Shown piece by piece: positions 1 through 64,000 of a stretch of DNA of 64,000 nt. Position 1 is the first letter of the stretch. Every line of letters begins with the position of its first letter. The notes beneath the pieces were generated by a model. That model did not search any database. It was not told the origin of the DNA and saw nothing but the letters and a program-made list of their open reading frames with translations. The position numbers and the translations under genes are program-made. Source of the stretch: Siphonodentalium dalli (Eukaryota > Mollusca > Scaphopoda > Gadilida > Siphonodentaliidae); assembly GCA_032622095.1 (NCBI GenBank), contig CP136064.1, forward strand, positions 197,313,948 through 197,377,947, written 5' to 3'.

Positions 1-874
1 GTGTTCCACATCACTTTAATACAATCCAGAGTATGCCATATGCCATACGCCAATTTCTATACCAACATACCACATTACTGCTGAATATCTTGGGTTTTAC
101 TGTGATTTTGGACTAGTAATTCTGTTTGGAAATGGTCAGATAATAAGTTCAACTAACGGTCATAAGTCATTTGTTAATCTTATTATTTGAACACTTCCCT
201 CCAATAAAATTTAATGTGACTCCTTCTGTACTTATATTATCTGTTGAAAACCCACTCCAGATGAACAATAGACCATTCCAAAGTATACTTTTAAAACTGC
301 ATGAGAGAATCCATTTAGTATAGAACGGGTTAAAGTATCATCTTCAATCCTAGAATAGAACTTAATAATTTCATGCTTATTTTCTTGTTCATGGAACAAA
401 ACCATACATGAAATACTTAAAATAGACTCTTACTGCTATGCAGAAAGTTAAAAACAGTAAATAAATTTAATTTTATATCTAGTTTTTCAAAATATATTAA
501 GTCCATAATTATGCAAGTTTTTCATGCAGGTAATTAGATATCGACTGATCTCAATCCACAGAAAGTAAAAAAGGCAAGCAGTTATTAAATTTGGTATGAG
601 GCTAAGGGATAAGATACTGCTTTAAGGACCATCTAGTATATCAATATAACATAATATATCAGATGGTATTATCCAAATGCATGCTGAATTGCCCTACCAT
701 ACATTTCACAGACTGTAACATGGTGCCCTTGAAAGGTAATACTATTCATCGCATATGTGACCTGAATAGTGAGCTCCAACAATATGATCAATATACTATC
801 CGGTATAATAAGTCATGTGTCAGGTTATAAAATGAATACAATTTAAACAATTTATGCAGAAGTAGGAAGACCAT
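1..874. other. Intergenic or intronic sequence without a recognised feature
   Basis: AT-rich sequence with no frame, hairpin or repeat that I can assign. It probably belongs to ALDH2 intron 3. Confidence 0.5.
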
Positions 875-1268
875 TTAACCCTTTACCCAACAGAACGGCC
901 CTGTGCCAATGCATTCTCTTATATATGCGAGTCGACCATAGGTCGCCTCGCATATATAAGAGAATGCATTGGCTTAACACATTCAAAATTATAAAATTGT
1001 TAAAGAATGTAAGAAAAAATGGTAAAAAAAGATTTTTTTTAGGCCAATGCATTCTCTTATATATGCGAGGCGACCTTATAATGGTCGACTCGCATATATA
1101 AGAGAATGCATTGGCACAGGGCATAACTGTAACTATCACAATGTGGTCAAGGAGCCGGTTCCAATGATATCCATATTTGTATGGTTCTATTGAGACAGAC
1201 CGAAGATATTTTAGGCTGTTGAAGCTTTATTTGGCCGACTTTGGCCGGTTTGTTGGGTAAAGGGTTAA
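875..1268. mobile_element. TTAA-flanked double-hairpin MITE (piggyBac-like), copy 1
   Basis: The ends are TTAACCCTTTACCCAACA and, inverted, TGTTGGGTAAAGGGTTAA, so the element has TTAA at both edges as in piggyBac target duplications. Inside are two long hairpins, about 906-973 and about 1044-1113, which are also inverted to each other. Each arm reads GCCAATGCATTCTCTT followed by ATATATGCGAG. They are bounded by CCCTGTGCC and GGCACAGGG. No coding capacity. Confidence 0.8.
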
Positions 1269-1716
1269 AGGGACCCAAGGCACTCGGTATAAGTAAACAT
1301 GCAAAAAAAAAATACCACCACTATATTGAAGAAAAACATAGTGAAATAGATAAACTTTGTTCTTATAATAATCACTATTGATATTCTCCAATAACAAAAT
1401 TTTGAAACGATTGTTATGTAAGCAATACTGTTACAGTGATTTGTCGACAAACATCGCTAATCATATAGTAAGTTCAAATATTTTAGTCTGAGTATGATTT
1501 TCATAATATTTTTCAGTGTTTTGACATTTTCCAATGTCTACCATCGAGTTTTGATTAAACTTCGCTATCTTATTGGACCAATTGGACTTTTATCGGTAAT
1601 ACCACTGTTAAGAATTTACATAACAAATAATGGTTTCCGATTTGACATGCAAAATTTCATCATTGCACAGTTATTAATAATGAAAATAAGAACCAAAGTC
1701 AATTTATTTTTTCATA
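1269..1716. other. AT-rich stretch, nothing recognised
   Basis: Short frames of 60-80 codons exist here but none resembles a protein. Confidence 0.5.
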
Positions 1717-1939
1717 CAGTAATGCCCTAAATAATCGACTCCTTAACCACAGCAGAATTATGGGTAATTTTTCAGTATTTAGTCAGAAACATGGCTTGTT
1801 GCCATTCATCGGAAAGCTCTCAATATTTCTCGCTGAGAGCTTTCCGATGAATGGCAGCAAGCCATATTTCTGACTAAATCCTGAAAAATTACCCATAATT
1901 CTGCTGTGGTTAAGGAGTTTATTATTTAGGGCATTACTG
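1717..1939. mobile_element. Foldback MITE, CAGTAATGCCC family, copy 1
   Basis: A near-complete palindrome with ends CAGTAATGCCCTAA and TTAGGGCATTACTG flanked by TA on both sides (1715-1716 and 1940-1941). TA duplication with CAGT termini suggests mobilisation by a Tc1/mariner-type transposase. Arms are about 100 bp with a short central loop. Family members: 2537, 16122, 17021, 25179, 26066, 29798, 32964. Confidence 0.85.
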
Positions 1940-2536
1940 TATACGTGTTGGTGATAGTTGTTTTATAGACTATTGTGTTATTTCTTATTAACCCACTCCT
2001 CTGATGATTGATCTGACCAGCTTATGTTATTTTATGAAGTTATATATACTATTATTATATCGTCAACATAAAAAGTGTATGGAGATTATGTAACATGTAA
2101 CTTAGCCATTTTATAACTAGAAACACACTGATGGGTAACATATGATTCCCATTCATCCATTTATAGGACTGGTCAGCAAGTGGTCATTATTTATCATGTG
2201 AACATCCCTACAAATGGTGTGTGCAAGTAGAAGCCACATCAACTGTATAAACAGCTGGTATGTTTGATGCATCATTTGGAGACTATTACTTTCTAAACCA
2301 GCTTTCCGAAAACACAAACAGTTATATAGCTGAACAGTGTATTCTTCTAAAATAGCAAAAAAAATTGTCCCAGTTTGCAGCAGTTCATGGGAAAAAAAAT
2401 GGTGAAAACTCATCTAGTATTGAAAGAAACTCCTGTTGATTGGTCTCTTTGACACAAAATTATTATATACTTTATGCCCCTGCATCTTTACAGAAAATAC
2501 AGGTAAGACATTCCACATCTTTAATCAACTTAAGTA

Positions 2537-2749
2537 CAGTAATGCCCTAATTAATCGACTCCCTAACCACAGCAGAATTATGGGTAACTTTTCAGGATTT
2601 AGTCGGAAATATGGCTTGTTGCCATTCATCGGAAAGTTCTCGGGGAGAGCTTTCCGATGAATGGCAACAAGCCATATTTCCGACTAAATCCTGAAAAGTT
2701 ACCCATAATTCTGCTGTGGTTAGGGAGTCGATTAATTAGGGCATTGCTG
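2537..2749. mobile_element. Foldback MITE, CAGTAATGCCC family, copy 2
   Basis: Full palindromic copy flanked by TA. The two arms meet at a CTCGGGGAGAG centre. The frames on both strands across it are artefacts of the palindrome. Confidence 0.85.
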
Positions 2750-2751
2750 TA

Positions 2752-3973
2752 TCTATTGTGTGATCTATTGTGCAGAATCATTGTACTGATTCCTTTGATA
2801 AAATGCCCTGGTGTAGGAGCTGGTACAGCTGGAAGGTTTTGGTGGTACAATAACCACAACTTGTAAGTATTTTTTTGTTACACATATTTATGGGAATGGC
2901 CAGATTAGCAGTAGTCATAAAACAGGGAATATCTGGCTCATTAACTCATTAATTTTTGGTAAACTATATTATGTTATCGGTCTCAGATCACAAAGATCAC
3001 CATAAATTCCCAGGACTGACTACCAGATGTAGTTCTAAAGAGATATATCATATATGTGACTGTGTCAAGTTCATAAAATTGTCAAGATTTATAGAATACT
3101 TATACCACTGCCCTACCATGAGAATTGCTCAAAGTTCTATATTGGCTTCTACTTCTTTTCCTAAGGCATTGCCTTTTGCTGTAGTTAATTTCGAAGGCTG
3201 CAAGAGTGATTCCTGTGACCACCAGAATATCCTCACATTTGTCAAGCAATCTCTGTCAGCTTTGATAAATTTGTCAGATTGGACAAGTCCAAGGCATGGA
3301 TACCAAGCAGCGATGAAATAGTTCAAACAATCGGATGTTGAAAATGTTGTCCTTATACATCTGTTATATTGAGAATGTTCTGTACTATATTTGCTATAGT
3401 ATCATATATACATCACATTGTTAAATTTGCATAACAGAATCTTTGAGAGACTATAGCTCTTTCATTCAACATGTTATAAGTATCAATCGTCGTTCATTCG
3501 AGCCATATGATATCTATTTGTGTGGTAATTCAATTGGAGGATTTATTTTTGTTGGAGGAAAACCATTTTTACAGAAATATTGGTGATTGCAGGGCTTACT
3601 TCCTTTCTTCTAGTTTGTACAGCAACATTATTGGTTTCATCTTTACAATGCCAAAAAGCACAAGAGAACACCATTTCACTATTGAAAATTAAAAACATTT
3701 CCATTCTCGAAGGGGGAACCCCACCCCCACCTTTCCAAACCATACCCTTATATCGCTGCATCCCTCAGAGCCGTATGCTCACCACCTTGCTCCGCCTCTG
3801 AAATGACTGGAAAAGGAAACAGTCATTTTGACACCCTCCCAATGAGGTTGTTGGTGGGGATTTACTGAAATCATTTTGTCCATCCATCTGTCCGCCAGTT
3901 GGCCATCCATCCATGGACATTGAATAATTTGAGTGAAGACCTTTTTCCCCCATTCTTCTTTGTATATACTTAC
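2752..3973. other. Unassigned part of ALDH2 intron 3
   Basis: Searched on the minus strand for ALDH exon 4 and not found. A plus-strand frame around 3112-3321 has protein-like composition but no recognised family. Confidence 0.45.
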
Positions 3974-4114
3974 TGCGAGGTAGTGTTGGTCTCGCTCAAT
4001 AAGGTCGGCCAGTCTATTCATTAGGTTGCCCCTATCATGGGCATCCATCCGTCGCCATGGAGATCCCATTCTGAAAGCCTCTCTGGCAGCAGCAACTGCC
4101 TTATTAACATCAGC
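3974..4114 (-). CDS. ALDH2: ALDH2-like aldehyde dehydrogenase, coding exon 3
   Basis: This 141-bp exon encodes 47 residues, starting [14 protein letters not shown] and ending [15 protein letters not shown]. It contains the ALDH1/2 signature '[26 protein letters not shown]' region of the N-terminal NAD-binding domain. The acceptor is CTACAG and the donor GTAAGTATA, both in phase 0. The next exon of the family would start at '(A)LETLDNGKP'. No such stretch was seen between 3973 and position 1, so the gene continues outside the window. The catalytic Cys and Glu lie in later exons and cannot be assessed. Confidence 0.93.
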
Positions 4115-4994
4115 CTGTAGAAGTAAGAATTTTAAAAATTTCAAGGTAATTAAGATATGTATATTACATGCACCAAATAGTACTTCCGATTTTTCCTGAG
4201 CATTAACCAATAAACACATTGACCCCATATTTTTTTATTCCACACCTGTTGACAAGAGGCACATGTATTGAACGTAATCCCAGCCATTAAATACATATAC
4301 ATGCCGGAACTACTTCGCATTGACATTGTTGCCAAAAGCAATGATGTACACGATGGCAACAATCCTCTCCGGGTGCAAACTCCATGCAGGGTTTACATCC
4401 CTTGATGAATTGGTAAGACCGCTGCTACTGGCAACATTTTACTCACATCTGGTGGGCTTCCCCGATATTAAGATATATACTAAGCAAACATAGTAATAGT
4501 AACATGCTACCCTTATTAAGCCCACAAAATATCAGACAAACCATGTGTAATTTCTAACTTTAAGTTTGGATAGTCTCACTAGAACCTAATAACTATATAC
4601 ACATGTAGCAAAACCTTGTGATTGAATATTTTGTCACTACAAATGTCTAAATGCAGATGGACAACATTGTCACGACAACATGCATGGCAAGTCAAACACA
4701 AGAGTTCTAATTTGCTGCAATATTGATGAGCAGCTTGTGAAAATCGTCAACAAAACTACTGCTCTAATTCTCCATTCTGTCATTATGTGTGGGAATTGTT
4801 CTCAAAGCACATAGGAAATTTGACTTTGGGGCAGTTGGTTTTCGCCATTTTGACTGGAAAACACCATACTAAAAACAGAAACCACAGACTAGTACCCAGC
4901 TGGTGACAGAGTCAGAAAGGAAATATGACTGGAGCAATCTGGTCGAGATTGATGCACAGATAATTATCATTTTTTGGTCAGAATTAGATCACAA

Positions 4995-5790
4995 CTAGAG
5001 GTGTGACTGTCCCAATGGGACTACGGATACCCCCTGTTTTTAAAATACTAAGATGTTTCACATGTCAGTAAACATTTAGTTAAAATAATAAAATAACAGT
5101 TCCCATTGCAGGTGTACAACCATAACCCTAATCTTAAACCTATTGACCGAAAAATGTAGGAATAAAAGCTTGGACAAAATTATGTATGTTGCGAAAAAAA
5201 TTCTAAGTTGTAAAAGGGGAATAACTCCACCAAAAAATGTCGGACAGACGTCATAATCGCAGGTGCACAGGTTCCCATGGTACTAAATATCAGTGCCAAG
5301 ATTAAAAAACATTGACCGAAAAATGTAGGAATAAAAGCTCGGACAAAATTATGAATGTTGCAAAAAAAGTTCCTAAATAAAAAAAGGAGGATAACTCCAC
5401 CAAAAAATGTCGGACAGACGTCAAAATCGCAAGTGCACAAGTTCCCATGGTACTAAATATCTGTGCCACGTTTTAAAAAAATTGACTGAAAAATGTAGGA
5501 ATAAAAGCTCGGACAAAAGTATACATGTTGTGAAAATTTTCTAAGTCGAAAAAGGGGGGATAACTCCACTAAAAAAAGTCCAACAGACGTCATAATCGCA
5601 GGTGCACAGGTTCCCATGGTGGTTGATGTCAGTGCAAAGTTTCACGGAAATTGATCAAAAAACGACTGAGAAAAACTCCGGACATATTTGTGTCCACGGA
5701 CGGACGACGGACGACGCCGACGGACGGACGGACGGACAAGCTGACTCCAGTATACCCCCCCCTAACTTCGTTGCGGGGGGTATAATAAGG
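4995..5790 (+). mobile_element. Pearl-like element type 2 with ~170-bp core repeats
   Basis: The 5' part has a short hairpin (GACTGTCCCAATGGGAC) followed by TACGGATACCCCC. The core is about 3.3 tandem units of 169-170 bp, with the marker ATTGACCGAAAAATGTAGG near 5142, 5311, 5481 and, diverged, 5650. The 3' part has a GACGGACGGAC run and a terminal hairpin pairing GTATACCCCCC with GGGGGGTATA (about 5750-5785). The layout resembles bivalve pearl elements and other non-autonomous Helentron-type elements. No coding capacity. Confidence 0.65.
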
Positions 5791-5887
5791 GTAGTTATAG
5801 GATCAACGGTGGTTACCGTCATGGATTAAATTTATCCGACAGAAGGGGTGTGGAATATATACAGAACACAATTTGCATCAGAATCTT

Positions 5888-6261
5888 TTAACCCTTTGAG
5901 TGCCAGGTCGATTTTTGTATCAACCCATATACCCTGTGCCAATGCATTCTCTTATATATGCGAGTCGACCATAGGTCGCCTCGCATATATAAGAGAATGC
6001 ATTGGCCCAACATTTTTTTTTTTTACAATTTTTTACAATTTTAATAATTTATTCTTATATTCTTTAACCACAGGAGCTTGGAATTTGGTCAAAACCACTC
6101 TTTTATTGGCGGAACCACCACCCGGGACCAAAGGTGGTCCCGGGTGGTGGTTCCGCCAATAAAAGAGTGGTTTTGACCAAATTCCAAGCTCCTGTGCTTT
6201 AACAGACTTATTTTGTAGGTTTAGGGTCGATGAGATCGGCCCCTGGCACTCAAAGGGTTAA
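5888..6261. mobile_element. TTAA-flanked hairpin MITE with a different outer end
   Basis: The termini are TTAACCCTTTGAGTGCCAG and its inverse at 6243-6261, flanked by TTAA. The left half carries the same CCCTGTGCCAATGCATT hairpin as the element at 875 (about 5938-6005). The right half carries an unrelated GC-rich hairpin (6069-6196). Confidence 0.8.
6069..6196. repeat. 128-bp near-perfect palindrome
   Basis: Arms of about 61 bp starting CACAGGAGCTTGG and ending CCAAGCTCCTGTG, with a loop of about 6 bases around 6130-6135. The stem includes a GC-rich tip (CACCCGGGACC). It sits inside the TTAA element at 5888-6261. Confidence 0.9.
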
Positions 6262-6361
6262 TGAATTTGTTGCAGACAGCGCAGTCACATTTCACTCAAG
6301 CTCCGCTTTCATGAAATATATCCTTCTGGAATCCACAGCTCATTCGATAAAGGATTCTCGA

Positions 6362-6776
6362 TTAACCCTTTACCCAACAAACCGGGCCAAAAACGCCCAA
6401 ATAAAGCTTCAACAGCCTAAAATATCTTTGGTCTGTCTCAATAACACCATACAAATATGGATATCATTGGAACCGGTTCATTGACCGCATTGTGATGGTT
6501 ACAGTTATGCCCTGTGCCAATGCATTCTCTTATATATGCGAGTCGACCATAGGTCGCCTCGCATATATAAGAGAATGCATTGGCCTATACAAATCTTTTT
6601 TTTAACACTTTTTACTATTTTTTCTTATAATATTTTCTACATTCTTTGACAATTTGATCATTTTTAATATGTATTAAGCCAATGCATTCTCTTATATATG
6701 CGAGGCGACCTATGGTCGACTCGAATATATAAGAGAATGCATTGGCACAGGGCCGTTCTGTTGGGTAAAGGGTTAA
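6362..6776. mobile_element. TTAA-flanked double-hairpin MITE, copy 2
   Basis: Inverse orientation of the element at 875-1268: TTAACCCTTTACCCAACA at the left and TGTTGGGTAAAGGGTTAA at the right. Both CCAATGCATTCTCTT hairpins are present. The arms carry few differences from copy 1. Confidence 0.8.
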
Positions 6777-7261
6777 GATGCAAGTTGTCTTCTGTCTATC
6801 TGTTAATAGTCTAATAATTGCATGAGGTTTCCGAAAATCACAGGAGAGGATTTGTCCACTGCTTGGTTATTCATCAGGTTTGGATTTGGCAGTGTGTGTT
6901 CTAATTAGGCATAGACGCAAGATCTAGAGTGGATTTTACTACAATGTGGGTGGGTATTAACAGATGAGTTTGATAGTAGAATTAATGTTGGCAACAAATA
7001 ATCAGCCAGCATGGGTTTTCGTAATCAAACCCTGTGTATCCATTTCTACCTTTACCAGAGGCTATGTACCAATCTCTTCCAGAAGAGTCAATTGGCTCAA
7101 CGATTTTCACATCTGTTAAAATACTGATTAAAAAAATTTCTGTCTATGGTTATATCTGCAAATTAATCTAAAATGAACTGAACAGATATTGGATGGACCA
7201 AAAAGCCAACATTCCAGATAAACAACTGTAGAAAATTCGAAAAAAAACAATTGAATCTTCT

Positions 7262-7405
7262 ATTTAATGTCCTCAAAATAGTGAACATCCATAACAAATA
7301 ACATTGAGATCTGAGCACTACTGTTCAATTTATGACATGGAGCAGAAATCAGACGTATGAACGGACGAATGTGCAAAACAGTATACCCCCCCCTCACTTT
7401 TTAAA
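7262..7405. repeat. Fragments of pearl-like type 2 and an associated dispersed repeat
   Basis: A stretch around 7265-7345 recurs at about 8195-8290 (shared ACATTGAGATCTGAGCAC). A piece with GTATACCCCCCCC follows at about 7380, like the 3' end of the element at 4995. The copies flank the type 1 array and suggest nesting. Confidence 0.5.
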
Positions 7406-8070
7406 ATGAAAGTGTCCATGACCCTGTAGCTCAACTTAGTGAAGAAGTTAAATTTTTGTGATGAGCAATAAATGGAATGATGAATTGAATTTTGAAATCC
7501 AAGATGGCAGCTGGCGGCCATGTATTTTTGATGATTGACCCTAAAATGACTTGTTCCCATCTACATGTCAAAGTTAACATCCATGACAAATTTCATGATG
7601 ATCCGACAAAGGTACAATCTCTAATCCTCTAGGATTTAGTCACACAAAGAGTAAAATTCAAGATGGCTGCTAGTGGCCATGTTTTATGGCCGAATCACCT
7701 CAAAATGGCTCCTTCCCATCTTCATATCAATATTAACATCCACTACAAATTTCATGATGATCAGACGAACACTCCGGCCTGTAGCCCACGCTAAATGGAT
7801 TGAATTTTGATATCCAAGATGGCTGCTAGCAGCCATGTTTTTTGACAAATGGCCCCAAAATGACTCTTTCCCATCTGCATGTCAATGTTAACATCCATGA
7901 CAAATTTCATGATGATCCGACCAAAGATACGACCTGTAGCCCGTGCCAAAGGATTTAGTAATGCGAAGAGTAAAATCCAAGATGGCTGCCGGTGACCATG
8001 TTTTTTGGCCGAATGACCCCAAGATGACTCGTTCCCATCTACATGTTAAAGTTAACATGGATATAGCTGG
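7406..8070 (+). mobile_element. Pearl-like element type 1, 5' end plus core repeats
   Basis: Starts at AATGAAAGTGTCCATGACC followed by TGTAGCTCAACTT. The core has units of about 157-162 bp marked by AAGATGGC near 7502, 7661, 7818 and 7980. It lacks the 3' hairpin seen at 24779 and ends abruptly near 8070. Confidence 0.65.
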
Positions 8071-8445
8071 TTCATCATCCTGGTCCTGAACTCATCGACT
8101 GGAATGATGGTGACTATTTCCATTATCACTGAACTAATGCGCAGTTAATTCCGCTGCATCAGTTGCTGCATGCATGTCTTCTCTATGGAGTTCTATTGAT
8201 TGCCCTCATAATAGTGTACATCCATACCAAATTACATTGAGATCTGAGCACTACTATTCAGTTATGACATGAATAGACATTGGACAGATGGGTAAAATTA
8301 TCACTGAACTAATGCGCAGTTGATGTGGCTGCACCAGTTACTGCATGCATGTCCCACACACTTACAGCATTTACTAGGGAAACTTATCACTGTTATTTAT
8401 AAACACAATTATGTTACTACCTTGATCATACAACTTTGATGATGT

Positions 8446-8790
8446 CAAAACCTGCTAATAGTGTGTCTGTCATGAGGTCCCCAGAGGGTGAATTTAGTAA
8501 GGCTGTTCTGAACGGTGGGCTAGCATCACCAAATTCACCATCTGGGAACCTCATTCAGCTTAGTCCTCAACTGCTATGGCAGACCTAGGATAAGATTGAA
8601 TTACACCAGTTGAATTTGGTAATGTTCACCCATTAGTCACCTCGATTATGCATTTTATTTTCTGCAAATTAGGGATGAGGTCCCCGGAGGATGAATTTGG
8701 TGATGCTAGCCCACTTTGCAGGGTAGAATTACTAAATACACCTCTGGGAACCTCATTCTGCAAATGGCAGACACGCTATTTGTAGACTTG
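8446..8790. mobile_element. hAT-like MITE, GAGGTCCCCAGAGGG family, probable copy
   Basis: Imperfect ends (CAAAACCTGCTAATAGTGTG and, inverted, CAAGTCTACAAATAGCGTG) enclose inverted segments with TGAGGTCCCCAGAGGGTGAA. Related to the better preserved element at 22102-22591. No target duplication was identified here. Confidence 0.5.
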
Positions 8791-8796
8791 TATATT

Positions 8797-11700
8797 AGTC
8801 TAGGCTGTGCTGGGGGGTGATCGTCGCACATCGAGGGAATTTATGCGACCATCATTTTCTTATGGGAAAATTACTCTAGTTTTCGAATTCAGAGGGCGCC
8901 GAGCCGAGATAGGTGACAAAATATAACTTTTCACTATGTTTCATAGGGTACCCTACCTAAAAAATTACATATTTTCATAGGTTGACAGGCATTAGCCAAC
9001 TGGTTAACATGGCATCAACATCGGAAAGATTGTAAACATATTTGCAAATTATGGAACGAATATAGACACTTAATCAGATTCAACATCGTTTTCATGCTTT
9101 CGTTCTGATTTCGTGACGTCATGGTAAAATATGTAGCGTGACGCGTCAAACATTCATGGCGATTCAGACAAAGTGTTGTGCGTCAACTCTGTGCAAAGAT
9201 AGCATATCTGTCGAATTCTTCCAAGTTATATATTTTTGGAAATGGAAGGGTACCCCCTATATAATGATGTTCATACTTACATTCTATCTTTCCAAGTATT
9301 GATATAATAGACAAAAACTTAACCCTCCCCCCAATTTCACAAATAACCACATATATGTGCCCATGCAGTTTGTGTCCACCAAATACATTGACAATGCACA
9401 GTTTACCTTTTCATGTTGTGTAGAATCGTACGGCGACACTGATAATGTAAAACATCGTTCAAATCCTAGATTAGGAAGGTATTAAAATCCAAGATGGCGT
9501 CCAAGATGGCCGCCAATTTTTATATTGACACTCTATACACCAGATGTATGGTAACCGGACTAGATCATCGCGAGTACTTTATGTAATATGGCCTTGTCTT
9601 GGATGGAGTCTGTATCTTAATACGTATAAGGCAATTGGCGACGTAAAACCGATGATGAAGACCAAAATGGCCGCCAAAATAAACAGAACTGTTCCGATAA
9701 AACGACCAACTTCTGAGTTGCAATAAAATCACATGGTATGACTGTTGTAGCTTTTTTGTTCGTACATATATGTCATTGTGTCCAACATGATCCGTATCTG
9801 AAGAAACTAGGGACATTAAGATAGTAACTGTTCATTAATTTCTCGAAATAACGACATCATATAATGTCAAATTGCCTAAATAGGACCGAATTTCAAACTG
9901 ACATCCAATCATTTGATGGTATATATGTCAATGTTCTGCTACACGATGCTACAACTGCAAACATCCACATTAGTATAGCAATAATGGAAGCCACAATGCC
10001 GATTAAAACATGCCTATGCAGTGTATGCACTAAAAGTTATATATTCAATTATCAATAAATAAAGGAGTTTTTCCATGCTAGTAGCACATTAGACCCGCAA
10101 TCGTAAACCGTCTGGAGATAACGGACCTACAATAATTGCGGATATTTTGTTTATACGAAAATGTTGGCCAACTGTGTTCACATTACCCCGCTAATGTCGT
10201 CAACTGCTTACCATGGTAGTTGGTTTCTACGTTCAAAGAAGCGATGTTCCAATGTAATAACGGACAATAATCACCAGCAATTTAGACCGAACTAAAACTG
10301 TTTTCTCTACATTTCCTCGGGATGCCACCCCGCACGGAAATGGGTGTTTACATAAGCAGTTCTAATTCGTATTTGTTTAGTACTTCTCAACTCTGAAGAT
10401 TTATATAACAATAAACGGTTACATGTTCGTTGCAAATACTCATTTTTATGAACTATTCACAGTTGCAACCGATAATTTAAATCAATTTCCCACCATGGGT
10501 GGTTGACGAGTTAATTCACAGGTTTATGCCCTCACTTCCATATCATTTTATTTAACACCTGCAGTTCAGGTTTCACGTTGCTGTCGCAATATATTAATAC
10601 ATCTATTGAGCGTTTTGTTATGATGATCATCCATTTCGTCTAGAGACGAAGAAATAATAAGTTTCTGCCATATTTTATATTGGATAAGGCCTATCCACTC
10701 GTAGACAATTTCGTTAGACATTTAACCACCGATAACATGACTTCATCATGCTGGTACTTATCAGCAATGAGTAACATACATCTATCGGATCTACACAGCC
10801 AGTGACACGATTAAGTTGATGTTCTGGTCTTATGTGAACCTAATTTAATCATTAGCTGTCGGGAAACACTATAAAAAAGTTGGTTGGCACATGTGCGCGG
10901 GCATTTCTGCCAAGTACGATAAGCCGAGAAGTTGCAATAGTTAATTCACTGTGACGGTATTGTTGGATTAAATTGACCTGACCAATCATATGATGCAATC
11001 CAATTACTCTTCAGCTGGATACGTGATTGTTCCCAACAAGTAATTGTCTATCATAAGTAATTCATAAATGGCACTGAATGGCATGGGTATATATAATAGA
11101 AAAATGGACGAATTTTATTAATATTGGGACTAAATTCAAATTATAAGAAATATTTCTTTTTTCGATTTAATAAGGTGGCGAGTTAGAATCGACAATTTTG
11201 AAGACAAATTAACTTCAATCGCATAACCTTAGTCGAGACTAGATTCATTTATTAAAATAACACTTAACTGGTTTTCAAAGGGCAAATATGTTTGCATTAT
11301 TTGTGTGCAATTTACATTACCATAACTCAAAGCATGAAGCATCTCGATCTAAATTCCTACCAGGTGTACACATAAGAAAGTAGAGAGATTACTAATTTAA
11401 TATGCTGGAAGCAAAGGGTGTTGCTACTTTCGAAGTTTCATATGTGTGGGATACTATGTGTAAGTTTACTATATGTCTTGCCCCATGTCGAAGAAGAATC
11501 CATATTATGAGCAAATAGGTCCAACAGCCATCAAATGTCCGACTGCGATTGTCTATATATGTCATACATTCAATCCAACATTCAAACAAGAACGTTTGTC
11601 ATTGTCGAATATAGGACCGTCGCCACATGCAACGATGGAACCTGGTTTGATTGTATGTGCTCACAAGGTAAACTTACTCAAAATATACCGACCCATTACG

Positions 11701-14700
11701 GCTTCAAATTCCTCAATATTAAGCTAAAATAAGGATTTAAATCAATTGTTTTCTGGGACGTCTACTTAGATGAATGTACGCAATAACTACCACACCTATG
11801 TACATTATCTGATATGTGTGATAATCGCATGCTTGCATATATGTTTTCGGTCAGATACATATAACTGGTTCACGCATATCGTAAAATGTATCCTGGGGGC
11901 AATTACCACAATCATGAATATTTGACATATATCAGATACGTAGGTTGTTCCATTGCAGAAAATTGGCGATCGTGCAAAGGAGCTGCTAATTATTGTTTGT
12001 GTTAAAAGTACTCCACGGCTATTATATTTCTTGAGAATGTCCTACCTGTAGCGGTTATACTCTATTTTGATTAAAAACTAATTCCGCGGCTATGGCCGAT
12101 AACATGTGACCAACGAGTTGTCATCCCGTTGCTTGAAATGGATCAGCATCAGTGAAAGGGACACATTTAGTATGACAAGCATCATTCTAATGCTGAGCAA
12201 CTGAGTATATGACATTTTGAGCACGTCTTCTAACTGTGTGGCTTTCTAATCCTTGTACTTTTCATCTTTGGTTAATTGCCGAGATGGCTCCATACTGATA
12301 TATAAATTGGATGATATAGTGTTATCCCATTCGAGTACTGTACCTGATTATCATAGTTGGGTACGTGTGACGGAGAGTCGTGTCATACCTACAGTGTGAG
12401 ACCAACTTTCATGGATCCAAATTTCATGGGACTTAGCACAATCAATACCACGGCCTCACACTTATTAGTATTTACAAATGATGGGTCAGTTTTGATAATA
12501 TTCTACCTGTTCCAACCAAACCTGAAAGTTGGTTCTGTGCAACATTCTTGGGGTAAGCTCCAAGTAACTTGATATTATTTAAAATGACCAATGCCTTGTA
12601 TGAAGTTAAATACTGAATGCATATAATGTGTTTAAATATATTGTGATAGCAACGCGAATTCTGGACAGCCTGGAAGATATAAAATAATATGGAAGCGAAG
12701 GCATCACCCACTACTCAGACATACAAGATATATAGTACATTAGCAGGACAATAATTATACTATTGGTCGTCAATGTGTATTCAATACAATAATTAATACA
12801 CCTGCAACCACGCATATCAAGCGGCATAGAATTAAGTACAGATAAGCAAATACTCAAATGAACTGCTTCAGTAAATAAGCATAACTCCACGTCTGATGGG
12901 ACCATAGCGAGAATATAACGACACAGATACGTATTTTGTCAGATTTGTTTGAGATTTGTTTCGGTTATTTCAATAGAACATCACTCCAATGAACGTGAAA
13001 ATCAATTACCCCACTACGCATTGACAACATTGATGAGATATATAAAATAAATTGTCCATTCTTTGCATAACCGCACTTATCAGGATTCTAAATTGGTTGT
13101 TATTGCTTGACGGTTTGTGTAAGCGGGTCTAATGAGTCATTACCGTGGACACCTACATTGGTTATTGAGGATTGAATATGTATATTTAGTCGGCATTGTA
13201 GCTTCAATTCTTATTGTACTAATATAAAAGTCAGCAGTTTCATCACCAAGCAGAACGTTGACTTGTATACCACAAAATGGATGTCAGGTTGAGACACTAT
13301 CCCATTGAGGCAATTTGGCATTGCATGTCGATTTTGAGAAATAAAATGAGCATTTAATTTCTCAATGCCAACAGTTTTATTGGATTCTGATCACATTATC
13401 AACAGACATATATATATGCATGAACGAATAAGCTACAAAACTCATAACATGCAGATGACATAACATTGCAACTCGGAAGCAGGTAATTTTATCGGAATTT
13501 GTTTTAGTTTTATGGCGGCCATTTTGGTCTCCATCATTGTTTTACGTAACCAGTTGACTTATACATATTACAATACAGCCTCTATGAAATAAAGATCAGT
13601 TACAACCGGTGTGCACACTCAGTGTGCACAGAGTGCCGATATTAAACTTGGCAGCCATCTTGGACGCCATCTTGGATTTTATTACCTTCATAATCTAGGA
13701 TTTGAACGGAATCTTACATTATCCATGTCCCCGGATGGTTCTGCCCTATATGACACTACAAAATGTGCATTGTCGATGTTTTATTGGAAACAACCTGCAT
13801 GGGTGCATTTAAGTGGATATTTGTGAAATTGGGGTGAGGGTTAAGCTTTTCTCGATTAGTTTACCATTTGGAGATATATAATAAAGATAGGAACATCGTT
13901 TTGTAGGTAATACCCTTCCATTTGCAAAAATATTTAACTTGGAAGAATTCGACAGATATGCTATATTTGCACAGAGTTGATGATCTAGTCCGGTTACCAT
14001 ACATCTGGTGTATATATATAGAGTGTCAATATAAAAATTGGCGGCCATCTTGGACGCCATCTTGGATTTTATATTACCTTCCTAATCTAGGATTTGAACG
14101 ATGTTTTACATTATCGGTGTCGCCGTACGATTCTACACAATATGAAAAGGTAAACTGTGCATTGTCAATGTATTTGGTGGACACAAACTGCATGGGCACA
14201 TATATGTGGTTATTTGTGAAATTGGGGGAGGGTTAAGTTTTTGTCTATTATGTCAATAATTGGAAAGATATAATGTAAGTATGAACATCATTATATAGGG
14301 GGTACCCTTCCATTTCCAAAAATATATAACTTGGAAGAATTCGACAGATATGCTATCTTTGCACAGAGTTGACGCACAACACTTTGTCTGAATCGCCATG
14401 AATGTTTGACGCGTCACGCTACATATTTTACCATGACGTCACGAAATCAGAACGAAAGCATGAAAACGATGTTGAATCTGATTAAGTGTCTATATTCGTT
14501 CCATAATTTGCAAATATGTTTACAATCTTTCCGATGTTGATGCCATGTTAACCAGTTGGCTAATGCCTGTCAACCTATGAAAATATGTAATTTTTTAGGT
14601 AGGGTACCCTATGAAACATAGTGAAAAGTTATATTTTGTCACCTATCTCGGCTCGGCGCCCTCTGAATTCGAAAACTAGAGTAATTTTCCCATAAGAAAA

Positions 14701-14758
14701 TGATGGTCGCATAAATTCCCTCGATGTGCGACGATCACCCCCCAGCACAGCCTAGACT
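8797..14758. mobile_element. 5.96-kb non-autonomous element with long terminal inverted repeats
   Basis: Termini AGTCTAGGCTGTGCTGG and its inverse are flanked by the 5-bp repeat ATATT (8792-8796 and 14759-14763). The outer arms (8797-9569 and 13979-14758) are almost identical. Matching then continues inward with rising divergence: 9630-9720 pairs with about 13450-13580, 9870-9940 with about 13250-13340, and 10040-10130 with about 13090-13160. The right arm holds an extra direct copy of about 335 bp (13648-13979 against 14038-14372). No coding frame was recognised in the centre. The superfamily is undetermined. Confidence 0.75.
10140..13080. other. Central part of the 5.96-kb element, no gene recognised
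   Basis: Three kilobases with only short frames (up to about 84 codons), none resembling a transposase or other known protein. Confidence 0.55.
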
Positions 14759-15008
14759 ATATTTAATGAGGGCCAATCCACCTTCATAACATTAGAGAGC
14801 ATTTCAATTGATGTAGTAAAATAATCAGTAACAACATAGATCAAATATAAAAGCAAAACTGTCAGTTTCAAAATGCTGATGCTAGTCTTGACATAAAAAA
14901 AGGCATGCACTGGTTGACATATGTGCTCCTTTGAATAGCAGCTATCGTACAACATTTAAGAAAAGCTGTCTCCCCCCAGTTATTAACAAGATGAATTATT
15001 GTACTTAC

Positions 15009-15113
15009 AACATCCCCCTCAGCGACTTGACAGATTTCCTTGGCTGTTGATGGGTTAATCACTCCAAATGTCCTTCCACTTTCTGCATTCACAAATTCAT
15101 TGTTGATGAAAAT
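15009..15113 (-). CDS. ALDH2: ALDH2-like aldehyde dehydrogenase, coding exon 2
   Basis: This 105-bp exon encodes 35 residues, starting [16 protein letters not shown] and ending ICQVAEGDV. It covers the start of the ALDH fold, including the family-typical 'FINNEF' and '[16 protein letters not shown]' stretches. The acceptor is TTACAG and the donor GTAAGTAC, and both boundaries are phase 0. The size agrees with my memory of exon 2 in vertebrate ALDH1/2 genes (recollection, not checked). It continues exon 1 across a 36.9-kb intron and leads to exon 3 across a 10.9-kb intron. No stop or frameshift is present. Confidence 0.92.
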
Positions 15114-16110
15114 CTGTAATTACACGAGTAAAACACATTTTAGGTCAGAAATCATGCTGCCATGGTATTAACCTTAAAAACGCTTAACAATAAAAAAAAA
15201 ACTTAACATGCATAACATTATATAGAGTGGTTCATCATCAGCAGCCCAAAGGTGATTACGCGAGACCTAGAAATTTCATTTAAATATTTGAACTCAAAAT
15301 GTTAATTCTGAGCTCAAATTGATACTTTAGTTTTCAAATTATCTGACTTGTTAATTGGCAAGATACTAGTACATGAACCTTACTAACATGCATACCAGTG
15401 GAATATACGACTGGAATGAAAATATATTTGAATGGTTATGTGTGCAGATAAAACAGAGAACAAGAGAGTATCAGAGAATATCGATGATGATTGACAACGA
15501 ACAATTAGTGATGAAAAAAGGCCAAAATCAAGACAACAGGTATTGGGGAAGGCTTTAGACATGTCCGCATTATGATCACATACTGCAAACACATATGTTT
15601 TATGCAATCATGCAGAAATTATTTTGATGTACACGAGGATCTCGAGCCTTGGATTCTCCGCGAAGTCTTTCCTTCTTTCTCGCTGTGATGTCTAGATATT
15701 TTTTATTTTTATCTGAACAAACAAACCATGCAAAATTATTGATTTTCCATGATGCATGGATTTAGCTCTGAATGGAATAATTACATGTAAATGCTCATGA
15801 ATGAACTTCCCAGCTCTCCCATGTCATGCATTGTAGGAAGTAATAATGTGAACTATTGCATAATGATTATATATTGATTTTGTATTTTGAGAGTTCAATA
15901 CACTGGCAAGACAAATTGAAGATTGTTTGCCACTAATTTTGGATTGGCTTACAACAAGTAGATATGACAACAAGTAAGTGTTGGATTCACTCAAGTTTTT
16001 GTTCGGATATAGTCCTATGCCAAGCGTTATCAAAGGTTGACTGTTTGGAGAAATGATTGCTCATGATAATAAGATGATAACAGGAAGAAAGACTGGACAG
16101 GACAGTATTC
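15114..16110. other. Part of ALDH2 intron 1, nothing recognised
   Basis: AT-rich sequence with short frames only. No repeat end or RNA gene was identified. Confidence 0.5.
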
Positions 16111-16121
16111 ACCCGCATATA

Positions 16122-16285
16122 AAGTAATGCCCTAAACAATCGACTCCTTAACTACAGCAGAATTAAGGGTAACTTTTAGTGAGAGCTTTCCGATGAATGG
16201 CAACAAGCCATATTTCCGACTAAATCCTGAAAAATTACCCATAATTCTGCCGTGGTTAAGGAGTCTATTATTTAGGGCATTACTG
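16122..16285. mobile_element. Foldback MITE, CAGTAATGCCC family, copy 3 (shortened)
   Basis: Palindromic copy with a mutated left end (AAGTAATGCCC) and a deletion in the left arm. Ends at TTACTG followed by TA. Confidence 0.8.
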
Positions 16286-16844
16286 TACTAAAAAAAAACT
16301 AATATCTGACGTGTTTAGGACTGACCACATATTCAAACTTGACACGTGTTTTCTTGTGTTTAACCACACACCAAGTTTGTTGATCATGCCATGAATGTGC
16401 TCTGACTATTCCCATAGAGATGATATTCCACCAGTTCGAAACCTGGGAACTTTTTGATGTTCTGATGGGAAACTTTATAACAGAGAAAAACAAAGTAGGG
16501 AGTATATCTCTTTGTTAATAAATGTACATGTTCCTTACTAATGTATACCACAGTAAGGGATGGTCCCAGCTCAAGATTGCATAAATTTGGTGACTTTTTA
16601 AGCTGATTTCCCAATAAACATTGAATTGATTACCATTCCATGATTGTAAGCATGCAGCGCAAAGCAAAATTGGATTACAAAAGTCGCCTATAGCCGGTAC
16701 CTTCACCTACTGTTAAATAAATTATTAAGGAGTATGTACATGTATTAAATAAAAATAGATTACCTGCCTTGTTTTTATCAATGTTATAAAAAAGTTCCCT
16801 GTCAGAACATGAAAACGCTTCCAGATTTTTAACTGGTAGAGCCA

Positions 16845-17318
16845 GTTAGGCTAGAATAGTGTAGTAGATCTCAAATAAGACCCACATGCTGTTTCAAAAT
16901 CTTGCGCCAGGTTGTGACCCTTGGGCAAAGTCACTTGTACTGTGCTCGCTTTGTCTTACCGAGACGAGAAATAGGGACCTGGTTGTTGGGTAAGTGTAAG
17001 TCGCTCTTGTGAAGCACCTACAGTAATGCCCTAAGTAATCGACTCCTTAACCACAGCAGAATTACGGGCAACTTTTAAGGATTTAGTCGGAAATATGGCT
17101 TGTTGCCATTCATTGGAAAGCTCTCAGTGAGAGCTTTCCGATGAATGGCAACAAGCCATATTTTTGCTGTAGTTAAGGAGTCGATTACTTAGGGCATTAC
17201 TGTATAAGATGGCAGCATTCAAAAGACTCAGCATTACTCAACAGCTGGTGTAATAATGTGAAGCGCTTAGGGCCCTCCTGGGGATAGGCGCTATATAAAC
17301 ACCATCATTATTATTAGA
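16845..17318 (+). mobile_element. SINE-like element with a CR1/L2-type tail, split by a MITE
   Basis: Contains CCCTTGGGCAAAGTCACTT, a motif common in invertebrate SINEs. It ends with GAAGCGCTTAGGGCCC, GGCGCTATATAAAC and an ATTATTATTA tail (17255-17318). The same tail type ends the CR1 LINE at 30950, in keeping with SINEs that borrow a LINE tail. A foldback MITE interrupts it at 17021-17202. The left boundary is approximate and no tRNA head was recognised with certainty. Confidence 0.6.
17021..17202. mobile_element. Foldback MITE, CAGTAATGCCC family, copy 4 (inside a SINE)
   Basis: Ends CAGTAATGCCCTAAG and CTTAGGGCATTACTG, flanked by TA at 17019-17020 and 17203-17204. The right arm is shortened by loss of part of the stem. 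Confidence 0.85.
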
Positions 17319-17459
17319 GTATGATCTCTATGGGAGTATAGCCATACAGAGTAGAGATTCATGTCATGATCTACAGGTTAAGAGTTAACTGAAAAATGAA
17401 TACATTATTAGTTATTTTCATCCTGAAACCAAAACTGTTGATTACATGTGTGGGACTCA

Positions 17460-19218
17460 TCTATATATATAAAACCCGTCGTCTGTGTGTGTGTGTATCT
17501 GTCTGTGTGTGTGTGTATAACTCGGTCACGCTTTTGGTGCGTTTATAACTTTTCAACCATGCGTCTAATGTGGCCCAAATTTGTACCACGACCTATAGTG
17601 TGTTATAAAAGGTGACTCACCAAATTTCACGCCGATTGGTCAAAGCAAACCTGAGATATAACATGGTCCCCAAATGCAGCATTTGCACTCAAGTAGACAC
17701 TATTTCTTATGACGTTTGTCGAAATGACGTCATTGACGTCGAACGCAAACCAACACTTGCTTTGCTATTGTAGGCGAAACTTCCATGCGCTCTACCAAAG
17801 CTTTGTTGGAAATAGGCGCTAAATTAATGTGACAGTTCATGTTCAGTGTGAATTTAGGTAATGAATGTTGATTTTGTCACGGAAGTGCATGTATAGTGGG
17901 GTGTTGAGTCAAGACTCGAACGTTCTACCGCCGTTGGGAATAGGTGCATATACATGTAGTGGGATGCAGAGTCAATACTCGAACGTTCGTCGTCGGGAAT
18001 GGGTGCTAATATGGTATTTTAATTTGCCAGTTGGGTTTGAACATAAGTAAAGAATGCTGTCTTTGATACGAAAGTTGTGCATTGAGTGTGGAATCGAAGG
18101 AGTACCGGCATACTCGGAAGATGGCGAATGGACACAGTCAGGCCTCCCGCCAGTGGGTACCACGAACTCAGTAAATTCGACGGAACTCAGTTAGAAAAAT
18201 CACATTCCCGGGCCGGGACTAATAATACAGTGTAAACACTACTGCCGACGCTAATTAATGCTCTTTTAATCTTTCGGTTGAGTGCAAATCTGATACAAGA
18301 AAAATGTTTAAAAGATCACAATGCGCGAAGCGCACGCAGTTTGAATTCATATAATGTGCGCGAAGCTCACAAAGGGGCTGCAGCCCCCCCCCCCGCTAAA
18401 TAAAGGTTCCGAATTGAGCCTGTTTCGGTTAGTATAGATTAAGTAAACTATCTTGATTGTTGCGTTCCATATATGTGCATGCATATACGTGGGTTGGGGA
18501 GATGATGGTGGGGGCAAAAATACAGTTTTATTGAAATAAAGTGTTCATACAAATGGGCCACGCAGTGCAGGGCGTGTGTTCAATAGGCTGCATGTTGAAT
18601 ACAGGGTCCGTTTAAAATGTGCTGCAAGCTCCCTATATGTGCGCGAAGCTCGCGCAGTTTAAGGTCATATAATGTGCGCGAAGCGCAGAAAGGGCTGTAC
18701 GTAGGCCCCTCCTCTCTAAATAAGATTCCGAATTGAGCCTGTTTCAGTTAGTATAGAGATAACTTTGATTGTTGCGTTCCATATGTGCATGCATATACAT
18801 GGGTCGGGAGATGGGGGTGGGGGTAAAAAATACAGTTTTATTGAAATAAAGTGTTCATACAAACGGGCCGCGCAGTGCAGGCATGTGATCATTAGGCGGC
18901 ATGCTGAATACAGGTTCCAAATGGGGTCCGTTCAAAATGTGCAGCAAGCTCCCGAATGTAAGCTCTTGAATTGAGTATGTTTCAGTTGGTGCATAGTATT
19001 TAAATAATATACTGATTTTGTTTCGTTCAATATGTGCATGCGCATAATTATGTGGACTGGGTGTGTAGAAATACAGTTTTAGTGAAATAAAGTGTTCCAA
19101 CGCGCATCCAGTAACAACAAGGAGAAGCATGACCATTCCATGTGTCCATGAACGCGGACACTAGAAAATAACAAAGAAAATTTATTCACCCGTCATTTTG
19201 TGACGGGCAACCCCCTAG
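17460..19218 (+). mobile_element. Non-autonomous Helitron (1,759 bp)
   Basis: Starts TCTATATATATAAAA and ends with a 7-bp stem (CCCGTCA at 19189-19195, TGACGGG at 19201-19207), a seven-base spacer and CTAG (19215-19218). The flanking bases are A at 17459 and T at 19219, the usual Helitron insertion context. The interior has a TG-rich 5' part and about three imperfect direct copies of a unit with ATACAGTTTTATTGAAATAA (near 18520, 18832 and 19072). No Rep/helicase frame is present, so it must be moved in trans. Confidence 0.85.
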
Positions 19219-19570
19219 TATTACATAATACATGTATGACCTTTATTCAATAGGAGGATAACAAGTAAAATATGAAATCAGAACTACTACTACTGTTAAA
19301 TCCTCATGAACAAAACATGCATTTCAACACAATTAACCAAATCTGCATTTGCTGTAGAATTAAAAGGCATTCCATATAAGCAATCAACTGCAGCTTTTAT
19401 GATGGTATCTACTACTATTCTAGCCTAATTATGCATGTGTTGATGCTTTCATCTGATGTTTTGAGTTACATAATTTAATTACGTCTGCTCTAAAGCAGAA
19501 GAGGTGCAGGAAATGTTCAGGGTGAGTGCAAGCATCCTGTTGATTATAAATCACCAAAGAAATAGTCTAA

Positions 19571-21350
19571 ATGAAAATATTCGAGGTATGTAATTTAGCG
19601 GGATTAACACAAAGGCGCACAGCGGGTTTGCGGTAGTTAAGCCGACAAAGGAGCATTCTGTGGCTCTGCAGTAACGTGATCACTGTATTGACAAACCCGC
19701 AGGCGCTGACAGTTCTATTGAGGCTGCGGATATCCACACACCCGCATGCCTCATAAACCAACACATGCGCAGTGTGGAAATTGCGCATGACAATCAACAT
19801 GTCTCATAAACCAACAAATTGCACATGGCTATTTTGTGTTATAATGTCGTATATAAAAAGGACAAGACAAACGTTTTTGCAAATGAATATATAATTTTAT
19901 TTATTAAAATGACGAAATCGAGCTATATCAGAAGCTTTAACAGAATAATCAGAATGAATATGAGGATGATGAAGATCCCATTCAACTGTCAACAGATCCG
20001 ATATTTGCTGCAGTATATTCAGATGGTTCATATGGTGTTGTGACCAGTCGAGGATAAAGTGTACAACGTGTGAGAGAAAATGTACAACGTGTGCACATGT
20101 CAAAACATATAGTGACTGGGTCACCGACAACAACATTGACGACACATGTTCGACTAATTCTGATCAAAAAGAAGATCCCTTCAAATGTATCTCAACCGTA
20201 AAGATACCATATCTGTTTACACCACAGATGAGAACAAAGTTTGAAACCTATGAAGAGGTTCAGTTGAATTCCTTGCAAAACTTGTCCCATCGTTTTCGCC
20301 CAATGCAACTTGTGAACACGGAAGTCGATTTTGCTCAGAAGACCCAATCATAAATAAGTGGACACTTGGTTCTGCGAAAATTCACAAGAAGCATGCAGTG
20401 ATAGAAAACGTGCTCGTATACTATCGCCCATCTGAAGGAAACTGTGAGTGTAAATTCATGTATGATGGTCAGGACGATCTACTTCTCAACCTTGACAACA
20501 ATTTAAACACTTGATTTATTACGGATGGCTTTTCGATATATTACACGACAGTTGTCAAACTATATCCACATGCGGAGTATCTCGTGTCACGGATTATAAC
20601 ATTCTCAGACGATTCTACAATGCATTCATTAGGCTACTTGATATCGACTACAACAAAGCTTTCGCGTGTGATGTTTGTGGTTCGGATGTCGACTGTGTTA
20701 TAATGGATGCTGTTATGATGGGTTGTCGGCGGGATTTAGTTACCAAAATTCAAGAAGAACATGTCCCCGTCTCTTTGCCGTCTACAACAGGAAGTGCTAG
20801 GAAAGACCGCGTGATTTCGGTTTAGTCATTAAAACGTGTCCATTGTTGAAAGATCTCCTGAACTGTAAGACAATAGCTCCAAATGTGAGAGCACTGTTGT
20901 CCAAAGCCCGAATAAATGGTGATGGGACAAAAATGTTGTAGTTCGTTAATTATTACTCAATATATGGCATGCGCGAATGTAGCACAATCTTATTGCAGCA
21001 CCGACATTTGCGCATTGAATAATGTTTTTATGGCATGCGTTAATGTGTTATTAGGCACATGCGCAAATGTTTAGTTAGGCACTGCCCATTTGTCTGGTCC
21101 TAATCCGATTCACGCACGATGTGATCATAATTACCAACACGCGTCTTAGAAGACCACACCCATGCCTGTTTGTGACAACATGTAATCCAATTCCGCACGA
21201 CTTCGGCGCGTGAAAGGAGTAAACCACGCCCATGCGCCTTTGTATCTTCCCTTAGGGCATTTGCGCAATGCTCTTTTGAGCTGTCAATCACACTAACCCG
21301 CCGTGCTCCTTTGTGGTAATATGAGGCAAATTACATATATGAATATTCAT
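19571..21350. mobile_element. Degenerate DNA transposon with ~60-bp inverted ends
   Basis: The left end (ATGTAATTT, then ATTAACACAAAGGCGCAC at 19603-19620) matches the inverse of the right end (ATGTAATTT, then ATTACCACAAAGGAGCAC, 21303-21350). The ends also share AT-rich outer bases with ATATTC. Between them lies the decayed KDZ/HMGXB3-like frame. No clean target duplication was identified, so the limits are approximate. Confidence 0.6.
19935..20942 (+). pseudogene. Decayed KDZ/HMGXB3-like cysteine-cluster protein
   Basis: Four or more frame segments line up as one broken protein. They run AAVYSDGSYGVVTSR (about 20010-20050), then CTTCERKCTTCAHVKTYSDW (from about 20060), then an IPYLFTPQMR region, then CECKFMYDGQDDLLLNLDNN (about 20450-20510). 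Next comes the open stretch 20511-20825 with FYNAFIRLLDIDYNKAFACD and CGSDVDCVIMDA. It ends at about 20942 after NVRALLSKARINGDGT. The cysteine pattern and the 'C-x2-CG…vImD' stretch resemble invertebrate HMGXB3-like proteins and the CxC clusters linked to KDZ transposases. Several frameshifts and stops (for example 20349 and 20513) make it non-functional. The assignment is from memory of the family. Confidence 0.65.
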
Positions 21351-22090
21351 GAACAAAATTAAGTTGTTCTAACTTGTTCATTAATAACTCCTCTTGTCAT
21401 AACCGCACATAAAGATGAAGTGCAAACTATTAAGTCATTTGTATGAAATATTTATATATCGGTATGCCTTACAATTGTGCACTTTAGTAGACTTTATCAA
21501 CAACAAAATATGTATGGGGAGAGGAGCGGCCTTTTCTATCAATATTCCCTCCAATAATCACAATTGTTTGTAGTAAAAACATATTTTATTGTATTATTTA
21601 TTTATTGTACAATTGGGATTGGGAGGAAATATTGATAAAAAAAAGGCCGCTTAGGCCACAAGTCGCCCATATAAGGTGATTTTGTTTGACCGGTAGCTTT
21701 TTTAGAAATGAAATACAAAATTCTGGGAACATGCAATCATTGAATTAAACTTTCTTCTAACAGTTTATGTTGTTAACATGTTTTATTAGATACAAGAATA
21801 ATAATTCCTCAAGGTCGAAAAAGGGGCAAATAAGAAATGAAGCGAATGCACATGGGTCACATACATGCATGTGATCCAATTAATGTTATATGCTTCTATA
21901 CATGTATATATCTCAGAATGCCTGGTTGAGCTAGTAAACTTTTCACCCTTGGTTTAACTTATTTAATGAGACACATGTCCTACATATATACCCAGTAAAT
22001 AATAGTATTTTCATTATCTCAAGTGGATTTTTACAGTCTTCCATAACCTTGGCGATGTGGTGGATATAATATATTATATACAGTAACCTG
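21351..22090. other. Unassigned part of intron 1
   Basis: AT-rich. An imperfect inverted pair around 21525-21655 (GGCCTTTT / AAAAAAAAGGCC with ATCAATATT and AATATTGAT) may be the remnant of a small foldback element. Nothing else recognised. Confidence 0.45.
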
Positions 22091-22101
22091 GTGGTAGATA
22101 A

Positions 22102-22591
22102 CACGCCTGAGTTTAGTGTGCCTGTCATTTGCAGAATGAGGTCACCAGAGGGTAATTTAGTGATGCTATCAGGCACAGCAGGCTAGCATCACCAAATTCA
22201 CCCTCTGGGGACCTCATTCTGCATGGCCTCATCGCTATGGGAGACATAGACTCAGATTGCAGTTCCCAAATGGTGAACCTCGATTATGTAATTTGTCGTC
22301 TGCCAATTTGGGGATATAGAGAAGCTAAACTAAAAAAGAAATACAATCTATGTGAAAAAGGTTCTATAAAAAATTTATAATAAAGAAAGTTTCCAAAGAA
22401 GATAAGGCCTAAGCAGAATGAGGACCCCAGAGGGTGAATTTAGTGACACTAGCCTGCTTTGATATACACCCATTGGGAATCTCGATTATGCAATGTGTGG
22501 TCTGCCAGCAGTGCTGTGTGGGATAGCGTCACTAAACTCACCCTCTGGGGAACTCATTCTGCAAATGACAGGCACACTAAACTCAGGCTTG
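22102..22591. mobile_element. hAT-like MITE with 8-bp target duplication
   Basis: The ends are CACGCCTGAGTTTAG and, inverted, CAAGCCTGAGTTTAG. The 8-bp sequence GTAGATAA is present on both sides (22094-22101 and 22592-22599). CA…TG ends with an 8-bp duplication fit hAT elements. The body contains two palindromic units built on GCAGAATGAGG and CAGAGGGTGAATTTAGTG. Confidence 0.8.
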
Positions 22592-23214
22592 GTAGATAAT
22601 AACTGTTGTTTCCTGAGGTAAGGCAACAGCGATTTAATAGTCTGGTTTACCAACCCATCTTAAAATTATTTCTCCATTTGTAAAAATGAACTATAAACAA
22701 TTTTGTCTATGTTCAAGTTTACTAAAATATGAAGCATACAGTAAAGAAAATAACTGTTGGGTTTAATAGCTCTTTTCTTGTTTTCTCACCTTATTTTCAA
22801 TTATTTAATTGTATTATGAGAAGAAATACCTAATTTTTGTAATCTGATTTAAACATATCATTATCAAAAATCCTGTGAAATTCATGTACAATTCCACTGT
22901 TTGTTGGTTGTTGGTATACTGTAAGATGAATAATTTTTTTTAAATTAATTTTTCCTCCATCATCTTTATTTCTACCCAAATGTTCATGAACCAGATTATA
23001 TTTGTGTTCACTCGTCTTCAGTGTGTTTGGTCGTCTTCAGTGTTAAAATTTGTCAGTGTATCATACCAGGGAGAGGAGGATATTCTTAGTGAACGTAGCA
23101 CTTGTCCTCCAAACCCTTTTGTCCTAAATCAATTTATGAACATTAATAAAATATGTTTAAACAAAAGACTATGATATTGGTGTGGCCTAAGGGACTCTTT
23201 TCACGCAAGCCTGG

Positions 23215-23325
23215 GAATATTGTGTGTGACATTTGCAGATTGAGGTCCCCAAAGGGTATATTTAGTTATGTTACCCCGCACATTACCAAGTTCACCCTCT
23301 GGGGACCTCATTCTGCTTAGGCCTC
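23215..23325. mobile_element. Partial hAT-like MITE of the GAGGTCCCCAGAGGG family
   Basis: A palindromic unit with TTGAGGTCCCCAAAGGG and CCCTCTGGGGACCTCATT is present without intact outer ends. Confidence 0.55.
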
Positions 23326-23449
23326 ATCTTCTGGGAAGTATATACGGTCTCAAATTAACATTGTTTTCAGTTACTTTTTCCCTTCTGTTCAGTTTCTATA
23401 TCCCCTAATTTGCAGAAGGTAAAATGCATAATCAAGGTGACTAATTAAT

Positions 23450-24780
23450 ATGAAAGTGTCAATGACACTGTAGCTCAACTCAACTTGGAGAGGGGATGAC
23501 TTCATGTGTTACAGTCAATGGAGTGATTAGGAATGTGTAAAGTTGAGATGTCTAAGTATACTAGATATCAACATGTCTAAGAGATATATAGAAAGTAAAA
23601 TCCAAGATCGCCACTGTTGGCCATGTTTTCCAATAAAATTCAAAACATTTGATAGCTCCCATCTAGTGGTCACACCAATATGAAGTTTGGTGATGATCAG
23701 ATGAATGATGTGGTCTGTAGGTGTGCCAAAGGATTTAGTAATGCAAAGAGTAAAATCCAAGATGGCTGCCAGCGGCCATGTTTTTCATTAAAAAATTGTT
23801 CAATTTTGATAGCTCCCATCTAGAGATGATCCTAAACATGCCTGTAAATGTTCAAAACAATTTTTCAGCAATAAATGCGGGCTGCACGATGTTCCGATAG
23901 ATTTAAATTTGAAATCCAAGATGGCTGATGGCGGCCATTATTAATCACAAATTTCGGAAAAAATTGATGGCTCCTATATCTAGAGGTCAGCCCAAAGTTT
24001 CATATGAAGTTTGGTGATAATCGGATGAGGGAGGTGGCATGTAGAGTGTGCCGAAGAATCTTACAAAGAGTCAAATCAAAGGTGGCTGCTGTCAGCCATG
24101 TTTTTCAAAAAAATTCAGAAAATTTTGATAGCTATCATCTAGAGGTCACCCCGATGATCTGTATGAAGTTTGGTGATGATGAGAGATGTGGTATGTAGGT
24201 TATGCCCAAGGATTTAGTCATGCAAAGAGCAGAATACAAGATGGCAGCCGGCAGCCATGTTTTATGGCCGAATGACCCCAAAATGACTCGTTCCCATCTA
24301 CATGTGAATGTCAACAGCCATGACAAATTTCATAATGATCTGACCAAAGACACGAATTGTAGCCCGTGCCAAAAGATTTAGTCATGCACAGAGTAAGATC
24401 CAAAATGGCTGCTGGCAGCCATGATTTATGGCCGAATGACCCCTAAATGACCCGTTCCTATCTACATGTCAATGGTAACATCCATGGCAGATTTCATGAA
24501 TGATCAGACGGACAGTACGACCTGTAGCCCGTGCAAATGGATTTAATTTTGAAATCCAAGATGGTCGCTGGTCGCCAACGTTTTTTTGCCGAATGACCCC
24601 CAAAATGACTCGTTCCCATCCACATGTCAATGTCAATAGCTATTACAAATTTTATAATGATCCGACCAAAGGTACAACATGTAGCCCGTGCTAAAAGAAA
24701 TTGTTGACGGACACACACACGGATGACAGATACCAGGCTATGGCAATAGCTCGAACTTTACAAAGTAAAGTTGAGCTAAT
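23450..24780 (+). mobile_element. Pearl-like element type 1, apparently full length
   Basis: Begins ATGAAAGTGTCAATGACAC (a small palindrome) plus TGTAGCTCAACT. The core has about seven tandem units of 155-164 bp, each with an AAGATGGC-like mark (near 23605, 23760, 23919, 24081, 24239, 24403 and 24560). It ends GACGGACACACACACGG and a hairpin pairing AACTTTAC with GTAAAGTTGAGCT (about 24750-24780). The ~160-bp tandem core with a terminal hairpin resembles bivalve pearl elements. Confidence 0.7.
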
Positions 24781-24839
24781 AAATGAGTGAACACAACCAA
24801 CTTCAACTGGGGAACTTCAAATTTGATTCTATAGGTCTC

Positions 24840-24970
24840 CCATAACAGAATGAGGTTCCCAGAGGGTGAATTTGGTGATGCTAGCGCACAATGCAGGATA
24901 GCGTCACTAAATTCACCCTCTGAGGACCTAATTCTGCAAACATAAGACACACTATTTAAAGGCTTGTTTT
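24840..24970. mobile_element. Partial hAT-like MITE, GAGGTCCCCAGAGGG family
   Basis: An inverted pair with AGAATGAGGTTCCCAGAGGG and CCCTCTGAGGACCTAATTCT, then a right end ACACACTATTTAAAGGCTTG like that of the element at 22591. Confidence 0.5.
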
Positions 24971-24987
24971 CATGGTTTGTGTTGGGA

Positions 24988-25673
24988 CAGGGATAGTCTA
25001 GAAGTTTCAAATTGGGAGAACTCATCAGGTTTCAATCAAATTCCTAATGATATTACTATTAAAGAGGGCTCTCAGTGATGCCATTTAGAAATTTGATTGA
25101 AACCTGATGAGAACTCACTTCTCTCCATTTGTTTTAATGTTAGGGAGATGTAGAGTAGATATTAGTTTTTTTTTAGTACAGTAATGCCCTAAATAATAGA
25201 CTCCTTAACCACAGCAGAATTATGGGTAATTTCTCAGGATTTAGTCGGAAATATGGCTTGTTGCCATTCATCGGAAAGCTCTCACTGCCATATTTCCGAT
25301 TAAATCCTGAAAAATTACCCATAATTCTGCTATGGTTAAGGAGTCGATTATTTAGGACATTGCTGTAGGCTGTTATCAGGGAGATGTCATAATGGCTGAA
25401 GTTAGGTTTACTCCCTAATATCAAATTTCTATAACACAATAATTATTATACAATACTAAAGCCATTTACAAAACCAATATAATGAGTAATAACACCATTA
25501 TAATCAGGAAATACAGTTTAAATACCGGTATGCTGTTTGGTAACTTTGGACATATGCATAATGGTTTATGAGAGAGAAGTCACTTCGCCCTATGACAAAA
25601 ATAGGGAGAAGTGACACAATTGAGGTAGAATATACACATGTATGTCTCAAGTCACCTCCTAGGCTAGTCCCTG
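24988..25673. mobile_element. Inverted-end element (CAGGGAYTAG family) holding a MITE
   Basis: Ends CAGGGATAGTCTAGAAG and, inverted, CAGGGACTAGCCTAGGAG. The body shares segments with 26540-26885 (TTATGAGAGAGAAGTCACTT, ATAATCAGGAAATACA). The foldback MITE at 25179-25365 lies inside. Confidence 0.45.
25179..25365. mobile_element. Foldback MITE, CAGTAATGCCC family, copy 5
   Basis: TA-flanked palindromic copy with a shortened right arm and one changed terminal base pair (GGACATTGCTG). Confidence 0.85.
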
Positions 25674-25859
25674 CATTGAGAAAATAATTTCTATACATTG
25701 GTTATCTACTGAACATTGGTTATCTACTGAACATGGTTTCAGCCACTTACATAGTTCATACATGTATTATACCATCTCATTTTTTAATAGCTCCACTGAT
25801 GATGTCACCTGTGTGGGCAGATGCGAAGGACATGTTCATATACACTAATTTGCGGCAGA

Positions 25860-25980
25860 TACAACACAAGTTTCATAATACATGTATACACAGACAAACT
25901 GACAGACAAACTGATGGGTGCAGTCAATCCAGTATACCCCCTCCCCATTTCTCTTGGACAAGTTGGGGTATAATAATATG
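25860..25980 (+). mobile_element. 3' end of a pearl-like type 2 element
   Basis: A CAGACAAACTGA run is followed by CCAGTATACCCCC and TTGGGGTATAATAA, matching the 3' hairpin of the element at 4995-5790. Confidence 0.55.
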
Positions 25981-26065
25981 AGGATTCTATAGATGCACTA
26001 GCAATATCAGGTTTACCTGGAAGGATACTTGCACTACCAGCAGCACTGATATAAAACCTAACCTA

Positions 26066-26278
26066 CAGTAATGCTCTAAGTAATCGACTTCTTAACCACA
26101 GCAGAATTATGGGTAACTTTTCAGGATTTAGTCGCAAATATGGCTTGTTGCCATTCATCGGAAAGCTCTCGGGGAAAGCTTTCCGATGAATGGCAACAAG
26201 CCATATTTGAGACTAAATCCTGAAAAGTTACCCATAATTCTGCTGTGGTTAAGAAGTCGATTACTTAGAGAATTACTG
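26066..26278. mobile_element. Foldback MITE, CAGTAATGCCC family, copy 6
   Basis: TA-flanked palindrome with mutated inner ends (CAGTAATGCTCTAAG and CTTAGAGAATTACTG). Both arms and the central loop are complete. Confidence 0.85.
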
Positions 26279-26539
26279 TACATTAACTGAACTGAATTAT
26301 TTATTTAATTTAAGTAGCACTAAATGTCAGATGTCAACCACACCTTGATTAATATTTGACAGTCTGTCAGACCTACAGTAAGTTTCTGTTTAATATTCAG
26401 GCTTGATTGTGTGGAATACAGTGAATATTCATAATGAATATACTGGTATCTATACAGCATTGCATAACTATAACAAGGCATACATCATACATGCAACTAC
26501 AAGGAAGTTAGTTTGTTACTTTTTTGCGTGGCATAATTT

Positions 26540-26885
26540 TTATCAAGGACCAGCCCAGAGGTTTGAAATTGGGAGAAGTCACTTCTCCCTGGTGTGTTAT
26601 CAGGGAGAAGTGGACAGCTATCAAGGAGAAGTAACAATTGCTGAAGTTCAATTTTACTCCAACATGCTATGATCATATAAGTATTATACAACACAGGAGC
26701 CAATTTATAACACTATTTAATATAGTGAGTAGAACACTATCATAATCAGGAAATATACTCTAAACATGGTGTTGGTCCAAATGCATGCTGGTATATGAGA
26801 GAGAAGTTACTTCTTCATGGGACAAAAATAAGGAGAAGTGAACATTTTAGGGAGATATCTCCCAAGTCGCCCTCTTGGTCTCTGA
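26540..26885. repeat. Second copy of the CAGGGAYTAG repeat
   Basis: Shares TTGAAATTGGGAGAA and GAGAGAAGTTACTTC segments with 24988-25673. The left and right ends are weakly inverted to each other. Confidence 0.4.
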
Positions 26886-27715
26886 ATTATATTGAAATAT
26901 ATCTAAATAAACATCTAAATATTATGCAAAACAAGTTTAGAATACTGAGTTTATCTTAACTGATAATCAAGGAAGTTGGCTTGCTAGTTTAAAAAAAAGA
27001 ATTGCGAAGTATAATTACTGTATATTTAAATGTATTTTATACAACAGAATATGTAAAGTGAAAATTAGTTTGAAAGACCTAGTACAATGAATGTACATCT
27101 GAACTGACAAACCAGAAAGTTGGCGTACCAGTTTTTGTGTGCATCTAAATAATATGCAAAATAGGTTCAGTAAACAATGTATCGGCACACAATGTCATGT
27201 TACATGTAACTGACAAACAAGGAAGTTGGTTTGCTTTAATTTTTTTATGACATGCATCATGTAACACAATTTACATTGGGACATGATTGGGTATATCCAC
27301 CAATTCACCCTACTGGAATATTGAAATAAATACACAACATGCATTACCATAGAGCATGATCAGACTTAAGAATTTAAAGTGATTTGAAACACACTGTTGC
27401 GACTCAGTGAATAAACTTGCTCAATGTAAGTATTTCAAAATATTTTGTATCAAAATTGCCGGCCCACAATGCCATGCTTTCGTATGAAATAAATCAAGTG
27501 ACTTTCTTTGGCAAAATAATCTCATTTGTTTATTGATGATTTGATCGGGACGAATGAAGGACTGTTTGTTTACATTTCTGCATAGTCCAGACATCATGTT
27601 TTATGAAATGATGCAGCCGATGTTGTTGAATATGTTGTAAGTAATTAGATAGCTTAGTTGTGAATTCTCATAATGGGTGTAGTGGCTGAGTCATAAAATA
27701 TCAGTTTGATGAAAT
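26886..27715. other. Unassigned part of intron 1
   Basis: AT-rich. Recurrent short phrases such as 'AAGGAAGTTGG' with 'CATGTAAC' occur at 26970-27240, suggesting old degenerate tandem repeats. No gene. Confidence 0.4.
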
Positions 27716-27716
27716 T

Positions 27717-27843
27717 AATGAAGTGAAATAAGCACCTAATATGTCTTTAATTAAAATGAAATGCAAAATACATTTGTATTAATGAAGTGAAATAAGCACC
27801 TAATATGTCTTTAAGTAAAATGAAATGCAAAATACGTTTGTAT
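27717..27843. repeat. Two tandem copies of a ~63-bp unit
   Basis: Two adjacent copies of a unit with TAATGAAGTGAAATAAGCAC and TAATATGTCTTTAA, differing at a few bases. Confidence 0.8.
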
Positions 27844-28139
27844 GTTGAAAATGGAACAGTGAACACATCTTGAATGATGATCAAGGAAGTTGCTAGTTTT
27901 TTTTGTGAGATGACAAAAGCGCACGCTATTGTCATGTTACCAAGATAGTTTAAATACTGAAATTGATCCACCACATGCATTGCTATAGAGCATGGCCATT
28001 GAACCAGCACAATTGGGGACACCAAAAATTTTATACAGAATATATAGCTGTCAACAAGTATCTTAAACATACCATTGGTACATGCTGTAATACAGCTAAA
28101 AATATACTGTACACAAAGCACAGATAGAGTAGAGAGGAC

Positions 28140-28740
28140 CAACATAATACATGTATCAAGGGCATATGTACCCATAAAACCTTCAGTCCATTTGTTCGGG
28201 AGTCACCATATTCCCACATAATTGATACAATTATGGTGAGTCCCATTCATCAAGGACATGTACCCATAAAATCTGCCATCAGACCATTGTTCGGGAGCCG
28301 CCATCTGCCCATACCCTTGATGCAATGTAAAGGCCCATCTATCTATTCTAGGATATGCATGTACCCATAAAATCTGCCTTCATACAGTTGTTTGAAAGCC
28401 ACCATCTTCCCAGCCCATAATTGCAATGTATGAGACCTACATGTACATGTATGTATTGTGGGAATGTACCCATATAATCTGCCCTCGGAATATTGTTCCG
28501 AGCCACAAACTTCTCAGCCCATAATTACAATATATGAGTCCCATGTATTTAGGGAATGTACATGTACCCATAAAATCTGCCCTTGGTCTATTGTTCAGAG
28601 CCACCAACTTCCCAGCCCATAATTACAATGTACATGTACATTGTATGAATCCCTTGTATTGAGGGCGTGTACCCATCAAACCTTCCCTCGGAATATTGTT
28701 TGGACCCACCATTTTCCCATGCTATAATTAGGAAGATCAA
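28140..28740. repeat. Minisatellite, about six units of ~100 bp
   Basis: The mark GTACCCATAAAA recurs near 28168, 28259, 28361, 28470, 28564 and 28670. Each unit carries ATTGTTCGGAGCCACCA and CCCATAATTACAAT-like blocks. Units vary from 91 to 109 bp. The 142-codon frame on the minus strand crosses non-coding repeat sequence. Confidence 0.8.
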
Positions 28741-28914
28741 CTTTATATAGACAGTGACATTTGTCAGGATAGATGCTTTTGAAGACATTGTTCCATCCAA
28801 CATTCCCACACATTTATGATGGCATAGCTTAGTGGAATGAGCACACTTCTTCTCCAAGTGTAGCACCAGCATCTGAGCTGCATCTCCAGGGAATAATGGT
28901 AATGGACAAATATT

Positions 28915-29158
28915 TTAAACTTCCATGAGCTTCCTGAAATTTTGCAAAAACCCTGTGCCACTGCATCCTCTTATATATGAAAGTCTCCCATAGGGAGCCT
29001 CGCATATATAAGATAACAATGTTTACCTTGACCTTGTAAGTCAGTGCATTCTCTGATATATGCGAGGCTCCCTATAGGAGACTCGCATAAATAAGAGAAT
29101 GCACTGGCACAGGATATTTAATGTTGCACCAGCGCTGCTCCCATCATGAAAGGGTTAG
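28915..29158. mobile_element. Diverged double-hairpin MITE (TTAA type)
   Basis: Both hairpins are present in altered form: CCTGTGCCACTGCATCCTCT, GCGAGGCTCCC and GGCACAGG. The outer ends are eroded (TTTTAAACTTCC and GAAAGGGTTA). Closest to the copy at 33587-33819. Confidence 0.65.
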
Positions 29159-29797
29159 AGAAGGGCTATCTCTTCCTTGAACTTTCTGTGTTAATACAGA
29201 AGTATAAAATAATAATTGTGAGTCAGAGAGACAAGTAATAGGAACTTCTGCCACTAGGAAATAATATTTTGTTCTTATTTGACCAATTGCATTACATTTC
29301 ATATACATGTAAATGCATTTAGTTATTTTTGTATGCTAACATAATCAATGTGTAAAAGCTTGTAAAAATTCAAGACTCAAATGTATGGCTAGTTGAGCAG
29401 TGAGTTGAGTGGTATCTATTTAACACCTATATTACTAGGGAAAGTGAAGTCATCATGATATGGTGTATATCATCTTATCCAAGGGTCACAACTTGTTAAA
29501 AGATTCTAACATCACAGAAACAACTTACACACAAATTTTCAATTGGAAACTTAAAAACAAAGTAAACTAAATTGGCCTACAGAAACATTACTTTTCACAC
29601 TTTTCTAGACTGCATATTAAAAAAGAAAACTTTAATGCTAAAACAGTGGTAAAATGTTATGTAATTGAAAACATTAAGTTCCACTTGGCCATGCAAAGCA
29701 GAAAACATGTTATTACATTGTTACTTCTCCATGGTCTCTAGTTGATATAAGAATTAAGTAATAATAGCTTGAGATATGGGCTCATCTTACACCACTA
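29159..29797. other. Unassigned part of intron 1
   Basis: AT-rich with no recognisable frame, hairpin or repeat. Confidence 0.45.
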
Positions 29798-30010
29798 CAG
29801 TAATGCCCTAATTAATCTACTGCTTAACCACAGCAGAATTATTGGTAACTTTTCAGGATTTAGTCGGAAATATGGCTTGTTGCCATTCATCGGAAAGCTC
29901 TCGGGGAGAGCTTTCCGATGAATGGCAACAAGCCATATTTCCGACTAAATCCGGAAAAGTTACCCATAATTCTGCTGTGGTTAAGAAGTGGATTACTTAG
30001 AGCATTACTG
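29798..30010. mobile_element. Foldback MITE, CAGTAATGCCC family, copy 7
   Basis: TA-flanked complete palindrome with a few arm mismatches. Centre CTCGGGGAGAG as in copies 2 and 6. Confidence 0.85.
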
Positions 30011-30164
30011 TATATCTTCTCTCTCCAGCATCATGTCACAGTGAGAGGTGCAGAACTACAGGGGAGAAATGTAGCAGTAAAATCCCTAGCAGAAGTAGAG
30101 ATACTATCTCTGGCTTAGGTAAGAAGCATGATTCAAATTACACTGATTTAGAGGATTAAGTATA

Positions 30165-30614
30165 GGTTACACTGGTGTAAATAAGGTTCCGAGTGACATC
30201 TAGCGGATGCGGGAGGAATATATAGGAGAGAATAAAATAGACACTGGGCCCTGATTGGTCAATAGCCTTGTGTGCTTTTCACATAAAAAAATCATCACAC
30301 CTCTTCCCTGTGATTTCCCATAGGTAAAATAACCATTGGCACAGGAATTAACCCTTTGTAGTAAAGTTTGAATTTTTTGGTGTGGTCTAAAATATGACTG
30401 TATTTTTTATGCGGTTCTGACACTAGTTACGAAAACATAAGATTTAAAGGCGAATTCCCTGCTAGACAGACATGATTTTTGTGTGTAAAAAGTTTCCCAA
30501 AATGTCAATTTTTCAGATTTAAAGAAAATTTTGGACCCAACATTTATATTGCCAACACTATACGCTAAAACGTTAGCACTGAGGCCTATGGAAAACATTT
30601 ACACCAGTGTAACC
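30165..30614. mobile_element. 450-bp TA-flanked element, copy A
   Basis: Terminal inverted repeats GGTTACACTGGTGTAAA and its inverse, with TA at 30163-30164 and 30615-30616. The interior is nearly the same as copy B at 32352-32801, which has the same length. Non-coding. Confidence 0.85.
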
Positions 30615-30949
30615 TAAAGGGAAAAAATAGCTTTTTATCATTTTTGATTCCTGGGAGTCACTTTAAAGCAATTTAATGCATTTTACAGAGCCTGGTCTTT
30701 CAGTCCAATGAATATCTCATGCTTGATGTGGCTATTCTTGCTGCTGATGCCTTCTTTCACTTACATCAGCCAAAAAAATAGTAAGATTTTTCATAAAAAA
30801 TGCCAATTTTTCAAGGTATTTTCAAAATTTTTCAAGGTGGTAATAGTCACATGATAATGCAAATGACCCATAATATGGGCATGTCAACGACACATATATC
30901 AATTATTATAAGAACCTAATTTAACAAGTATTTTGGATTTTATAGCCAG

Positions 30950-31823
30950 TGATATAATAATAATATAGAGTATTTGTATAGCGCCATATCCCGTATGGCT
31001 CATGGCGCTGAACAATTCACACAAACGCAGTCACACACATTCACACTATAACATATACGCAATAAATAATATGCATGTATTTCAATAATTAAGTCTCCTC
31101 AACGTTTTCTGATGTTATTTGTCCGAAATGGGAGATGAATAGGTGAGTTTTTAGGGCCGATTTGAATGTTTCCAAACAGTCAGACTGTTTCACCTCTTTG
31201 GGAAGGTTGTTCCAAATGGTCGGCCCGTAGACCTCGAAAGAACGGCGACCAAAGTACATCAGATCTCGTTTAGGTACAACCATCGCATTCGCATCCTGTG
31301 ATCGAAGTGGTCGAGCAGGTACATATTTGACCAACAATGTATCAATATATGGTGGCAAAGCATTATCAATATCCGACTTTCTATAACACAAAGTAGCATG
31401 TTTGTACACAATTCGTTCAAATATGGGAAGCCAATGTAATTTATACAACAGTGGGGTAACATGATCAAATTTGCCTGCACGGCACACAATTTTTGCAGCA
31501 ATATTAACAATTTTTTGAAGTTTGTGAAGTTGATAATCTGGGAGTCCTGCTAAAATAGAATTACAGTAATCGATTTTGGATAACACAAATGAGGACATCA
31601 ATATTTGTGTGGATTGTTCGGAGATATATGGACGTACATGCGAAATGCGCCGGAGCTCCATATATAAGGACCTGCATAGGTTGCTGATGTGAGATGACAT
31701 TGAGAAGTTTTTGTCGATGGTCACACCGAGGTTTTTAATAACATCAGAAAATTCAATTACACTGTCGCCGATGAGCGACATATATATATACAGATATATA
31801 TCATAAAAGTGTGTCATTTCCAC
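30950..31823 (-). mobile_element. 5'-truncated CR1/L2-type LINE
   Basis: The open frame 31089-31823 encodes the C-terminal part of a non-LTR reverse transcriptase. Landmarks are VIKNLGVTIDKNFSM, SKIDYCNSILAGLP, LHWLPIFERIVYKH and FEVYGPTIWNNLPKEV, followed by a terminal SFK/LKTHLF-like block. The 3' UTR ends GCGCCATGAGCC, ATGGCGCTATACAAAT and an ATTATTATTATA tail near 30950, the CR1/L2-type tail. The catalytic FADD part and endonuclease domain are missing. The match starts at about 31800, where the 5' truncation lies. The remaining frame has no stop, so the insertion is moderately young. It is not a host gene. Confidence 0.9.
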
Positions 31824-32351
31824 TGGTGGGTATGGTCATTTGAAGGTTAATAGCACTAAAACTTGGGACACATTTAAGAAAATGCTTCAGCAATTCAAAG
31901 AGAGCATATCTTTATTCAACTAATTCAATATACACCCACATCCAGTTATCTTGGATCACCCTTGCAGACCTGAAAATGTCATATTTTATTCTTCAATGTG
32001 CTGATAAAGTCATGCGCTTGATGCTCAGCTGATCAGATCTGGACTCAATGACCTCACATCACCAGAAGTTCTCTCATGGAAAGAATATTGAACAGTCTTC
32101 CATAGCTGATCCAAGTTTGCAACACCAGACCCCTAAATTTGAGTGAAAATGGAGCCTGAACATGACTGGTGGTGGAAAATTGTGCTTTTTTGATGAATAA
32201 TTTGTTAAAGGGGGTGGGGTTAAATTGTGTGTGATAAATAAAGAACCACAGAAGTGATATTGTTTTTGAACACATTTTTTCCATTGATGGGCAATTCTGA
32301 AGAAATGTAGGGAGTTACAATTATTCCGCGAAAAAGCGGGCTATCGCTTTA

Positions 32352-32801
32352 GGTTACACTGGTGTAAATAAGGTTCCGAGTGACATCTAGCGGATGCGGG
32401 AGGAATATATAGGAGAGAATAAAATAGACACTGGGCCCTGATTGGTCAATAGCCTTGTGTGCTTTTCACATAAAAAAATCATCACACCTCTTCCCTATGA
32501 TTTCCCATAGGTAAAATAACCATTGGCACAGGAATTAACCTTTGTAGTGAAGTTTGAATTTTTTGGTGTGGTCTAAAATATGACTGTATTTTTTTATGCG
32601 GTTCTGACACTAGTTACGAAAACATAAGATTTAAAGGCGAATTCCCTGCTAGACAGACATGATTTTTTTGTGTAAAAAGTTTCCCAAAATGTCAATTTTT
32701 CAGATTTAAAGAAAATTTTGGACCCAACATTTATATTGCCAACACTATACGCTAAAACGTTAGCACTGAGGCCTATGGAAAACATTTACACCAGTGTAAC
32801 C
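32352..32801. mobile_element. 450-bp TA-flanked element, copy B
   Basis: Same ends, length and orientation as copy A (30165-30614), with only scattered differences. TA at 32350-32351 and 32802-32803. Confidence 0.85.
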
Positions 32802-32963
32802 TATAGAATGTATGGCAGCCCTGCCCATGCACTGTCTGTGAAGGCCACTTAATTATACCACTGAGAGGATGATTGGAAGAACTACAACCATCAATGCAAT
32901 GTCTGGTAGGGAAGTGATAGGACTGTGGGGAGGAGAGTGTCTAGCAATGAAACCCGACTAGTA

Positions 32964-33197
32964 CAGTAATGCCCTAAATAATCGACTCCTTAACCACAGC
33001 AGAATTATGGGTAATTTTTCAGGTTTTAGTCGGAAATATGGCTTGTTGCTATTCATCGGAAAGCTCTCAGTGAGAGCTTCGGAAAGCTCAGTGAGAGCTT
33101 TCCGATGAATGGCAACAAGCCATATTTCCGACTAAATCCTGAAAAATTACCCATAATTCTGCTGTGGTTAAGGAGTCGATTATTTAGGGCATTACTA
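32964..33197. mobile_element. Foldback MITE, CAGTAATGCCC family, copy 8
   Basis: TA-flanked palindrome. The centre is enlarged by a partial duplication of the loop (GAGAGCTTCGGAAAGCTCAG near 33072-33091). The last base pair is changed (TTACTATA). Confidence 0.85.
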
Positions 33198-33198
33198 T

Positions 33199-33586
33199 AG
33201 TCTACTGCTAGAATGTGTCACAAGTTTCTAGGTAAGGTGAGGTCTGCTGCAAATTTAATAGAAAAAAAAAAGATTTCTCTGATACCATAAAATATAGAGT
33301 GTTCTTCTCGCTGTTTAAGGATACAGACTGGAATGCTCTGGACCAGACCACCATCGCTAGACCGCCTTGGACTGGTCCACCCAACCCAGTCCAGTCCTCT
33401 TTAGTCCAGCCTACTTTTCATCTGTGTAGAGTTTTCAGCAGAAGATAAACTAACACTATCGGGATAATATATTGTACATGTAATTGAAGTGTTGGACCAG
33501 AGGGGATCAAGGGGGAGGGGCTGTCGGAAGGGTGGCGAGCTAGACCCCAAAATTTCCAAGATTTTAGCAGGACATATACAAAGCTA
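33199..33586. other. Unassigned part of intron 1
   Basis: Includes a CCAGTCCAGTCC-like run near 33345-33415. No gene seen. Confidence 0.4.
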
Positions 33587-33819
33587 TTAACCCTTCCATG
33601 ACTGGAGCTTCCTGAAATGTTACGAAAACTCTGTGCCAAAGCATTCTCTTCCGATAGGGAGCATCATATATAAGAGAATACACTGGTCTAACAATATTTA
33701 CCTTAACCATGTAAGCCAGTGTACATTCTCTTATATATGCGAAGCTTCCTATGGGAGACTTGCATATATATGAGATTGCACTGGCACAGGATCTTTAATG
33801 CTGCACCGAAAAGGGTTAA
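33587..33819. mobile_element. TTAA-flanked double-hairpin MITE, third end type
   Basis: Begins TTAACCCTTCCATGACTGG and ends AAAAGGGTTAA, with TTAA on both sides. The hairpin cassette is diverged (CTCTGTGCCAAAGCATTCTC and CACTGGCACAGG) and the left hairpin is shortened. Confidence 0.7.
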
Positions 33820-33906
33820 CCTGGAGGTTTTTTTTGGTAACTTGTGTTCCGATTCCCTGTACACCACACTATTTCATGTTTGTGCCATGTGTGTATTTAC
33901 TATTTA

Positions 33907-34020
33907 GTCCAGGAGATATTGGTCGACCTCTGCACCCCCCCCCCCCCCCAGGACTCAACTTCACCCCACTAATTTTCTTCCTTAAGGTCTCCTTAATTTT
34001 TTTCACTTGTTAACAAGAAA
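33907..34020. repeat. Inverted fragment of the 2.2-kb unit
   Basis: This stretch, with the C-run at about 33936-33950, GGACTCAACTTCACCCC and CACTTGTTAACAAGAAAAA, is the reverse complement of about 36737-36850 in the 2.2-kb unit. Confidence 0.75.
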
Positions 34021-34612
34021 AATGAAAGTGTCAATGACACTGTAGCTCAACTTAGGTCGGGGAATAATTTAATGGTTGACAGTAAATGGAGGAATAGGAA
34101 AGGTGCTATAATTGAAATGTCTAAAGTAAGACAAGATGTACATGTCAATATCAACATTCATGACAGGTTTCATAACGATCGAATCAGGGATGTGGTGATT
34201 ATGGTGTGCCAAAGGATTTAGTGATGCAAAGAGTAAATTATAAAATGGCCACCGGCAGCCATGTTTTTTTCCGAATTACCCCAAAATGACTTGTTCCCAT
34301 CTACAGCCTTTACAAATCTCATAATGATCTGACCAAAGGTACGACCTGTAGCCTGTGCCAAAGGATTTAGTCATGCAAAGAGTGAAATCCAATATGGCTG
34401 CTGGCGGCCATGTTTCTTAGCCAAACGACCCCAAAATTACTCGTTCCCCATCTACATGTCAATGTCAACAGCCTTTACAAATCCCATCTACATGTCATTG
34501 TTAACATCCATGACAAATTTCATGAAGATCCGATCAACGCTACGACCTGTAGCCCGCGCCAAAGGATTTAGTCATGTATAGAGTAAAATCCAAGATGTCT
34601 GCTGGCTAGACC
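34021..34612 (+). mobile_element. Pearl-like type 1, 5' end plus about three core units
   Basis: Starts AATGAAAGTGTCAATGACAC and TGTAGCTCAACTTAGG. Core marks occur near 34248, 34395 and 34593. It breaks at about 34612 where a different sequence starts. Confidence 0.6.
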
Positions 34613-35455
34613 CCGAAGCCACGACAAATAGTTTTCATGGCTGGCTCAACCGATTTTCGTGGCTGGTTAGCTAGCTAAGCCGGCTCAGTCACGACGTTCG
34701 TGGCTGACGAAATATGGCGGCTCAGCCGGCTGAAATGTTATCATTCAGCGTATTTTCGTTTCCGAAATGTTCCTAATCCCCTGTTACCGGTTATAGATGC
34801 GTTTTTTTTAGCGTTTGTGGTGAACCCGTAGAATTCCAGACCACACGTAATCTTTTGATGTTAGGCTTTTCCATTATGGCGAAAATTTACGAAGGACTGG
34901 CATGGATATACTATGTAGTTTCCCATCTAATCGGTATAAGTAGTTACATTGTGTTCTGTCGACTTCAGACTGCTATCATCACTGCCATCTTACGATATAT
35001 GCATGCATCATTGAATGATGAACCCGATAGTAATGATGTATAATATTTCAAACTATTTCTATTCTTATGTGTATATATTGACAAATGCCAGTGATGTCTG
35101 AGACTTGGTGTTGTCGATATAAACAATTTATATTTTAACCCTTTCAATACCGAATGGATGCGCCCATTCAGTTATATGAAAGCATGCATTGGGATAGTCT
35201 ATTCCACATTAAGGGGCCATGTGTTCTGATAATATAACAACCATGCCGTGTCCATGCGAGAATGCCAATATTAGGCAATGCGGTTTAGTTCTTTGCGATT
35301 CACAGTTCAGTTGTGCTTGATATAAGCCCATGCACACGGCTCAGCCATTTTACAATTCCGGCGGCGGAGATTTTTAAATGTGGCTGGCGTTAGAAATAAT
35401 ATGGCTGGCGGCGGCTTGTGGCCAATATGGCTGGCGGCGGCGGCGTACGATGGCG
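34613..35455. other. Sequence interrupting a pearl-like array
   Basis: Lies between two blocks of pearl-like type 1 units. It holds GC-rich GGCTGGC/GCCGGCT-rich repeats at 34613-34740 and GGCGGCGG motifs at 35360-35460. The frame 34855-35043 is open for 62 codons but not recognised. It may be an insertion. Confidence 0.4.
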
Positions 35456-35795
35456 GGTTCGGGCTCTACTGCTGGCGGGCATGTTTTTTGTCTGAACAAC
35501 CCCAAAATGACTCGTTCCCATCTACATGTCGATATTAACATCCAGGACAAATTTCATGATGATCAGACGAATAGTACGACCTGTATTCCGCACCAATGGA
35601 TTTAATTTTGAAATCCAAGATGGCCACCAGCAGTCATGTTTTTGGGCCGAATGACCCCAAAATGACTCGTTCCCATCTACATGTCATTGTTAACATCCAT
35701 GACAAATTTCATGATGATCAGACGAACAGTACGACCTGTAGCCCGCGCCAATGGATTGAATTTTGAAATCCAAGATGGCTGCCATCCTAAGAAAG
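35456..35795 (+). mobile_element. Pearl-like type 1 core units
   Basis: Two core units with CCAAAATGACTCGTTCCC and AAGATGGC marks near 35620 and 35776, without terminal parts. Confidence 0.55.
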
Positions 35796-35861
35796 TAAAG
35801 GAATGTAGACTTGTTTTAAAATTTCGGTCGCCATTTTGGCCGCCATCTTCGATTTGGAAAA

Positions 35862-38081
35862 CCATTTCTTGCATGAGATGTAAGGTAATTACTTCACCTC
35901 AGTATTTCCAACTCAACTGTAAGCATGGGTGGAGTTGTCTCGACAATAATGCCCAATGATGTAAATATGAGGGAATTTCTGTGATTTTTCAAAATCTTTT
36001 CGCCATTGTGGGCACCATTTTGGATATGGGGGACTTTTATTTGGATATAGTACAAGGAAAGTTCTTCGCCTAAATGTTCCCAACTCACAATAGTAAGCAG
36101 GTATGGAGTTGTCATGACAATAATGCTCACTGATGTTAAAATCAGCGATTTTCGGCGATTTTTCTATTTCTGGTGGCCATTTTGGCCGCCATCTTGGATT
36201 TAGGTAAATATTCCTCAACTCAGGTATAAGAGGAATCCTAGCTCGAGTATCTCCTGCACATATATATGCATGGGTGTTGTTATAATAGCAATAACATTCA
36301 TTGATTCGAAACATTACATCTCATTATTAACGTAGATTCGGCTTTGACCTATTATACCAGCATTTGGGAAAACGTGATATCGGACAAAAATATCCCGCAA
36401 AAGTATATTATGGTCCCCATGTGTTCGCCAATGACTCCTCTATACGATAAATGTATAATAATTATATGACGCAAAGATGCCAACATTTTCCCACAGAGAC
36501 AAACGAAAGGTGGTAACATGTCAGAAAAATAGCATATTTTCATATTGGATTCTGGTGTCGGATTTTTGGCTAATTTGTAAGGGTTGTATATTGGCATAAC
36601 GAATCGAGCGGAAAACAAGACCGCATGTGCTATCATCTTTACTATAATGGCGATCAAAGAGACCTGGTGCATATAACAAAAATGGCCACCACGATGGACG
36701 CCATCTTGTCTGGAGTCTCTGCGGCCACTTTTTTTTCTTGTTAACAAGTGAACAAAATTAGAGGAGACCTTAAGAAAGAATATTAGTGGGGTGAAGTTGA
36801 GTCCTGGGGGGGGGGGGGGGGTGCAGAGGTCACCAATATCTCCTGGACTAATTGTATACAGTCTGTATGTCACTATGTTCAACAAGGAGATCTGGCCTGC
36901 AAGTTGTATAAATTGTGGAGCAAGTAGAATGACAATACCCCGTCTTGATGGGATCAGTAATTATTGCAATCAATTTGATCCCCAGTTTATTATATGAATG
37001 CCATTGTCGCCATGTTCCATTCAATTGAGGAAGAACCGTCTGTCAGATAATATTCACACTTCACAGATAATATTCATGGTCAAAACCGCATTCATTACAT
37101 TTTTTATGCCTGATTCTTCACCTAGTTTTAAGCAATGTTTAACCTCTGAACTAAAATTGAAAGAACTATTTCCTGAGTACATTGTACTGATTGCTTATTT
37201 TCATTATGCACATTACTCAGTGGATATTTACAAAAATGAAGATCACACAATCACAGTGTTGCAGCTCATGGGGCGCAAGGAAGAAGGGGGCAGCTGGCCT
37301 TGTCCTCCACCATGAGGAGCAAAGGGGGAGAAAATGCCCTTCCAGCAGGGATGTCACCCGAGGACGGGGCTACGATCCCCAACAGGAGAGCTATAGGATC
37401 CCGGAAGTTACCGGGCTGACCATTGTAGAATTCCCATTGTAGATAGGGGGGGAATGGTAAAAAAATACAGTAATATGAATGACAATTAAGACAACTAACT
37501 GTTATATTGTTTATAGCTGTATATATTAATTCTGATAGTGGTAAAGTTTACCACAAACTTTGTTTTCTACTTTTTGTTAATTTTTAATATTTGTGTTGCC
37601 TTCTGAATCAGAAATGTGCCTTTTTCTGAAAAAGTTTCCCACCCTCAGCTAAGGTCAGAGATCAAAGGGTTAAATTTATACCGGTACTCTTTATATACAT
37701 TATACTCTGATAGCATTGTCCTCATATAATATCAGCACTCAACTATGCAACCACTAAATAATTAACCAGTAATAACTGTGCCAGTAGGCCTATTGAATGA
37801 ATAAACCTAATTATCTAAGTAGTCAAGTATTGTGACTTTGGTCATGGTACTTAGAGCTGTAAAATTGAGAGTAGAAGTACTAATGTGATAAAGAACTTAA
37901 TTACCTTATTCAGAGGCAATGATAGTTAATGGCTTGTGGACATCAATGATTTTTGATAAAAATGTGCTACATGGGCCTTTTGTAATGCATGGTGGGGCAT
38001 TTGAACTTCATTGTGGGGTATCTATTAATCTGTCAGCCTGTCAGATTATATTAGGCCAAAAAAGTTGGATTCTCATTACAT
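35862..38081. repeat. 2.2-kb tandem unit U, copy 1
   Basis: Starts CCATTTCTTGCATGAGATG and ends TCTCATTACAT. Almost identical to 38082-40316, with a 12-14-bp difference near 36865 (copy 2 has the extra TTTAGTAGGTCAC phrase) and a variable G-run. Frames of up to 177 codons on the minus strand and 105 on the plus strand are kept only because the copies are identical. None resembles a protein. Confidence 0.9.
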
Positions 38082-40316
38082 CCATTTCTTGCATGAGATG
38101 TAAGGTAATTACTTCACCTCAGTATTTCCAACTCAACTGTAAGCATGGGTGGAGTTGTCTCGACAATAATGCCCAATGATGTAAATATGAGGGAATTTCT
38201 GTGATTTTTCAAAATCTTTTCGCCATTGTGGGCACCATTTTGGATATGGGGGACTTTTATTTGGATATAGTACAAGGAAAGTTCTTCGCCTAAATGTTCC
38301 CAACTCACAATAGTAAGCAGGTATGGAGTTGTCATGACAATAATGCTCACTGATGTTAAAATCAGCAATTTTCGGCGATTTTTCTATTTCTGGTGGCCAT
38401 TTTGGCCGCCATCTTGGATTTAGGTAAATATTCCTCAACTCAGGTATAAGAGGAATCCTAGCTCGAGTATCTCCTGCACATATATATGCATGGGTGTTGT
38501 TATAATAGCAATAACATTCATTGATTCGAAACATTACATCTCATTATTAACGTAGATTCGGCTTTGACCTATTATACCAGCATTTGGGAAAACGTGATAT
38601 CGGACAAAAATATCCCGCAAAAGTATATTATGGTCCCCATGTGTTCGCCAATGACTCCTCTATACGATAAATGTATAATAATTATATGACGCAAAGATGC
38701 CAACATTTTCCCACAGAGACAAACGAAAGGTGGTAACATGTCAGAAAAATAGCATATTTTCATATTGGATTCTGGTGTCGGATTTTTGGCTAATTTGTAA
38801 GGGTTGTATATTGGCATAACGAATCGAGCGGAAAACAAGACCGCATGTGCTATCATCTTTACTATAATGGCGATCAAAGAGACCTGGTGCATATAACAAA
38901 AATGGCCACCACGATGGACGCCATCTTGTCTGGAGTCTCTGCGGCCACTTTTTTTTCTTGTTAACAAGTGAACAAAATTAGAGGAGACCTTAAGAAAGAA
39001 AATTAGTGGGGTGAAGTTGAGTCCTGGGGGGGGGGGGGGTGCAGAGGTCACCAATATCTCCTGGACTAATTGTATACAGTCTGTATTTAGTAGGTCACAT
39101 TAAACTATGTTCAACAAGGAGATCTGGCCTGCAAGTTGTATAAATTGTGGAGCAAGTAGAATGACAATACCCCGTCTTGATGGGATCAGTAATTATTGCA
39201 ATCAATTTGATCCCCAGTTTATTATATGAATGCCATTGTCGCCATGTTCCATTCAATTGAGGAAGAACCGTCTGTCAGATAATATTCACACTTCACAGAT
39301 AATATTCATGGTCAAAACCGCATTCATTACATTTTTTATGCCTGATTCTTCACCTAGTTTTAAGCAATGTTTAACCTCTGAACTAAAATTGAAAGAACTA
39401 TTTCCTGAGTACATTGTACTGATTGCTTATTTTCATTATGCACATTACTCAGTGGATATTTACAAAAATGAAGATCACACAATCACAGTGTTGCAGCTCA
39501 TGGGGCGCAAGGAAGAAGGGGGCAGCTGGCCTTGTCCTCCACCATGAGGAGCAAAGGGGGAGAAAATGCCCTTCCAGCAGGGATGTCACCCGAGGACGGG
39601 GCTACGATCCCCAACAGGAGAGCTATAGGATCCCGGAAGTTACCGGGCTGACCATTGTAGAATTCCCATTGTAGATAGGGGGGGGAATGGTAAAAAAATA
39701 CAGTAATATGAATGACAATTAAGACAACTAACTGTTATATTGTTTATAGCTGTATATATTAATTCTGATAGTGGTAAAGTTTACCACAAACTTTGTTTTC
39801 TACTTTTTGTTAATTTTTAATATTTGTGTTGCCTTCTGAATCAGAAATGTGCCTTTTTCTGAAAAAGTTTCCCACCCTCAGCTAAGGTCAGAGATCAAAG
39901 GGTTAAATTTATACCGGTACTCTTTATATACATTATACTCTGATAGCATTGTCCTCATATAATATCAGCACTCAACTATGCAACCACTAAATAATTAACC
40001 AGTAATAACTGTGCCAGTAGGCCTATTGAATGAATAAACCTAATTATCTAAGTAGTCAAGTATTGTGACTTTGGTCATGGTACTTAGAGCTGTAAAATTG
40101 AGAGTAGAAGTACTAATGTGATAAAGAACTTAATTACCTTATTCAGAGGCAATGATAGTTAATGGCTTGTGGACATCAATGATTTTTGATAAAAATGTGC
40201 TACATGGGCCTTTTGTAATGCATGGTGGGGCATTTGAACTTCATTGTGGGGTATCTATTAATCTGTCAGCCTGTCAGATTATATTAGGCCAAAAAAGTTG
40301 GATTCTCATTACATCC
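38082..40316. repeat. 2.2-kb tandem unit U, copy 2
   Basis: Second copy of the unit, directly adjoining copy 1. It ends at CATTACATCCA and then runs into TATTTTGGCCC rather than another TTTCTTGC. Confidence 0.9.
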
Positions 40317-40380
40317 ATATTTTGGCCCTCTGCGGCCCCAAATTGTTTGAATTTGGATAATTTGGTTTATAGGTTTTCTC

Positions 40381-40474
40381 TAGTTGGTGGACCCAACTAT
40401 TCAAACAGAGCTAGACGCTCTCGATTAATTTTATGGAGCTATGCTCTGATAATAAAAGTCAGATTTGCGGACTA
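40381..40474. mobile_element. 94-bp MITE with 10-bp target duplication, copy A
   Basis: Starts TAGTTGGTGGACCC and ends GATTTGCGGACTA. AGGTTTTCTC lies on both sides (40371-40380 and 40475-40484). The ends are imperfectly inverted (TAGTTGGTGGACC against TAGTCCGTAAACC in copy C). The 9-10-bp duplications suggest a Mutator-like origin. Confidence 0.8.
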
Positions 40475-41879
40475 AGGTTTTCTCATGGACTATTATTCTG
40501 TGATATTAAAATGTATTTTAAGATTTATTCAGAGATTTTATTTTGCCTGTGAGGCTGCATTAAAAATAATCTGACAGGTTGACATATTAATAGATACCAA
40601 GGCATATACTAGTAGATGTACATACTATAAATGTTTTAATAGCCCCTTTTGCATATTTATAAAAAACTTGAAAACATTGGGTGGGCGGTAACATTTTTGT
40701 ACTGAAATGGCATAGACCATTTTACAGATAGCGAGAATGATGCATTGTGGGCCAGAAAGTATCCAAACAAAGCCACGTGCTTTACGACCGCATGCATTTA
40801 CTATGGGGGATTTAGTGTGGGTCTATAAAACTAATTATAACTTTGGTATCTGTCATAGTTTACGCGAGAAATTTTAAACATATATCAGGGACATGTACCC
40901 ATTCTAGAATGTTCAAAAACATTTCCAGTTGCTTGTCGTATTTTAATTGATTTTATGCGATGAAATAATGCGAAAATTCAGAAAATTGCACTAATTTCTC
41001 AATATTTTGCGGTTTTAGTAAACGCCTGATAAAAGTCGTTCTATCAGCTGGTTCTATTGGAAATTTTTACACCAAATTTTCAGAGAATTAGAGTAAACAC
41101 AGTACTATCGGAATATCGTAAAGGAGTTCCGTGCATTTGGGATTAATTAACCCTCAGACTGCCGCAGCTGCCGTCAATAAATTAACTTTTTCGTGTTCGA
41201 CGAAAATGAAACTTGTCTGTTTAAAGGTCCCATTTTCGTGTCGAATGGTGATAGAATCTCCATTTGTCAAGTTCATGGATAAATTACATCACACTTAATC
41301 GGCTTTTGTCCGCGACCATAAACCTGTGTTTTTATAACAATTTATTTGAGACAAACTGTTGTGCGCATATACGTAGCAGTCGGCGCTTATCAGTTGAAGT
41401 TAATAATCGTGAAGCCTGTGTAACAAATGTTCAAATACAACAGAAAAAAAATACGTAAAATAAATAGCGTGACCAATGAGCATTCACAAAACAATATACA
41501 TCAGTTTTGAAAACGAGTAAAATGATTATAAATGAAAACGCTCTTTACCGTGTACCGGCGCTTTTGCGCAAGAAGGTTTTTAATGGACGCAATCATTGGA
41601 TTTTGTTCTAGGCTAAAAAAAACAAACAATACAAAATGTGTTCAAACTTCCTCTTTCAGTTGAAGTAAAACATCACGGGTGTTGTTACAGTCTATTGTGA
41701 TTCTTTGGTGAGCACGCAGTGAACACAAGTCACACTTTGCCAAATTCGTGCCGTATATCACACATGTTTATAGTATACTTGACACGTCGTCACTTTCGGT
41801 GAATTGTTGAAACACGAGTGAGAACATCTAACGGAAGTTTTATGGGGTATATAAAATAGAAGCATGTCCAGTTGATATA

Positions 41880-42030
41880 CAGACAGCGAACTAAAAACCT
41901 TATAAACGACCGTGGTGTTCCATCAACTAGACGAAAAAAAGATGAGAAAGTGCAGCTAGCCGAGTTGGCACACAAACAGAAATTTCCAGTTATTCAGTCG
42001 GCAGATGATCAACAGATCAACGGTTAATAC
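41880..42030 (+). pseudogene. Decayed SAP-like DNA-binding motif, left copy
   Basis: The readings ACPVDIQT, ELK and LINDRGVPSTRRKKDEKVQL then AELAHKQKFPVI line up as a SAP-like helix-extended-loop-helix. One or more frameshifts occur around 41890-41905, and a stop follows QING at about 42028. Similar segments occur in large transposon-associated proteins of invertebrates. Repeated at about 49235-49385. Confidence 0.5.
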
Positions 42031-42399
42031 CCAAAAAGCGAAGTTGTTATACCTGGAGTTTTTGTTGTCTCTTAATAAATGCTCAGATTCTACATACAAT
42101 GAAGATGTGAAATTCAAGATTTTTCGCCAGATAGATCCAAAGAAATACTTTGTTGAAATCTATTGCCATATTTTGCTGTATTTATGCAAAACGTGCATCT
42201 CCATCTTAACACATCGATGTAGATTGAAAACGACATATTTGCGGTCATGTAATGAGAACACAAACGCCCTTTATTGGTTCCGTTTTATATGGTATAAAAT
42301 GACCTTCCGAATTACTCTAAACTTGAAAGTTTTTTTGTAGGAAATCAATAAACTTATAGTACATGTACGAATATTCATATCAAATTAAATAATACTCAC

Positions 42400-42458
42400 G
42401 TTTCTGGGTTACGTCGGTCATTATTGCAACCGAAACCTGCACAGCGATTTGAAGGCAT
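42400..42458 (-). pseudogene. THAP zinc-finger first-exon fragment, left copy
   Basis: Encodes MPSNRCAGFGCNNDRRNPET and stops at a GTGAGT donor. MPS…C-x2-GC-x-N is the usual start of THAP domains, which bind DNA through a C2CH zinc. No continuation (AVPxHF-like part) was found downstream. The fragment sits in the centre of the long inverted repeat, so it may be a captured or residual transposase exon. An identical copy is at 49755-49813. Confidence 0.65.
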
Positions 42459-45400
42459 TTTCAATTTATGATTTTGTAAGGGTAGTAGATGGGCACGAAG
42501 CGAAGTGATTTTGTTGAATGAGAGTAGAAGGGTGCGAAGCGCCCGGGATGGTCGAAAAGATCGAGAGATCTTCTCCTTCACCCCGGTGATTTTGTTCTCC
42601 AAACCAAGTCGCATATATAGCATTTTCAGACAACTTTTGAAGAAACCCTAGCATATGGATTAGGTTCAACCTAATCATAGCAAGGGCTTCGTTTCATACA
42701 GTTAAACAAACAAACGACGACAAGACCTCCACTAGTGTGTTGATAACTGTTGTGAAAACAATACTTATTCAACCGTCACAATAGACATGAAAGAGTGTCA
42801 TCTCGCCCTCTGACATGCTTCAGTTGTCAGTTAAAACATGAAGTTTTTCATAAAACAGTTTCATTTTCGTGAAACGCATGCGAAGCCAGATGTGCGAAGA
42901 GAGAATTTATTGACGGCAGCTTCGGCAGTCTGAGGATTAATTAATCCCAAATGCACGGAACTCCTTTACGATATTCCGATAGTACTGTGTTTACTCTATA
43001 TTCTCTAAAAATTTGGTGTAAAAATTCCCAATAGAACGACTTTTATCAGGCATTTACTAAAACCGCAAAATATTGAGAATATTAAAAACCTTTTTGCGCA
43101 AAAGCGCCGGTACACGATAAAGAGCGTTTTCATTTATAATCGTTTTTACTCGTTTTCAAAACTGATTGCTCATTGGTCACGCTATTTATTTTACGTAGTT
43201 TTTTTTCCTGTTGTATTTGAACATTTGTCACACAGGCTTCACGATTATTAACTTCAACTGATAAGCGCCGACTGCTACGCGCGCAACAGTTTGTCTCAAA
43301 TAAATTGTTATAAAAACACAGGTTTATGGCCGCGGACATAAGCCGATTAAGTGTGATGTAAATTATCCATGAACTTGACAAATGGAGATTCTATCACCAT
43401 TCGACACGAAAATGGGACCTTTAAACAGACAAGTTTCATTTTCGTCGAACACGAAAAAGTTAATTTATTGACGGCAGCTTCGGCAGTCTGAGGGTTAATT
43501 AATCCCAAATGCACATAACTCCTTTACGATATTCCGATAGTACTGTATTTACTCTATATTCTCTGAAAATTTAGTGTAAAAATTCCCAATAGAACGACTT
43601 TTATCAGGCGTTTACTAAAACCGCAAAATATTGAGAAATTAGTGCAATTTTCTGAATTTTCGCATTATTTCATCGCATAAAATCAATTAAAATACGACAA
43701 GCAACTGGAAATGTTTTTGAACATTCTAGAATGGGTACATGTCCCTGATATATGTTTAAAATTTCTCGCGTAAACTATGACAGATACCAAAGTTATAATT
43801 AGTTTTATAGACCCACCCTAAATCCCCCATAGTAAATGCATGCGGCCGTAAAGCATGTGGCTTTGTTTGGATACTTTCTGGCCCACAATGCAACAGTCAA
43901 AAATGGTTATCTGTAAAATGGTCTATGAAAGTTCGGCATGGTTGAAAAGGAGTAGGAATTTCCAAGATTCCAAGATGGATCCCCTGCCAGAGACCCTCTA
44001 GCCAAATACCTGTGAATGCCATTTCAATTTACCAATTTTTAATGTGATTTTCATGCAAAACTGCGGAGAAAACTTTAGACAATTACAAATACTTCTGAGT
44101 GTGACATGAGGTCACTGGGGTCCGGGAACATTTAAATTTTTGTTTGTTATATTATAAAATATAAAAAAAATTCACAGACACATGTGCTTGATGTGTTATT
44201 GAAAACATTAGTTATCTATTTGACTGGAATTATATTCCATTATATTGTTGTTGTATTTATTTTTTATTTTATATTTATTTTTCAAATGTGCTGTAATTCC
44301 AGAAAAATAATTCTCAGAAATAAATTTATTGGACAATTTTTTATAATTGATCCTGATTTACCTACACGTACCATACCTGCCAGTTATATTTTATGACTGG
44401 TCAATAACTTTTCATAACTTTTGGGTGAGATTCCCATCTCCCCTGTTGCCACGTCCCTGACCACCGACCACGGCATTACAATCGTGTAGGTTTCGATGAG
44501 TAACAACAGTCCTGAGCAGCTGCATGCACTTGGCGAACCAAAAAAAAGTATTATTTTCATTATGCACATTACTCAGTGGATATTTACAAAAATGAAGATC
44601 ACACAATCACAGTGTTGCAGCTCATGGGGCGCAAGGAAGAAGGGGGCAGCTGGCCTTGTCCTCCACCATGAGGAGCAAAGGGGGAGAAAATGCCCTTCCA
44701 GCAGGGATGTCACCCGAGGACGGGGCTACGATCCCCAACAGGAGAGCTATAGGATCCCGGAAGTTACCGGGCTGACCATTGTAGAATTCCCATTGTAGAT
44801 AGGGGGGGAATGGTAAAAAAATACAGTAATATGAATGACAATTAAGACAACTAACTGTTATATTGTTTATAGCTGTATATATTAATTCTGATAGTGGTAA
44901 AGTTTACCACAAACTTTGTTTTCTACTTTTTGTTAATTTTTAATATTTGTGTTGCCTTCTGAATCAGAAATGTGCCTTTTTCTGAAAAAGTTTCCCACCC
45001 TCAGCTAAGGTCAGAGATCAAAGGGTTAAATTTATACCGGTACTCTTTATATACATTATACTCTGATAGCATTGTCCTCATATAATATCAGCACTCAACT
45101 ATGCAACCACTAAATAATTAACCAGTAATAACTGTGCCAGTAGGCCTATTGAATGAATAAACCTAATTATCTAAGTAGTCAAGTATTGTGACTTTGGTCA
45201 TGGTACTTAGAGCTGTAAAATTGAGAGTAGAAGTACTAATGTGATAAAGAACTTAATTACCTTATTCAGAGGCAATGATAGTTAATGGCTTGTGGACATC
45301 AATGATTTTTGATAAAAATGTGCTACATGGGCCTTTTGTAATGCATGGTGGGGCATTTGAACTTCATTGTGGGGTATCTATTAATCTGTCAGCCTGTCAG

Positions 45401-47735
45401 ATTATATTAGGCCAAAAAAGTTGGATTCTCATTACATCCATTTCTTGCATGAGATGTAAGGTAATTACTTCACCTCAGTATTTCCAACTCAACTGTAAGC
45501 ATGGGTGGAGTTGTCTCGACAATAATGCCCAATGATGTAAATATGAGGGAATTTCTGTGATTTTTCAAAATCTTTTCGCCATTGTGGGCACCATTTTGGA
45601 TATGGGGGACTTTTATTTGGATATAGTACAAGGAAAGTTCTTCGCCTAAATGTTCCCAACTCACAATAGTAAGCAGGTATGGAGTTGTCATGACAATAAT
45701 GCTCACTGATGTTAAAATCAGCAATTTTCGGCGATTTTTCTATTTCTGGTGGCCATTTTGGCCGCCATCTTGGATTTAGGTAAATATTCCTCAACTCAGG
45801 TATAAGAGGAATCCTAGCTCGAGTATCTCCTGCACATATATATGCATGGGTGTTGTTATAATAGCAATAACATTCATTGATTCGAAACATTACATCTCAT
45901 TATTAACGTAGATTCGGCTTTGACCTATTATACCAGCATTTGGGAAAACGTGATATCGGACAAAAATATCCCGCAAAAGTATATTATGGTCCCCATGTGT
46001 TCGCCAATGACTCCTCTATACGATAAATGTATAATAATTATATGACGCAAAGATGCCAACATTTTCCCACAGAGACAAACGAAAGGTGGTAACATGTCAG
46101 AAAAATAGCATATTTTCATATTGGATTCTGGTGTCGGATTTTTGGCTAATTTGTAAGGGTTGTATATTGGCATAACGAATCGAGCGGAAAACAAGACCGC
46201 ATGTGCTATCATCTTTACTATAATGGCGATCAAAGAGACCTGGTGCATATAACAAAAATGGCCACCACGATGGACGCCATCTTGTCTGGAGTCTCTGCGG
46301 CCACTTTTTTTTCTTGTTAACAAGTGAACAAAATTAGAGGAGACCTTAAGAAAGAAAATTAGTGGGGTGAAGTTGAGTCCTGGGGGGGGGGGGGGTGCAG
46401 AGGTCACCAATATCTCCTGGACTAATTGTATACAGTCTGTATTTAGTAGGTCACATTAAACTATGTTCAACAAGGAGATCTGGCCTGCAAGTTGTATAAA
46501 TTGTGGAGCAAGTAGAATGACAATACCCCGTCTTGATGGGATCAGTAATTATTGCAATCAATTTGATCCCCAGTTTATTATATGAATGCCATTGTCGCCA
46601 TGTTCCATTCAATTGAGGAAGAACCGTCTGTCAGATAATATTCACACTTCACAGATAATATTCATGGTCAAAACCGCATTCATTACATTTTTTATGCCTG
46701 ATTCTTCACCTAGTTTTAAGCAATGTTTAACCTCTGAACTAAAATTGAAAGAACTATTTCCTGAGTACATTGTACTGATTGCTTATTTTCATTATGCACA
46801 TTACTCAGTGGATATTTACAAAAATGAAGATCACACAATCACAGTGTTGCAGCTCATGGGGCGCAAGGAAGAAGGGGGCAGCTGGCCTTGTCCTCCACCA
46901 TGAGGAGCAAAGGGGGAGAAAATGCCCTTCCAGCAGGGATGTCACCCGAGGACGGGGCTACGATCCCCAACAGGAGAGCTATAGGATCCCGGAAGTTACC
47001 GGGCTGACCATTGTAGAATTCCCATTGTAGATAGGGGGGGAATGGTAAAAAAATACAGTAATATGAATGACAATTAAGACAACTAACTGTTATATTGTTT
47101 ATAGCTGTATATATTAATTCTGATAGTGGTAAAGTTTACCACAAACTTTGTTTTCTACTTTTTGTTAATTTTTAATATTTGTGTTGCCTTCTGAATCAGA
47201 AATGTGCCTTTTTCTGAAAAAGTTTCCCACCCTCAGCTAAGGTCAGAGATCAAAGGGTTAAATTTATACCGGTACTCTTTATATACATTATACTCTGATA
47301 GCATTGTCCTCATATAATATCAGCACTCAACTATGCAACCACTAAATAATTAACCAGTAATAACTGTGCCAGTAGGCCTATTGAATGAATAAACCTAATT
47401 ATCTAAGTAGTCAAGTATTGTGACTTTGGTCATGGTACTTAGAGCTGTAAAATTGAGAGTAGAAGTACTAATGTGATAAAGAACTTAATTACCTTATTCA
47501 GAGGCAATGATAGTTAATGGCTTGTGGACATCAATGATTTTTGATAAAAATGTGCTACATGGGCCTTTTGTAATGCATGGTGGGGCATTTGAACTTCATT
47601 GTGGGGTATCTATTAATCTGTCAGCCTGTCAGATTATATTAGGCCAAAAAAGTTGGATTCTCATTACATCCATATTTTGGCCCTCTGCGGCCCCAAATTG
47701 TTTGAATTTGGATAATTTGGTTTATAGGTTTTCTC

Positions 47736-47829
47736 TAGTTGGTGGACCCAACTATTCAAACAGAGCTAGACGCTCTCGATTAATTTTATGGAGCTATGCT
47801 CTGATAATAAAAGTCAGATTTGCGGACTA
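47736..47829. mobile_element. 94-bp MITE, copy B (duplicate of copy A)
   Basis: Present because the 7.36-kb segment was duplicated. It is not an independent insertion and has the same AGGTTTTCTC flanks. Confidence 0.8.
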
Positions 47830-48065
47830 AGGTTTTCTCATGGACTATTATTCTGTGATATTAAAATGTATTTTAAGATTTATTCAGAGATTTTATTTTG
47901 CCTGTGAGGCTGCATTAAAAATAATCTGACAGGTTGACATATTAATAGATACCAAGGCATATACTAGTAGATGTACATACTATAAATGTTTTAATAGCCC
48001 CTTTTGCATATTTATAAAAAACTTGAAAACATTGGGTGGGCGGTAACATTTTTGTACTGAAATGG

Positions 48066-51000
48066 CATAGACCATTTTACAGATAGCGAGAATGATGCAT
48101 TGTGGGCCAGAAAGTATCCAAACAAAGCCACGTGCTTTACGACCGCATGCATTTACTATGGGGGATTTAGTGTGGGTCTATAAAACTAATTATAACTTTG
48201 GTATCTGTCATAGTTTACGCGAGAAATTTTAAACATATATCAGGGACATGTACCCATTCTAGAATGTTCAAAAACATTTCCAGTTGCTTGTCGTATTTTA
48301 ATTGATTTTATGCGATGAAATAATGCGAAAATTCAGAAAATTGCACTAATTTCTCAATATTTTGCGGTTTTAGTAAACGCCTGATAAAAGTCGTTCTATC
48401 AGCTGGTTCTATTGGAAATTTTTACACCAAATTTTCAGAGAATTAGAGTAAACACAGTACTATCGGAATATCGTAAAGGAGTTCCGTGCATTTGGGATTA
48501 ATTAACCCTCAGACTGCCGCAGCTGCCGTCAATAAATTAACTTTTTCGTGTTCGACGAAAATGAAACTTGTCTGTTTAAAGGTCCCATTTTCGTGTCGAA
48601 TGGTGATAGAATCTCCATTTGTCAAGTTCATGGATAAATTACATCACACTTAATCGGCTTTTGTCCGCGACCATAAACCTGTGTTTTTATAACAATTTAT
48701 TTGAGACAAACTGTTGTGCGCATATACGTAGCAGTCGGCGCTTATCAGTTGAAGTTAATAATCGTGAAGCCTGTGTAACAAATGTTCAAATACAACAGAA
48801 AAAAAATACGTAAAATAAATAGCGTGACCAATGAGCATTCACAAAACAATATACATCAGTTTTGAAAACGAGTAAAATGATTATAAATGAAAACGCTCTT
48901 TACCGTGTACCGGCGCTTTTGCGCAAGAAGGTTTTTAATGGACGCAATCATTGGATTTTGTTCTAGGCTAAAAAAAACAAACAATACAAAATGTGTTCAA
49001 ACTTCCTCTTTCAGTTGAAGTAAAACATCACGGGTGTTGTTACAGTCTATTGTGATTCTTTGGTGAGCACGCAGTGAACACAAGTCACACTTTGCCAAAT
49101 TCGTGCCGTATATCACACATGTTTATAGTATACTTGACACGTCGTCACTTTCGGTGAATTGTTGAAACACGAGTGAGAACATCTAACGGAAGTTTTATGG
49201 GGTATATAAAATAGAAGCATGTCCAGTTGATATACAGACAGCGAACTAAAAACCTTATAAACGACCGTGGTGTTCCATCAACTAGACGAAAAAAAGATGA
49301 GAAAGTGCAGCTAGCCGAGTTGGCACACAAACAGAAATTTCCAGTTATTCAGTCGGCAGATGATCAACAGATCAACGGTTAATACCCAAAAAGCGAAGTT
49401 GTTATACCTGGAGTTTTTGTTGTCTCTTAATAAATGCTCAGATTCTACATACAATGAAGATGTGAAATTCAAGATTTTTCGCCAGATAGATCCAAAGAAA
49501 TACTTTGTTGAAATCTATTGCCATATTTTGCTGTATTTATGCAAAACGTGCATCTCCATCTTAACACATCGATGTAGATTGAAAACGACATATTTGCGGT
49601 CATGTAATGAGAACACAAACGCCCTTTATTGGTTCCGTTTTATATGGTATAAAATGACCTTCCGAATTACTCTAAACTTGAAAGTTTTTTTGTAGGAAAT
49701 CAATAAACTTATAGTACATGTACGAATATTCATATCAAATTAAATAATACTCACGTTTCTGGGTTACGTCGGTCATTATTGCAACCGAAACCTGCACAGC
49801 GATTTGAAGGCATTTTCAATTTATGATTTTGTAAGGGTAGTAGATGGGCACGAAGCGAAGTGATTTTGTTGAATGAGAGTAGAAGGGTGCGAAGCGCCCG
49901 GGATGGTCGAAAAGATCGAGAGATCTTCTCCTTCACCCCGGTGATTTTGTTCTCCAAACCAAGTCGCATATATAGCATTTTCAGACAACTTTTGAAGAAA
50001 CCCTAGCATATGGATTAGGTTCAACCTAATCATAGCAAGGGCTTCGTTTCATACAGTTAAACAAACAAACGACGACAAGACCTCCACTAGTGTGTTGATA
50101 ACTGTTGTGAAAACAATACTTATTCAACCGTCACAATAGACATGAAAGAGTGTCATCTCGCCCTCTGACATGCTTCAGTTGTCAGTTAAAACATGAAGTT
50201 TTTCATAAAACAGTTTCATTTTCGTGAAACGCATGCGAAGCCAGATGTGCGAAGAGAGAATTTATTGACGGCAGCTTCGGCAGTCTGAGGATTAATTAAT
50301 CCCAAATGCACGGAACTCCTTTACGATATTCCGATAGTACTGTGTTTACTCTATATTCTCTAAAAATTTGGTGTAAAAATTCCCAATAGAACGACTTTTA
50401 TCAGGCATTTACTAAAACCGCAAAATATTGAGAATATTAAAAACCTTTTTGCGCAAAAGCGCCGGTACACGATAAAGAGCGTTTTCATTTATAATCGTTT
50501 TTACTCGTTTTCAAAACTGATTGCTCATTGGTCACGCTATTTATTTTACGTAGTTTTTTTTCCTGTTGTATTTGAACATTTGTCACACAGGCTTCACGAT
50601 TATTAACTTCAACTGATAAGCGCCGACTGCTACGCGCGCAACAGTTTGTCTCAAATAAATTGTTATAAAAACACAGGTTTATGGCCGCGGACATAAGCCG
50701 ATTAAGTGTGATGTAAATTATCCATGAACTTGACAAATGGAGATTCTATCACCATTCGACACGAAAATGGGACCTTTAAACAGACAAGTTTCATTTTCGT
50801 CGAACACGAAAAAGTTAATTTATTGACGGCAGCTTCGGCAGTCTGAGGGTTAATTAATCCCAAATGCACATAACTCCTTTACGATATTCCGATAGTACTG
50901 TATTTACTCTATATTCTCTGAAAATTTAGTGTAAAAATTCCCAATAGAACGACTTTTATCAGGCGTTTACTAAAACCGCAAAATATTGAGAAATTAGTGC

Positions 51001-51282
51001 AATTTTCTGAATTTTCGCATTATTTCATCGCATAAAATCAATTAAAATACGACAAGCAACTGGAAATGTTTTTGAACATTCTAGAATGGGTACATGTCCC
51101 TGATATATGTTTAAAATTTCTCGCGTAAACTATGACAGATACCAAAGTTATAATTAGTTTTATAGACCCACCCTAAATCCCCCATAGTAAATGCATGCGG
51201 CCGTAAAGCATGTGGCTTTGTTTGGATACTTTCTGGCCCACAATGCAACAGTCAAAAATGGTTATCTGTAAAATGGTCTATG
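48066..51282. mobile_element. 3.2-kb long inverted repeat, second copy
   Basis: Identical in layout to 40711-43927 and carried by the tandem duplication. It includes the THAP exon fragment (49755-49813, minus) and SAP-like fragment (49235-49385, plus). Confidence 0.75.
49755..49813 (-). pseudogene. THAP zinc-finger first-exon fragment, right copy
   Basis: Duplicate of the fragment at 42400-42458, with the same MPSNRCAGFGCNN start and GTGAGT donor. Confidence 0.65.
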
Positions 51283-52011
51283 AAAGTTCGGCATGGTTGA
51301 AAAGGAGTAGGAATTTCCAAGATTCCAAGATGGATCCCCTGCCAGAGACCCTCTAGCCAAATACCTGTGAATGCCATTTCAATTTACCAATTTTTAATGT
51401 GATTTTCATGCAAAACTGCGGAGAAAACTTTAGACAATTACAAATACTTCTGAGTGTGACATGAGGTCACTGGGGTCCGGGAACATTTAAATTTTTGTTT
51501 GTTATATTATAAAATATAAAAAAAATTCACAGACACATGTGCTTGATGTGTTATTGAAAACATTAGTTATCTATTTGACTGGAATTATATTCCATTATAT
51601 TGTTGTTGTATTTATTTTTTATTTTATATTTATTTTTCAAATGTGCTGTAATTCCAGAAAAATAATTCTCAGAAATAAATTTATTGGACAATTTTTTATA
51701 ATTGATCCTGATTTACCTACACGTACCATACCTGCCAGTTATATTTTATGACTGGTCAATAACTTTTCATAACTTTTGGGTGAGATTCCCATCTCCCCTG
51801 TTGCCACGTCCCTGACCACCGACCACGGCATTACAATCGTGTAGGTTTCGATGAGTAACAACAGTCCTGAGCAGCTGCATGCACTTGGCGAACCAAAAAA
51901 AAGTGCCAAGGCCGTTCATTGGCTCCTAAAGTTTACATTGTCACGGATCGTTCACACCTGTACACATTTCTTAGAATATCATCAATATGGTCGGCCCGCA
52001 AATTGACTTAC

Positions 52012-52131
52012 CTGTTTCAGTTTGATGTCGGGTTCTTCTATCGGTTTTGGAATTGCTGCCGCTGACATGCATGCCTTGTGCACCTGAAATCCCCGATGCA
52101 CAACTCCACGGATCCTTGGTAAGAACGCCAT
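52012..52131 (-). CDS. ALDH2: ALDH2-like mitochondrial aldehyde dehydrogenase, coding exon 1
   Basis: This exon encodes the first 40 residues, beginning MAFLPRIRGVVHRGF and ending EEPDIKLKQ. The start is arginine-rich and free of acidic residues for about 30 positions, as in a mitochondrial targeting peptide. The end joins in phase 0 to IFINNEF of exon 2, the same junction as in ALDH1/ALDH2 proteins. The donor is GTAAGT, directly after the CAG codon. ALDH2-type enzymes oxidise acetaldehyde and other aldehydes to acids with NAD+ in the mitochondrial matrix. The ATG at 52131 was chosen because it alone gives a frame that joins exon 2. Another ATG at 52225 opens a different overlapping frame. 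A cytosolic ALDH1A paralogue is less likely because of the basic leader. The symbol denotes family, not proven orthology. Confidence 0.85.
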
Positions 52132-52324
52132 CGCGAATAATAACCAGTATCAAGCCGAACAGGAAACAAAATGAAGCAGAAACTGTTGTATTGTGTCGGT
52201 TGTCCGAATGCAAGTGAAGCTTCATTGATTTGACAACCGCACAAGCTCTGCGATTATACTACGGGACGCCGATGTTCACACAATTTGTAAACATCCCTAA
52301 AAAATATCAATGGCGGCGTGGTAG
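52132..52324 (-). promoter_or_regulatory. Probable 5' UTR and proximal promoter of ALDH2
   Basis: About 190 bp between the start codon and the hAT-like palindrome. An ATG at 52225 opens an 84-codon frame that overlaps the ALDH2 start in another frame, and another ATG at 52244 opens a 68-codon frame. No TATA box or initiator was identified and the transcription start is unknown. Confidence 0.4.
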
Positions 52325-52424
52325 CACAGTTGTTGGCCATTATATATAAGTAGTAGCCCTAGAGTAAGAATAATATTATTCTTACTCTAGGGCTACTACT
52401 TATATATAATGGCCAACAACTGTG
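52325..52424. mobile_element. 100-bp perfect-palindrome MITE with 8-bp duplication (hAT-like)
   Basis: Two 50-bp arms with no mismatch and no loop, ends CACAGTTGTTGGCC and GGCCAACAACTGTG. CGTGGTAG occurs on both sides (52317-52324 and 52425-52432). The 8-bp duplication and CA…TG ends fit hAT. Confidence 0.85.
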
Positions 52425-52441
52425 CGTGGTAGCCTGGGCCC

Positions 52442-52534
52442 TAGTTGGTGGACCCAACTATTCAAACAGAGCTAAACGCTCTCGAATAATAGTTAACAGA
52501 GCTTTGCTCTGATTAACGTCAGGTTTACGGACTA
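52442..52534. mobile_element. 93-bp MITE with 9-bp target duplication, copy C
   Basis: Same family as 40381-40474 (TAGTTGGTGGACCCAACTAT, CAGAGCTAAACGCTCTC). It is an independent insertion flanked by CCTGGGCCC (52433-52441 and 52535-52543). Its left duplication touches the right duplication of the palindrome at 52325-52424. Confidence 0.85.
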
Positions 52535-52543
52535 CCTGGGCCC

Positions 52544-53360
52544 AAGATTACGCATATAAATATTATACTTTAACCCACAGCCGGCATGTTTCATAGTGTT
52601 ATCCCTTGTACATTATCTAGATTAATTCCCACTGCAAACAACAGCTGGTAATTATCTTAACAATAACCGGGAAATATTAAAATATTCACCAGCTATTGTT
52701 ATAGATAATCACCAGCTATTGTAAGCCTGCATACCTCATTACCCACACGCTTCAAATAAGATGTTACATAATACAGCACGAAGAGCAGAATTATATGACA
52801 CCAATCAGCGTATTTAATTCGGTATACCAGGACATACCAGGACTCTTGAACATTGGCTACGACATCATTATTATTACCACCTATATATTGTCATTATAAC
52901 GCGAGCTCGAGACTATATAGGATAGTAACATAATTCACTGTCTAGAGATTCAGTGCAAGGGATTTTGGAAGTGAAATAAAATAAGATTTGATCCTACTTC
53001 ATAATCTGTAATTTTCCAATTCCAACATGTCCGATCAGCGACATATATAGATTACAGAGTGAACAAATTGATGACACATCACACATAGACCCAAGTCGGA
53101 ATGATTTAGGTCCATAATATTTATGAATGTTTGAAGATTATTTAAACATTGAAGTTCAGATTAATATGACTTATTCATTTCATTTAGATCAGTAACCGAA
53201 TTACAACACGTCCGCATTGTTTTCAAAGTAAGAGAGAACTAATTGTGGCGGGAAAATACTCAGTGCGTGCCTGAGTAGAAGTTAATTAGTGATCCGTTAT
53301 TACGCCACCTGTGGTGTTTCTAGCTTCTGTGAGTTTGATATTGTGTGGTGTACAGGGCGA
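52544..53360. other. Upstream flank of ALDH2, nothing recognised
   Basis: AT-rich sequence without a supported gene, RNA or transposon end. Confidence 0.45.
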
Positions 53361-53826
53361 ATGTATTCTTGGAGATTTTGTGTACCTTACTCAATCGTAC
53401 CGATAGAATCACGTAGATGCCGAAATTGTAACGTTAACGCCACCGGTGTATAATATGTTTATGAAAATATGATAAATCGTATCGATAGAGTCAGGACAGG
53501 CTGAAATTGTAAACTTAAAGTCACCGGTGTAATAATATGTTGTTGAAAATATAAATAATTTAATAGACTGAAAATAATATATAACCCATTGGGAGCCCCT
53601 GATGTATTCTTGTTTGTACCTTACTCAATCGTACCGATAGAATCACGTAGATGCTTAAATTGTAAAGTTAACGCCACCGGTGTATAATACGTTTTTGAAA
53701 ATGTGTTAAATCGTATCGATAGAGTCAGGACAGGCTGAAATTGTAAACTTAAAGTCACTTGTTGTTGAAAATATAAATAATCTGATAGACTGAAAATAAT
53801 GTGTAACCCATTGCGAACCCCTGGTT
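53361..53826. repeat. Nested tandem repeat, two units of ~234 bp
   Basis: ACCTTACTCAATCGTACCGA starts near 53384 and 53618. Each unit is itself made of two related halves of about 100-110 bp sharing ATCGTA(C/T)CGATAGA, GAAATTGTAA and (G/T)CACCGGTGT blocks. The second unit has a short deletion in its last part. Confidence 0.8.
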
Positions 53827-55345
53827 TAGTGAAGTGCATTGTGGGAAGTTTAATTGTGATTCTCCTACATCTTTATTTTCTGGAATTATCACCAAGATTT
53901 CTCCACTCTATTCTGTTAAAATGTACCCTGATCGGTCATATTCTTTTGATAATTCTATCTAAATACATCTTAGCTACTATTCGGATCTGCTGTCCCGGTC
54001 GAAGAAGGTTTAGTTTGACCAAAACGGCTATTGACAAAAGTTTGTTTACAAAAATTGAGCATACTCAATGACCCGTAGGCCGTACACGCTGTAAATTTGT
54101 TATCGAAAACAAATTCAATTTCTTCCATCTAAAACATAATTACGCGCTGAACTCTGTCATTTTAAGAATATAGTAGTATTATACACATACACACCAAGTT
54201 TCAGCTCAAAATTTTGAAAAATGACAGTTTTATAGACATAAATCAATTTTAATGTTAAATTTTATCATCGAAAAAAAAAAATCATTTCTTCGATCTAGGA
54301 AATAATTACGTGTTGTACCCTGTCATATTTGACCGGTTCTACCTGATAATTGTGTGACAGTACAGTCGCGTTACTTTATACGTCAACATTGGTCATTATC
54401 ACTTGACAAATTTATTTCGGTCTATCGTATCAACCCCTATTTCCCCCGCGTAGCCTGACTAAGTCAGTAAGTGTCTTTATCGCTCCACTAATTTGTATCG
54501 TTTCATCGGTATGAATTCCATATCCAATTATCCACATATAACCAACCCAACCTCTAATCCCGGTCCAATTTATTTATTTCTTTCATCGGTATATAGTCAT
54601 GTTACGTAATATTTTATCTCGTGATACTTGTACTTATATGTCTATGGTATTACTATAGTATGCCGTATATGTATATCAATTGCTATTCCTTTCTATATAA
54701 TCCTGGTACCAACTATAGAGATAATTTCAGACCCCCCCCCCAATTTTATATAATTGCTGCTTTAGTACAGTCGATCACGATGCATTACATGGCAACATCG
54801 ATCCACTAATTTATGTCAGTTCATCAACTTCATCGGTACAAACCCCTTTTTTCTCCGAGTCCATATAACCAACCCAACATCTTATAGAACTCCATAAATG
54901 ACTATTCTGGCACTATATAGAGATGACTAAGATTCTGACACCCCCCTATTTTATAGCCTTGTTGCAACAGTAGAGTTGATATGCATAATATGTCAACATT
55001 GGTCGTTATTGCTCTACAAATTTATATCGGTTCAACCCTTAGTTCCCTGTATCGCCCACCCCTCCCTCAATTTATTTTTTCATTTGTATTATAGTCTCGT
55101 CACATACACATTTTATCTTTTGTAACTTTTGCTTCAACGCGTCGAGATCCGCTGCAGACAATACAAAACTGACAACATTTTGAAATGTAAGCAGGCTTCA
55201 AACTCATCTTATCCAAGAAAAACTCTGGTTACATAAAAAATTTGTGTATAAGGTGTACGCGCATTTGTTGCGTTAAAAACCAAAGGTCCCAAGTCAAGGT
55301 CCAAATCCCCAACACACTGATGTGAGGTTTAACTCCATCTACATA
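53827..55345. other. Degenerate repeats, no gene
   Basis: Related segments recur at about 54094-54190 and 54250-54340, and near 54370, 54770 and 54970 (GTCAACATTGGTC…ACAAATTTAT…CGGT). The open frame 53799-54071 is hydrophobic but not recognised. Confidence 0.45.
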
Positions 55346-55820
55346 CAGTAATGTCCAAAGTAATTCATCACTTAACCACAACAAAATTGTGTGTATTTTT
55401 TCATGATTCTAAATCCTGAAAAATTACCCATAATTATGCTGTGGTTAAAGGGTCAATTACTTTGGGCATTACTGTAACCAATATAAGGATTTGAGGTTTA
55501 ATGATAACTCAATCATCATACAGTAATGTTCAAAGCAATTGACCACTTAACCACAGCAGAATAATGGGTAATTTGAGGATTGTAAATGCTGAAAAAATAC
55601 ATAATTCTGCTGTGGTTAAGTGGTCAATTACTTTGGGCATTACTGTAACCAATATAAGGAGTTGAGGTTTAATGATAACTCAATCCTCATACAGTAATGT
55701 CCAAAGTAATTGACCACTTGACCACAGCAAAATTATTGGTAAATTTTCAGGATTTCAAATCCTGAAAAATTACCAATAATTATGATGTGGTTAAGTGGTC
55801 AATTACTTTGGGTATTACTG
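55346..55820. repeat. Tandem array of three short foldback MITE units
   Basis: Units 55346-55474, 55521-55645 and 55692-55820 have CAGTAATGTCCAAAGTAAT and ATTACTTTGGGCATTACTG ends flanked by TA. They are separated by a repeated spacer of about 46 bp (TAACCAATATAAGGA, TTGAGGTTTAATGATAACTC). The period is 171-175 bp. The ends are related to the CAGTAATGCCC family but the arms are shorter. Confidence 0.8.
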
Positions 55821-55869
55821 TAACCAATACAAGGATGTGAGGTTTAATGAGAACTCCATCCATATCTGT

Positions 55870-57643
55870 CCATATAACTAATAATTATGTGTGAAAATTA
55901 AAACAAAACAAAATAAATTCCATGATGGCGTCCAATATGGACTGCCTAATTCTGCTCCAAAACATGTATATTCAATATATGGATGTTTATTGGGGGAAAC
56001 CGATTATTTCAATGATATTTTCATTAACTGGAATCAAAACCCGACTTACGGGAGCGTGCGACTGTATCTTAAGCATATGTGCCTATTTAATGAGCCAACA
56101 ATTGGAATCCCAACAGAGAAGATTGGCGTGGGTCCCTTGCGCGATCTGTCCATCGAAAACTATTTAGACATCTCAAGACACGTAAGACCCAATAAGTTAA
56201 TATACAGAATAGATACATCTATTGCCTGAGTGACTAATATTTATATTTGTTACGATGAGGTCAAATAGTTGCGAAGCCAGCACCACAATTCTTTCCCTCC
56301 ATAGTAAATCTTAAAACAACTTCTAAAGAATTAATAATTCACCTTATATTTGGTATGAAGCGTCCTTGGTTAACTGGAGTTCAGATTTGTTAACATCACG
56401 TCACCAAGGTAATTACTTGCGAAGCCACAGCCACAACTATTTCCTTCCATAGTAATTCTCAAAACAACTTCTTAAGAACAATTGACCAGGTCAGTCGCGC
56501 AATTATTGGAAGAGCCACGGTCAATCATTTTTTTTAAACCAAATGTTACCTTTAAATTATTGCTTTATTTAACCAAAACAAAAATGAGAAAATTAACTTT
56601 TACTACTTGCTAAATTTTTATCTTTTAATTATTTCATTTAAATTTTAGTATTTACAGTATACTAAGTCCAAGTCTTTATAATCTGTTGAGTGACCCCACA
56701 GTCGTTTACTTTGTTAGTAATAATTTGAAGGATTACTTGTTTAAACGCAATTGTTATCAAAATATTTTATGTATTTTTTATAATTTCTATTTATATGTAA
56801 TACCATAATCTTGGTGGCGTTACCATTTCTGACTATGGTTTTCTTGTTATTATTGGGCCAGTTTAGAATGGCGGGAATGTATACAGGTAGAAATAGGCAA
56901 ACAGGGGCGTGAGGGTGTGCATATGAATTATGTTATTTGTTTAGTATGCTATATATACATGCACATGCATCATGCTTACATTAATTACACAAGACATAAT
57001 AATAATATGATATATTTATGTAATTTACCACCGTCACATTATTATGCACAAGTATAACAAAATCCGCAAATAATCCACGAGTAATACAACATTGAAAACA
57101 ACTACAAAAGCTCATAATTGATAATTATTAACGCTCTTCATTGCCAATCGTTTTGGGCGACAGCAGCATGGTCGCTCTTAATAAAAGACGACCATTGGAT
57201 TTGGCTGACAAAATTAAATTAAAAACGTGTTAAAACTACCTCTTTCAAAGTCGGCTTCTGGTTTCCAACACCTCATACCAATGTGCTCATGGGTCCGACG
57301 TGTACTGATATAGAACACATACATATTGTGGTTTCATGGAGTCATATCGGACAGGGCATCGTTAAAGGCAAAACATTAAAAATGAGAACACTTGAATTGG
57401 CATGACACCCCCCCCCCCCCTTGGAAAACCAATTTTACAATTAACAATACAGACAAGTATTAAGTGGGCCTTTAAACTATATCAAAACAAACAATGTCGT
57501 ATTTATATAGTATTTAGAACGAGCGTCACTTCCCTAATTGGTTCGATTGACTAGTGCATACCTTCTCATAAATTTGCAGAACACCCCTTTAAGTCGCACG
57601 AATAAGGAGTCCACGGTGTGTGGGAGGAGCGATAACACTATAT
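55870..57643. other. Intergenic stretch, no supported gene
   Basis: A plus-strand frame at 55891-56229 (112 codons) is open but unrecognised. A segment with GCGAAGCCA…CACAA and CTCAAAACAACTTCT-like blocks recurs at about 56270-56340 and 56415-56480. C-run at 57408-57420. Confidence 0.4.
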
Positions 57644-58522
57644 ACAAGAAAACTAAGATGCATGCATCAGGTCGGCCGTGAACTATCTACCATAGAATTG
57701 TTGTAGCTATCGATTATACATTTTGGAACACCTGTCTGTATGTATGTGTGTATGCATGAATGCATGTGTGTATGTGTTATAGACTCTAACACTGCTCGAC
57801 TGATCCGACTCGGATTTGGTATTTAACGTGTCAACTTGACCTCGCTCATAGGCATGTTTCTGGACCTTGACCGATCCGACTAAAAAATTGTGTGTAGGAC
57901 TACTTCGATCCCGGGAGCAATATGGACGGGTCCAATTTCACGTGGGACCATGTTCTCGAACGTGCTGATGTAGGCATGTTTCTGGACTATTTGGACGGGT
58001 CAAATCTTGATCCCGACCTGACTTTGACATTCAAAAAGATCAATTCAAGGTCAAATCTGGTAAAACGGAAGTATTTCAACGAAATATAATACCTGCTGTT
58101 ACTTTTGTCCCAGGAGTGTTTCGGGTGGGTCAAATTATGACCCTGACCTGATCTTGACATTCAAAATTGTCAATTCAAGGTCAAATCGGGTAAAGCCGGG
58201 CGGATTTCGACGGGTATTTTTGTCGTGACTTTTGTCCGGGGAGTGTTTTGGACGGGTCAAATCGTGACCCGACATGACGTTCACCTTTAAAATGGTCAAT
58301 TCAAGGTTAAATCGCGCAATTCTCCGAAAATCAGAGGGGAACATCCCGGACGAAGTAGGGTCCACCAGCTACTATTATATATTTCTAGATTTAGTTACAA
58401 ACTAAATACCTGTATATTGTACAAAGAAATGTTTGACAAATATATCTGTATCAATATTACCATACGGGTCATTAAAATAGATACGACGAAACAAATTTTG
58501 AAGGGTGCATGGTATCAGGTAA

Positions 58523-58850
58523 AAATAGTAAAATTCCAGATCTTTTTAGGCATTACTAAACCGTTTAGCACAGTCCACTTCACTCATCTGATCATCAATA
58601 AACTTCATATTTATCTTGATATTGATCTATCAGATGAGAGCTATCAAATATTTTTTTAATTTTATAGGAAAAAATGGTCGCCAGCGGCCATATTGCATTT
58701 ACGTTATATGTTATCGCGTCATGTCGATATCTAGTATTAGTTAGAAATTTCACCTTTCCAGATTCATAATTGCTCCATTGACTGTAACAGATGGAATTAT
58801 TCCCCTCTTCGGATAGAGTGTCACTGAAACTTTATTTTGTCAGACTGTCT
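58523..58850 (-). mobile_element. Pearl-like type 1 5' fragment
   Basis: In reverse it reads GTTTCAGTGACACT, then TTACAGTCAATGGAG and GGCCGCTGGCGACCAT, as at the start of the element at 23450. Confidence 0.5.
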
Positions 58851-59539
58851 GTATAGTCACTGATTATATATGGCAATAATCTGTAATAAGATGTAGCACT
58901 ATTTTATTTTATATTTACATGCAGTGCTGTTTTTATACAACAATTCTAATCCCCCCTATAGATCATCATGTGATCGACCATACATCGCGCGAGGACCTGG
59001 TTGAATTAAGGGGGGTTTTATGGATAACTTCTGTCCTCAAGCTAGATTATACTTATGACATTTAATGGCAAGTTACTAACGTGGAGGGTTAGATATGCTT
59101 GAGACACCACCACTCTTCAATTCACACCAAGTTATCAGCTGTCATATTCGGATATTAGAACCCATAGCCATGATATATGGTTTATTTTGTGTATACTAGT
59201 AATATTGTTATTTTCAGTACCTTTATATACCAGTACTGTGTATAACAATGCATATAAATTAATCCATGTATACATGTATATTGATTCAACGGATTCAGTG
59301 GTTTTGTCCATAAGTCTATCAAATATGCGGGGAAAACATGGCCACAAGCAGTACACCCTGTTAAATTTCGAATTTGAATCAATTGGCGCACCCTGCAGCC
59401 AGCTTTTATTGGAGAACTTTTTCTCACGTGGATAGTTTGGGTCACCGCTAGATGTGAGCCATGTTTTGTTCTCAAGCTGTCCTTGTGAAGACATCACTGC
59501 CAGCGGTGATCTGGAATTTTACTATTTTTATGGCTAAAT

Positions 59540-59948
59540 AATTTGGTTGATCCTACAGACGACACCCCTTGTCCGATCGTCACCAGATTCCACAATGATC
59601 TTCTGGATAACCAGGGTGGGAGTAATCTAATTTTCCCGAATTTCGTTAAAAAACATTACCACAGGCAGCAATTTGGTATCTTACTGTTTGATCCTCTTTT
59701 GCGTGACTGAATTGTTTAGCAACTGTACAGTCATATCCCTCATCTGATAGTCACCACACTTTATATTGATCTTCGGGCTGACAACTAGATGGGAGCTATC
59801 GAATGCTTTGAATTTTTTTGGAAAACATTGTCGCCAGCAGTCATCTTCTATTTTGGTTTTTATATACATGTATATCTCTTCATTCGGATAGTCAGTATTA
59901 CGTAGGTACTTCAACTTTCCGCATTCCTGTCATCATTTGAAATATAAA
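59540..59948 (-). mobile_element. Pearl-like type 1 fragment
   Basis: In reverse it contains AGATGACTGCTGGCGACA, GATAGCTCCCATCTAG and related core blocks, in the same orientation as 58523-58850. Confidence 0.5.
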
Positions 59949-60887
59949 AATTTACCTGATACCATGCACCCTTCAAAATTTGTTTCGTCGTATCTATTTT
60001 AATGACCCGTATGGTAATATTGATACAGATATATTTGTCAAACATTTCTTTTTACAATATACAGGTATTTAGTTTGTAACTAAATCTAGAAATATATAAT
60101 AGTAGCTGGTGGACCCTACTTCGTCCGGGATGTTCCCCACTGATTTTCGGAGAATTGCGCGATTTAACCTTGAATTGACCATTTTAAAGGTGAACGTCAT
60201 GTCGGGTCACGATTTGACCCGTCCAAAACACTCCCCGGACAAAAGTCACGACAAAAATACCCGTCGAAATCCGCCCGGCTTTACCCGATTTGACCTTGAA
60301 TTGACAATTTTGAATGTCAAGATCAGGTCAGGGCCATAATTTGACCCACACGAAACACTCCTGGGACAAAAGTAACAGCAGGTATTATATTTCGTTGAAA
60401 TACTTCCGTTTTACCAGATTTGACCTTGAATTGATCTTTTTGAATGTCAAAGTCAGGTCGGGATCAAGATTTGACCCGTCCAAATAGTCCAGAAACATGC
60501 CTACATCAGCACGTTCGAGAACATGGTCCCACGTGAAATTGGACCCGTCCATATTGCTCCCGGGATCGAAGTAGTCCTACACACAATTTTTTAGTCGGAT
60601 CGGTCAAGGTCCAGAAACATGCCTATGAGCGAGGTCAAGTTGACACGTTAAATACCAAATCCGAGTCGGATCAGTCGAGCAGTGTTAGAGTCTATAACAC
60701 ATACACACATGCATTCATGCATACACACATACATACAGACAGGTGTTCCAAAATGTATAATCGATAGCTACAACAATTCTATGGTAGATGGTTCACGGCC
60801 GACCTGATGCATGCATCTTAGTTTTCTTGTGGATAATTGGGATTGTGTATCCGAGTTTGAAGCCATTATATTTATTTAGATCATTAA

Positions 60888-61375
60888 TTAAAGGTACTCA
60901 ATCCTATAAAACTCCTCTCAATTACTATTTCAATGGCTTCGGGGGTCAAAAATATTTGGTTCGAGTCGAGGAAGTCACCCATCAAAGCTCAGATTTGTTA
61001 GATATCGATTTTAGAAATCTATTATTTTTCATTATCGGGAATTCTTTCTGGCCCAGAAGACAGTCAAAATTTCGTTATTATTACCACTTGATTATAGAGT
61101 TATCCATCCTTGTCTGTTTGAATAGAGTTTTGGCGTAAAATCTCGAGCAGATTACCAAATTGACGGCAGTTATTAGTACTCATCTCGAGCAACTTAACAA
61201 ATTTCAAAAATCAATATCTAATAACTCTGAGCTTTGTTTGATGGGTTCCTCGACTCGAATCAAATATTTTTTACCCCCAAAGCCAAAGAAATAGTAATAT
61301 AGGACCCTCTGATCGGATTGTTGTTGTTGGAATCTGTTGAGATGGGGACCCTCTTTACGGATTGAGTACCTTTAA
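60888..61375. mobile_element. TTAA-flanked inverted-end element (488 bp)
   Basis: TTAA, then AGGTACTCAATCC, pairs with GGATTGAGTACCT then TTAA. Subterminal sequence is also inverted over about 130 bp (GAGTCGAGGAA against TTCCTCGACTC). Another candidate piggyBac-type MITE. Confidence 0.75.
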
Positions 61376-61403
61376 ATACACTTTACTTTTTTACTATATA
61401 CAG

Positions 61404-61527
61404 ATGGAGCACCAGCTATAAGGAATATTTTTGATGGATTTGGACTGGGCCCGTCACTGGGATGCACTACGACCTGCTCCATCACCCCATGTGCATCCAC
61501 CGACTGCGTCCAGGGATACCAATGTGT
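61404..61527 (+). CDS. Penultimate coding exon of an unknown cysteine-rich protein
   Basis: A 124-bp exon after a TATATACAG acceptor and before a GTAAGT donor. The frame encodes GAPAIRNIFDGFGLG, then PSLGCTTTCSITPCASTDC and VQGYQC. The five cysteines are spaced C-x3-C-x4-C-x4-C-x5-C, as in small secreted or extracellular modules. I do not recognise the family. No upstream exon or signal peptide was found. The TTAA element at 60888-61375 ends 28 bp before the exon. Confidence 0.5.
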
Positions 61528-61702
61528 GTAAGTTGCCAAACAAAAAATAGAATACCTGGCCGAAAATGCATGTATATTAGAATATATGTGAAGGCACTGG
61601 CTTACTATGACATGTTCATATTTTCGTATGTGAGCGAAAACAAATAAGTTTCTATCGAAATTTTACGATCGGAATGGCAATATGTGACCCGCCATATCAA
61701 AT

Positions 61703-62123
61703 CCAGTCGGAAGTCGGGATTTTTTTTTACCATGTGCCAATGCATTCTCTTATATATGCGAGTCGACCATATGTCGCCTCGCATATATAAGAGAATGCAT
61801 TGGCCTAACAATTTTTTATCATGTTTTTTAAATAAATGTTTCTTACAATTTTTAGGACATAAAATAAAAAAACATCCATTACCCTGCAGGGAGCCCCACA
61901 CATATATAGAAGCATATAGAAGAGTGTCGTCTGCTCATGTTTGTCTGGGGCTCTGTATGGGTGAAATTATAAAATTGTTAAAGAATACAAGAACAAATTA
62001 TTAAAATTGTAAAAAATTGTTAGGCCAATGCATTCTCTTATATATGCGAGGCGACCTATGGTCGACTCGCGTATATAAGAGAATGCATTGGCACAGGGTA
62101 AACAAATCCCGACTTCCGACTGG
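61703..62123. mobile_element. Double-hairpin MITE with CCAGTCGGAAGTCGGGAT ends
   Basis: The outer inverted repeats are CCAGTCGGAAGTCGGGAT and its inverse. The same CCAATGCATTCTCTT hairpins as at 875 lie at about 61735-61804 and 62022-62091, bounded by CATGTGCC and GGCACAGGG. The spacer between hairpins is longer than in other copies (about 215 bp). No TTAA at the edges. It lies in the intron between the two exons at 61404 and 62234. Confidence 0.75.
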
Positions 62124-62233
62124 TTGTTTCGATTAGTTGGGTTTGTTCCAACTTGGAAATGATGAGTTCCAACTAGGAAATAATGGTTCTTCTTTATAAT
62201 TCTCCTGGCACTTTTTATAACTTCACCTTTCAG

Positions 62234-62258
62234 TTTGTTTGGGGGCCCTGCATTTTAA
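62234..62258 (+). CDS. Possible terminal exon of the cysteine-rich protein
   Basis: After the acceptor CACCTTTCAG the phase left by the previous exon reads V-LFGGPAF and then TAA at 62256-62258. Inferred only from phase and splice site. Confidence 0.3.
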
Positions 62259-62259
62259 A

Positions 62260-64000
62260 TATACAAAAATACTATGTGTGGAGCATCCGGGGACATGGCT
62301 GGAGGGTCTCGGTTGACAATTGTCAATCTATCACCCCTATGGTTTGAAATTTTACAACTGATCAGTATAAATGGTCATTTCAGATTTAAATTTGGACCGA
62401 AAGTGTTAAAATATTCAACTTTTCGTAAAAGACCAACAATTTTTATACTAAATACTTGTTGGAAAATCAAACTATCAAAACATAATTTTTATTTGATTGT
62501 TCTAACTGAGGTAGTGTCAGGCATGATATTTCCTATACCCCCTCCACATGTCGCCATGTTCCTGATAACGTCTATATTTTCAGTGACCATTGTTGCCACG
62601 CCACATGTAAGAAGATGGACACTATTGGGATGGTCGATGTTGTGTGAATAGAAGAGTGATGTCACAAAGGACTTATGGAGGTTAAAGGGGAGGGTCACGG
62701 GTTGTAATTTAATAAAAACTCTTTAACAATAAATTTTATTGCCAGAATTGATAATTTACTTTGTCCAAGCACTTCCAGCTAAATAGTATGACTCTTCAAT
62801 GCTACATGCACCTGCTGTATACTTCCCGGACCAAGGCTCCATGCATATATATGTAACGTTTGCTCAAAGCTGCACCCCATTCAAACGCTGTCATACACTT
62901 GACGTCCCTCTTAATTAGGGTTCTGGAACAGAGCTTGGAAAAAAACATTTATTTATTTGATACCAAGTATAGATTTATTTCAGTGCGCCCTATTCCTATA
63001 TATAGCCATATTTGTGCCTATTTTCCGGATGCATTGTTCGTTCATTATCTGATGCATGAGTCTCACAGCCCGTATTTTTGCCGACGTACGGATTGCAGAT
63101 GCTGCTGTTGAGTTGTTTATATTTGTTTTTGTTTGTTTTTGCTTTGTTTTGTTTCTGTGGCAGTTATCGACGTTATCCATTGTCCAACTGTTTGAATTGT
63201 ATGTTTACGTCACGATAAATGCGTTTATGAACGTTGCGTTCTGCATTTATACTGCAACACTGTGACCTGGCTATACACTTTTAGAAATGGAATTGGTTAA
63301 TTATATAAATTTACTTTTCGTTTAAAAGACATTATTCTCTGTAAGATGTCCACCACATTCAGTCAAAAATGCGAGTTGTTTGTGATCTTCTATAGCTGTA
63401 GACCTATAAATTATATCTCGACACCAAATATGGCAGAATTGGCTTACTTCGTTTTAAAGCATGGGTAAAATACAAGAAGCATTCTATCACGGGAGCCCCA
63501 CAACGTTGTTCTTTATACCCATTACCAGGTCTGTTAGAGGACGGCTGGGGCCCATTAACAAAACTTATATGGTTTGCTTATAAAAATTTGAAAACGATGA
63601 AAATGCATGAAGTGGTTTGGTTACGGCATAGCGTTATGGTGAACAATGCACTTAGGTTTCTTCAGGAAAGTATATTTCATAATATTTGATTCACTGAATT
63701 GCATTTATAGTATAGGGAATAGTGGTAAATATTAAACCAAACTGTCGTAATTGAACCATTATCACACAACCCCATTCGTGAATTTTCAGAGGTATACAGG
63801 TCGATGGAGAGTTTGATATATTTGCAACAAAAAAACCCACACAGCATTGTATAGCTTATGAACCCAGTTAGTGGAGTCCCTCATGTGTTTAATCGTGACT
63901 TTAGCATGAAACTTTAAAGGTATATTGCTTAATCATAGGGAAAACTTTTTGGAGGGGGTGCCCGGGTTGGGGGTCCTGTATCGGGATAAAATCAGGTTTC
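62260..64000. other. Right end of the window, no supported gene
   Basis: Frames of 125 codons (62274-62651) and 83 codons (62860-63111) are open but unlike known proteins. No repeat ends were identified. Confidence 0.4.

Follow-up and report, generated by a model that had tools for sequence, protein, structure and literature searches.

The two facing hairpins and the AT-rich spacer between them are one core that is common to at least four families of non-autonomous DNA transposons. This core lies inside families A, B, C/D and E, which confirms a first-pass annotation of the sequence that had described a cassette with different outer ends. The carriers differ in their ends and in their target flanks, the stems exist as two types related by compensated changes, and in a pooled sample the stems vary less than the flanks. 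We propose, with a probability of about 0.6, that these elements are a modular MITE group in which a palindromic core is combined with four or more sets of ends, is moved by several transposases and is retained through a benefit in cis. The core is laid out as CCCTGTG, hairpin, AT-rich spacer, hairpin and CACAGGG; under this proposal, piggyBac-type enzymes would carry the TTAA families A, B and C/D, and a different transposase would carry family E.

In the element at position 875 of the window (the whole 64-kb stretch of DNA analysed here), two facing hairpins of ~67 bases stand either side of the AT-rich spacer and are bounded by CCCTGTG and CACAGGG. The cassette copies of the window and their parts are as follows.

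875..1268, forward strand: complete family A element, TTAACCCTTTACCC ... GGGTAAAGGGTTAA, with the full double-hairpin core
899..1121, no strand assigned: common core of the 875 copy, comprising CCCTGTG, hairpin 1, AT-rich spacer, hairpin 2 and CACAGGG
906..937, forward strand: arm 1 (outer, ends GAGTCGACC)
941..972, forward strand: arm 2 (inner), complementary to arm 1 except for one T.C mismatch
973..1043, forward strand: AT-rich spacer, related to the spacers of B, D and E (spacer comparison)
1044..1075, forward strand: arm 3 (inner)
1083..1114, forward strand: arm 4 (outer)
5888..6261, forward strand: family B element, TTAACCCTTTGAGTGCC ... GGCACTCAAAGGGTTAA, with one hairpin at 5939-6005
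6362..6776, reverse strand: second family A element, complete, in opposite orientation, with hairpins at 6517-6583 and 6679-6745
28915..29158, forward strand: degraded family C element with stem type S2 (GAGTCTCCC), ends placed by eye
33587..33819, forward strand: degraded family C element, TTAACCCTTCCATGACTGGAGC ... AAAAGGGTTAA, right end placed by eye
61684..62123, forward strand: family E element (GTGACCCGCCATATCAAATCCAGTCGG...), right end shortened, with hairpins at 61737-61803 and 62025-62091
61889..61953, forward strand: a further module inside the spacer of family E, GGGAGCCCC ... GTCTGGGGCTC, extent approximate

The cassette is present at all six places listed in the first-pass annotation, with two hairpins at 875, 6362 and 61703 and one at 5888; the copies at 28915 and 33587 are degraded and belong to the second stem type. 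For the copy at 61703 the cassette stands but the start had to be moved, since the family end GTGACCCGCC begins at 61684; the outer part of the right end of this element is missing. Matches to the arm motif CCAATGCATTCTCTT with up to two mismatches number 18 in the window compared with 0.34 expected from shuffles, and CCCTGTGCC occurs seven times compared with 0.19 expected.

Two other regions of the window were recorded as separate observations. Repeated blocks between 36352 and 47606 include a 160-aa frame that is present at both 38572 and 45928 and a 21-base tandem repeat that recurs at four places (37972, 40205, 45328 and 47560), suggesting local duplications. A frame resembling the C-terminal part of a LINE reverse transcriptase, judged by eye from its sequence, lies at 31089-31823.

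The window belongs to an animal genome of 2.23 Gb in nine contigs. A genome-wide search with the arm, as advised earlier, was run with the exact 35-base outer arm GTGCCAATGCATTCTCTTATATATGCGAGTCGACC and revealed enormous repetition beyond the window (120,056 matches; 0 for the reversed-pattern control). A 25-base hairpin-tip pattern, with two bases allowed at each of four open positions, gave 128,180 matches (control 0). Words from the flanks outside the hairpins occur 34,645 times for family A, 11,796 for B, 6,780 for C and 4,970 for E, with 0 matches for each reversed control. Cassette elements are also found in large tandem arrays (G000:C1:735836-785755 and C1:820021-920861), whose regular match spacing indicates periods of ~14.56 kb and ~11.17 kb.

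The consensus sequences of families A, B and C all begin with TTAACCCTT, which is the terminal CC[C/T]T motif inside TTAA of piggyBac-type elements. The outer ends had been called unrelated, and this holds for the family at 61703 but not for TTAACCCTTTACCC, TTAACCCTTTGAGTG and TTAACCCTTCCATG, which all start with TTAACCCTT. In family A, TTAA is found on both sides in 32 of the 38 copies with both ends found (40 fetched; the 38 include L036), and TTAA target sites of B, C and D were seen by eye and left uncounted. Family E starts with GTGACCCGCCATATCAAATCCAGTCGG and has ATAT-like flanks: among the 16 of 20 fetched copies with both ends, 12 have four identical flanking bases (11 ATAT, one AATT), three have unequal flanks (ACAT/ATAT, AAAT/ACAT and AGAT/ATAT), and one (L125) has ATAT on the left and TTAA on the right, after an altered right end. 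None of these 16 copies has TTAA on both sides. Descent of all copies from one ancestral end by simple divergence, the case that the first-pass annotation had set against a cassette, is therefore at odds with the data, because family E differs in both its end and its flanks.

Among copies picked by flank alone, the core adjoins the family end in 40/40 copies of A, 20/20 of B, 15/20 of C and 20/20 of E, under a lenient test that accepts, at a distance of up to 60 bases (140 in the case of A), either an arm with no more than six mismatches or a fragment of the arm 10-12 bases long. Forty loci picked by exact stem (20 + 20) carry A, B, E or C-type ends in all cases except L013, L147, L149 and L154; L149 and L154 have identical sequence over the 90 bases preceding the core. 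A further form, D, defined on L157, combines C-type ends with the S1 stem and a long spacer. D-type scoring was obtained for two of the 40 stem-picked loci (L005 and L157), with both ends visible in L157 only. Cassettes and ends have thus been re-assorted, as the suggestion of cassette swapping implied, since C-type ends occur with S2 (form C) and with S1 (form D), and S1 is combined with four sets of ends (A, B, D and E).

The spacers point to the same common core. When six spacers drawn from A, B, D and E were compared pairwise, at most one of 200 shuffles scored as high as the true pair in 12 of the 15 comparisons (z 3.3 to 14.1); the shuffles are a simple control in which two-base blocks were moved. 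The three weak pairs all involve the E_L113 spacer (z 1.6, 1.7 and 2.7), and the short C spacer resembles none of the A, B, D and E spacers (z at most 1.5). The same 32-base arms are present in the A, B and E consensus despite their different ends, so that the families resemble one another more in the interior than at the ends. This suggests that the block, rather than the ends, is what is kept.

A possible source of new combinations is preserved in one family B copy (L133). Here, half a core is followed by TTAACTCTTTCAGTGCCAGACTTATTTTG, an inner B-type end that gives this copy a second, internal TTAA end; other B copies have TTTAACAGACTTATTTTG at the same point, which looks like a trimmed inner end. 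From its sequence, we read L133 as the probable record of a nested TTAA insertion, in which a B-type element entered the spacer of a core-bearing element. The composite would then have transposed by means of an outer end and an inner end, retaining only half of the core, and the half cassette of the B copies would be explained by this insertion. Re-assortment may have proceeded mainly in this way, by insertion of one MITE into another and subsequent transposition with one old and one new end, with recombination within the palindromes possibly contributing. The module nested in the family E spacer was also recognised by eye in some B copies. Separately, L133 contains at 1223-1441 another TTAA family of MITEs (TTAACCCTTTATGGAGCCCCAGACAGAGAG), with several closely spaced ends, and its end and interior resemble the family E nested module by eye.

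Because the ends of A, B and C are of the TTAA type, ordinary piggyBac-type transposition can account for the mobility of these families, and recognition of the hairpins is not required. The genome encodes long open piggyBac transposase frames (128 matches above the Pfam cut-off, with some genes matched twice as separate fragments). In L136/L138, the end located upstream of the open frame (TTAACCCTTTAGCCCGCAATCCGGCC) resembles the A end, and an end in L144, which does not clearly belong to the transposase gene of that locus, resembles the B end. Among the 20 piggyBac loci examined (10 + 10), there was no transposase-bearing element with A, B, C or E ends and no identical pair, and the core was absent from all of them.

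Better conservation of the stems than of the ends, a further claim of the first-pass annotation, is borne out among source lineages in the pooled sample. This sample comprises 70 copies (37 A, 18 B and 15 E) picked by a flank word of 20-26 bases, all from the first 41 Mb of contig C1 and with few variable sites; the selecting word and CpG sites were excluded from the variant counts. Shared variants were found at 5 of 280 stem sites versus 22 of 258 flank sites (p 0.0005), and private mutations at 62 of 6,484 stem bases versus 60 of 7,178 flank bases (p 0.47). Two A copies (L050 and L055) are misaligned in arm 3 and are the source of 13 of the 23 private changes in A; without them the counts are 3/280 versus 21/258 for shared variants (p 7e-5) and 49/6,264 versus 60/6,872 for private mutations (p 0.63). 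By these counts, flanks carry approximately five to eight times as much variation shared between copies as stems do. Taken individually, family A (37 copies) gives p 0.057, or p 0.017 without the two misaligned copies, family B gives p 0.016, and family E has shared variants at 0/112 stem versus 2/76 flank sites (p 0.16). Rows dropped were L053 and L057 (left end not found) and L036 (flanks identical to those of L033) for A, L085 and L086 (flanks identical to those of L082 and L083) for B, and L111, L123, L124, L127 and L129 (5/20, both ends not found by script) for E, whereas L125 was retained in the E alignment despite its altered right end. Family C, with both ends in 12/20 copies, was used for structure only, and the loci picked by exact stem (L001-L020 and L146-L165) were kept out of the conservation counts.

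Shared variation is low in the stems and private mutation is equal to that of the flanks; the stems are therefore conserved among the amplifying source copies and are not shielded from mutation. After insertion they decay like the rest of the element, and in the lineages that yielded several copies they are nearly unchanged. This could be the trace expected from selection on amplifying copies, and a young common origin of the core could also lower shared variation. We regard a founder effect alone as possible but rather unlikely. It would hold that a young S1 core was caught quickly by several sets of ends and hitch-hiked with them, the hairpins being idle and the core younger than the ends, and it would accommodate the equal private mutation of stems and flanks, the lack of compensation in S1 copies (below) and the uniformity of the tips: 98 of the first 100 tips listed, tandem-array copies included, are S1, and the other two are an S2 tip and a tip with a single change. 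However, the spacer belongs to the same core and should be equally young, yet it is rich in shared variants in both A (16/81 sites versus 4/112 in stems, p 0.0005) and B (26/72 versus 1/56). This variability speaks against youth alone, but AT-rich runs are less reliable in both alignment and mutation, which calls for care. The corresponding E comparison (84/216 shared sites) was set aside, as the nested module occurs in either orientation and its columns are unaligned. That the older S2 type retains the same hairpin and the same mismatch also speaks against a founder effect alone.

The S1 and S2 consensus sequences differ at 4 of 67 positions; these form two base pairs, and in each the change is compensated (G-C to T-A, A-T to C-G). 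The T.C mismatch is kept in both types, with five pairs between it and the loop, and is present in 67/69 distinct S1 and 11/12 distinct S2 hairpins oriented by their flanks. In the comparison of the two types and their compensated changes, hairpins were oriented by the mismatch itself, so that a mismatch count made in this way is biased; the count given here was repeated with flank orientation. In S1 hairpins, 0/94 single changes are compensated in the partner arm, and in S2 hairpins 12 cells are compensated, 101 are one-sided and 3 are broken on both sides. Owing to the lack of compensation in S1 and the mostly one-sided changes in S2, the structure is not upheld copy by copy, and the young type S1 is without sign of ongoing correction. 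These counts also bear on self-templating, in which the palindrome would correct itself or exchange its arms by template switching during replication, so that arms stay alike and compensated changes arise without selection. The compensated differences at the S1/S2 tips are neighbours, as a template switch at the tip would give, and the 12 compensated S2 cells as well as internal deletions and extra tandem hairpins (L094, L100 and L035) are consistent with such a process. Nevertheless, we consider it unlikely, given that the T.C mismatch persists in 78/81 distinct flank-oriented hairpins and that none of the 94 private S1 changes was copied to the partner arm.

A four-arm DNA or RNA form had been envisaged for the cassette, but the lowest-energy single-strand fold is instead a single long hairpin, formed by pairing of arm 1 to arm 4 and of arm 2 to arm 3. 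This fold reaches -102.7 kcal/mol as DNA (z -25.8) and -154.1 kcal/mol as RNA (z -24.0), and the two-hairpin form scores -67.7 and -122.8, respectively. The strong RNA fold and the near-perfect stems of 32 bp with 3-base loops would suit a source of siRNAs or piRNAs, or a decoy by which the elements escape silencing. We think this improbable, as any long inverted repeat would fold equally well, and the window contains no Rfam family at gathering score.

It is similarly hard to credit that the cassette is itself mobile, with ends CCCTGTGCC/GGCACAGGG, and was inserted into other MITEs: by eye, the common part does have identical starting bases, CCCTGTG / CACAGGG, in all of A, B, C, D and E, and CCC...GGG resembles piggyBac-type ends, but TTAA lies directly 5' of CCCTGTGCCAATGCATTC at only 328 places versus 120,056 outer arms, two of the listed places are E copies (L119 and L127), and the core was rejected as a TTAA element in its own right on this count. 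Nor do core-free carriers favour a mobile cassette. Patterns with the family ends joined found 9 places for A (gap of at most 28 bases), all with core remnants, and 3 for E (gap of at most 30 bases), two with remnants and one ambiguous; there is consequently no usable empty site among these candidates, which were defined by exact matches to the end words across a short gap, so that other forms would escape the patterns.

For the modular MITE group favoured here, the conservation of the stems suggests that copies with intact hairpins would amplify better in cis and that the core would be retained for this reason. The benefit would most likely operate via a DNA structure or a bound factor that aids transposition or repair, rather than via a coding or host function. 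Judging from sequence, a cis-acting role in transposition is our best guess for the core. A stronger version, which we put forward tentatively and hold to be doubtful, is that the double hairpin is a transposase-independent amplification module, i.e. a cis-acting DNA structure that would raise the copy number of any MITE carrying it, with selection among copies preserving both the T.C mismatch and the stem around it as ends, target sites and transposases turn over. The case bears on why a few MITEs attain copy numbers in the tens of thousands. One core with several end sets, and with other target sites in one family, separates what a transposase needs (the ends) from a possible aid to amplification (the core), and swapping ends and cores makes the question of amplification testable. 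The elements also illustrate nested insertion as a route to new element families.

A second palindromic element was observed alongside the cassette. It is near-perfect, 5.5-5.9 kb long (L168:1270-6789 and L169:1115-6911; also in L132, L167, L170 and L171) and has an arm identity of 97.1% in L168 and 96.7% in L169. Its ends are TG...CA, and 6-base target duplications (GCCAAT, ATGGAA, CCGATT and GTGGAC) were identified by eye in four copies. These ends and duplications suggest an integrase of the retrovirus type, possibly Polinton-like. The element carries a gene of the Bcl-2 family, matched by PF00452 in two fragments (E 1.5e-9 and 9.6e-11), and a glutamine-rich frame that looks C2H2-like by eye. 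The Bcl-2 protein has 152 genome-wide matches, partial ones included, with many intact frames at 95-99% identity; the string 'bcl' does not occur in the passages of PMC11071296 checked for parallels to this element. A family E end and outer arm lie inside the palindrome (L123, L124, L132, L167 and L168-L171), and in L132, L167 and L168 a (CGG)n-rich stretch directly follows the arm, where the hairpin tip would be. In L168, the Bcl-2 palindrome has its insertion point at 1270, within a cassette that has a C-type end; the target (GTGCCAATGC) lies in an arm of that cassette, and the order of events can be read from this position.

The arm sequence had no match in the open-access literature text searched. 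The nearest published case of MITEs with a common interior and different ends is the CMITE group of corals (Wang et al. 2010, PMC2872659), which is described there as TTAA piggyBac-type MITE families with CCCTTT-like ends, differing terminal repeats and tandem arrays. The two groups agree in their TTAA sites, CCCTTT-like ends that differ between families, tandem arrays and an interior that is better conserved than those ends. The CMITE authors proposed a role in transposition for the interior and pointed out that searching with the interior biases its comparison with the ends (PMC2872659); this bias is avoided here because copies were sampled by flank alone. The two groups differ in several respects. 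The CMITE interior is a 75-base region, and 'hairpin', 'stem' and 'palindrom' are absent from the main text of that paper, whereas the present core is a double palindrome; the 60-base CMITE query and the present core are unlike, as judged by eye (PMC2872659). CMITEs were estimated at ~1,600 elements in one species, and the cassette reported here is some forty times more abundant (128,180 tips, at most two per complete element). CMITEs were reported with TTAA target sites, whereas one carrier family here is without TTAA, and, unlike in the CMITE description, the present core has two compensated stem types and a fixed mismatch (PMC2872659).

Similar modularity has been described for the highly conserved domains of SINEs and for MER6, a MITE chimera with the V domain (Luchetti et al. 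2019, PMC6887750). As in the present families, a central domain is kept while heads and tails differ, and module exchange is one of the reasons proposed; however, the carriers in that account are mostly SINEs and the V domain is not described as palindromic, whereas the carriers here are DNA transposons. The pearl MITEs of bivalves (PMC5139131, 2016) likewise have a modular, changeable interior, and DTC84 has a conserved palindrome near the repeat junction, but the pearl interior contains satellite-like tandem repeats as opposed to an inverted double hairpin with an AT-rich spacer. The transposases of piggyBac and piggyBat bind through their cysteine-rich domains to palindromes near the transposon ends, and extra subterminal sites can restrict activity (PMC11707139). 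The palindromes here are also close to the ends (hairpins ~30-55 bases from the tip, and ~150 on one side of A). Those of piggyBac and piggyBat are ~14-19 bases long, whereas ours have 32-base arms arranged as hairpins and are common to families with different ends (PMC11707139). With regard to the literature covered by these sources, MITE families with different ends and a conserved interior were known already; the present group differs in the palindromic nature of the interior, its scale and its sharing with a non-TTAA family.
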